In this document: positions 1-38,390 of the stretch, piece after piece
Position numbering within the stretch: position 1 is the first letter of the stretch
Layout: each line of letters starts with the position of its first letter
Origin: an uncultured Bacteroidota bacterium
GTDB lineage: Bacteria > Bacteroidota > Bacteroidia > Flavobacteriales > Flavobacteriaceae
Length of the DNA stretch: 38,390 bases
Assembly (NCBI GenBank): GCA_902594485.1
Contig: CACJMJ010000006.1
Coordinates: 1 to 38,390, forward strand
Direction of reading: 5' to 3'
The notes under the pieces: generated by a model
Database searches by the model: none
What the model saw: the letters and a program-made list of their open reading frames with translations, nothing else
What the model was told of the DNA's origin: nothing
Position numbers and translations under genes: made by a program

Positions 1-501
1 AAAAATTCAATTTTTACAATACTTTTTACAACTGCTATTTTTATAGTTGGATGTGAATCTAACATGACAGAAAGATCTATTGGTTTCGTTACCGGTGAAA
101 ATTCTGATACTAAATGGCATCTTGGTACACAAGACGCTATTGACATTGTGTCAACTGTTGATGAATTATGGACAAACCAAGACTATGAAGGAATGAGACA
201 ATATTTTGCTGACTCAGTTGAAGTCATTCAACCTGATGGCACTTATACAAATACCTTTGATTCTTTTATTGAATCATTAAGCTCTCAAGACTTTCCTACA
301 TGGTCATATAATTACGCATTTTCTGTTGACCTTGATCCAGCTGTAGGTGGTGAACATGTACAAGCGGGGTTTTCAGTTAATTACTCAGCTACAGAGAATA
401 GTGAAGAATACACAGATTTACATCATGAAAGCTATTATGTAGTTGATGGCAAGATTATTACCTTAAATCAATTTGCAATTAGAGGGGACTCTGATGAATA
501 A
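1..501 (+). CDS. NTF2/SnoaL-like lipoprotein, 5' end cut by window
   Basis: Open from base 1 to the TAA at 499-501. The first ATG inside the window (64) is not the true start: codons 1-17 encode a hydrophobic export segment ending in the lipobox I-V-G-C, with the Cys codon at 52-54. Only a few N-terminal codons can be missing. The mature part of about 148 residues has the layout of a SnoaL/DUF4440 (NTF2-like) domain: an N-terminal helix, a WTNQDYEGM helix followed by YFADSVEV, and a C-terminal beta sheet ending in YYVVDGKIITLNQF. Such cone-shaped domains bind small hydrophobic ligands or act as small enzymes; the substrate is unknown. Two further lipoproteins of the same kind lie at 753-1888 on the other strand. 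Family assignment is fairly sure; function is not known. Confidence 0.75.
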   Translation, partial: KNSIFTILFTTAIFIVGCESNMTERSIGFVTGENSDTKWHLGTQDAIDIVSTVDELWTNQDYEGMRQYFADSVEVIQPDGTYTNTFDSFIESLSSQDFPTWSYNYAFSVDLDPAVGGEHVQAGFSVNYSATENSEEYTDLHHESYYVVDGKIITLNQFAIRGDSDE

Positions 502-621
502 TTGTTAAGAAACTGTAAATAACTCTTCTTTAGATTATTAACTATGGATATATATATTCCTTAAATTGAACCATGTCTAAATAATTGGTTAATAGTCTTA
601 GACTTGTCACTTTGACAAAAT

Positions 622-655
622 AAAAAAGCCCTCAAGTTAAGTCTTGAGGGCTTTT
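622..655. terminator. Bidirectional intrinsic terminator
   Basis: A perfect 9-bp stem GCCCTCAAG (628-636) / CTTGAGGGC (643-651) with a 6-base loop. It is flanked by an A6 run on the left and a T4 run on the right, so it makes a stem plus U-tract on both strands. It sits between the 3' ends of two converging lipoprotein genes and should stop both transcripts. The rest of 502-752 shows no ORF. Confidence 0.85.
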
Positions 656-752
656 AATTAACCATAAACCAATTTATGTTCGCTTAACGAACAAGTAAAT
701 CTATTAAGATTTAACTTTATTGGCTATGATCAATCAAAATAATTATTAACAA

Positions 753-1286
753 TTATTCATTAAAAGTGGTTAGTATCCCCCCAACATCAGCATATTCAGT
801 AACTGTATGGACTTGTCCATCTTCATTAAAGTTTAATACTAAGTAATGTTTAAATGTTACTTCTTTGCCCGTAGTTGAATTAGTAATATCCCATGTACCA
901 TACATTCTTACATTATTTGGTCCGGACATAGCCTCAGCTACAGGATAAGTGTTACCTCCCCAAAAACCAACATCAGTTCCAGGAAGCCCTCCACCTTCAG
1001 TGAATGAAATATTTTCAAAATTACTCATCCAGAAAGAAACATTTTCTTTTAAAATGTCAATCCCTTCAAGCATTTCAGCGTTAACCCCAGGGCCATGCCA
1101 TCTTATAGAATCAGCAAATACTGATATTACTCTATCATAGTCTCCTTCTTCATAACCTTTAATAAAATTGTTTTTAAGAGTTTCAACATTTTTTTCAAAT
1201 GTTGTTGAATCTGCTTCGCTTACTCCATTGGTAGGAGCTTCACAAGAAGCAAATAAAATCATTAATAATAAAGCTAGTTTTCTCAT
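753..1286 (-). CDS. NTF2/SnoaL-like lipoprotein
   Basis: 177 residues, ATG start. The N-terminus is a lipoprotein signal with L-F-A-S-C (Cys15). The rest fits an NTF2-like/DUF4440 domain: the helix and strand KGYEEGDYDRVISVFADSI, W-H-G-P-G, then a central helix around ILKENVSFWMSNF and beta strands such as GTWDITNSTTG and HYLVLNF. It resembles its neighbours at 1-501 and 1364-1888 in length and layout, so the three look like diverged paralogs. It is separated from the upstream gene by a terminator and appears to have its own promoter. It should be an outer-membrane or periplasmic lipoprotein. No catalytic residue can be named and the ligand is unknown. Confidence 0.8.
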   Translation of the reverse strand: MRKLALLLMILFASCEAPTNGVSEADSTTFEKNVETLKNNFIKGYEEGDYDRVISVFADSIRWHGPGVNAEMLEGIDILKENVSFWMSNFENISFTEGGGLPGTDVGFWGGNTYPVAEAMSGPNNVRMYGTWDITNSTTGKEVTFKHYLVLNFNEDGQVHTVTEYADVGGILTTFNE

Positions 1287-1306
1287 AATTTGTTTTTAAA
1301 TATTCT

Positions 1307-1314
1307 CAAAAATA
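1307..1314 (-). promoter_or_regulatory. Possible -7 promoter element TATTTTTG
   Basis: On the minus strand this reads TATTTTTG, matching the Bacteroidota -7 consensus TAnnTTTG, 20 bases before the ATG at 1286. It lies in the T-rich tail of the terminator of the upstream gene. I see no -33 TTG at the usual spacing, so it is tentative. Confidence 0.3.
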
Positions 1315-1340
1315 AAAAAACCCCTGATCTTCAGGGGTTT
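1311..1340 (-). terminator. Intrinsic terminator after the 1364-1888 gene
   Basis: A 10-bp perfect stem (1318-1327 AAACCCCTGA / 1331-1340 TCAGGGGTTT) with a 3-base loop. On the minus strand it is followed by a long T-rich tail. It lies 24 bases past the stop codon of the upstream minus-strand gene. Confidence 0.85.
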
Positions 1341-1363
1341 ATTTTATCAAAATAATACTTAAA

Positions 1364-1888
1364 TTATTTTATTGGATCTTCATCATATGCCTCAACAAAC
1401 TTTGTTCTATCATAAAAAGCACCAGTCCACTGTATTTTTTTATCTTCTCCAACAAAAAATGTTGCATTGTGATATGGAACTGTTATTGAAGTCTCATCAT
1501 TTGCAAATGTTTGAGGTCCCCAACTTAAAAGAATATGAAAATCAAATTCTTCTCCATTTTCATCTGTGTCAGTTCCTTTCATAGCAATATAGTTTGTATC
1601 CTCGCCAGAAGAAATCTGCCAAATACCTGTTGTTGTTTCAAGCATTGCTTTAATTTGATCTTTTCCTTCCATGTTTACCCCATTTGGGAATGACCACATT
1701 GCAGTATCTGAGTAAAGATCCATTACAGACTCAATATTTCCAGAATTCATAGCCTCATATTGGCTATTTACTAACTCAACTAATTCAGTCTCATCTATTA
1801 CAATTGGATAATCTGAGTTAGCTTGAGTTGGAGTCTCACAACTTATAATTGCAAAACTAAGTATTAGTGTTAAAATTATTTTTTTCAT
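1364..1888 (-). CDS. NTF2/SnoaL-like lipoprotein
   Basis: 174 residues, ATG start, lipoprotein signal with A-I-I-S-C (Cys17). The domain resembles SnoaL/DUF4440: the N-terminal helix ends in YEAMNSGNIESVMDLYSD, followed by MWSFPNG, and strands from HILLSWGPQTF to HNATFFVGEDKKIQW. It is the third copy of this protein type in the first 2 kb. It lies 21 bases downstream of the gene at 1910-2662 and ends at a strong terminator, so it is probably the last gene of a minus-strand unit 3403 to 1364. A TACATTTG at 1924-1931 inside the neighbour could be a secondary promoter. Ligand or reaction unknown. Confidence 0.8.
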   Translation of the reverse strand: MKKIILTLILSFAIISCETPTQANSDYPIVIDETELVELVNSQYEAMNSGNIESVMDLYSDTAMWSFPNGVNMEGKDQIKAMLETTTGIWQISSGEDTNYIAMKGTDTDENGEEFDFHILLSWGPQTFANDETSITVPYHNATFFVGEDKKIQWTGAFYDRTKFVEAYDEDPIK

Positions 1889-1909
1889 TTTTAAATTGAT
1901 TTAAGTTAA

Positions 1910-2662
1910 TTATTTTCCCATGACAAATGTAAGCTGCAACCATCCATGCATCTCACGAGAGGCCATACCATATTTCCACATCATTTGATCAGTAAAAGAT
2001 TGTTCAGTCCCTTCCGAGTTAGAATTATTTTCTTTATTGATTTCAAAAATAGTGTGTGTAATAGATTTATATGCATTATCAGAACTGTCAATTATTTCTG
2101 ATAAATCCCACCAGTACTTATTTCCTTTGTGTTGTTCTCTGAAATATTGTTTTTCAAATTCAACATAGTCATCATTTAATGCTTCCATACCTATATATGT
2201 AGCATTAACTGTTGCCTCAGGATCTAATCCTTCTTCAGAAAGATTAGAAATACTTTGCATAGTATAAGATCTAGAGCTTGCTCTATATTTATTTTCCGTA
2301 CTTTCTTTTATGTACTTCTTTATTGTAGATCTTTTGGTTTTTCCTTTATGTGCATCTTGAATAATTTGCATCCAATCAACATTAGCTTCCATTTGCTCTT
2401 TAGATTGATAGATATTTACAATTATGTAATCTGCCCACGGATTATCATCGTTACTACTTGGGTCAACCTTCCAGATTGACCACCCGGCTTGAACACCATC
2501 AGCTATTGCTTTTTCTTTAGCAATACCCCAAAATGCCTCAAACTTCTCATATTCTTCTTCCATTCCTTCATTTAACACAACATGTTCACTAGTCCAGTAA
2601 AATTGTGCGTTTAATGAAATTGAGAAAAATAGAGCTATAAATGTGTATAATATATTTTTCAT
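1910..2662 (-). CDS. Secreted protein with dimeric alpha/beta-barrel-like repeats
   Basis: 250 residues with a clear signal peptide ending in ISLNAQ. The mature protein holds two related halves, each beginning with a beta strand and followed by a long amphipathic helix and a strand with aromatic residues. One pattern is EYEKFEAFWGIAKEKA... GWSIWKVDP... DYIIVNIYQS; the second half starts near ATYIGMEALNDDYVEFE. This resembles ferredoxin-like (dimeric alpha/beta barrel, ABM/EthD type) folds. It is a clear paralog of the next gene (2672-3403), from which it is separated by 9 bases, so they are cotranscribed. I do not recognise a named family. Function unknown; it is probably periplasmic or extracellular. 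Confidence 0.7.
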   Translation of the reverse strand: MKNILYTFIALFFSISLNAQFYWTSEHVVLNEGMEEEYEKFEAFWGIAKEKAIADGVQAGWSIWKVDPSSNDDNPWADYIIVNIYQSKEQMEANVDWMQIIQDAHKGKTKRSTIKKYIKESTENKYRASSRSYTMQSISNLSEEGLDPEATVNATYIGMEALNDDYVEFEKQYFREQHKGNKYWWDLSEIIDSSDNAYKSITHTIFEINKENNSNSEGTEQSFTDQMMWKYGMASREMHGWLQLTFVMGK

Positions 2663-2671
2663 TTAAGTTAA

Positions 2672-3403
2672 TTATTCTGTTCCTGTAACAACACTAAATA
2701 TACCTCTAATTGAAAAGTTAGCAGGAGAGATTTTCTCAATAGGTAAGCCTTCAATTGCTGCACTTCCAGCCATATGTAACATTACATTTTTTAAATTGTC
2801 ATAGACATCATATGTCATAGCTGTTGCATAATCACCACCTTGGGAGTTTTTACCTTGTGGAGTTATTTTAGTTGCAACACCCCAGCCTAGAAGACCAGAT
2901 TTATTTAGCATTTTCTCAAAATGAGGCATAACAATTTTCTCTGAGTCTTTTAAAAATTGACTAACATTATCTGGATTACCAAAGTTTAGAATAACCCATT
3001 TACCTTGTGCTGAATTTGGTATTGCCATCTCCATTTTGTAGAAATACCTTCTGTCTGCCTTAGCATCAATATCTCCATAAAGGATATCTGGCTTGATACC
3101 TAAAACCTCCTCAGAATTAGCCCACCAATTGAACTTATCTACAACTTGATCTACATCTTGATAAAAGTGAACCCAAAGGTAATTATAGTCATCTTCAGTA
3201 GTATTAAATGCTTTTAAAAGTGCCCATGCACCAAGGTTGCCTTTATCGACAGCATCCTGTGCAATTTTTTGTACATATTCAGTTTGAATTTTTTCAAATG
3301 CTTCCACTTGATCTCCAGGTACTTGAACTGGATGGAAAACAGCTATTTGAGCTGAGAGTGAACCAAAGACAAATAGTGTTAATAGTAATAAAAAATTTTT
3401 CAT
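2672..3403 (-). CDS. Secreted protein, paralog of the 1910-2662 product
   Basis: 243 residues, ATG start, signal peptide ending in LSAQ. It has the same two-half design as its neighbour: strand, then helix EAFEKIQTEYVQKIAQDAV, then GAWALLKAF and YLWVHFYQ, with a second half from VILNFGNPDNVSQF onwards. The matching positions of G-W/A-W and the Y-x-x-V-x-x-Y-Q motif in both proteins support a tandem duplication. It is the first gene of the minus-strand unit that also holds two NTF2-like lipoproteins downstream. Its leader AAATCAATTTAAAA just before the ATG is repeated before the gene at 1888. No active-site residues recognised; function unknown. Confidence 0.7.
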   Translation of the reverse strand: MKNFLLLLTLFVFGSLSAQIAVFHPVQVPGDQVEAFEKIQTEYVQKIAQDAVDKGNLGAWALLKAFNTTEDDYNYLWVHFYQDVDQVVDKFNWWANSEEVLGIKPDILYGDIDAKADRRYFYKMEMAIPNSAQGKWVILNFGNPDNVSQFLKDSEKIVMPHFEKMLNKSGLLGWGVATKITPQGKNSQGGDYATAMTYDVYDNLKNVMLHMAGSAAIEGLPIEKISPANFSIRGIFSVVTGTE

Positions 3404-3462
3404 TTTTAAATTGATTTATTAGTTAGGTATTAAATATAATATATATTTTATAAATTGTATTC

Positions 3463-4353
3463 ATGAGTAAAAAATGTGTCATTCCGATTTCTATTTTTCT
3501 CTTTTTTATTTCAGACATCATATTTGCTCAACAAATTATTCCATTATATAATTCTGCTCTAGATTGTGATCTTGATAAAAAAGACAGAATTGTAGAAGAA
3601 GGAGGCAGCACATATATATATGAAATTAAATCACCTGAAATATGGTATTATCCTTCTGAAAATCAAGAAAGTAATAAACCTGCAGTCCTAGTTATTCCTG
3701 GCGGTGGATATACTTTTCTTAGCATTACAAATGAAGGTATATCAATAGCAAAATGGTTAAATAGCATAGGTATAGATGCCTTTATGTTAAAGCATAGACT
3801 TCCAAATAATTATTCTGGGTCATGTAAACAAATAGTTGCAACCCAAGATGCATTTAGAGCTATTGAATTAATTAGAGAAAACTCATCAAAATGGAAAATA
3901 GATAGTACTAACGTCGGTGTAATTGGATTCTCTGCAGGGGGTCATCTTGCATCTACTATTTCAACAAAAGGTACATTGAATATAAACAAACCCAACTTTG
4001 CAGTTCTTGTTTATCCAGTAATTACAATGAGTCTAGATTCTAAGACTTGGACATTTAATAGCTTGTTTGGTAAAAATCCTAATCCAGATATAATCAAAAA
4101 ATATTCAAATGATCTTTTTGTAGATAATACAACACCTCCAACAATTCTTATTCACTCTAATAATGATGAGGGTACACCACCGGAAAATAGCATAAGTTAC
4201 TATTCTGCATTGCGAAAAAACAATATACCTGCTGCACTTCATATTTGGGAAGATGGAGGACATGGATATGGTCTAGGTAATGGTAGAGGGTCAATTGAAT
4301 CATGGCCTAAAATTGTCCATGAGTGGATGAAGGTTAGAAATATAATAGATTAA
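3463..4353 (+). CDS. Secreted alpha/beta hydrolase (carbohydrate-esterase-like)
   Basis: 296 residues with a signal peptide ending in IIFAQ. It is an alpha/beta hydrolase with an oxyanion motif V-I-P-G-G-G-Y near residue 80, the nucleophile elbow G-F-S-A-G-G (Ser157), a likely Asp235 in N-N-D-E-G-T-P, and His267 in D-G-G-H-G-Y-G. This layout matches the Aes/BD-FAE and acetyl-xylan-esterase-like families that remove acyl groups from sugars in many Bacteroidota. It is transcribed alone, divergent from the secreted-protein cluster and convergent with the YceI gene. The exact substrate is unknown. Family and export are well supported; the esterase role follows from the intact triad. Confidence 0.85.
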   Translation: MSKKCVIPISIFLFFISDIIFAQQIIPLYNSALDCDLDKKDRIVEEGGSTYIYEIKSPEIWYYPSENQESNKPAVLVIPGGGYTFLSITNEGISIAKWLNSIGIDAFMLKHRLPNNYSGSCKQIVATQDAFRAIELIRENSSKWKIDSTNVGVIGFSAGGHLASTISTKGTLNINKPNFAVLVYPVITMSLDSKTWTFNSLFGKNPNPDIIKKYSNDLFVDNTTPPTILIHSNNDEGTPPENSISYYSALRKNNIPAALHIWEDGGHGYGLGNGRGSIESWPKIVHEWMKVRNIID

Positions 4354-4373
4354 AATTAGAACCTTATCTAATT
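4354..4373. terminator. AT-rich hairpin between convergent genes
   Basis: Perfect 7-bp arms AATTAGA (4354-4360) / TCTAATT (4367-4373) with a 6-base loop. It sits exactly between the two converging stop codons and overlaps the end of the minus-strand gene. There is no good T-run, so it is at best a weak terminator. Confidence 0.3.
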
Positions 4374-4892
4374 AAAGTATAAATCAAATTCTAAATTGAT
4401 TTTATCATCAATTTTTCTTGTAAGTAATGATGGACGTTCAACTAAAAATTCAGTTAAGGAAACACTGAATTTTCCAAACAACTTTGTTACTCCATCAAGT
4501 TTAATGACTTCAGCTAATATCTTAAAGTCTTTTTCGATTCCATGAAAATTCATTACTCCCTCAATTAGTATTTGTTCTTTCTCTTTACTAACAGATGTAG
4601 ATTTAAAAATAACATTTGGAAATTGAAGTGCATCAAGAACTCTAAATGAATTACTATCCAAACTAGAATTGCCACTTTTAAAGTCACTAACTTTAGCTAC
4701 AATACCAATATTAGAAATAGATTCATCTTCTATCTGAATTAGTCCTGATATATTTTTATTTACAGCTGACCATTTATGTAAAAAATGTTTACCAGTATAA
4801 CTTATAGAAGATCTTTCAGAATCAACTTTTTTGATTTCTTGGGAGATTAAATTACTCGACGTTAGAAGCAATATAAAAGCAAGTAATCTCAT
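4368..4892 (-). CDS. YceI-like periplasmic protein
   Basis: 174 residues with a signal peptide ending in LISQ. The mature part follows the YceI lipocalin-like pattern: an early strand S-S-I-S-Y-T-G, a central V-S-D-F-K-S-G-N-S motif, L-D-A-L-Q-F-P-N-V-I-F-K-S and a late strand G-V-M-N-F-H-G-I. YceI proteins bind isoprenoids/quinones in a long hydrophobic channel and are often encoded beside cytochrome b561-type genes. Here the start codon overlaps the stop of the b561-like gene by one base (TAATG), which supports that pairing and translational coupling. The likely role is a periplasmic isoprenoid- or quinone-linked redox helper. It is the last gene of a three-gene operon. Confidence 0.75.
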   Translation of the reverse strand: MRLLAFILLLTSSNLISQEIKKVDSERSSISYTGKHFLHKWSAVNKNISGLIQIEDESISNIGIVAKVSDFKSGNSSLDSNSFRVLDALQFPNVIFKSTSVSKEKEQILIEGVMNFHGIEKDFKILAEVIKLDGVTKLFGKFSVSLTEFLVERPSLLTRKIDDKINLEFDLYFN

Positions 4893-5527
4893 TAGAAGTC
4901 TAGTATTATAGAAATCATTGCAAAAGAATAACTTGCAAATGCAGTATAAGCAGAGACTTTATGAATCTCTCTATATTTATCAGCTTCATGCTGTTTATCA
5001 GCGTAAATATTTGTGATTATCATAGCTGGTACATGAATGTTTGCAAATATTTTGTGAAGTTTTATATTGTTAAGGCCTTCTTTCTCTCTACTTACAAGAG
5101 GAGGGGGAGTGAATAAAGATAAACCAGCCCCTGTAAAATATGCGGTAGTTACAATTTTTCCAAGTGTTTTGTGTGTATCATATACACTATAATCACCATT
5201 GTACATTTTGCCTCCTAATATCCCTTGGTATATCATCCCAGCAAAAGTTACATATCCAATAATTTGATGTGCCTTTAACATTTTTTCTCTAACAATAAGT
5301 TCTTTTTCTCTATTTTCAATACTTAGCTTGGCAATGCCAGTCTTTCTAAATAAACCTTTTTCTCCCCAAAGAATTCTTTGAGTGATTAACATTTTTTCAG
5401 GGAGAAGACTTGGTTTCTCAGTATTGATAAGGTTTTGAAATTCTTCAGTAAAATCTTGAGCAAAACAATTAATACTTAAGATCAAAGCCAATAAGCTTAA
5501 TAAAATTTTTTTCTTAATCTGAAGCAT
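4892..5527 (-). CDS. Cytochrome b561-like four-helix membrane protein
   Basis: 211 residues. An N-terminal signal-like segment ends in CFAQ, an 80-residue polar stretch follows, then four hydrophobic segments near residues 87-105, 119-138, 156-175 and 189-210. Each of these starts at a His (H87, H119, H158, H189; also H165), the pattern expected for heme b ligands in b561/DUF4405-like proteins. I did not match it to a named family with certainty. It lies one base after the Rieske gene and overlaps the YceI gene, so an electron-transfer role in the inner membrane is a sensible inference: from a quinone or a Rieske partner to the periplasm. Confidence 0.6.
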   Translation of the reverse strand: MLQIKKKILLSLLALILSINCFAQDFTEEFQNLINTEKPSLLPEKMLITQRILWGEKGLFRKTGIAKLSIENREKELIVREKMLKAHQIIGYVTFAGMIYQGILGGKMYNGDYSVYDTHKTLGKIVTTAYFTGAGLSLFTPPPLVSREKEGLNNIKLHKIFANIHVPAMIITNIYADKQHEADKYREIHKVSAYTAFASYSFAMISIILDF

Positions 5528-5528
5528 T

Positions 5529-6059
5529 TTAGCTTGTAGTTATAGTTAAGCTATCTCCAGCAAGAGAGGTTGAATAAGTTTTCAAATCTCCTGATGTAGC
5601 AGCTGAACTACAATTTACAATATTATTTCCATCGATCCCAAACTTGTTACCATGTGATCCGCATGTAAACTCTTGGTTTGAATATGACCAATCATTTTTG
5701 GTCCCACTATGAGGACAACAGTTATCAAAGGCTCTAAATTCTGTGTTAGATATTTTTAAGAGTAAGACACCAACAGAGGTAAGATTTATAAAATCACCTG
5801 GACTAGAAAGACTACTAAAGTTAGAATTTGTTAGGTCAATTGTAATGTTATTACCGCTTGATACAATTCCACTGCTAGTTTGAGTACCACCCCCAGTTGC
5901 ATTACCGCTACTAGTATTATCCGGAACAATGTTTAAATTATTAGAACTATAGGAAGATGACTCATCGTCAGACTTTGAACAAGCTTGAATATATGATAGC
6001 CCAAAAAAAGCAAAGGTAACTGTTGGACAAGTATTTTGTAAAAACTTTCTTCTTTCCAT
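5529..6059 (-). CDS. Exported Rieske [2Fe-2S] protein
   Basis: 176 residues. The N-terminus carries a twin-arginine motif (E-R-R-K-F-L-Q) and a hydrophobic stretch ending in I-Q-A-C-S-K, a plausible lipobox (Cys27). A Ser/Gly/Thr-rich linker follows (residues 31-75). The C-terminal domain has the Rieske ligands C-P-H (C115, H117) and C-G-S-H (C133, H136). Tat export suits a protein that folds with its cluster in the cytoplasm. An additional Cys (C114) directly precedes the first ligand. It is the first gene of an operon with the b561-like and YceI-like proteins, so it is probably a periplasmic, membrane-anchored electron carrier. It lacks the rest of a bc1 complex, so it is not the standard respiratory Rieske subunit. 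Confidence 0.85.
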   Translation of the reverse strand: MERRKFLQNTCPTVTFAFFGLSYIQACSKSDDESSSYSSNNLNIVPDNTSSGNATGGGTQTSSGIVSSGNNITIDLTNSNFSSLSSPGDFINLTSVGVLLLKISNTEFRAFDNCCPHSGTKNDWSYSNQEFTCGSHGNKFGIDGNNIVNCSSAATSGDLKTYSTSLAGDSLTITTS

Positions 6060-6072
6060 AATTTAAGATTCG

Positions 6073-6080
6073 CAAATCTA
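6073..6080 (-). promoter_or_regulatory. Possible -7 promoter element TAGATTTG
   Basis: The minus strand reads TAGATTTG, matching TAnnTTTG, 13 bases before the ATG of the Rieske gene. The same octamer precedes the ammonium operon (19478-19485). No -33 TTG is visible at the usual distance. Confidence 0.35.
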
Positions 6081-6153
6081 ATGTGTATATTTAGTATTAG
6101 AACATAATTTCATATTTTTAATATTCTTTTAACTAATTTAAATTAAAGTCTCT

Positions 6154-7242
6154 ATGACAAAGATTTATGTTAATCCGGACATAGAAAAAGCAGAAACTCT
6201 CCCTGCTATATTTTATAGAAGTAACTCATATTTTGAAGAACTTAAAGAAAAAGTATTTTTAAAATCATGGCAATTTGTAGGTCATAAATCTATTTTACCC
6301 ATTAACATAAATACTTACCCATTTGAATTTATCAAAAACTATGTTGAGGAGCCATTACTGCTTGTTAAAGATGAAGATGAAAAAATAAGTTGTCTTTCAA
6401 ATGTTTGTACTCACAGAGCTAATATTATCATTAATAATAAGGGTAATGTCAGAGATTTGAGATGTATGTACCATGGGAGAAAATTTAATCTTGACGGAAA
6501 GTTTAAGTCTATGCCAGAGTTTACTTTAGCAAAAGAATTTCCTAGGGATTGTGATGATCTCAAAGAATTTCCAATTGCCAATCTTGGGCCTTTCATCTTT
6601 GTTGGTTTAGAACCATCTTTTGACTTTGAGTCTGTTTGCTCTAAAATTAATCAAAGAATATCATTCTTACCAATGGACCATATTGAATATCGTCAAGATT
6701 TAAGTAAAGATTATATGGTAAATTCCCACTGGGCTTTATATTGTGATAATTATCTTGAAGGATTTCATATTCCATTTGTTCATAATGATTTGAATGAAGT
6801 TTTAGATTACGAAAAGTACGACACTGAAATTGATGACTATTTTAATCTACAAATAGGTTATTCTAAAGATGGAGATGATATTGTGTTTGATTTTCCCAAA
6901 GATCATCAAGACTACAATAAGAATATTTCAGCATATTATTATTGGATATTTCCAAATATTATGGTTAATGTTTATCCATGGGGAATCTCCATTAATATAA
7001 TCAAGCCAATAAATATGAACAAAACCAAAGTTTCTTTCTTAAGCTATGTATATGATGAATCTAAATTAGAATTAGGAGCAGGAGCAAATCTTGATAAGGT
7101 TGAAAGAGAAGATGAATTTGTTGTAGAAGGAGTTAATAAAGGTCTAAAATCAAGATATTATTCAACTGGTAGATTCTCACCTACCATGGAAAAGGGTGTC
7201 CACCATTTCCATAGCTTATTGTCCAAATCAATTAATTCTTAA
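6154..7242 (+). CDS. Rieske non-heme iron oxygenase, alpha subunit
   Basis: 362 residues, ATG start. The N-terminal Rieske domain has C-T-H (C85, H87) and C-M-Y-H (C104, H107). The catalytic domain carries D-N-Y-L-E-G-F-H-I-P-F-V-H, giving the iron ligands H205 and H210; the third is probably an Asp near 314-320. E202 in this motif occupies the place of the bridging Glu of carnitine monooxygenase (CntA) rather than the usual Asp, so this protein fits the choline/carnitine monooxygenase-like branch. Such enzymes hydroxylate or demethylate quaternary amines or related compounds using a separate reductase. No reductase gene is visible nearby. It is followed after 9 bases by an M20 amidohydrolase, probably in the same operon. 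Substrate unproven. Confidence 0.85.
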   Translation: MTKIYVNPDIEKAETLPAIFYRSNSYFEELKEKVFLKSWQFVGHKSILPININTYPFEFIKNYVEEPLLLVKDEDEKISCLSNVCTHRANIIINNKGNVRDLRCMYHGRKFNLDGKFKSMPEFTLAKEFPRDCDDLKEFPIANLGPFIFVGLEPSFDFESVCSKINQRISFLPMDHIEYRQDLSKDYMVNSHWALYCDNYLEGFHIPFVHNDLNEVLDYEKYDTEIDDYFNLQIGYSKDGDDIVFDFPKDHQDYNKNISAYYYWIFPNIMVNVYPWGISINIIKPINMNKTKVSFLSYVYDESKLELGAGANLDKVEREDEFVVEGVNKGLKSRYYSTGRFSPTMEKGVHHFHSLLSKSINS

Positions 7243-7251
7243 ATTTAAATT

Positions 7252-8538
7252 ATGAAAAAACTATTATTTATTTTCGTGCTAAGCTGCTCAATTGTTTATC
7301 CTCAGGATTACAAAGTTGAAAAAGATAGAATCATTGACCTTTTTGAGAACTTGAAAAAGTTTGGAGTAAATGAGAATCAAGGAAATGATAGAGTGGCATA
7401 CAGTGATTTTGAAATTCAGGCAAGAGAGTATATTTCAAAGAAACTTGAAAAAACTGGTGCTAAAGTTTATACTGATTTTGCAGGTAACCTTATTGCACAC
7501 TATAATCCAAACAAAAGTAACTTAAAACCAATTTTATTTGGTTCTCACATTGATGCTGTTCCTAATGGAGGGCATTATGACGGAACAGCTGGTGTAATAC
7601 ATGCAATTGAAGTTTTACAGACTGTTCATTCAAAAAATATTTCATTAAATCATCCACTTGAAATTATAGTTTTTTCTAATGAAGAGGGGGGGCTTTTTGG
7701 AAGTAAAGCTCTTGCAGGTAAAATCAATCAGCAGACATTGGATGTTGTAACCGTTTCAGGATATACAAATGCAGAAGGTGTAGAAAGGCTTGGTGGAAAT
7801 GTTGATAGGATATATGAGGTAAAAAGAAATATGGGTGATATCCATGCTTTCATAGAAATGCATATTGAACAAGGAAGTAATCTTTATAGTAGTAATACTG
7901 ATATAGGGATTGTTGAGGGAATTGTAGGTCTTAAATGGTGGGACGTAACTGTTAAAGGATTTAGTAACCACGCAGGAACAACACCTATGAACCAAAGACA
8001 GGATGCCATGATTGCTGCTTCTAAGTTTGTATTGATGGTTAATGAAACTGTTAACTCATATGAAGGTTCACAAGTTGGTACTGTTGGTAGAATCTCAGCT
8101 GAACCAGGTGTCCCGAATGTAATACCAGGGATTGTAAATTTAAGTTTAGAATTAAGAGATTTAAGTTCAAAGAAGATTTCAATGATTTACAATAAGATTA
8201 TAGAAAATACAAAGATTATTGAACAAGAGACAAAAACTAAATTTTCATTTAGCCCAATAGATGCCACCGGAGATCCTGCATTGATGGATAGAAGAATAAT
8301 CAACTTAATTAGTGAAGTATCGAATGATCTTGGATATACCTCTATGCTTATGCCAAGTGGAGCAGGTCATGATGCCCAGACTATGGCATTGATTGCACCA
8401 ACAGCAATGATCTTTGCTCCAAGTAAGGATGGGATAAGTCATTCTCCCAAAGAATATACAAATTTTGAAATGCTTGAGAAAACAACCAATGTAATGCTTA
8501 ATACTATCTTAAAAATTGATAAGATTGAGTTGAATTAA
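7252..8538 (+). CDS. Exported M20 amidohydrolase, carbamoylase/allantoate type
   Basis: 428 residues. Metal-site motifs of the hydantoinase/carbamoylase family of M20 are complete: G-S-H-I-D (H99), the bridging Asp in H-Y-D-G-T-A-G (D110), N-E-E-G (E144/E145), H-I-E-Q-G (H204) and S-H-S-P (H396). The dimer-domain motif F-S-N-H-A-G-T-T-P-M is also present. Family members hydrolyse N-carbamoyl amino acids, ureidoglycolate or allantoate to release ammonia and carbon dioxide. Unusually, the protein starts with a signal peptide ending in IVYPQ, so it should act in the periplasm; most characterised members are cytoplasmic. It follows the oxygenase gene by 9 bases and overlaps the convergent ypdA gene by 4 bases. 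The exact ureido substrate cannot be told from sequence. Confidence 0.85.
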   Translation: MKKLLFIFVLSCSIVYPQDYKVEKDRIIDLFENLKKFGVNENQGNDRVAYSDFEIQAREYISKKLEKTGAKVYTDFAGNLIAHYNPNKSNLKPILFGSHIDAVPNGGHYDGTAGVIHAIEVLQTVHSKNISLNHPLEIIVFSNEEGGLFGSKALAGKINQQTLDVVTVSGYTNAEGVERLGGNVDRIYEVKRNMGDIHAFIEMHIEQGSNLYSSNTDIGIVEGIVGLKWWDVTVKGFSNHAGTTPMNQRQDAMIAASKFVLMVNETVNSYEGSQVGTVGRISAEPGVPNVIPGIVNLSLELRDLSSKKISMIYNKIIENTKIIEQETKTKFSFSPIDATGDPALMDRRIINLISEVSNDLGYTSMLMPSGAGHDAQTMALIAPTAMIFAPSKDGISHSPKEYTNFEMLEKTTNVMLNTILKIDKIELN

Positions 8539-9494
8539 TTTTTTCGAATACTAGCAATAATTTTTTCAGAGTGGTCTCTTGAATTTTCAATAAACCATTT
8601 GTTTGTTTTAAGCCCTCCACAAATTACACCAGCAAGAAATACCCCTTTCACATTTGTCTCCATTGTCTCCTCATTGTAAAATGGAGTTCTAAACTCATCC
8701 TTTAGAATTTCAACTCCAAGATTTTCCAAAATTTCATAATTAGGCTGATATCCTGTCATTGCTAATACAAAATCATTATCTATCTCAATTTCTTTTGATT
8801 TACTGTCTACTATTATTGATTTATCCTTGATTTCAGTAATTACAGATTCATAGAATACATTAATCTCATTATTCTCAATCCTGTTAATTATATCTGGTCT
8901 TACCCAATATTTTATATTTTTCCCTATTTCCTTTTCTCTAATTATCATGGTTACACTTTTAGCTCCTTTTCTGAAAGTGTCTAGTGCAACATCTACAGCT
9001 GAATTTCCTGCTCCTACAATAGCAATATCCATTTTATAATATGGATGTGATTCATTATAGTAATGAAGAACTTTATCTTTATCTTCTCCGGGAATATTTA
9101 GCATGTATGGAATATCATAAAAACCTGTACAAATAATAATCTTTTTTGAATTCAAAATTCCTTCACTTGTTTTAAGTTCAAAGTGATTTTCTTTTTGAAT
9201 AATTTCAGTTACTTCATTATAAAGACTTAAATTAAGTTTCCATGTGTCACAAACTCTTCGATAATATTCAAGTGCTTCCATTCTGGTTGGTTTTACATTA
9301 TGAGATATAAATGGAATATCTCCAATTTCAAGTTTGTCAGAAGTAGAGAAAAAAGTTGTATTAACAGGATAATTAAAGATTGAATTAACTAACATTCCCT
9401 TATCAATAATTAGGTAGTCTAAACTACTTTTATCCGCTTCAATTCCACATGCAAGTCCAATAGGTCCAGCTCCAATAATAATTAAGTCTTTCAT
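8535..9494 (-). CDS. ypdA: YpdA-family bacillithiol disulfide reductase
   Basis: 319 residues, a two-dinucleotide-binding flavoprotein. The FAD motif G-A-G-P-I-G is at residues 8-13, and the NADPH motif V-G-A-G-N-S-A at 160-166. The second FAD-binding stretch G-V-F-L-A-G-V is near 284-290. The segment N-S-I-F-N-Y-P ... T-F-F-S-T-S with E-I-G-D-I-P-F is typical of the YpdA family, which reduces bacillithiol disulfide with NADPH. No CxxC redox pair is present, as expected for YpdA rather than thioredoxin reductase. Bacillithiol is made by many Flavobacteria. The gene is monocistronic, divergent from the flavodoxin-fold gene and convergent with the M20 gene. Confidence 0.85.
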   Translation of the reverse strand: MKDLIIIGAGPIGLACGIEADKSSLDYLIIDKGMLVNSIFNYPVNTTFFSTSDKLEIGDIPFISHNVKPTRMEALEYYRRVCDTWKLNLSLYNEVTEIIQKENHFELKTSEGILNSKKIIICTGFYDIPYMLNIPGEDKDKVLHYYNESHPYYKMDIAIVGAGNSAVDVALDTFRKGAKSVTMIIREKEIGKNIKYWVRPDIINRIENNEINVFYESVITEIKDKSIIVDSKSKEIEIDNDFVLAMTGYQPNYEILENLGVEILKDEFRTPFYNEETMETNVKGVFLAGVICGGLKTNKWFIENSRDHSEKIIASIRKN

Positions 9495-9508
9495 AGTATG
9501 ATTATGAG

Positions 9509-9516
9509 CAAATTTA
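9509..9516 (-). promoter_or_regulatory. Possible -7 promoter element for ypdA
   Basis: The minus strand reads TAAATTTG, a TAnnTTTG match 14 bases before the ypdA ATG. It lies 2 bases from a plus-strand element for the divergent gene, so the two promoters would overlap. No -33 partner is seen. Confidence 0.35.
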
Positions 9517-9518
9517 TT

Positions 9519-9526
9519 TAATTTTG
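9519..9526 (+). promoter_or_regulatory. Possible -7 promoter element for the flavodoxin-fold gene
   Basis: TAATTTTG matches TAnnTTTG and lies 23 bases before the TTG start at 9550. It is back to back with the ypdA element. Confidence 0.35.
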
Positions 9527-9549
9527 TTGACTAATCTTAACCTACACCA

Positions 9550-10125
9550 TTGAATAATTTAGTAATTATTGGGCATCCTGATAAAAAATCTTTCTGTCAC
9601 AATGGGATCTTCAATACAATCAACAATACATTAAGTAAATATGATCATCAAAACTTGAAGAAAATTGACCTTTATGATGACAAACTTCATAGAGATAAAA
9701 AAGATTTAGTCAAAAAATATAAGGATCTAGTTACATGGTCTGATAGAATCTATTTCATATCTCCTGTATGGTGGTTTAGGCTTACTCCAAAAATGGAAAC
9801 GTTCTTTGATGAAGTATTTACTCCTGGATTTGCCTATGAGTTTGTGAACATTACTAAAACATATGCATATCCCAGATCTTTTTTGAAAAAGAAAAAAATT
9901 AGGTGTTACTTAACCCATGGTGCCCCTGCTTTACCAGTCAAAACAATGTATTTAAACTCTGTTAAACTTAGACTTGTTCTTGGGGTATTTACTTTTGTTT
10001 TTGGATGGGGTGGAAATTGGAGTAATACAAAGCAGTTCTGGTCAGTCCCATTTGTCTCAGATAAGAAGAGGCAGAAATATCTTAGAGTAGTTGAAAAGGA
10101 TGTTTTAAGAGATTGCAGAAAATAA
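9550..10125 (+). CDS. Flavodoxin-fold NAD(P)H oxidoreductase (KefF/MdaB type)
   Basis: 191 residues. The start must be the TTG at 9550: a stop codon lies four codons upstream in frame, and the conserved first strand L-V-I-I-G-H-P begins at once. The family motif P-V-W-W-F-R-L-T-P-K-M-E-T-F-F-D-E-V-F (residues about 76-94) and T-H-G-A-P near 119-123 identify the flavodoxin-like FMN fold of quinone reductases and Kef ancillary proteins. These enzymes perform two-electron reduction of quinones with NAD(P)H. The divergent arrangement with ypdA suggests shared control under thiol or electrophile stress; this is an inference. It is followed after 26 bases by a DUF1643 gene on the same strand. Confidence 0.8.
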   Translation: MNNLVIIGHPDKKSFCHNGIFNTINNTLSKYDHQNLKKIDLYDDKLHRDKKDLVKKYKDLVTWSDRIYFISPVWWFRLTPKMETFFDEVFTPGFAYEFVNITKTYAYPRSFLKKKKIRCYLTHGAPALPVKTMYLNSVKLRLVLGVFTFVFGWGGNWSNTKQFWSVPFVSDKKRQKYLRVVEKDVLRDCRK

Positions 10126-10151
10126 TCTCAACTTTTAGGTATATTTAAAAT

Positions 10152-10616
10152 ATGATTAAAATATCTAGATCTGCTGATATATCTAATGATAGAAAAGAAA
10201 GATTCTCTCTTTCTAGAATTTGGGACTTAAATAAACCTAAAATACTTTACATAATGCTGAACCCTTCTTATGCTGATGATGAGTTTGATGATCCAACAAT
10301 TAGGAGATTGATTTTTTTTTCCAAAAAATTTAAATATGGAGGATTCTATGTTGCAAATTTATTCACTCAAATAACACCTTACCCTAAATTCCTTAATATC
10401 GAGAGTAGTATTCAAAAGAATAATTTGAAAGTTATTAAGGATTTAGTGCTAAAGTCTAAAACTATAGTTTATGCATGGGGAAATTTAGTAAATGAACCTA
10501 GAGAGTTTTTAAGTATAGTTAACAACCCTTTGTGCTTTAAAAAAAATTTAAATGGTACACCAAGGCATCCATTATACCTTCCAACAAGCTCTGAGTTAGA
10601 AAGCTTTAGAGACTAG
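10152..10616 (+). CDS. DUF1643 family protein
   Basis: 154 residues, ATG start. The motif L-N-P-S-Y-A-D-D-E-F-D-D-P-T-I-R-R (residues 36-52) is the hallmark of DUF1643. It is followed by the typical Y-V-A-N-L-F, Y-A-W-G-N and a C-terminal G-T-P-R-H-P-L-Y-L. The family has no established function; it is a small soluble protein found widely, also on mobile elements. The length is normal for the family. It is probably cotranscribed with the flavodoxin-fold gene and ends 5 bases before the convergent large lipoprotein gene. Confidence 0.8.
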   Translation: MIKISRSADISNDRKERFSLSRIWDLNKPKILYIMLNPSYADDEFDDPTIRRLIFFSKKFKYGGFYVANLFTQITPYPKFLNIESSIQKNNLKVIKDLVLKSKTIVYAWGNLVNEPREFLSIVNNPLCFKKNLNGTPRHPLYLPTSSELESFRD

Positions 10617-10621
10617 TTTAA

Positions 10622-12304
10622 TTATTCAGTTATAGTGATCGTCCCAAGCATAGAAGGATGGTATTCACATATATAATAATACGTTCCTGCAGCAGTTGGT
10701 GTCCAAGAAATAGTTCCGCTTGAAGCACCATTATTAGATACACCATCAATTAAATTATTTGAATCTGTACCACCATTGGACACTACAATTAAATAAAAAG
10801 GGTGTCCAGGTGAATTTACATTAAAACTAAAGGAATCTCCAACTTTAGCTGAAATTGATGGATCATTTCCTGACACATTTCCATTTTGATCAGAACCAGA
10901 CAATATATAATTTGAAGAACTTTGAGCTGTTACAGTTATACTAAATGTGTTACTGGTTGTTTCAGTCGATGTTGTTTCTGTTGATGTTGTTTCAGTCGAT
11001 GTTGTTTCTGTTGATGTTGTTTCAGTCGATGTTGTTTCTGTTGATGTTGTTTCGGCACTTACCTCAGAAATTGCTGAAGTATCATTAATAATATTCTGAA
11101 CTGTAATTGTAGATGATGGATATATTAAACTCATATCAGTTGAGTATGAGGCAAGACTTGAATAAAACGTATCAATATCTATCGTGAAAGTTTCTTCAAA
11201 CTTAGTTTTCCAATCAGAATTTTTTGGATCCTGCTCCCAAAAAACTTTAAATATTGATTGAAAAGCCTTCTCAGGTGAAAAACCAACATTCTCCAATTCT
11301 TTTACAAGTGCAAGTACCATAAAAACAGAGTTTGCATAGTTGTTATCTTGCTTGCTGTAGAACTCATATGATGCAGGATCAGATAGTACATCTGCTTCAA
11401 CGCCCCATGCTTGTCCCTCTTCAAAATAATTAATTCCATAATTTTCTTGGATATATAACGACTCAAATGCAGCAGCAGATCCTTCAATTAACCATTTAAC
11501 ATCCATAGCATTTGGGTTATTAAACTCGCCATCACTGCCAACTGAGAAAGCTGGAGACATACTATGTTGGTAAACATGGAAATACTCGTGTGCTATTACA
11601 GAATACCTGTGGCTTGAATTATTTGTAAATTCATCATCAGGGATTTCTAAAACCATCCAGAAATCAGTTCCGTTACCTGAGATTGAAGCTCCCTGCATAC
11701 TATTCCCATTTGGATCTGTATAAGGGCTTGGTACAGAATTATTCCAGGCATATATATTCATTGATTCAGGGAAGCCACTCCTTTTATATGCTGGGATTGT
11801 AGACTCAAGGTTATTCATTATAGTGTTAAATTCTGTTATCCATTCATCAGGAAGACTTGAGTGTAGATAATAATTGAAATCTATTAAGTCAGCATTAAAG
11901 ATAGACGTGTCAGTTGATGTTGTTTCAGTTGTTTCAACTTGACTAAAAAGAGCTTCTAGTGTAGTATTTGAATTTATTGTAATAGTAATAGTTGAGCTTG
12001 AAGAGTCTGAACCATTCCATCCAGAAAATTCATATCCATCATTTGGTGTTGCAATTATACTTACAGAAGCTCCATCATCATAAGTACCACCTGAGGTAGA
12101 TACAGATCCACCAGCTCCAGCTGTAACAGTTAAGCTATATTGAGTAACAGTTGTAGTTGTTGTTGGAGAAGCAGTTGATGGTGGGTTATATGAATTTTGA
12201 GATACACTAGATTGATATGTATCAGTTGCAACATCACTATCCTTCGAACAAGTAATTGTAATTATTGATAAAAATATAAGTGATATTCTAATATAAGTAT
12301 TCAT
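10622..12304 (-). CDS. Mosaic lipoprotein: InlB-like repeat, HExxH peptidase, TETTS linker, cupredoxin
   Basis: 560 residues. The signal ends in I-T-C-S-K-D-S-D (Cys19; Thr at -1 is atypical but C-S-K-D is common in Bacteroidota). Domains in order: a Ser/Thr linker; a divergent InlB B-type repeat (about 55-122, with G-A-G-G-S-V and G-Y-E-F-S-G-W); a putative gluzincin peptidase with H-E-Y-F-H (H239, E240, H243) and a third ligand candidate E274 in I-E-G-S-A; a TETTS tandem linker (about 416-451); and a C-terminal plastocyanin-like domain (about 455-560) with copper ligands H501, C546, H549 and M552 (C-E-Y-H-P-S-M). It is a surface or periplasmic lipoprotein. The combination of a zinc peptidase and a blue-copper domain on one chain is unusual. 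The natural substrate is unknown. Confidence 0.8.
   Translation of the reverse strand: MNTYIRISLIFLSIITITCSKDSDVATDTYQSSVSQNSYNPPSTASPTTTTTVTQYSLTVTAGAGGSVSTSGGTYDDGASVSIIATPNDGYEFSGWNGSDSSSSTITITINSNTTLEALFSQVETTETTSTDTSIFNADLIDFNYYLHSSLPDEWITEFNTIMNNLESTIPAYKRSGFPESMNIYAWNNSVPSPYTDPNGNSMQGASISGNGTDFWMVLEIPDDEFTNNSSHRYSVIAHEYFHVYQHSMSPAFSVGSDGEFNNPNAMDVKWLIEGSAAAFESLYIQENYGINYFEEGQAWGVEADVLSDPASYEFYSKQDNNYANSVFMVLALVKELENVGFSPEKAFQSIFKVFWEQDPKNSDWKTKFEETFTIDIDTFYSSLASYSTDMSLIYPSSTITVQNIINDTSAISEVSAETTSTETTSTETTSTETTSTETTSTETTSTETTSNTFSITVTAQSSSNYILSGSDQNGNVSGNDPSISAKVGDSFSFNVNSPGHPFYLIVVSNGGTDSNNLIDGVSNNGASSGTISWTPTAAGTYYYICEYHPSMLGTITITE
10956..11053 (-). repeat. In-frame tandem repeat, 15-bp unit with 30-bp period
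   Basis: Six full 15-base units plus a partial one. Two versions alternate on the plus strand, GTTGTTTCAGTCGAT and GTTGTTTCTGTTGAT, making three exact 30-base repeats. They encode the linker S-T-E-T-T repeated inside the mosaic lipoprotein. Exact identity at the DNA level implies recent expansion and possible length variation. Confidence 0.95.
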
Positions 12305-12326
12305 ATTGCATTTATTTAATGCAATA
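12304..12326. repeat. Palindrome abutting the start of the mosaic lipoprotein gene
   Basis: Perfect 8-bp arms TATTGCAT (12304-12311) / ATGCAATA (12319-12326) with a 7-base loop. It lies immediately 5' of the ATG. It could be an operator or an mRNA hairpin at the translation start. The stretch to 12421 otherwise shows nothing I can name. Confidence 0.5.
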
Positions 12327-12421
12327 TTAAAATATAAATAAGAAAGATTTGTTTAAGAAATTGTTAAATAGTTGACTAATAAATAATTATAAATTTTAGT
12401 AATACCTGTAAATAAATTCAA

Positions 12422-13534
12422 TTAATTCTTTATCAAGTTATATTCTTTAAATTTTTCAATTAAAAAGTTTGAATATCTTGTGAAACCTAAATCTGTAAAA
12501 TGAACTGCATCGACAGTTCCTTCAAAATCAGAACCCAAAGCATTTCTACTCTCCAGATATATAATATTTTCATATCCATTATTAATCATTTTTTCATATT
12601 CAGTTCTTAATGAGTTATTCATTTCTTCTGATAATTTATTCATATTATTATCTAAAACAGTAAGAGGCGATATAAAGAGATCTACTAAAATTATTGTAGT
12701 GTCAGGGTTTTTACTTCTAATTGAATCAACTAATGGAATTGTATTACTTGTTATCATATCAGGCGGGTACATATTAGGCATACATTCAATAACATAGAAA
12801 GCAGGATTTGATTCTGATATTAATTTAGATATAGACTGCTCCATCCTTCCATTACCGCTAAATCCAAAATTAATAATATTACGATCAAGCTTTCTAGATA
12901 TTATATTAGTGTGAGCCATTCCAGGTCTTGATGCACATGCACCTTGTGTTATACTAGTTCCATAAAAAATTATAGGTTCTTTTTTACTCTTTTCAGGTTT
13001 CTTAATGAAACTAGATTTATCTATTCCGATTTCAATTTTTTTTAGTCCATCATACAATGGAAGAAATATTTTATACTCTCTTAGCTCATTACTCATATTA
13101 TCAACAAGTCTATATTCATTATTAAATCCTGTAGGACGACCAGTATTAATATATTGCCATTCATTATTATTTTTAAAATATAGATCAATTCCCTTTATGC
13201 CGGTATCAGGCATATGGTCCATGCTAAAGTTATTTAGGAGTTCCCATTTAGCACTAATTACAGATGAATTAGATAGGAACCTTATGGATAGTCCAGCAGA
13301 ATTTTTTGATAAATCCCAAACAGGCTCTCGAACAATTTCTTTATAGGAGGCTGGCAATCTATCGTACATATTTTCTTTTGATGATTCTGGAATATCAGTT
13401 CCTTCTAATAAGAATGAATCTTTGCCAAAATATTTTATATCATCAAATTCAGAGGAGTATAGTATATTATTAGAAGAATTCTGTTGACATCCAACAGAAA
13501 ATATTAATAATAAATAGAGCAATATCCTTTTCAC
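12422..13534 (-). CDS. SGNH esterase lipoprotein with GxDLY N-terminal domain
   Basis: 370 residues. The only reasonable start is GTG at 13534, because it begins the lipoprotein signal (F-S-V-G-C, Cys16). The N-terminal beta-sandwich has the G-I-D-L-Y motif (115-119) of the GxDLY domain that precedes GDSL_3 lipases. The SGNH domain has Y-G-T-S-I-T-Q-G (Ser194), G-F-S-G-N-G-R (Gly/Asn near 226-228) and D-A-V-H (Asp342, His345). These enzymes are usually deacetylases of carbohydrates or other acyl esterases. It is 14 bases downstream of a second SGNH gene and is last in an operon with a GntP transporter, pointing to removal of acyl groups before uptake of a sugar acid. Substrate not determined. 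Confidence 0.85.
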   Translation of the reverse strand: MKRILLYLLLIFSVGCQQNSSNNILYSSEFDDIKYFGKDSFLLEGTDIPESSKENMYDRLPASYKEIVREPVWDLSKNSAGLSIRFLSNSSVISAKWELLNNFSMDHMPDTGIKGIDLYFKNNNEWQYINTGRPTGFNNEYRLVDNMSNELREYKIFLPLYDGLKKIEIGIDKSSFIKKPEKSKKEPIIFYGTSITQGACASRPGMAHTNIISRKLDRNIINFGFSGNGRMEQSISKLISESNPAFYVIECMPNMYPPDMITSNTIPLVDSIRSKNPDTTIILVDLFISPLTVLDNNMNKLSEEMNNSLRTEYEKMINNGYENIIYLESRNALGSDFEGTVDAVHFTDLGFTRYSNFLIEKFKEYNLIKN

Positions 13535-13548
13535 CTTATTGACTCTTG

Positions 13549-14271
13549 CTAATTAATAAATTTTATCATCTCATCGGCAATTAATTTATTACCTAGATCA
13601 TTTAAATGAACTCCATCATAAGTTGTAATTCCTGATGGACTATTATTTGGGTTATTTTCTGAGATATAATTCATAAATATTTTTCTCAAGTCTATAAGTT
13701 CAGTACTAAATTCTACAGATAATTTTCTAATCACATCTGAGTAGTCATCCAGATCATCATTCATTATTTCCATTGTCTCAATGTCTTTAAATTGATTAAC
13801 TAAAGTAAACTCGCCTTTATTTTCGCCTATAACTGTTGGCGTACATAGAATTACTTCGATTCCATTATCTTTTATGTCACTAATTATTTGTCTCAAGCCA
13901 TTTTCATATAGATCAATATCTGTTCCAGTCCCATAATCATATTTATGCCAAACATCATTAATACCAATGTATATAAATACCATATCAGGATTTAATTTAA
14001 TCACATCATCTCTATATCTAGTAAGAAGATCAGACACCTTATCACCACCTATTCCTTTGCCAACTAACTCTGTGTTCTCTCCAACGCTTTTTGATAAAAG
14101 TGTAATGAATCCTGTATACTTAGGGTAGACTAATTCGTCATTATTTGGAATTCCAACATTTGTATCATAGACTCCAGCATTAGTGATTGAGTCACCTAAA
14201 AAGACAACCTTTGTTGAATTTGTACAGGAGAAAACTAAGACACTAATTAATAGAATAAATATTTTTTTCAT
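13549..14271 (-). CDS. SGNH/GDSL hydrolase lipoprotein
   Basis: 240 residues, ATG start, lipoprotein signal V-F-S-C (Cys16). The four SGNH blocks are clear: F-L-G-D-S-I-T (Ser28), G-I-G-G-D (Gly75 region), G-I-N-D-V-W (Asn105) and Y-D-G-V-H-L (Asp219, His222). The short single-domain form resembles lysophospholipase/TesA-like or rhamnogalacturonan acetylesterase-like members. It follows the GntP gene by 4 bases and precedes another SGNH lipoprotein by 14 bases. Two different SGNH enzymes beside one transporter suggest an acylated substrate handled at the cell surface or in the periplasm. Specificity unknown. Confidence 0.85.
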   Translation of the reverse strand: MKKIFILLISVLVFSCTNSTKVVFLGDSITNAGVYDTNVGIPNNDELVYPKYTGFITLLSKSVGENTELVGKGIGGDKVSDLLTRYRDDVIKLNPDMVFIYIGINDVWHKYDYGTGTDIDLYENGLRQIISDIKDNGIEVILCTPTVIGENKGEFTLVNQFKDIETMEIMNDDLDDYSDVIRKLSVEFSTELIDLRKIFMNYISENNPNNSPSGITTYDGVHLNDLGNKLIADEMIKFIN

Positions 14272-14275
14272 TTGA

Positions 14276-15583
14276 CTAAGTTAAAAAAATATAAAGTGTA
14301 ATTGAGACTAACAACCCAAATAAACCCTGAATCAAAGTTGCGGTCGAGAAAAATTTTAAAACATCATTCATTTCTATATTAGAATATTTTGATACAACCC
14401 AGAAATAGCTATCATTTATGTGAGATATTGTCATAGCCCCTGAGCCTATTGAGACTATTAAAATTACTTTTTCTAATTCTGAAGTCATTCCAATTGATTG
14501 AAGTAGTGGTGCTGTAATGGCACATGTAGTAACTATTGAAACAGTTGAGGAGCCTTGAATTGTTTTTATTATTGCAGCTAAAATAAATACAGAAAGAATA
14601 CTTAATAAACCTGACACATCATCTAGACTTAGACTGTCTATAATCCCTGACTCTCTGATTATATACCCTAATGCTCCACCTGAACCAGTAATTAATAAAA
14701 TTTCAAAAGAGTCCTTTAAAGATTTAACAACCCATTTTGGTGTCTCCTTTATTTTATCTTTTCTAAGAAATATTAAAGTCGTTGCAAGACCAATTAATAA
14801 TGCTATTTCTGGTTTTCCAATAAGCTCAAAAATTATCAAAAATTGAAATTGATTAATCTCTAGACCTGGGTATTTAATTATTGTGGAAGCTGATATCAGA
14901 AGGATCGGAAGAACTATAGGTAAAAAAGAAATAATACTTCTGTCTGAGATAAACTCATGAGATTTGATCTCTTTTGGATTAAGTTCAAATTCTTTTTTAA
15001 ATAAAAACTTTATCCATATATATCCTGCAATTGAAACTATTGCCCCTGTGATAATTCCAATTAAAAATAATAGTCCAATATCTGCACCAATTATTGCAGA
15101 GGCAACAATAGGGCCTGGAGTTGGAGGTACAAATACATGTGCAGAATATAAGCCTGTGGCTAAACATACCGAGAGCAAAATGATATTTTTTTTTGTAATT
15201 CTAGACAAATCTTTCACAATAGAAGACATAAGTATGAACGCCGCATCACAAAAAACAGGGATTGATATTATAAACCCAATTACATTTAAACTAATAGGAA
15301 TATTATTTATTCCAAGGAATGATATAAAAGTGTTAACCATTTTTCTTGAAGCTCCTGTTTCATTTAAAAATTTTCCAAGAAGTGTTCCTGTAATTATAAT
15401 TGGCCCAATCACAATCACTATATTATAAAATCCTTTATATATTAGGTATAGAGTTTCAGGAATGCTAATATTTAAAAAAAACCCAGATAAAAATGAAGCA
15501 AATAATAAAGTTAAAAATGGTTTTATTTTAAATTTATACGAAAAGTAAAATAATCCAATAAATGTAATAATAGGAATTATCAT
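14276..15583 (-). CDS. GntP-family gluconate/organic acid:H+ symporter
   Basis: 435 residues, ATG start, about 12 hydrophobic segments and a length typical of GntP. Family signatures include G-P-I-I-I-T-G-T-L-L-G near residue 60, F-V-P-P-T-P-G-P-I-V-A-S near 150-162, Q-G-S-S-T-V-S near 342-348 and I-N-D-S-Y-F-W near 389-395. GntP carriers bring gluconate, glycerate or related sugar acids into the cell with protons. The gene sits two bases after the FAD oxidoreductase and four before an SGNH lipoprotein gene, so the operon probably handles one sugar acid or acyl-modified compound. The substrate cannot be read from the sequence. Confidence 0.88.
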   Translation of the reverse strand: MIIPIITFIGLFYFSYKFKIKPFLTLLFASFLSGFFLNISIPETLYLIYKGFYNIVIVIGPIIITGTLLGKFLNETGASRKMVNTFISFLGINNIPISLNVIGFIISIPVFCDAAFILMSSIVKDLSRITKKNIILLSVCLATGLYSAHVFVPPTPGPIVASAIIGADIGLLFLIGIITGAIVSIAGYIWIKFLFKKEFELNPKEIKSHEFISDRSIISFLPIVLPILLISASTIIKYPGLEINQFQFLIIFELIGKPEIALLIGLATTLIFLRKDKIKETPKWVVKSLKDSFEILLITGSGGALGYIIRESGIIDSLSLDDVSGLLSILSVFILAAIIKTIQGSSTVSIVTTCAITAPLLQSIGMTSELEKVILIVSIGSGAMTISHINDSYFWVVSKYSNIEMNDVLKFFSTATLIQGLFGLLVSITLYIFLT

Positions 15584-15585
15584 AT

Positions 15586-17085
15586 TTAATGATCATTTCT
15601 AATAAGCTGTTTAGAACACATATATCCAGCTGTTCCAGCTACACTTCCACAGGGAAAACTTCCAGCACCGCAGTAATATATATCTTGGTAGTCATAATAC
15701 GAGTAAAAGTTTTTAGCATTATTACTAAAAGTTCTTTTATTATAATTTTGATTACCAGTTAACGTTGTATGATCAATATTACCCATTGGAAAATAAAAAG
15801 TTTCATTTAAATCTTTTGGAGTAAGAAACTTACTGAAAGCTAAATCCTCCGGATTTTCAATGTAAGGTAATACAGTTGATACTATTTCCTCCTTAACTTT
15901 ATTTAAATCATCAGCTTTTTTATTATAGCTTAGATTCTTAGTAAATAGTATTAGTTTATCAAAACTCTCTTTGTTGTTCATACTTCGTTGTGCACTTCCA
16001 TCTGGATATATCTGAATGAATCCTGGAAAATAATCTCCAGTATTTTTTAAAGAATTTTGACTAGCTTCTTCAAATTCTTTGAGACTATTATTTGAAAATA
16101 TAAATCTAAAGGAATCAGGAAATTCATTAGAGTCTTTCCATTTTACAGGGTTCCTAAAAAATGCTGTTACTTTTCCACTAGTGCCCGTTAAATCAAGTTC
16201 AATTTTTTTATTAAAATCTTTAATCAGTTTTGAGGGTGTTATAGGATCAGTTGCAAATATTAAATGATCATAATATTCTTCTGTTTCACCTTGATCTCTT
16301 GAATAGAAAATCAATTTAGATTGAGTATCAACTTTGTTAATGTGTGAATTTAAATTAATCTTAACACCCAAATTTAAATTGATTTCAGTTAGACTCTCAG
16401 TTATTTTCCAAATACCAGTTTTTACAAATCCCCAATACCCATCAAAGACAGATCCAGAGTCCATTAGTGGAATTGTAAATGCAGTTCCTGGATCATAAAT
16501 TGATGCAGGGCCACTTTCAATTACCGTCATACCCATATATAACTTTGATCTATCAGATGTAAAGTAGTGATCAAGAAGGTCTTTTGCAGTTCCAAATATC
16601 CAGAGATCAGAAAGTTTTTTCCCAAGTTCTTTGTAAGCTATTTCACTCGTTGGGATAATAGCTTCTTTGTAAAGTTTTTGTATAAATTTTATAACCTTAT
16701 TTTCGTCATTTCGAAAATCATTTATTCTGCCCTCTTCTCCCCATTTATTTTTTAGTTCTTTTTCTAATTCATGAGAATCTTGAAAGATTTTAGTAGAATT
16801 TTCTTCATTATTAAAATATACTAGTTTGGGAGTTTTTGGATAGAAACCCACTATTTCTTTTGATAAACCAGTCTCTTTAAATATAAATTCTGGCATCATT
16901 CCAAGAACAGTAGCACCATACGCAAAATCAATCTTTTTACCTTCAATGACCTCTGAATCTTTTATGCATGCTCCCCCTGTAAACTCTTTTTTTTCAATAA
17001 TTGTCACATCATACCCAGCCTTGACTAAATAATTTGCAGCAACTAGACCATTTACTCCACTTCCAACTATTACAATTTTCTTCAT
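15586..17085 (-). CDS. Phytoene-desaturase-like FAD-dependent oxidoreductase
   Basis: 499 residues, ATG start. The N-terminus has a Rossmann motif G-S-G-V-N-G (8-13) and Glu31 for FAD ribose binding, followed by G-G-A-C, as in the phytoene desaturase / COG1233 family. The C-terminus has Y-Y-C-G-A-G-S-F-P-C-G-S-V-A-G-T-A-G-Y, the second FAD motif. There is no export signal, so it acts in the cytoplasm. It is not next to carotenoid genes; instead it is the first gene of an operon with GntP and two SGNH hydrolases. A role in oxidising or saturating the imported compound is therefore as likely as carotenoid metabolism. The family is certain; the reaction is not. Confidence 0.8.
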   Translation of the reverse strand: MKKIVIVGSGVNGLVAANYLVKAGYDVTIIEKKEFTGGACIKDSEVIEGKKIDFAYGATVLGMMPEFIFKETGLSKEIVGFYPKTPKLVYFNNEENSTKIFQDSHELEKELKNKWGEEGRINDFRNDENKVIKFIQKLYKEAIIPTSEIAYKELGKKLSDLWIFGTAKDLLDHYFTSDRSKLYMGMTVIESGPASIYDPGTAFTIPLMDSGSVFDGYWGFVKTGIWKITESLTEINLNLGVKINLNSHINKVDTQSKLIFYSRDQGETEEYYDHLIFATDPITPSKLIKDFNKKIELDLTGTSGKVTAFFRNPVKWKDSNEFPDSFRFIFSNNSLKEFEEASQNSLKNTGDYFPGFIQIYPDGSAQRSMNNKESFDKLILFTKNLSYNKKADDLNKVKEEIVSTVLPYIENPEDLAFSKFLTPKDLNETFYFPMGNIDHTTLTGNQNYNKRTFSNNAKNFYSYYDYQDIYYCGAGSFPCGSVAGTAGYMCSKQLIRNDH

Positions 17086-17131
17086 AATTATAAACTAAGA
17101 TATTATAAATGAAAAAATTAAAACTTATAAT

Positions 17132-17163
17132 AATCAAAAAAGGAGACCAAATGATCTCCTTTT
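17132..17163 (-). terminator. Intrinsic terminator of the ammonium operon
   Basis: Perfect 9-bp stem AAAAGGAGA (17138-17146) / TCTCCTTTT (17155-17163) with an 8-base loop. On the minus strand it is followed by a T-run. It lies about 30 bases past the amt stop codon. Confidence 0.85.
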
Positions 17164-17194
17164 AAGACTGAAAATAATAGAAGCTATTATCTCA

Positions 17195-18427
17195 TTATGA
17201 TGAAAAATACGCTTTAGTTCCATGTTCAGCTATATCTAAACCTGTTGATTCTTCTTTTTCAGATACTCTAAGCCCTGCTAAAGACTTAACTAATAATGTA
17301 ATTAAAGTAGCTCCAATTACACAAAATACTCCAACAATTCCAACACTGGCCAGTTGAACCATAAATTGATCGAAAGATGCAGAAGCTCCAAAAATACCAA
17401 CTGCTAAAGTTCCCCATATACCTGCAAATAAATGAACAGGAATAGCTCCAACAGGGTCGTCAAGTTTGCACTTGTCTAAAAGTGCTACACCTAAAACAAC
17501 GACAATACCACCAACTGCTCCTATAATAATAGCAGAAGTAGGTCCCATTTGATCAGCACCAGCAGTTATACCTACTAGTCCACCCAAAACACCATTCATA
17601 AACATTGTTATGTCTAAATTTTTATATAATAAATTAGAGAAAAAAGCAGCACCTATTCCACCAGCAGCAGCAGCAAGACATGTTGTTACTAATACTAAAG
17701 ATGTATTAGCAGGATCAGCTGATAATACAGAACCACCATTAAATCCAAACCAACCTAACCAAAGAATAAGAACTCCAGCTGCAGATAATGGAATATTAGA
17801 TCCAGGAATTGCAACTGCATTTCCATCACTATCAAATTTACCTTTTCTAGCGCCAAGTAAATATATAATTACAAGAGCTCCCCAGCCACCAACAGAGTGA
17901 ACTAAAGTAGACCCTGCAAAGTCATAAAAACCAACTTCTTCAGTTAAAGTAGATAGGAATCCACTTCCCCATTGCCATGATCCAACTATAGGATAAACTA
18001 TAGCTACATAGAGAAATACAATTAACATAAATGAGTTAATTTTAATTCTCTCAGCTACAGCACCTGAAATTATTGTACCAGCAGTTGCTGCAAACATTGC
18101 CTGAAATAAGAAATCTGTCCAATATGTGTAACCTTCATTATAGGATAGATCAGATGCAGCTACTGCATCTAGACCTGGCCCAGCAAATCCAAGTATACCA
18201 CCATATGCTCCTATAATATTAAAATCACCAGGATACATTAAATTAAAACCTACTAAACAGTAGACAATTATTCCCATTGTTATAATGAAAAAGTTTTTAA
18301 ATAAAATATTGATTGTATTTTTCTGTCTTGTAAGACCAATCTCCAAGAAAGAAAATCCAAGATGCATAAAAAATACTAATGCTGCACACAGCATCATCCA
18401 AACGTTATTAGTTGTTAATAATTCCAT
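17195..18427 (-). CDS. amt: Ammonium transporter Amt
   Basis: 410 residues, ATG start, about 11 membrane segments with the N-terminus starting directly at the first helix. The twin-His pore is present: H177 in T-L-V-H-S-V-G-G-W and H332 in V-H-L-F-A-G-I-W-G. The acidic residue preceding the first His motif (D169 in Y-D-F-A-G) fits the conserved Amt position. The cytoplasmic tail G-L-D-I-A-E-H-G is the conserved segment that contacts GlnK. Amt forms trimers in the inner membrane that move ammonium under nitrogen limitation. It is the last gene of a torF-like/glnK/amt operon (5 bases from glnK) and ends at a strong terminator. Confidence 0.97.
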   Translation of the reverse strand: MELLTTNNVWMMLCAALVFFMHLGFSFLEIGLTRQKNTINILFKNFFIITMGIIVYCLVGFNLMYPGDFNIIGAYGGILGFAGPGLDAVAASDLSYNEGYTYWTDFLFQAMFAATAGTIISGAVAERIKINSFMLIVFLYVAIVYPIVGSWQWGSGFLSTLTEEVGFYDFAGSTLVHSVGGWGALVIIYLLGARKGKFDSDGNAVAIPGSNIPLSAAGVLILWLGWFGFNGGSVLSADPANTSLVLVTTCLAAAAGGIGAAFFSNLLYKNLDITMFMNGVLGGLVGITAGADQMGPTSAIIIGAVGGIVVVLGVALLDKCKLDDPVGAIPVHLFAGIWGTLAVGIFGASASFDQFMVQLASVGIVGVFCVIGATLITLLVKSLAGLRVSEKEESTGLDIAEHGTKAYFSS

Positions 18428-18432
18428 AATTT

Positions 18433-18771
18433 CTAGTTAAATGATTTGTTTCCTTTTTCTCCAGTTCTAATTCTGTAGGCTTCTTCACATGGTAAAACAA
18501 AAACTTTACCATCACCCACTTCACCTGTAGCTCCAGATTTAATAATTGCATCTACAGTAGTGTCTACAAAAGAATCTGATACAACGATAGACAAACATCT
18601 TCTTTGAATGTCTTTTGTGCTGTAAGTTATTCCTCTGTATACATTTCCAATTTTCTCATTTCCAACCCCAGTAACATCCCAGTAGCTGAAAAAGTAAACC
18701 TCCGCATCATGCAGGGCTTTTACCACTTCGTCAAATTTTGACTTTCTAATAATTGCTTCTATTTTTTTCAT
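18433..18771 (-). CDS. glnK: P-II nitrogen regulatory protein GlnK
   Basis: 112 residues, the normal P-II length. The T-loop is around residues 37-55 and contains V-Y-R-G-I-T-Y, placing Tyr50 at the usual uridylylation position. The B-loop is A-T-G-E-V-G-D-G-K-V-F (81-91), and the C-loop ends in R-I-R-T-G-E. The T-loop outside the Y-R-G core and the N-terminal half (Y-F-F-S-Y-W-D-V-T-G) differ from E. coli GlnB, as in other Bacteroidota. It senses ATP/ADP and 2-oxoglutarate and gates the Amt channel. Twelve bases after the porin gene and five before amt, it is the middle gene of the operon. Confidence 0.95.
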   Translation of the reverse strand: MKKIEAIIRKSKFDEVVKALHDAEVYFFSYWDVTGVGNEKIGNVYRGITYSTKDIQRRCLSIVVSDSFVDTTVDAIIKSGATGEVGDGKVFVLPCEEAYRIRTGEKGNKSFN

Positions 18772-18783
18772 AATGTTTCCAAT

Positions 18784-19452
18784 TTAAAAACTTATTCCAA
18801 AAACTAAAAATGCTGTTTCAGCTTCAGGATTTATAATAAATGATCCAAAAACTGGTAAAGAATAAGATTCAGTTATAGAAATATCTTTAGATCCACTAAA
18901 AGACATATTAACTAGTCCTGATCCTCCGTTAGCATAGAATGCATCACCAGCATCATCTCCATATCCGAGTGCTATGTCGACTGCTCCAATTGAAGTTCCT
19001 AGCTCAATGTATAATGCTTCTACTTCAGTAAAATACCCAGCAGATAAATCTATTCCGCCAAGAGAAGTTGATGCAGCTAATTCAGTGTAATCTCCATTAA
19101 AGAGTCCTTCACCATCAGCATATGCTCCACCTTCACCTGGGAATGTGTAGTTTGTAATTGTTAATGCAAGTGGACCAAAGTCGTAACTTACCCATAAGTC
19201 AAGTTCATTTCCACCTCCATTGGCAGACGTAGGAAAACTTCCCCAAACACCACCAGTTAAGTTACCAGACCCAAGGTCCATATACGGCTGTATGTGTGCT
19301 CCGGATCCAAATTGTGTTCCTCTCCATACATAAGAACTTACTAAGTCTGCACCAAAATCTTGTGAATATGAAATATTCGTTGACATTAATGCCACAATAG
19401 TTAATAAAGTAAACTTAAGAGCTGAAGAGAAATTTGTAAATAAATTTTTCAT
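18784..19452 (-). CDS. TorF-family outer-membrane porin
   Basis: 222 residues, signal peptide ending in I-S-Y-S-Q. The mature protein starts D-F-G-A-D-L-V-S-S-Y-V-W-R-G-T-Q-F-G, the hallmark of the TorF/Gcw_chp family, and continues with alternating amphipathic beta strands rich in Gly/Ser/Tyr up to an aromatic C-terminal residue (F-G-I-S-F). It should form a small beta-barrel in the outer membrane. It leads the operon with glnK and amt, so it probably helps ammonium or small nitrogen solutes cross the outer membrane; this is inferred from context. Its start is fixed by the signal peptide. Confidence 0.85.
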   Translation of the reverse strand: MKNLFTNFSSALKFTLLTIVALMSTNISYSQDFGADLVSSYVWRGTQFGSGAHIQPYMDLGSGNLTGGVWGSFPTSANGGGNELDLWVSYDFGPLALTITNYTFPGEGGAYADGEGLFNGDYTELAASTSLGGIDLSAGYFTEVEALYIELGTSIGAVDIALGYGDDAGDAFYANGGSGLVNMSFSGSKDISITESYSLPVFGSFIINPEAETAFLVFGISF

Positions 19453-19477
19453 TTTTCAGTTATTTAAAATTAAGCTC

Positions 19478-19485
19478 CAAATCTA
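19478..19485 (-). promoter_or_regulatory. Possible -7 promoter element of the ammonium operon
   Basis: The minus strand reads TAGATTTG, identical to the octamer before the Rieske operon, 25 bases before the porin ATG. The palindrome at 19526-19549 lies about 40 bases further upstream, a position suited to an activator. No -33 TTG is seen. Confidence 0.4.
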
Positions 19486-19525
19486 TACTATCAAATATTG
19501 CTATTTGACATTAGAAATATCTATT

Positions 19526-19577
19526 ATATCATTTTTGTGAAAATGATATTTTTTTAAGTATTTTTTCTGAAAATGAT
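19526..19577. promoter_or_regulatory. Palindrome plus direct repeat upstream of the ammonium operon
   Basis: ATATCATTTT (19526-19535) and AAAATGATAT (19540-19549) form a perfect 10-bp inverted repeat with spacer TGTG. The half TGAAAATGAT (19538-19547) recurs exactly 30 bases further on at 19568-19577. This is about three helical turns, so both copies would face the same side of the DNA. It looks like an operator or activator site for nitrogen control. No regulator gene is present nearby. Confidence 0.5.
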
Positions 19578-19607
19578 TAAAAATTCAATTTGTTTTTTTC
19601 CAAATTA

Positions 19608-20165
19608 TCAATTTGAATAATCAACTTGAATTAAAACTTCGTTTCTTCTGTTGTAAAATTTTGTAGGAGCGTCATATGAAAGGACAAAATGTTCACTCAG
19701 AATTTTAAGATTACTATTTTGTATAGCTTTGACTAACTCTTGTCTATAATTTTCTTCCTTTTTGTTATTGGAATAACCGGAATATTTTATTGCTGCATAA
19801 TATTTTGGTTTAGATATGTATGCCTCTACATCGTTATCATTAGGAACAGGTATCTCTCCTGAGAGAAATTTTTTTGGAAGAACAAATTCCATTGTTTTAC
19901 TCTGATCAGACATGTAGACAGGTGTTGTCATTGCAATTTTTTCCTCGTCTATATTATTACCAGCAATGTATCTGAACAGTTTACCAAAATTATTATTTCT
20001 ACTTTGGTTAGATGATACTCTAATCATAGGAGCACTAGGATAATATCTAATCTCAATTTTATCAATTTGGTCAACTACTTCATATTCTTGAGTCTCATAT
20101 TTTTGTGACATAACCATTGTAGTGTTTAAAAATAAAAATACAGTTAAAATCAAATACTTATTCAT
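19608..20165 (-). CDS. Exported SOUL heme-binding family protein
   Basis: 185 residues with a signal peptide ending in V-M-S-Q. The SOUL/HEBP pattern is clear: Y-E-T-Q-E-Y-E-V-V-D near the mature start, I-E-I-R-Y-Y-P, F-G-K-L-F-R-Y-I-A-G-N-N, the family signature K-I-A-M-T-T-P-V-Y-M and a C-terminal N-E-V-L-I-Q-V. SOUL proteins bind heme or other tetrapyrroles; bacterial members have no settled role. The gene overlaps the 3' end of the large kinase/M23/PLP fusion by 8 bases, so it is translated as part of that operon. Why a periplasmic heme protein belongs with a cytoplasmic catabolic enzyme is unclear. Confidence 0.85.
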   Translation of the reverse strand: MNKYLILTVFLFLNTTMVMSQKYETQEYEVVDQIDKIEIRYYPSAPMIRVSSNQSRNNNFGKLFRYIAGNNIDEEKIAMTTPVYMSDQSKTMEFVLPKKFLSGEIPVPNDNDVEAYISKPKYYAAIKYSGYSNNKKEENYRQELVKAIQNSNLKILSEHFVLSYDAPTKFYNRRNEVLIQVDYSN

Positions 20166-23100
20166 AATACTTATTATTTAAAAAATCTTCGGCTAAGACT
20201 TTGCGAAGATAAAAAATAAACATGTCACAGTTATGTTTATTAAATGTTAAAGGTGGCTTAATTTTAATTACGTTATTGTCTGGACCATCAACGCTTGATA
20301 GAATCCCATATTTTTTTAAACGGTTAACAATGTATATTGTTTCTTCCTCTAAAGGATTCATGTTAAGGTCAATAAACTCAATACCTAGGAACAAACCTTG
20401 ACCTCTTACATCACCTATAATATTAAATTTATTAGATAGCTTTTTAAGTTCTCTTTTGAAATAATCTCCAATAAACATGGAGTTCTCTTGAAGCTTTTCT
20501 TTTTTAATAAATCTCAAGACTTCAGTTCCAATTGAACAAGAAACAGGGTTACCTCCAAACGTATTAAAGAATTCCATTCCATTTGCGAAACTTTCAGCTA
20601 TTTCTTTTGTACAGACTACAGCACCAATCGGATGTCCGTTACCAAGAGGCTTACCTATGGTTATTATATCAGGAACTACATTATGAATTTCAAACCCCCA
20701 GAAAGATTTTCCAATTCTTCCACAGCCTACTTGAACCTCGTCTGAAATACAAATCCCTCCGTTTTTTCTTACAAGATTATATGCATCTTTAAGAAAGCCA
20801 CCTGGTAATTCAACTTGACCTCCGCAACTTAAGATTGGCTCGATTATAAATCCACCTAAACCTCTTTTTTTAGAATTAATATTTTTTATACATGCTTTAA
20901 CTTCATTTAAGTATTTCTTTGCTGATCCAGGACCTTTATATTTTCCACGAAAATTATTTGGTATAGGAATAACATGAGTATTCTCCGGGGGTCCACTTCC
21001 GCCTTTACCATCAAATTTATAGGATGAAATATCAACACAAATATTAGTGTTTCCATGATATCCATGTTCTGAAACTATTATATCAGGTTGTCCAGTATGA
21101 GATTTCATCATTCGAATTGCTAATTCATTAGCTTCACTTCCAGAATTAACAAAGTGAACAACAGATAGCTTTTCAGGAAGTGTTTTCAATAGTTCTTTAG
21201 ATAGTTCATTGATATTCTTATGAAGATATCTCGAATTGGTATTTAAGATTGACATTTGACTTTTACCTTTTGCAACTACCGATTCATTTTCGTGTCCAAC
21301 ATGTGCAACATTATTAACAGTATCTAAATATTTTCTACCGTAGTTATCCATTAAGTAAACACCCTCTCCTCTTACAATATGAAGAGGCTCCTCATAGTGA
21401 AGTTTAAGGCTTTTGCCTAAATGGCTATTTCTGTATTTGATTAATTCATCTTCTGAATCATATAGATCAAGATCTAAAACTTTTGATTTAAAAATCAAAT
21501 TAGGATCAGGACATAAATCTTTCCAAACATCAATTTGGTTAAAATAGCATACTCCTGGATAGTCAATCTTATAATCAAGCATTGATAACATTATTTGAAA
21601 ATGTAAATGAGGTGCCCAATTTCCATTCTCTGGATAATTTGCTATCTCTGCAATTACATCCCCCTTCTTTACTTTGCTACCTATCTTATTTTTTAGTACA
21701 CTGTCTACTGTATTATGTCCATATAGAGTATAAAATTCTAAATCCTCAATATTGTGCTTTAGAATGACAAGCCCACCGTATTCTTTGTCCCCTTCATCAT
21801 TAACAGCAGTTACAACTTCTCCGTCAAACATAGTGCTCACTTTAGTTTCTGGAGGTAGCCAAAAGTCTAATCCCAAATGAATAGTCCTATTTTCAACTCC
21901 ATAGTTTCCTGTTTTTTCATATGTGTCAGATGTGTATATTGCTCTAGGTTCTAGATACCCTCCTGCAATTATTTTTTTAGGATATTTTTTTTGAAGTTTA
22001 TCTATTTTAAATTGAAATAAGTTTAGGTCTTCTATCTCATTTCTTCCTCCAATCCACTCACTTCCAACACTAAGATCAATTTTATAAAATTCAGATTCTT
22101 TTAATTTTGGAAATATATCTTTTACTGAGAATGTTTTATTTCTAATCCATTTAGAAAATTTTTGTTTGTTTGGATGAGCATCTAGATTACATGCTTTTCT
22201 AAATGAATAATATGCATATTCTGAGTTTATCTCTGACCAAATCTTTAGAAGATCCCATGCAGGTTTTTCACTAATCAGAAGATATTTATTATCAGGCTCC
22301 TCAATTCTATTAATCAATGATTTAGTAACAGAGATTACAAGTCTCATGCCAATTAAATTATAAAGCATTTTTAATTCATCATCATTTATAAAAGATAATT
22401 GATTATAGCCAGAAACTATTTCACAACACCCTGCAAGCGGGTCATTTAAATTCATAATTCCATATGAACATGTAATTGCTAAATCATTTATTTTTTGAGA
22501 ATATATTGAGTCTCCAAAGTCAATTATAGACGCTATTTTAGGGTTTATTCTATCATTTGATACAACAATATTATTATCGTTAATATCATTATGAATAACT
22601 GACTTTTTTAGTTCATTATATATAGATAGGTTATTTTTAAAATCTTTGATAAAATTTTTAAGAATTTCTCTTTTATTAACCTCAAACTTTTTCAAATGCT
22701 CTTCAACCCACAAAGAGCCTGATATGTCCCAGTCTATTTTTCGATTAGAGAAAGAATGTTTAAATTTTTCTAATGATTCAGAAATAATCGCAGTTTTTGA
22801 CCCAAGCTCTTTCCTTAATGTTTTTTCAATAGGATTAACGGAGCTCCAAAGTCTTCCCTCAATCCAGGATAATAACCTGATGCACCTATCTTTGCCAAAA
22901 CTATCCTTTTCTATACAAAATGGTTTTCCTTCAATTGTATTAATATTTGATGCAAAATCAATATCACAGTCTTTGTTTAGGTGATCTAAAAGCTTAATCT
23001 GATAATCAATATAATCTGAATTAAAATCTGATCTTGATATCTTTATTAAGTATTTATTATCATCGGATGAATGAACTCTAAAATTATAATCAATTTCTCC

Positions 23101-23193
23101 ATCAAGTCTATCAATCGCGCCAATTATGTTATAATTATGCTTAAGAATTTTTTTTAATTCTTTAATTGATATTCCGGATTTCTCTAGGCTCAT
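20158..23193 (-). CDS. Kinase / M23 / class III PLP enzyme three-domain fusion
   Basis: 1011 residues, ATG start, no signal peptide, so cytoplasmic. Domain 1 (about 1-340) is an aminoglycoside-phosphotransferase-like kinase with H-N-D-I-N-D-N-N (H201, D203) and I-I-D-F-G-D (D225). Domain 2 (about 405-570) is an M23/LytM fold with all four metal and catalytic residues: H439 and D443 in H-L-G-L-D, and H529 and H531 in H-L-H. Domain 3 (about 590-1011) is a class III aminotransferase with G-S-E-A-N (685-689), D818 in S-D-E-V-Q and PLP lysine K848 in G-K-P-L-G-N-G-H-P. Domains 1 and 3 resemble hydroxylysine kinase and the phospho-lyases acting on phosphohydroxylysine or phosphoethanolamine. A phosphorylate-then-eliminate enzyme is inferred. 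The role of the M23 domain is unknown. Confidence 0.88.
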
Positions 23194-23219
23194 ACAGTAA
23201 TGTCTTTAATTAGACTAAT

Positions 23220-24251
23220 CTAGGGAGCAGGATTTGGAATCTTTTCATTCACTGAATTTATTTCAGCAACAATTTCTTTGGATAACTTAATATTAATACT
23301 ATTAATATTCTCTTTAAGTTGATTCATAGAGGTAGCGCCAATTATGTTGCTAGTTACAAAGGGTCTATCATTTACAAATGCTAATGACATTTCGGTAAGA
23401 CTTAAATCATACTTTATAGCTATATCATAATAAAGATCTGTAGCTTTAAAACACTTATCATTACTAAACCTAGCAAGATTTGAAAATAATTTTAATCTAC
23501 TATTCTCAGGCATATTACCATTTCTATATTTACCCGAAAGAACACCAAATCCCAAAGGTGAATATGCTAACAAGCCTACATTTTCTCTTTTACATATTTC
23601 TGCACTTCCAACTTCAAATAATCTATTTAATAGAGAATAAGGATTTTGAATTGTAATCATTTTAGGTAACCCCTCCTTAGAATACTCAAGATATTTCATA
23701 ATTCCCCATGGATTTTCATTAGATAGCCCAACATATCTAACTTTTCCTGAATCAACAATTTTTTTAAGAGTCTCTAGAATTTCTCTGAAGTTATCATCCC
23801 AGCCATCATCAATATAATCAAACCCTCTCTTACCAAAATAGTTTGTAGCTCTTTCTGGCCAATGAAGTTGATATAAATCCAGATAATCTGTCTTTAATCT
23901 TTCAAGACTTCCATTAACAGCTTCTTCAATGGATGTTCCTTTGAATCCAGTCTTTCTAATATGCGCGGTATAATCACCTGGGCCTGCAATTTTTGAAGCA
24001 AGAATAACTTTATCTCTTGAGTTTCTTGACTCAAGCCAATTACCAATTATTTTTTCAGTATCAGCATATCTCTCAGGTGTTGCAGGTACTGGATATAGTT
24101 CTGCAGTATCAAAAAAATTAACTCCTTTATCTAAACTATAATCCATTTGTTCAAAAGCCTCAGCTTCTGAATTCTGTCTTCCCCAAGTCATAGTTCCAAG
24201 ACATATTTTACTTACTTCAATATCTGTACCAGGCAGTTTATTATATTCCAT
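23220..24251 (-). CDS. Tas-type NADP(H)-dependent aldo/keto reductase
   Basis: 343 residues, ATG start. The catalytic tetrad of aldo/keto reductases is intact: D48 and Y53 in F-F-D-T-A-E-L-Y-P-V-P, K87 in A-S-K-I-A-G-P, and H130 in Y-Q-L-H-W-P-E-R. The sequence follows E. coli Tas closely in pattern, including E-K-I-I-G-N-W-L and T-D-Y-L-D-L-Y-Q. It reduces small aldehydes or ketones with NADPH in the cytoplasm. It lies 26 bases upstream of the kinase/PLP fusion and 12 downstream of a methyltransferase gene, in one minus-strand operon. It may reduce the aldehyde formed by the phospho-lyase domain; that link rests on context only. Confidence 0.88.
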   Translation of the reverse strand: MEYNKLPGTDIEVSKICLGTMTWGRQNSEAEAFEQMDYSLDKGVNFFDTAELYPVPATPERYADTEKIIGNWLESRNSRDKVILASKIAGPGDYTAHIRKTGFKGTSIEEAVNGSLERLKTDYLDLYQLHWPERATNYFGKRGFDYIDDGWDDNFREILETLKKIVDSGKVRYVGLSNENPWGIMKYLEYSKEGLPKMITIQNPYSLLNRLFEVGSAEICKRENVGLLAYSPLGFGVLSGKYRNGNMPENSRLKLFSNLARFSNDKCFKATDLYYDIAIKYDLSLTEMSLAFVNDRPFVTSNIIGATSMNQLKENINSINIKLSKEIVAEINSVNEKIPNPAP

Positions 24252-24263
24252 ATTAATAATAAT

Positions 24264-24872
24264 TTATTTTATTGATGAGAAACTGCAAAATATAAAATTT
24301 TGAGTCGTTTCAAAAGGGGTAATATGATTTATGTTCTCAGTTCTTTTCATAGAGATGTCTTGATCTTCAAACAATTTTTTTAATGACGATTCATCATATT
24401 GAGTTATATCTAGTCCACTACATTTTTTTGGACCTAAAGTTGAAAAAGTCCCAACTATAAAGTTTTGAGTATTTAATTTTACTTTTCTGACGTATCTATC
24501 TATTTCAACTTTAGAGGTTAAAAAATGAAAGACAGCTCTATCATGCCAAATTGCATAGTTCTCTTTGGGTTCAAAATCATTTAAATCACAAACTATCCAT
24601 TTTATATATTGAGATTTAACTCCTAGTCTTTCTTTTGCTTTATTGATTGCATTCTTTGATATATCAAGGACAGATATATTTTTATACCCGCTGTCTAAAA
24701 GATAATCAACAAATTTACTTTCACCACCACCAATATCAATTATTGGATCATCTTTTCGAATTTTAAAATCTTTAAAAAAGTCAATAGATGTATCAGGAAT
24801 CTCCTCGGTCCATGACACCTCTTGAGGGCTCTTTTCCTTATATATTCTTTCCCAATGAGATTTATAGGACAT
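24264..24872 (-). CDS. Class I SAM-dependent methyltransferase
   Basis: 202 residues from the ATG at 24872. The frame stays open further upstream, but the added N-terminus is not methyltransferase-like and would run into the divergent permease gene. The domain starts S-Y-K-S-H-W-E-R-I-Y, as expected for this group. Motif I is I-I-D-I-G-G-G-E-S (around residues 44-52), with L-D-I-S (about 68-71) and W-H-D-R-A-V-F-H-F-L further on. These features match small soluble methyltransferases of the TehB/thiopurine-like type. It is the first gene of the operon leading to the kinase/PLP fusion, with the divergent permease 64 bases away. The acceptor is unknown. Confidence 0.8.
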   Translation of the reverse strand: MSYKSHWERIYKEKSPQEVSWTEEIPDTSIDFFKDFKIRKDDPIIDIGGGESKFVDYLLDSGYKNISVLDISKNAINKAKERLGVKSQYIKWIVCDLNDFEPKENYAIWHDRAVFHFLTSKVEIDRYVRKVKLNTQNFIVGTFSTLGPKKCSGLDITQYDESSLKKLFEDQDISMKRTENINHITPFETTQNFIFCSFSSIK

Positions 24873-24936
24873 ATTTAAATGTACAAAAAGTAGTTCTAAA
24901 TAATGTGTATTTTGCGTAAGCATTGATTTAAAAAAA

Positions 24937-26406
24937 TTGGCAAATAATAAATTAAAAAGAGAAATGGGACTTCTGCTAGTAACAGCTACTGGTATATGTT
25001 CAATGATGGGTGCATCTATCAATGTAATCCCTTTTATGATTCAAAAGAATGTACCTGGAATTGGGCCTTACGTTGTACCTGCTTTTTTATTTGCAGCTAT
25101 TCCTGCAATTTTTGCCGCATATGCATATGCAATATTATCTTCTGCAATGCCAAGAGCAGGGGGTAGCTATCTATATGCAAGTAGAGGATTAAGCCCATAC
25201 CTTGGTTTCATTGCAAGTTTTTCTCAATGGTTTGGCTTATCTATAGTTATAGGTGTGATTTCATACATAATCGTTCCATTTATTCGTGATGTTTTTTTTA
25301 ATCTAGGATTTATGAATATTTCAGATTTTTTAGAGGTAGGATCTGTTAGACTGATTATCTCTCTTTTTCTAATCTGGCTCTTTGTTTTAATTAACATAAT
25401 AGGTGGTAAAGTATATAAAAACACTTTGATACCCATGCTAGTTATTATGTTTGTTCTTGGAAGTATAGTTTTAATTACAGGATTAGTTTATGACCAAAAT
25501 GATTTTATTAATTCTGTCTTAAATTCGGAGAATAGAGTTATTGAGCCAATCTCAGATATTAAGTTTGATTGGAGAATATTTCTTACGGCATCGACTTTAA
25601 TGTTTTCTAGCTTTATTGGATTTGATGCAATAGCTCAGACAGGTAATGAAGCAAAAAACCCTACAAAAAATATACCACGTGCAATTTTACTTGCAATTTT
25701 TATAGTGGCTTCTTACTACATCCTATTTACTATCTCAGTATATAATATTGTTCCATGGAGTTTTGTTGCAGATGAGTCTATTACAAAAGATATAACAGCT
25801 CCTGGCTTATTGAGTTATGTGCTTCCACCATTTTGGGGAATTTTAATAATTATTGGAGCTGCAATTGCACTTATCAATGATTTACCTGCAATGATATTGT
25901 CTGTTTCAAGATTAATGTTTGCATGGGCAAAGGATAATATCTTCCCTAATAGAGTAGCCCTCATTCATTCAAAGTTTAATACACCATACATAGCAATCAT
26001 TCTTGTGGGATTTGTTGCAAGTATAGGAGCTATTGGCTCTCATTTTGCAGGAGACTTTTTCCTTGGTATAGATATTATGGTAACTTCCATGATGATAAAT
26101 TTCTTACTAATGTGTGTTACCCTTATCTCTATTCAAAGAGTCAATCTTAAACTATCTAGAAATATTACGGTAATTAAGAACCGAGCAATTCAACTTTTTA
26201 TTGGTTACACAGGAACATTAATTATCTCGGTCTTTTTAATAATTCACACATACAAGGATTTATCGTCCAATGTTGAAGAGTGGTATTTTCACTCAACTTA
26301 TATTTACTTAATCGTAATGACAATTGCCAGTATATATTTTGCTTTAAGATGGAAAACAGTCCAAGTAAAAAACAAAAACACATTTAAAACTCTACCAGTT
26401 GAATAG
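24937..26406 (+). CDS. APC-family amino acid permease
   Basis: 489 residues from a TTG start; the ATG at 24964 is an alternative, but the N-terminal K-L-K-R-E-M-G-L-L is typical for the family and favours TTG. About 12 membrane helices are present. APC signatures include G-A-S-I-N-V-I-P-F, P-R-A-G-G-S-Y-L-Y-A-S-R-G-L-S-P-Y-L-G-F (about 68-87) and F-D-A-I-A-Q-T-G-N-E-A-K-N-P (about 229-242). It imports amino acids or amines. It heads a plus-strand operon whose next gene overlaps it by 8 bases, and is divergent from the methyltransferase/AKR/fusion operon. It is the obvious uptake step for that pathway, whatever its substrate. Confidence 0.9.
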   Translation: MANNKLKREMGLLLVTATGICSMMGASINVIPFMIQKNVPGIGPYVVPAFLFAAIPAIFAAYAYAILSSAMPRAGGSYLYASRGLSPYLGFIASFSQWFGLSIVIGVISYIIVPFIRDVFFNLGFMNISDFLEVGSVRLIISLFLIWLFVLINIIGGKVYKNTLIPMLVIMFVLGSIVLITGLVYDQNDFINSVLNSENRVIEPISDIKFDWRIFLTASTLMFSSFIGFDAIAQTGNEAKNPTKNIPRAILLAIFIVASYYILFTISVYNIVPWSFVADESITKDITAPGLLSYVLPPFWGILIIIGAAIALINDLPAMILSVSRLMFAWAKDNIFPNRVALIHSKFNTPYIAIILVGFVASIGAIGSHFAGDFFLGIDIMVTSMMINFLLMCVTLISIQRVNLKLSRNITVIKNRAIQLFIGYTGTLIISVFLIIHTYKDLSSNVEEWYFHSTYIYLIVMTIASIYFALRWKTVQVKNKNTFKTLPVE

Positions 26407-27850
26407 GTTAGTAAATATCTCAGATAATAGTTCTGTACCTAGAGTTCTTATTGGTCTTTGGCAAATAGCGGATATGGAAAAAAATGGCAACATATTAGAT
26501 TCAGAAAGTGCATCAAAGTTTATGAATATATATGCTGATAATGGATTTACATCTTTTGATATGGCTGATCATTATGGATCAAGTGAAATCATTTCAGGGG
26601 TATTTAAGAATAACTATAAAAATCCCGATAAAATAAATTTATTCACAAAGTGGGTTCCAAAACCTGATATTATTTCTAAAGAATCTACAAGAGAGGCTGT
26701 GAATCTTGCGTTGAAAAGAATGAATCAGTCTCAAATAGATTTAATGCAGTTTCATGCATGGCATTATCAAGATCCAAGTTGGCTTGATGCATTATATTAT
26801 TTAAACGAGTTAAAGGTAGAGGGTAAAATTAAAGATATTGGTGTAACAAATTTTGATACAACACATTTGAGAATAGCTTTAGCATCAGGTATTCCAATTG
26901 TGTCTAACCAAATTTGTTATTCACTCTTAGATAGGAGAGCTAGTTTTGAGATGTCAGATTTATGTAAAGAATTTAATATTAAACTATTTGCATTTGGGAC
27001 TTTAGCTGGAGGTTTTTTATCTAATAAGTGGCTAGGAAAGTCAGAACCTAATATTAATGATAAACTTAATTGGTCTCAAATGAAATATAAAAGGTTTATT
27101 GATATTACAGGAGGGTGGTCTTTATTTCAGAACCTATTACAACAACTAAATTTAATTGCCAATAAAAAAAACACTTCTATCGCAAATATTGCAAGTAGAT
27201 ATATACTCGAAGATCCTAATGTTGCATCTGTAATTATTGGAGCTAGATTAGGAGAGAATAATCATGTTAATGAGCACAAAGAAATCATTGACATTAATCT
27301 CTCTATAAGTGAAAAAGAATTAATTTCTAAATCATTAAATTTATTAAAGAAAGTACCTGGAGATTGTGGGGATGAATACAGAAAACCACCATTCTTAACA
27401 GCATCAGGAGATTTGAGTCATCATCTTGATTCTATTCCAAATGTATTCAAGGTTAAAAAAATTAATAATATGAGAAAAAATATTTCAAGTAACACAAGTT
27501 GGGAAAAAATGGCTAGTTACTCTAGAGCAGTTAGGCATGGAAATAGAATAATTGTGTCTGGAACAACTGCAACCCATGAAGATAAAGTTATTGGTAAAAA
27601 AGATCCAATAGCTCAAACAGATTTTATCATTGACAAAATTGAGGCTTCCATCTCTTCTTTGGGGGGTAAATTATCTGAAGTTGTAAAGACAAGAGTTTTT
27701 GTGAAAAACATTGAAGATTGGAAAGATATTGCTGAAACTCATGGTAAAAGATTCAAGGGTATTAATCCAGCTAACACATTAGTTCAAGCTAAATTAGTTG
27801 GTGAGGAATATCTTGTTGAAATTGAAGCTGAGGCTATTATTAAAGATTAG
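26399..27850 (+). CDS. Aldo/keto reductase-RidA fusion
   Basis: 483 residues. It begins at a TTG that overlaps the permease stop by 8 bases; the first internal ATG would cut into the barrel. Residues about 14-320 form an aldo/keto reductase with D54 and Y59 in F-D-M-A-D-H-Y-G, K84 in F-T-K-W and H119 in F-H-A-W. A linker with P-G-D-C-G-D-E-Y leads to a RidA/YjgF domain (about 365-483) with the Arg of T-R-V-F-V-K-N-I (R432) and V-E-I-E-A-E-A-I at the end. RidA hydrolyses reactive enamines and imines released by PLP enzymes. Fusing it to a reductase suggests an imine is hydrolysed and the product reduced in turn. It should cooperate with the divergent PLP fusion. Confidence 0.88.
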   Translation: MNRLVNISDNSSVPRVLIGLWQIADMEKNGNILDSESASKFMNIYADNGFTSFDMADHYGSSEIISGVFKNNYKNPDKINLFTKWVPKPDIISKESTREAVNLALKRMNQSQIDLMQFHAWHYQDPSWLDALYYLNELKVEGKIKDIGVTNFDTTHLRIALASGIPIVSNQICYSLLDRRASFEMSDLCKEFNIKLFAFGTLAGGFLSNKWLGKSEPNINDKLNWSQMKYKRFIDITGGWSLFQNLLQQLNLIANKKNTSIANIASRYILEDPNVASVIIGARLGENNHVNEHKEIIDINLSISEKELISKSLNLLKKVPGDCGDEYRKPPFLTASGDLSHHLDSIPNVFKVKKINNMRKNISSNTSWEKMASYSRAVRHGNRIIVSGTTATHEDKVIGKKDPIAQTDFIIDKIEASISSLGGKLSEVVKTRVFVKNIEDWKDIAETHGKRFKGINPANTLVQAKLVGEEYLVEIEAEAIIKD

Positions 27851-27853
27851 TTT

Positions 27854-28300
27854 ATGTACTCAATAACTGTTGATGAAGATATCATTTTGGAGATAAAGGA
27901 AGTAGATATTAGTTCGCTTATTCCTCATGAAAAGGTACTCCTTGATAAGAAAGAGATATTAAAGAATAACCTTAAATATAAAAATGATGACATAATTATC
28001 TCAACAATAATTGTTTGTAGTGAATCAAATCTTATAATTGATGGTCATCATAGATATACTGCTCTTAAAGAGCTAGGATATAATAAAATTCCAGTTACTA
28101 TAATTAATTATTTTTCCAATCATATTATTACAGATGATAAGGATAGCCTTTCAAAAAATAAAATTATCAGTAACTCATTAAATGATAATTTATTTGAACC
28201 AAAAACTACAAAGCATTTAGTTTATTGTAATAAAAATAAAAGTTGGTTTCCAGTTACTCTATTATCTTCACTTTATCTTTTAGAATCAATAAAAAATTAG
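27854..28300 (+). CDS. ParB-fold protein, free-serine-kinase-like
   Basis: 148 residues, ATG start 3 bases after the previous stop. The N-terminal ~90 residues have the ParB/sulfiredoxin core: V-D-I-S-S-L-I-P-H-E (Glu26), then I-I-D-G-H-H-R-Y-T-A-L-K-E-L-G (61-75) and I-P-V-T-I-I-N-Y. This differs from chromosome-partition ParB and has no helix-turn-helix DNA-binding domain. It resembles the SbnI/SerK type, in which the ParB fold phosphorylates free L-serine with an essential Glu. It is the third gene of the permease operon, so a small-molecule kinase fits better than DNA segregation. The C-terminal 50 residues are not recognised. It overlaps the convergent metalloprotease gene by 4 bases. 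Confidence 0.65.
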   Translation: MYSITVDEDIILEIKEVDISSLIPHEKVLLDKKEILKNNLKYKNDDIIISTIIVCSESNLIIDGHHRYTALKELGYNKIPVTIINYFSNHIITDDKDSLSKNKIISNSLNDNLFEPKTTKHLVYCNKNKSWFPVTLLSSLYLLESIKN

Positions 28301-30624
28301 TTTTCTCTAGAAGTTAGGAATACTATATAGTTGTAATGATTCTTCAAAGTATTATTTGAAGATGATCTAGACTTTTTATTAGATAACTTATTGATTTCCT
28401 CTTTCATTGATAAAGCCTTAGACTTTAAAGCATCTTTTAAATCTTTTTCTTCGATAAGTGAAATAATTTTTTTTGTAAAACTTATTTGAAGATTTCTCTC
28501 TATCTGATTTGTTGGATTAATCTTGTCAAAAATTGATTCATATAGTAGATCAAAAAGTTCATTGTAGTTTAGCCCTTCTCCTACTATTGAATTATCTGAA
28601 GATAACATTCTATTTAGTCTGTAATTTGATAATAAAGAGTTGATTGATCGTTCATGCATGGCCTCAATCTTGTATAATCCATCAGAGTTATTGATCTGTG
28701 AAATTATTTCTTTATCTAATAACCATATTGGTGTTTTCCACAGCTCTGTATCAAGAAAATTTAATGCACGAATTTGATCTTGTTTATCAACATTTTTATA
28801 AGTATATGTTCCGCCTTGATTTGTATTTACAAGAGTTTGATTAACACCTCCTATCATTCCTATTACATGAAAAATATATCTTCTATAAACTCCTAGTAAC
28901 TCACCATATAGTTCTTCAAGATCTGCATAATCTTTATTTGGAGCATATGTCCATTTAGTTATGTTTTTAGCTACTATTTTTAAATTCTTTATTCCATAAT
29001 AACTAGCTTTCACTGGATCATCACCTATATTTTCAGTTTGTGAGTTTGGATCACCCCATGAAGATCCAAACATATAAATTGGATTTAAACTTTTTTGATC
29101 CACAAATTTTGAGAGAATTTCTTTTTCTTCATTTACAGATTTCCCAGGAAAGTGTCTATACCCCCATTCTATAGAGTAATCATCATAAGGACCAAGTTGC
29201 CTAATGAACCTTATATTTTTATCTCCAGGTTGAGCAATATAATTATATCTAGCATAATCCATGATAGTTGTAGCTATCCCCATTTTTTGAGTAAAATCGC
29301 CTGATCTAAGAGAATCAACAGGATATGCACTACTTGCCTTCATATTATGAGGAAGTCCAAGTGCATGACCAATTTCGTGAGATATTACTCTCCTCATCAT
29401 TTCTCCAATTTCTTTCTCTGGTGTTTCCAAAGTTCTTGCAGATGGATTAGCAGCTCCAGTTTCAAGTAAATATCTATTTCTGTAAGATCTTAAATGATTG
29501 TGATACCAGATTATATCACTTTCTAAAATTTCTCCAGTTCTTGGGTCAGAAACACTAGGTCCAGTTGCATTTCTTGTCTCAGACGCAACATATCTAACAG
29601 TGGAATATCTAATGTCTTCTGGGCTAAAATCAGGATCTTCATCTTTTGTAGGTGGATTCTTTGCAACTATTGCATTTTTGAATCCTGCTTTTTCAAATAC
29701 AGAATTCCAATCTTCAATTCCTTTAATAAAATATGGCCTCCATTTTTTTGGAGTTGCTGGATCTAGATAATATATAATCTTTTTTTTTGGTTCAACTAGT
29801 TCACCTCTTGAGTATGCTTCTTCATTATTTGGTTCAAGCCTCCATCTCCTTATTAATTTAAAGGAATCAGATTTTAATGCATTTGAACTATAATCTATCT
29901 TATTCACTGTAAACCATCCAACTCTATGATCAAAGTGTCTAATTTTCATCTTTTCATCAGGTAAAAGAATAAATGAATGATTTACTTGAAAACTAAAGGT
30001 TTTAGTTCTATTAATCCTGGGAGGCTTATTTGTATTAAATGTTAAAGTTGCAAGTATTTCTAAGTTCTCAGGAAAACTTCTAGCGGAATCAATACTGCTT
30101 CTTTTTCTGTCTACCCCACCAATTTTATATTGGTCTTTTACTCTAGAATTTATAATATTAAAGCCAGGAGAATCTTTTAAAAAATATTCAGATACATCAA
30201 TTAAGAATGAACTTTTATCATTATTCTTTATTTCAAAACTGGCTAGTATAGGAGAAAAATTATTTTCTACAACGCTTTCACTAATTGGATCATCAGGATC
30301 TGCAATATTATTATATGATAACTGCCTTATATCTAATCTATTATTCTTCTTGTAAAAACTTATAACTTGCTCAGAAGTTTTTGAACCAGCATTTATATAT
30401 GGTGAGTAACCTGATGGTACTTGAGCTAATCTAGTAACAACTAATATATCTTTTTCTAGTATTTCATTAGGGATTTCAAATAGTAGCTTATTGTTTTTTG
30501 TGTAAGAGTTTATTATGCCTTTAGACATATTCATGTCTTTGGTCAATGAGTCTACATTCTTTTTTTGGCTATTTAATGAAAATGAAAAAAATAGGGCAAC
30601 AAAAACTAATAGATAGTTCTTCAT
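28297..30624 (-). CDS. Exported zinc metalloprotease, DUF5117/DUF4953 type
   Basis: 775 residues, signal peptide ending in S-L-N-S-Q. The catalytic site is the full metzincin motif H-E-I-G-H-A-L-G-L-P-H (H416, E417, H420, H426), followed by T-I-M-D-Y, a Met-turn. The N-terminal part (about 30-290) fits the DUF5118/DUF5117 layout found before the DUF4953 peptidase domain in Bacteroidota. Y-Y-L-D-P-A-T-P-K-K-W-R-P-Y and I-E-D-W-N-S-V-F-E-K-A-G-F-K-N-A-I are conserved elements just before the catalytic region. It should cleave proteins or peptides in the periplasm or outside. It stands alone on the minus strand and overlaps the convergent ParB-fold gene by 4 bases. Confidence 0.88.
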   Translation of the reverse strand: MKNYLLVFVALFFSFSLNSQKKNVDSLTKDMNMSKGIINSYTKNNKLLFEIPNEILEKDILVVTRLAQVPSGYSPYINAGSKTSEQVISFYKKNNRLDIRQLSYNNIADPDDPISESVVENNFSPILASFEIKNNDKSSFLIDVSEYFLKDSPGFNIINSRVKDQYKIGGVDRKRSSIDSARSFPENLEILATLTFNTNKPPRINRTKTFSFQVNHSFILLPDEKMKIRHFDHRVGWFTVNKIDYSSNALKSDSFKLIRRWRLEPNNEEAYSRGELVEPKKKIIYYLDPATPKKWRPYFIKGIEDWNSVFEKAGFKNAIVAKNPPTKDEDPDFSPEDIRYSTVRYVASETRNATGPSVSDPRTGEILESDIIWYHNHLRSYRNRYLLETGAANPSARTLETPEKEIGEMMRRVISHEIGHALGLPHNMKASSAYPVDSLRSGDFTQKMGIATTIMDYARYNYIAQPGDKNIRFIRQLGPYDDYSIEWGYRHFPGKSVNEEKEILSKFVDQKSLNPIYMFGSSWGDPNSQTENIGDDPVKASYYGIKNLKIVAKNITKWTYAPNKDYADLEELYGELLGVYRRYIFHVIGMIGGVNQTLVNTNQGGTYTYKNVDKQDQIRALNFLDTELWKTPIWLLDKEIISQINNSDGLYKIEAMHERSINSLLSNYRLNRMLSSDNSIVGEGLNYNELFDLLYESIFDKINPTNQIERNLQISFTKKIISLIEEKDLKDALKSKALSMKEEINKLSNKKSRSSSNNTLKNHYNYIVFLTSREN

Positions 30625-30711
30625 AAGATAAGTTTATAACTAATATATAAAGTTTGTTCCAGTTAATTCAAAAGATTAATAGGGTAATATTAAAATTACT
30701 TACCATATTCA

Positions 30712-31917
30712 CTATTTAATCTTGTTAAATGTTAATCCAGCTTTTGAAACAAGTCTATCGAGAATGTTATCACCCATTGCATATGACGGAGTTAGTACAC
30801 CATATTTTTCTTCTAAATCATCTTTTGCAAGACAGACTGCACTTTCAGCTAACATTTTAGAGGTAGAGCCATAACCAGGATCTCTATCACCAGTTACTTT
30901 AAAAATGGATTTATTATCCTCACCTTGAAAAACAAAAAATCTTAAACTAAAATATCCGCTTTCTCTTTCTTTTTTATTTGGTCCCTGTCCTGGTTTAGGA
31001 GAAATAATATTAAAAATTTTATTAAAGAAAGATCCTGGTTTTGCGGCAAGAAACATAAGAGGAATTGATAGAAAAATTCCATTTAATTTTCCTTTAAATC
31101 CTTTCCCAGTCATTACGGCTTCGTCATATGTAAATTCTTTTCCATAACTGAAATTACTTAATGCATTACTCCTTCTAACAATTCGGGTATTAATTCCAGC
31201 CATTAAAAAAGGGGATATCCAGCTTTTAATTCTTTTATCATATTTCACAGATCTTAAATCTCTCTTATCAAGTCCATCTTGTTGCCCAACAGGATTTAGT
31301 CCGTAAGGATTAGTTAAACTTTTTCTTACTTCCCTATCTTTAAATGCCTCCTTGATTATATTCTGCATACTTGCGTATGTTCCCCCACTGTAGGTTCCTT
31401 TAGCACCTGTAACTCTCATTCTTATTGAGAGGTTTTTTTTGGAAATATTTTTATGAATATAATATACACCTAGATCTGATGGTATAGAATCAAAACCACA
31501 AGAATTAACTATTCTTACGTTATTATCTTTAGCATCTTCATGATGAAGATCAATCATTTTTCTAATCCACTGTGCTTCACCGGCTAGATCACAATAATGT
31601 GTTTTTGAGCTAACACATGACTTTACAAGTAGAGATCCGTATTTTGCATATGGGCCGACCGTAGTGCAAATTACCTTGGTTCTTTTTGTCATTTTTTTTA
31701 GGCTAATCTCATCAAAACTGTCTGCAATGATTATTGGAATTTTCTCATCAAGGTATTGGTCTCTTATTTTATTTAGCTTATTGCCATCTCTACCTGCTAT
31801 AGCCCATTTCAATTCATTAGGACTATAATTTTGAGATAAATATTCAGCAACAAGTCTGCCCGTAAATCCTGATGCACCCCAGATTATGATATCAAACTCT
31901 CTTTTATCTAACGACAT
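30712..31917 (-). CDS. Saccharopine-dehydrogenase-like protein (trans-acting enoyl reductase type)
   Basis: 401 residues, ATG start. The N-terminus is a Rossmann fold, I-I-W-G-A-S-G-F-T-G-R-L-V-A-E-Y-L (10-27), then W-A-I-A-G-R-D and C-T-T-V-G-P-Y. The motif H-Y-C-D-L-A-G-E and S-C-G-F-D-S-I-P-S-D-L-G are signatures of the saccharopine dehydrogenase-like oxidoreductases known as trans-acting enoyl reductases in mycobacteria and SCCPDH in animals. The late G-S-T-S-K-M-L-A-E-S-A also fits. It probably acts on a lipid substrate with NADPH in the cytoplasm or at the membrane. It stands alone, 73 bases from the divergent SGNH gene. The physiological substrate in Bacteroidota is not known to me. 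Confidence 0.82.
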   Translation of the reverse strand: MSLDKREFDIIIWGASGFTGRLVAEYLSQNYSPNELKWAIAGRDGNKLNKIRDQYLDEKIPIIIADSFDEISLKKMTKRTKVICTTVGPYAKYGSLLVKSCVSSKTHYCDLAGEAQWIRKMIDLHHEDAKDNNVRIVNSCGFDSIPSDLGVYYIHKNISKKNLSIRMRVTGAKGTYSGGTYASMQNIIKEAFKDREVRKSLTNPYGLNPVGQQDGLDKRDLRSVKYDKRIKSWISPFLMAGINTRIVRRSNALSNFSYGKEFTYDEAVMTGKGFKGKLNGIFLSIPLMFLAAKPGSFFNKIFNIISPKPGQGPNKKERESGYFSLRFFVFQGEDNKSIFKVTGDRDPGYGSTSKMLAESAVCLAKDDLEEKYGVLTPSYAMGDNILDRLVSKAGLTFNKIK

Positions 31918-31990
31918 ATTTTAAATTTTTGGGGATTAAACGAAACTTGGTTAAAATTAAAAGAATATTTACCTTCTTGAAATAAAAACA

Positions 31991-32773
31991 ATGAAAAATA
32001 TTTATAATTTTTTTGTAATACTATTAATCTTTTCAAACTCGTTGTTATCTCAGGAGGTTGAAGATCAAGATAGAAATCAAGAACCAAGAACAATATTATT
32101 CATCGGGAATAGTTACTTATATTATGGGGATAGTCTTCACAATCATTTCAAACGTATGGTTGAGGAGCACCTTGAGAACTATGATGGTGGAGCATCTGTA
32201 AAATCTGCAACAATAGGCGGAGCAAGATTAAAACATCATGACGTTGAAAGACTAGTTAAGCCAAGAGCAATAAGTTCAATTAAAAAATTTGATTTAGTTA
32301 TTCTCCAAGGTGGAAGTTCTGAGCCATTAACTAAAGAAAACCGAAAAGAGTTCTCTTACTTCGCTAAAAAACATATAGAATCTATCGAGGCAAATAATTC
32401 TAAAGCAGCTCTTTATATGACTCATGCTTACGTCAAACCTCATAAAGATTTTGAAGATAATCAAATAAGAATTATTGAAGATATTTATACAAAAGTTGGT
32501 AAAGAAAATAATGTTCTTGTAATTCCTGTTGGCTTAGCTTTTGAAATTGCATATAAGGAATTCCCAGACATAAAACTCCATCAAGATGATGGGACACACC
32601 CAAATCTTAAAGGAACATACTTGGCAGCATGTACTGTTTTTGCAAGTATATATGGAATATCTCCAATAGGCCTAAAATATGATTACTATGGGGCCATAGA
32701 TGAAGGGGATAAGATGCTTCTTCAAGAAATTGCAGATAAGGCTACATCAGTGTACTTAAAAAAGAATTATTAA
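31991..32773 (+). CDS. Secreted SGNH/DUF4886-like hydrolase
   Basis: 260 residues, signal peptide ending in L-L-S-Q. The nucleophile block is F-I-G-N-S-Y-L-Y-Y (Ser41), followed by a Gly block near I-G-G-A-R-L (76-80) and the C-terminal D-D-G-T-H-P-N (D200, H203). In place of the usual Asn block there is L-Q-G-G-S-S-E (105-111), as in DUF4886-type proteins. It probably removes acyl groups from a glycan or similar substrate outside the cytoplasm. It is divergent from the enoyl-reductase-like gene and its stop overlaps the end of the convergent GNAT gene by 4 bases. It is the third SGNH-type enzyme in this window. Confidence 0.78.
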   Translation: MKNIYNFFVILLIFSNSLLSQEVEDQDRNQEPRTILFIGNSYLYYGDSLHNHFKRMVEEHLENYDGGASVKSATIGGARLKHHDVERLVKPRAISSIKKFDLVILQGGSSEPLTKENRKEFSYFAKKHIESIEANNSKAALYMTHAYVKPHKDFEDNQIRIIEDIYTKVGKENNVLVIPVGLAFEIAYKEFPDIKLHQDDGTHPNLKGTYLAACTVFASIYGISPIGLKYDYYGAIDEGDKMLLQEIADKATSVYLKKNY

Positions 32774-33213
32774 TTAGGAACCCATTCATAAAAATTACAT
32801 AATTCATTCTTTTTAAAACCTGTTGATGGATATAACATATTGCCGATATCATTTGACTTTTCAGTTTCTAGCATCATCCCACATGCTTCCGATTGTATGA
32901 CTAGTTCCTTAGACCTGTCAATTAGTAGCTTTGAATATCCTTTACCTCTTTTTTTAATATCAACAAATAAATCATTTAGTAACCAATATTTGCTAACTCT
33001 AGTTGATGAGAATATTGGATATAATTGCACAAAGCCAGATAATTCATTATTTAAATCACAAACAAATATTTTGGAGTCTTTATTTTCAATCCTGGATCTT
33101 AAGAATTCGTTAGCAACTTTTAAATCAGATTTTTTTCCATAAAACATTCTATATGAATTAAACAAATCCGATAGATTTTCAAGATCAGACAATTTAGCTT
33201 CTCTTACTTGCAT
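32770..33213 (-). CDS. GNAT-family N-acetyltransferase
   Basis: 147 residues from the ATG at 33213, giving the usual M-Q-V-R-E-A-K-L-S-D-L opening. A TTG four codons further upstream would overlap the preceding gene by 8 bases and add nothing conserved. Motif A for acetyl-CoA binding is K-K-R-G-K-G-Y-S-K-L-L (about residues 89-99), preceded by the strand W-L-L-N-D-L-F-V. The C-terminus has the usual L-E-T-E-K-S-N and L-Y-P-S-T-G-F-K-K. It transfers an acetyl group to an amine of an unknown small molecule or protein. It follows the DUF1080 lipoprotein gene after 4 bases, so they are cotranscribed. Confidence 0.85.
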   Translation of the reverse strand: MQVREAKLSDLENLSDLFNSYRMFYGKKSDLKVANEFLRSRIENKDSKIFVCDLNNELSGFVQLYPIFSSTRVSKYWLLNDLFVDIKKRGKGYSKLLIDRSKELVIQSEACGMMLETEKSNDIGNMLYPSTGFKKNELCNFYEWVPN

Positions 33214-33217
33214 TGTG

Positions 33218-33997
33218 TTACTCAATAAGTTCTCTTATTCTTATGTTTTTAAACTCTATTGGGTGACCTTCAGACTGAAGTGAAATATACCCTTCCTTAA
33301 GTGGCTCACCAATTCTATCTGTAAAGTTATCAGATAAATAGCCTCCACCAATTTTAATATTTGAGTATGTCATAACTGTGTCTTTGTCTATTACATGGTG
33401 CACAATGGAATCTGAATAAACAATAAATTCAACACTAACCCAATCTTCATTATGGTATGTTTTAGAATTAGAAGAAATACAATGTTTCAAAGCTTGAGAT
33501 CCATTAATATCAACTTCAGTTCCAGGTGAACACATATTTAAAGTTGGTCTATCTCTTTCTCCTGATCCTCCTAAAAATTGTGCTTCTATACTTACTGGGA
33601 ACTCCTGATCTATGAACATCTTCGATGGATCTTCAGAATGAAGCATTACACCACTATTCTTGTAATTCCATGCTTCATTTTCATTTTTTAATTGATTTGC
33701 ATGCTCACCATAGAACCTGTAGTCCATCTTTAAGTGATAATTTTTGAACTTCTTTTTTGTATAAAAAAGATGCCCAAACTTTTCATCAAATGAGTCATAA
33801 TCACTGTACGAAACTCTAATTACTCCATCTCTTACACTAAATGTATTTCTGTAATTGTTATTTAACTCATATCCAGCAATTTTCATCTCCCATCCACTAA
33901 GACTTTCTCCATCAAAAAGAGATATCCATTCTTCATTTTCAGTGTCACAGTTAATTGATAGAATGCTGATCAAGCTAATAAATATGTAAGGTCTCAT
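33218..33997 (-). CDS. DUF1080 (3-keto-disaccharide hydrolase-like) lipoprotein
   Basis: 259 residues, ATG start. The signal ends at S-I-N-C-D (Cys17; Asn at -1 is atypical for a lipobox). The domain opens with W-I-S-L-F-D-G-E-S-L-S-G-W-E, the hallmark of DUF1080/GH-like proteins, then F-S-V-R-D-G-V-I-R-V, F-K-N-Y-H-L-K-M-D-Y-R-F, N-S-G-V-M-L-H-S and a C-terminal I-S-L-Q-S-E-G-H-P-I-E-F-K-N-I-R-I-R. These are concanavalin-like jelly-roll proteins; some hydrolyse 3-keto-glycosides, many probably bind or cleave other glycans. It should lie in the periplasm or on the outer membrane. No oxidoreductase of the 3-keto pathway is adjacent, so the substrate is open. Confidence 0.87.
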   Translation of the reverse strand: MRPYIFISLISILSINCDTENEEWISLFDGESLSGWEMKIAGYELNNNYRNTFSVRDGVIRVSYSDYDSFDEKFGHLFYTKKKFKNYHLKMDYRFYGEHANQLKNENEAWNYKNSGVMLHSEDPSKMFIDQEFPVSIEAQFLGGSGERDRPTLNMCSPGTEVDINGSQALKHCISSNSKTYHNEDWVSVEFIVYSDSIVHHVIDKDTVMTYSNIKIGGGYLSDNFTDRIGEPLKEGYISLQSEGHPIEFKNIRIRELIE

Positions 33998-34042
33998 ATC
34001 TCTAAGGTATAATTTTAAAACCTTTTTTCATAAATTGTTATT

Positions 34043-35689
34043 ATGAAAAAGCCTTACTTAATTTGTTTTTTAACTTTAATTCTTTCTCTTGTTACTAGTG
34101 AATTCTTGTCTTCCCAAGAAAATAATAGACAGGAGTTAGAGGGATTGTTTACTGATTGGCGTCAATTTGAATTTCCGCCATTAAAAAATGGAGCTCCAGA
34201 TTATTCAAATGAAACCTTCAAAAATAGAATGCCAGAATTTAGAAAGTTAAGAGATAGACTAATTAAGATAGATAAATCAGAGTTAGAAGCTAAAAGTAAA
34301 ATTGATTGGTCAATAATATGGGCTGAAATGAATGGTTTTGAATTTAATTTTAGAGTTCTAAAACCATGGGAAAGAGATCCAGCATATTATAAATCAGTAT
34401 GGATGTATAGAAGTGATGTTCCAGCTCATGAAGGGCCTACACACCACAGTGTTATTGAAATATGGCAGTATAGTTTTCCACTTTCAAAAAATGATTCATC
34501 TAAACTTGATAAGCAGCTTCAAGTAATACCCATATTAAATGAGCAGGCAAAATCAAATTTAATAGGTAATGCAAAAGATCTTTGGATTGCTGGCATAAGA
34601 GATATTGATAGGCAAACAAGAGACCTAAAATCAATATTGAATTATCCAGATGTAAATAATAATAAGAGTCTAGTTAATACTATAAATAAAGCTATAGAAT
34701 CTACAGAGAGTTTTTCAGAATGGTTAAAAACTGAATCTTCAAAAAAAGATGGACCCTCTGGAATTGGAAAAGAAAATTATACCTGGTATCAGCAAAATGT
34801 TCATCTTGTCCCACTGACATGGGATGATGAAGTAATGATCTTAAAAAGAGAGCTTGCCAGAGCCTGGGCATCATTAAAATTAGAGGAGCATAAGAATAGG
34901 AACTTACCAAAACTAATTCCTGCATCTACTTCAGAAGAATATGATCTTCTTGTAAATCAAGCCTCAAAGGAATTACTAAATTTTCTAGATAAAGAACAAA
35001 TACTCGATGTCAAAGATTTTTATAGTGATGCCCTTAATGAACATCTTGGAGGCTATATTCCGGAAGATAAAAGAAACTTTTTTTGGATAACTGCACACCT
35101 TGATCCAAAGCCACTTTTCTCTCACTTTTTTCATTGGTTTGAATTAGCAGAAATGGATTTTAATCCAAGTCAAAATATTATAAGGAAAGAACCTCTATTG
35201 TATAATATTTTTGATAGCAGGAACGAGGGAGTAGCAACAGGAGTAGAAGAAATGTTTATGCAGACAGGGCTTTATGAAAATAGTCCTAGATCAAAAGAAA
35301 TAGTATATATATTAATTGCTCAAAGAGCAGCTAGGGGATTAGGGTCTTTATATGCTCATGCAAACCTAATGAGTATGGAAGAAGCAGGGAAAATACATTC
35401 TGAATATACGCCTAGAGGTTGGATGAAAACAGAGAAAGAACTTTTAATATTTGAACAGCATTTATACTTAAGACAGCCTGGTTATGGAACTAGCTACATA
35501 ACTGGAAAGTATTTATTTGAAAATGCACTTGCTGAATTTTCTCGATTAAATGAGAATAATGTTTCAGCTAATTTGAAGAGTTTCTTCAATAAATTAATAA
35601 GTGTTGGGAACATTCCAATGACACTTTTTCATTGGGAAATTAATAATGACTCATCAGTTATTAGCAAAATTATACCAGGTCTAGACTAG
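34043..35689 (+). CDS. Exported DUF885-like protein, zinc motif unclear
   Basis: 548 residues, signal peptide ending in L-S-S-Q. Long alpha-helical sequence with D-R-L-I-K-I-D-K-S near the N-terminus, Y-T-W-Y-Q-Q-N-V-H-L-V-P in the middle and E-G-V-A-T-G-V-E-E-M-F late, all in the order seen in DUF885 gluzincin-like proteins. In that family a zinc site H-E-x-x-P-G-H-H precedes E-G-W-A. Here the matching region is S-H-F-F-H-W-F-E (H361, H364, E367), with no H-E-x-x-H. The protein may use a changed site or have lost peptidase activity. It is transcribed alone, divergent from the DUF1080 gene. The family link is moderate and the enzymatic role uncertain. Confidence 0.6.
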   Translation: MKKPYLICFLTLILSLVTSEFLSSQENNRQELEGLFTDWRQFEFPPLKNGAPDYSNETFKNRMPEFRKLRDRLIKIDKSELEAKSKIDWSIIWAEMNGFEFNFRVLKPWERDPAYYKSVWMYRSDVPAHEGPTHHSVIEIWQYSFPLSKNDSSKLDKQLQVIPILNEQAKSNLIGNAKDLWIAGIRDIDRQTRDLKSILNYPDVNNNKSLVNTINKAIESTESFSEWLKTESSKKDGPSGIGKENYTWYQQNVHLVPLTWDDEVMILKRELARAWASLKLEEHKNRNLPKLIPASTSEEYDLLVNQASKELLNFLDKEQILDVKDFYSDALNEHLGGYIPEDKRNFFWITAHLDPKPLFSHFFHWFELAEMDFNPSQNIIRKEPLLYNIFDSRNEGVATGVEEMFMQTGLYENSPRSKEIVYILIAQRAARGLGSLYAHANLMSMEEAGKIHSEYTPRGWMKTEKELLIFEQHLYLRQPGYGTSYITGKYLFENALAEFSRLNENNVSANLKSFFNKLISVGNIPMTLFHWEINNDSSVISKIIPGLD

Positions 35690-35693
35690 GTCG

Positions 35694-35798
35694 CTAAGAG
35701 TTTGCAAGTTGAACCATTATGTAGACTTTAGAAAACATAACAATTAGAAAAACCACGAATAGGATTTCAGGGTAATATTCTTTGGGTATCTTGTTCAT
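35694..35798 (-). CDS. Small single-span membrane protein (34 residues)
   Basis: An ATG-started ORF of 34 residues, beginning M-N-K-I-P-K-E-Y-Y-P-E, then a hydrophobic helix around residues 12-31 (I-L-F-V-V-F-L-I-V-M-F) and a short polar end. It lies between two larger genes where no other coding is visible. A TACATTTG element stands 13 bases before the ATG, and the codon use looks like its neighbours. I know no family for it. It could equally be chance in AT-rich DNA, but the mix of charged head and membrane span with a promoter makes it a fair candidate. Its stop lies 5 bases from that of the convergent DUF885-like gene. Confidence 0.4.
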   Translation of the reverse strand: MNKIPKEYYPEILFVVFLIVMFSKVYIMVQLANS

Positions 35799-35811
35799 TT
35801 TAAACACACCA

Positions 35812-35819
35812 CAAATGTA
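35812..35819 (-). promoter_or_regulatory. Possible -7 promoter element TACATTTG
   Basis: The minus strand reads TACATTTG, a TAnnTTTG match 13 bases before the ATG of the 34-residue ORF, the same spacing as at the Rieske operon. The remaining intergenic stretch to 35906 is AT-rich and shows no other feature I can name. Confidence 0.3.
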
Positions 35820-35906
35820 TATTTTACTTAGATATTTAAATCTAAAATTTTTGTTAATTATATTACAATAGATAGATTTTTTATACTATATAAATAATTT
35901 AGATGT

Positions 35907-36080
35907 ATGAACAGATATGGTCAAATAAAAGATTTATTACTTGGTGATCTAACTTTATCGATTTTTATTTTTGGATGCACAGTTACATTACTTGTTATAA
36001 TTTCTCTTTTTCTATCAACCAAGGAAAAATTTAATTACGATAAAGATTATTATGATCGACACGGTTCACTCCCAAAATAA
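35907..36080 (+). CDS. Small membrane protein (57 residues)
   Basis: An ATG-started ORF of 57 residues. A short amphipathic head (M-N-R-Y-G-Q-I-K-D) is followed by a long hydrophobic segment of about residues 15-37 (L-T-L-S-I-F-I-F-G-C ... I-S-L-F-L) and a charged, Tyr-rich tail K-F-N-Y-D-K-D-Y-Y-D-R-H. The gene stops 5 bases before the ATG of the Met/His-rich protein, so the two are probably cotranscribed and possibly translationally coupled. It would be an inner-membrane protein with one span. I recognise no family. The acidic/His/Tyr tail could bind a metal, but that is a guess. Confidence 0.6.
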   Translation: MNRYGQIKDLLLGDLTLSIFIFGCTVTLLVIISLFLSTKEKFNYDKDYYDRHGSLPK

Positions 36081-36085
36081 TTACT

Positions 36086-36580
36086 ATGAAGAAATTTCTT
36101 ATACCTATAATTCTACTTATTACTTTTAACCTTCACTCTCAGGCTCATATTGGCGTAATGGGCGGAGTTGATCTCGAAAGTGAATACGCTCAAATTGGTA
36201 TGGGCTTGAATTATATGCCCTTTCCAAAAATCTCAATTGGAGCCATGGCAATGGTTACTCCATTTGATGGTGGTGATGACTATATGATTATGTATAATGC
36301 AAAGTATAGCATTAAAAAATTCACTTTAGTTGGAGGGTTGATGACTGGCGATATGACAATGCCTGGTATGAAAACTGGGATGTATTCCTCCTCACATACA
36401 ATGAGAATGGATTCAGAACCTTATTTTGGAATTGAATTTAAACCATTTAAAAATAAAATGTTCAAAGTCTACTACAATCATTCTGATATGATGAAATCTG
36501 TAGGAATAATGATGCCTATTTTAAACATTGGGAAGATGAAAATGAATCATATGGACCATATGGATCATGATCATGATTAA
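36086..36580 (+). CDS. Exported Met/His-rich protein, possible metal binder
   Basis: 164 residues, signal peptide ending in L-H-S-Q. About 24 of the residues are Met (near 15%), spread through Gly- and aromatic-rich beta-strand-like segments (G-M-G-L-N-Y-M-P-F, G-L-M-T-G-D-M-T-M-P-G-M). The tail is M-N-H-M-D-H-M-D-H-D-H-D. Alternating strands suggest a small beta-barrel or beta-sandwich; the Met clusters and the His/Asp tail resemble copper- or silver-binding periplasmic proteins. I do not recognise a named family. It follows the 57-residue membrane protein by 5 bases. Metal binding is a strong hypothesis from composition alone, not shown. Confidence 0.65.
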   Translation: MKKFLIPIILLITFNLHSQAHIGVMGGVDLESEYAQIGMGLNYMPFPKISIGAMAMVTPFDGGDDYMIMYNAKYSIKKFTLVGGLMTGDMTMPGMKTGMYSSSHTMRMDSEPYFGIEFKPFKNKMFKVYYNHSDMMKSVGIMMPILNIGKMKMNHMDHMDHDHD

Positions 36581-36610
36581 GAGTTAGAAATAAATCAATT
36601 TTCCTCGTAA

Positions 36611-37096
36611 CTATGAAAACCATTTGTGTTTGCCAAAGTGATTTCGAGGGACAGGTTGTTTCTTTTCTAAATACCATTTGTAACCCCTCAAAACTGAGTT
36701 TAAGTATTTTTTTAACCCCGGATTAATAACTAAAGTGTGTATTATAAAATAAATGATTTTATTTCTATTGCTAAAGACATGGGGATAAACTGTTATTTTA
36801 AGTTTTGACCTTTCATCACCGGTAATTTCCCAAATAACTTTAGATTTCCTGCCATTTTCCCTTCCAATATTTAGCTCATATCCTTTCCCTTCATCCCATT
36901 TATAAAATTTCCTGTGAAGTATTACCCCATTCAAATACTCTAATATATCTTCATGTTTATTTTTATCCCAATTAACAATTTTATTAGATTTACAGAAAGG
37001 ATGAGTTTTATTTAGGTTTCCAGGTTCCGAAATAATTTGCCAAACTTTTTTACAGTCAAAATCTAAGTCAATTGAACAGCTTACAGGTAGAATCAT
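36611..37096 (-). CDS. SRPBCC-superfamily protein
   Basis: 161 residues from the ATG at 37096; a TTG two codons upstream is the only alternative. The sequence begins with the strand P-V-S-C-S-I-D-L-D-F-D, then V-W-Q-I-I-S-E-P-G-N-L-N-K-T-H-P-F-C, which is the START/Bet v1-like (SRPBCC) entry. It continues with strands ending in K-V-I-W-E-I-T-G and L-K-I-T-V-Y-P-H, and closes with a long helix P-G-L-K-K-Y-L-N-S-V-L-R-G-Y-K-W-Y. These helix-grip proteins bind hydrophobic ligands such as lipids or polyketides. It is 20 bases downstream of the ADP-ribosylglycohydrolase-like gene, hence same transcript. No ligand can be named. Confidence 0.7.
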   Translation of the reverse strand: MILPVSCSIDLDFDCKKVWQIISEPGNLNKTHPFCKSNKIVNWDKNKHEDILEYLNGVILHRKFYKWDEGKGYELNIGRENGRKSKVIWEITGDERSKLKITVYPHVFSNRNKIIYFIIHTLVINPGLKKYLNSVLRGYKWYLEKKQPVPRNHFGKHKWFS

Positions 37097-37116
37097 TTTC
37101 AATATTTAAATATTTA

Positions 37117-38390
37117 TTATTTTGGAATTAACCATAATTTATCCTCTGAATCAATCTCTCCATTAAGCTCTTCAATAACTACCTTCTCTACTATTTTTAT
37201 CCCATTTTTTGCCATATTTTCAAATGTATCTATCCCGTCATTAGGGAAATTTTTTCTTGTTCTATGAATATTAAACTTACTTGAAAGTTCCATATCAAAT
37301 TCTTTTTCAATCATTTCTCTACCAATTATAAATCCGATTAACCCTCCCCACGTTGATGTTGGATTATCAGAGTCCCAACCAGAAAGTGTTCCAATTTTAA
37401 TTGTCTCTTTTAAGTCACCTTCTCCATAAAATAAACTTACAAGACTAGAAGCAAAATTAATTCCAGCGGCGAAACAACCATTACAATATAAATTTTTAGA
37501 TGTTATGTCATAATTGTCTTGTTGATTGACTTGATATCTAAAGTAAATAGAATCTCTTGTCTGTTCCCATTTAATCCCAGACTCATATAAATCTTTTACA
37601 TAATCATACATTTTTGCAGGATATAAATTATTATCGAGTTTAGATCTAGACTCATCGGCCAGCCATAACATTTTTTCTTTAATTGATTTAAATCCTTTTG
37701 GATTTGATGCATTTGAATACATTTTAACATAAAACTCTGCTATTTCTTGGGCTTCTTTTCGAGCTGTTGTTTGAATTGGCAGTCTTGCCATCTCTATTGA
37801 GAAATCAGGTTTTGTGGGTGAGAATAAACCAAAAATTTCAGTTGTTAATTGAGCATCAATCATATCATAAAATTCATTTTTTTCAGGATTACTAGTTTCA
37901 GGTGGCTCAAACCCTTCCAACATTAGGTCAAGTGCTCTTTGGTTTGAAACCCATAAATAGTTTTCTTCTTCAGTGTCTATATGCTCAAGCCACCCTTCTC
38001 TAATTTGAGATGATGTTAAAATATTAGTTTTATGAAGATTATGTAAATACTGATACATATACTCAATATCAGTATCATCATCTGATCCCCAAATTTCATC
38101 TACTGATTTCAAAACAAAATCAATTTTAATGTTTGATTTGTCTATTGTGTCATCTTCCCAAATACTTCTTTGATCAGTTTTGCCCCAGTCTTCTCTTGTG
38201 TAAAAATCACCCGTCTTAATTTCTCCAATATTTCCAACCTTATCATTTTCTGTTATTAAACCAGTCCAGTTTGCAATTGATTGACCAAGCCAAAAACCTT
38301 CAAGTTGATCTTGATACTTTTCTTTTGATATTTCAATAAATGCTTGTTGGTCTGTGTTTAATGAATTGCATGAAACAATTACAGATATAA
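37117..38390 (-). CDS. Exported ADP-ribosylglycohydrolase-family protein, 5' end cut by window
   Basis: The frame is open from the window edge to the stop at 37117, about 424 residues. A TTG at 38112 is internal and not the start. The edge encodes the end of a lipoprotein signal (I-V-S-C-N) followed by Q-L-E-G-F-W-L-G-Q-S-I-A-N-W-T-G-L, the ADP-ribosylglycohydrolase opening. The metal-site elements follow: W-E-D-D-T early, G-S-D-D-D-T-D next, and late S-G-W-D-S-D-N-P-T-S-T-W-G-G-L-I-G, where the family usually has G-G-D-T-D-T. Most members remove ADP-ribose inside the cell; this one appears to be a periplasmic or surface lipoprotein and so may act on another N- or O-glycosidic bond. It is cotranscribed with an SRPBCC gene downstream. 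Confidence 0.8.
   Translation of the reverse strand, partial: ISVIVSCNSLNTDQQAFIEISKEKYQDQLEGFWLGQSIANWTGLITENDKVGNIGEIKTGDFYTREDWGKTDQRSIWEDDTIDKSNIKIDFVLKSVDEIWGSDDDTDIEYMYQYLHNLHKTNILTSSQIREGWLEHIDTEEENYLWVSNQRALDLMLEGFEPPETSNPEKNEFYDMIDAQLTTEIFGLFSPTKPDFSIEMARLPIQTTARKEAQEIAEFYVKMYSNASNPKGFKSIKEKMLWLADESRSKLDNNLYPAKMYDYVKDLYESGIKWEQTRDSIYFRYQVNQQDNYDITSKNLYCNGCFAAGINFASSLVSLFYGEGDLKETIKIGTLSGWDSDNPTSTWGGLIGFIIGREMIEKEFDMELSSKFNIHRTRKNFPNDGIDTFENMAKNGIKIVEKVVIEELNGEIDSEDKLWLIPK

What the first reader, a model, noticed from the sequence alone, without database searches (positions are those of the whole stretch)
19608..28300. Divergent locus that looks like an unassigned phosphorylate-and-eliminate pathway for an amino alcohol or hydroxy-amino acid
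One side encodes a methyltransferase, a Tas-type aldo/keto reductase and a kinase/M23/class III PLP fusion. The other, starting 64 bases away, encodes an APC permease, an aldo/keto reductase-RidA fusion and a ParB-fold protein like free-serine kinases. Domains 1 and 3 of the fusion resemble hydroxylysine kinase and phosphohydroxylysine/phosphoethanolamine phospho-lyases. These release an enamine, which RidA would hydrolyse, and an aldehyde, which the reductases could remove. The parts therefore fit one route: import, phosphorylation, elimination, deamination, reduction. The substrate and the pathway as a whole are inferred.
Basis: partly seen in the sequence, partly recalled or inferred. Interest (0 to 1): 0.85.

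Follow-up and report, generated by a model that had tools for sequence, protein, structure and literature searches.

The report
Likely hydroxylysine-splitting enzyme beside unrelated genes
A marine bacterium carries a three-part enzyme that most likely phosphorylates and then splits hydroxylysine, the sugar-bearing amino acid of collagen; many relatives keep it beside genes that look made for stripping collagen sugars and burning hydroxyproline, while the neighbouring transporter genes that seemed to belong to it are a separate, changeable block.

Summary
The seven genes are real and correctly described. The fusion (20158-23193) is a full-length PRK06148-like protein: kinase, M23 domain and class III PLP domain, with the motifs of all three intact. 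Its PLP domain is closest to human ethanolamine-phosphate phospho-lyase by sequence, tree and structure. So 'phosphorylate and eliminate' is well supported for this one protein.

The seven-gene pathway is not. The APC / AKR-RidA cassette is beside the fusion in 5 of 16 readable same-genus loci and in 0 of 100 loci outside the genus. Elsewhere it lives without the fusion. The ParB-fold protein is an orphan, short, serine-kinase-like gene.

Relatives point to the substrate. In part of the Bacteroidota (30 of 98 non-redundant loci outside the genus) the fusion lies beside a GH63 alpha-glucosidase, a GH2 beta-galactosidase and/or hydroxyproline genes, in places with proline-specific peptidases. 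This GH63 occurs in 7 of 149 genomes, all with the fusion, 6 of 7 directly adjacent. That fits collagen's Glc-Gal-hydroxylysine and hydroxyproline. I therefore assign the fusion as hydroxylysine kinase/phosphohydroxylysine lyase (about 0.6). The window's genus lacks the collagen-type partners, so its hydroxylysine source is open. The M23 domain's role is unknown.

The parts
20158..23193 (-). Kinase (res. ~1-360) / M23 (~361-575) / phospho-lyase-type class III PLP (~576-1011) fusion, PRK06148-like: the core enzyme
   Evidence: Pfam and NCBIfam; motifs; closest solved structures 6tor and 5g4i; tree; model pLDDT 83.9
22114..23193 (-). Kinase domain; HxDxxxxN at res. 201-208 and DFGD at 225-228
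   Evidence: a profile of 16 kinase domains finds only homoserine kinase 2ppq, E 0.005
21469..22113 (-). M23 domain; H439, D443, H493, H529, H531 invariant in the 24-row alignment
   Evidence: LytM glycyl-glycine endopeptidase E 3.5e-6
20158..21468 (-). PLP phospho-lyase-type domain; K848 in GKPLGNGHP
23220..24251 (-). Tas-type aldo/keto reductase, next to the fusion in 16 of 16 readable same-genus loci; not a partner outside the genus
24264..24872 (-). SAM methyltransferase, 14 of 16 readable same-genus loci
19608..20165 (-). SOUL heme-binding protein overlapping the 3' end of the fusion; genus synteny only
24937..26406 (+). APC permease of the separate, variable cassette
26399..27850 (+). 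AKR-RidA fusion of the separate, variable cassette
27854..28300 (+). Short ParB-fold, free-serine-kinase-like protein; orphan gene

Best explanation
The locus is a neighbourhood of at least two unlinked systems. Core: the kinase/M23/PLP fusion is a cytoplasmic amino-alcohol kinase plus phospho-lyase. Its most likely substrate is 5-hydroxylysine: ATP phosphorylates the 5-hydroxyl, the PLP domain binds the 6-amino group and eliminates phosphate, and the enamine hydrolyses to ammonia and 2-aminoadipate 6-semialdehyde. In part of the Bacteroidota the same protein would work at the end of a collagen route: a GH63 alpha-glucosidase and a GH2 beta-galactosidase strip Glc-alpha1,2-Gal from hydroxylysine, proline-specific peptidases open the peptides, and adjacent genes burn 4- and 3-hydroxyproline. 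In the window's small-genome genus only the fusion is kept. Shown here: domains, intact motifs, phospho-lyase affiliation, gene neighbourhoods. Inferred: the substrate, all activities, the order and place of the steps. The APC/AKR-RidA cassette and the ParB-fold gene are separate.
For: PLP domain: 6tor 418 bits, 5g4i 313, next best 171; Foldseek 6tor 46% identity, TMt 0.85; the tree sets it apart from dialkylglycine decarboxylase and a class III paralogue, with human ETNPPL nested among fusion rows. Kinase and M23 motifs conserved. Context: GH63 in 7 of 149 genomes, 7 of 7 with the fusion, 6 of 7 within 200 bases, p 1.0e-6 against 0 of 104 other genomes outside the genus. PF05544 (hydroxyproline epimerase/dehydratase family) in 20 of 25 fusion-bearing against 16 of 99 other genomes outside the genus, p 2.9e-9. 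Of 79 non-redundant loci outside the genus that passed a motif filter, 14 have the GH63 (12 within 400 bases), 14 the GH2 (13), 17 a hydroxyproline epimerase or dehydratase, 29 at least one. A 4-hydroxyproline epimerase passes its NCBIfam cut-off (577 vs 376), a pyrroline-2-carboxylate reductase too (363 vs 322). M24, S37 and S9 peptidases in the same island in L060. The non-genus PLP rows that group with the window genus (four rows, three distinct; 100/99) each have the 4-hydroxyproline genes next door.
Against: 50 of those 79 loci show none of these genes, and of 19 loci dropped by the filter only one (L156) does; some contigs are short. Loci of other phyla that were scored show no such set, so the link is a Bacteroidota one. 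The window's genus has neither PF05544 nor this GH63 (0 of 25 genomes, many incomplete). Several neighbours score below their NCBIfam cut-offs: GH63 346 vs 625, GH2 970 vs 999, 3-hydroxyproline dehydratase 384 vs 540, D-amino acid dehydrogenase 285 vs 383. ETNPPL, an ethanolamine-phosphate enzyme, nests among the fusions, while 5g4i, also a phospholyase, falls on the outgroup side of the tree. No characterised phosphohydroxylysine lyase or hydroxylysine kinase was on hand. Rows are related, so p-values overstate independence.
Confidence: 0.6

Rival explanations
1. The fusion degrades ethanolamine: the kinase makes phosphoethanolamine, the lyase gives acetaldehyde, ammonia and phosphate; the Tas reductase may remove acetaldehyde.
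For: Closest solved relative is the human phosphoethanolamine phospho-lyase 6tor, which nests among the fusion rows. Phosphatidylethanolamine is a common lipid (general knowledge). The window genus lacks the collagen-type partners.
Against: None of the recurrent neighbours that I annotated is an ethanolamine gene, whereas sugar-stripping and hydroxyproline genes recur; not every recurrent cluster was annotated.
Confidence: 0.15
2. One reading: APC imports, the fusion phosphorylates and eliminates, RidA hydrolyses the enamine, reductases remove the aldehyde, the ParB-fold protein is an extra kinase.
For: Divergent arrangement in the window and six same-genus genomes. All 7 genus genomes with AKR-RidA also have the fusion; with 19 of 25 having the fusion this has probability 0.10 by chance.
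Against: Cassette absent from 11 of 16 readable genus loci that keep the fusion; 0 of 100 loci outside the genus; AKR-RidA occurs without the fusion; the RidA domain is split into two frames in G017.
Confidence: 0.06
3. The fusion acts on some other phosphorylatable terminal-amine alcohol that collagen users also meet, with hydroxylysine only a side substrate.
For: The family spans Chloroflexota, Pseudomonadota, Thorarchaeota and others, without collagen-type neighbours in the loci scored; specificity cannot be read from sequence here.
Against: The pairing with GH63 and GH2 in an apparent operon across several genera.
Confidence: 0.19

Closest known systems
Animal hydroxylysine kinase (HYKK) plus phospho-lyases PHYKPL and ETNPPL (Veiga-da-Cunha 2012: paper not held, recalled; its title seen in the references of PMC8154272)
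   Same: Kinase then PLP phospho-lyase; PLP domain 45-46% identical to ETNPPL structure 6tor
   Different: Animal enzymes are separate proteins without an M23 domain (recalled)
NCBIfam NF004799 PRK06148 ('hypothetical protein') and NF004800 PRK06149 ('aminotransferase')
   Same: Full-length match, res. 4-1002, 1042.5 bits to PRK06148
   Different: Below its curated cut-off of 1128; no function is assigned to PRK06148 there
Arthrobacter aurescens phospholyase A1RDF1 (5g4i)
   Same: Second best solved structure; shares NNVxHVGH, GKPxGNGHP and GNPVS
   Different: Stand-alone PLP enzyme; not inside the fusion/ETNPPL side of the tree
Free serine kinase SerK / SbnI
   Same: Top Foldseek hits of the ParB-fold model; P24 H25 E26, DGHHR and PKxxxH positions invariant in 15 sequences
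   Different: 148 aa against about 242; lacks the middle of SerK; weak model (pLDDT 72)
PGGHG (GH65) and E. coli YgjK (GH63)
   Same: PGGHG removes Glc from Glc-alpha1,2-Gal-hydroxylysine (PMC8626586, passages); the neighbour GH63 is YgjK-like
   Different: GH63 rather than GH65, and below the YgjK model's cut-off; activity of the flavobacterial GH63 untested

Membership tests
Class III PLP phospho-lyases (ETNPPL/PHYKPL type) | PLP lysine and fold of class III enzymes | tested here: met
   Aminotran_3 254 bits; K848 present in 39 of 39 aligned rows with that region
Class III PLP phospho-lyases (ETNPPL/PHYKPL type) | Groups with characterised phospho-lyases apart from transaminases | tested here: met
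   With ETNPPL on a 97/99 branch and best hits 6tor and 5g4i. Limits: two characterised references, of which 5g4i is not inside that branch; two outgroup rows on very long branches; no PHYKPL
Class III PLP phospho-lyases (ETNPPL/PHYKPL type) | Phosphate elimination from a phosphorylated amino alcohol | not testable with these tools
   needs enzyme assay
Hydroxylysine kinase (HYKK) | APH-type kinase with intact catalytic motifs | tested here: met
Hydroxylysine kinase (HYKK) | Orthology to HYKK / activity on 5-hydroxylysine | tested here: inconclusive
   No HYKK structure found; only 2ppq homoserine kinase at E 0.005; substrate rests on neighbours
PRK06148 (NF004799) | Score over the curated cut-off | tested here: not met
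   1042.5 against 1128; same architecture and full-length match, so a relative, not filed as a member
M23 endopeptidase | Metal and catalytic residues HxxxD...H...HxH | tested here: met
   H439, D443, H493, H529, H531 invariant in 24 of 24
M23 endopeptidase | Peptidase activity | not testable with these tools
   needs enzyme assay; substrate unknown
Free serine kinase SerK | SerK fold and key residues | tested here: inconclusive
   Top structural hits SerK, TMq 0.60; 59.8 bits against cut-off 380; middle of SerK missing
One seven-gene pathway | Genes stay together in relatives | tested here: not met

The most novel reading that the evidence does not exclude
The fusion is a three-step collagen-hydroxylysine processor: the cytoplasmic M23 domain cuts imported glycine-containing hydroxylysine peptides (in the collagen helix hydroxylysine is normally followed by glycine; general knowledge), and the freed hydroxylysine is handed to the kinase and then the phospho-lyase in the same chain. 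Pelagic bacteria such as the window's genus keep it for non-collagen hydroxylysine, for example from diatom silica proteins.
Probability: 0.2. Interest if true: 0.78.

Novelty: new variant of a known kind. Interest (0 to 1): 0.6.

Why it matters
Hydroxylysine breakdown is known in animals; a bacterial counterpart tied to removal of collagen's own disaccharide and to hydroxyproline use would give a function to a widespread 'hypothetical protein' family and a testable route for microbial collagen turnover. The always-intact M23 domain between a kinase and a lyase is an unexplained enzyme design. I saw no paper describing such a cluster in the listings (titles and abstract starts; one search listed 20 of 170 papers). 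Only open-licence papers were searchable, so this is weak evidence that it is not in print.

Tried and rejected
Seven genes as one pathway: rejected on synteny. Tas reductase as the missing aldehyde step: it is next to the fusion in 16 of 16 readable genus loci, but Amt, GlnB and SOUL on the other side are as constant (16 of 17 readable), and outside the genus only two weak AKR hits of 24-25% lie within reach; genus synteny alone is weak evidence. The second AKR of the alphaproteobacterial clusters is AKR-RidA-like (33-40%), not Tas-like (23-26%). ParB-fold gene as part of the route: its neighbours are unrelated in G007 and G079. Kinase against solved structures: little. AKR-RidA against solved structures at E 1e-20: nothing. 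Papers by id not held: Veiga-da-Cunha 2012 and the SbnI kinase paper. Residue terms for SerK gave no hits in PMC5120207; that Glu30 is the mutated residue comes from PDB titles, and its match to E26 here is my inference.

Limits: one genome-contig scan, best 80 of 586 kept, so close relatives dominate; neighbour profiles came from my own seeds; 19 of 102 loci were dropped from the counts by a motif filter and looked at apart. One search took 125 genomes outside the genus; the right number is 124, and one search gives the mended p-values. Two AKR-only hits (G056, G149) were left out of the six genomes; G056 does have the fusion.
Full report
What is there. The window is contig C6 of an 861 kb, 58% complete genome; same-genus genomes measure 0.8-1.3 Mb. 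The nearest named relative found is single-cell genome AG-447-E18, 96% over the fusion.

The core protein. The 1011-residue fusion matches PRK06148 over res. 4-1002 (1042.5 bits, cut-off 1128) and PRK06149 (656 bits, cut-off 973). In an alignment of 40 sequences the HxD and DFGD motifs of the kinase stand in 38, the M23 HxxxD and HxH in 37 of the 37 that have the domain, and the PLP lysine in 39 of 39; of the two rows without the kinase histidine one (L064) is a partial copy and the other (L072) an M23-less relative. In 24 full-length sequences H439, D443, H493, H529 and H531 are invariant. The PLP domain hits human ethanolamine-phosphate phospho-lyase 6tor at 418 bits and the Arthrobacter phospholyase 5g4i at 313, then falls to 171 for dialkylglycine decarboxylase. 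A model of the whole fusion (pLDDT 83.9) finds 6tor first (45-46% identity, TMt 0.84-0.85), 5g4i next (38%), then racemases, decarboxylases and transaminases at 22-29% in the 50 listed rows. In a 97-row tree all the fusion domains, three M23-less relatives and 6tor lie on one side of a 97/99 branch; dialkylglycine decarboxylase, a class III paralogue and also 5g4i lie on the other. 6tor nests with one planctomycete and one Chloroflexota row (90/91). The outgroup branches are very long. Elimination chemistry is thus well supported by descent, not by assay.

The seven genes are not one system. Of 18 same-genus fusion loci fetched (L033-L050), 16 show the side upstream of the fusion: Tas in 16, methyltransferase in 14, APC with AKR-RidA in 5, ParB-fold in 7. 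G010 adds one case split over two contigs. In three loci (L035, L039, L042) APC and AKR-RidA are absent while the ParB-fold gene remains. Among 101 loci with a clear PLP match (L051-L072 without L070, and L126-L205), the 100 outside the genus have no hit at E 1e-10 to APC, AKR-RidA, ParB-fold or the methyltransferase; three pairs of these loci are near-copies, flanks reach at most about 10 kb and some contigs are short. AKR-RidA was found in 15 of 296 genomes at E 1e-30: 7 in the genus with the window's own, 8 outside, of which G056 and G149 match only the AKR half and G089 is cut by a contig end. In the six others (L105-L110) the APC permease stands directly beside it; of those six genomes one has the fusion. 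Seventeen plasmid records cover at least 80% of AKR-RidA. I read seven regions: six carry a second AKR and a Liv-type ABC transporter, five of them an annotated TIGR04076 protein and five a GntR regulator; the seventh, L124, differs. None of the seven shows the fusion. The ParB-fold protein is best seen as a short free-serine-kinase relative: the top six Foldseek hits are SerK or its Pyrococcus homologue, and PHE, DGHHR and PKxxxH positions are invariant in 15 sequences. It sits in unrelated surroundings in G007 and G079.

What the fusion keeps company with. Outside the genus, clustering of neighbours, Pfam and NCBIfam show recurring partners; representatives were annotated, not every copy. 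GH63: YgjK-like alpha-glucosidase (PRK10137 346 bits, cut-off 625), in 15 loci, within 12 bases upstream on the same strand in 10 of them. GH2: LacZ-type beta-galactosidase (970 bits, cut-off 999), mostly directly downstream; in 9 loci GH63 and GH2 are both within 400 bases of the fusion. A 4-hydroxyproline set: epimerase (577 bits, cut-off 376), D-amino acid dehydrogenase-like protein (285, cut-off 383), DapA-like protein (167, cut-off 206), aldehyde dehydrogenase. A 3-hydroxyproline set: dehydratase-like PF05544 protein (384, cut-off 540) and pyrroline-2-carboxylate reductase (363, cut-off 322). In L060 two M24 peptidases of prolidase and aminopeptidase P type, an S37 peptidase and a DPP-IV-type S9 peptidase lie in the same 20 kb. 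Counts: 83 of 102 loci passed a motif filter; without L126 and near-copies 79 remain; GH63 14, GH2 14, hydroxyproline epimerase or dehydratase 17, GH63 and hydroxyproline genes together 5, any of these 29, none 50. Of the 19 dropped loci one (L156) has the 4-hydroxyproline set, so 30 of 98.

Genome-wide the link holds too. The GH63 occurs in 7 of 149 genomes at E 1e-60, all with the fusion, six directly adjacent and one (G030) about 13 kb away. PF05544 occurs in 36 of 149; outside the genus in 20 of 25 with a fusion match against 16 of 99 without (p 2.9e-9; GH63 7 of 20 against 0 of 104, p 1.0e-6). The 25 include five kinase-PLP matches without M23, one kinase-M23 and two partial copies. Neither gene is in any of the 25 genus genomes, many of them incomplete. 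Relatedness, and possibly genome size, make the p-values optimistic.

Reading. Collagen carries Glc-alpha1,2-Gal on hydroxylysine (PMC8626586 and PMC11012932, passages seen), plus 4- and 3-hydroxyproline (general knowledge). A cluster with an alpha-glucosidase, a beta-galactosidase, a kinase/phospho-lyase for an amino alcohol, hydroxyproline routes and proline-specific peptidases is explained economically by collagen use, with the fusion acting on hydroxylysine. The glycosidases begin like lipoproteins and the fusion lacks an export signal (by eye), so deglycosylation would be outside and kinase/lyase inside. YgjK's true substrate is not settled: PMC9061262 (passage) says it was assumed to be another alpha-glucoside than nigerose; PMC7263609 (passage) shows galactose at its +1 site. 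I recall, without having read it, that a YgjK glycosynthase product was Glc-alpha1,2-Gal.

The window genus. Its PLP domains group at 100/99 with L149, L177 and L172/L068 (the last two identical), each with the 4-hydroxyproline genes next to the fusion. So the genus may descend from an ancestor with a collagen-type island and have kept the fusion only. Diatom silica proteins contain trimethyl-hydroxylysine (PMC4557024, passages), one possible pelagic source; whether the fusion could use that methylated form is doubtful and untested.

The M23 domain. It resembles LytM glycyl-glycine endopeptidase and keeps its catalytic residues in the 37 copies examined, yet kinase-PLP proteins without it exist (L069, L071, L072) and one kinase-M23 without PLP (L070). 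A peptidase step on glycine-containing hydroxylysine peptides is a guess that fits both facts.

Verdict. Ordinary: the apparent seven-gene pathway is a coincidence of neighbours in part of one genus. Interesting: the fusion now has a specific, testable assignment, with a gene association that I did not see described in the paper listings searched.

Noticed in passing
L119-L123, L125 (alphaproteobacterial plasmids): Uncharacterised cluster: second AKR, LivK, LivGFHM and AKR-RidA in six of seven regions read, five with annotated TIGR04076 and five with GntR.
   Followed up: partly
L105-L109: In other flavobacteria the APC/AKR-RidA pair lies beside a roughly 1030-1040-aa protein (Sortilin/BNR-type in L105, the one tested) in 5 of 5 loci, and near a roughly 550-aa protein alike by eye, without Pfam family in L105.
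   Followed up: partly
window 27854-28300: 148-aa ParB-fold protein that keeps SerK-like motifs but lacks about 100 residues of SerK: a possible minimal free amino acid kinase.
   Followed up: partly
L193, L181, L187, L189, L194: The same kinase/M23/PLP fusion in a Thorarchaeota bin and several Chloroflexota; no collagen-type neighbours by my profiles.
   Followed up: partly
L069, L071, L072; L070: Shorter relatives: kinase-PLP without M23 (about 750 aa) and kinase-M23 without PLP (585 aa).
   Followed up: no
L040: The RidA domain of the G017 AKR-RidA gene is split into two frames, suggesting decay of the cassette there.
   Followed up: no
window 30712-31917: Saccharopine-dehydrogenase-like NADP-binding protein stays near the locus in most of the genus loci with enough flank; whether it could handle 2-aminoadipate semialdehyde is unknown.
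   Followed up: no
L056, L057, L060, L062, L134 and others: A small DUF4440 protein directly downstream of the fusion, within 400 bases in 8 of 79 non-redundant loci; role unknown.
   Followed up: no
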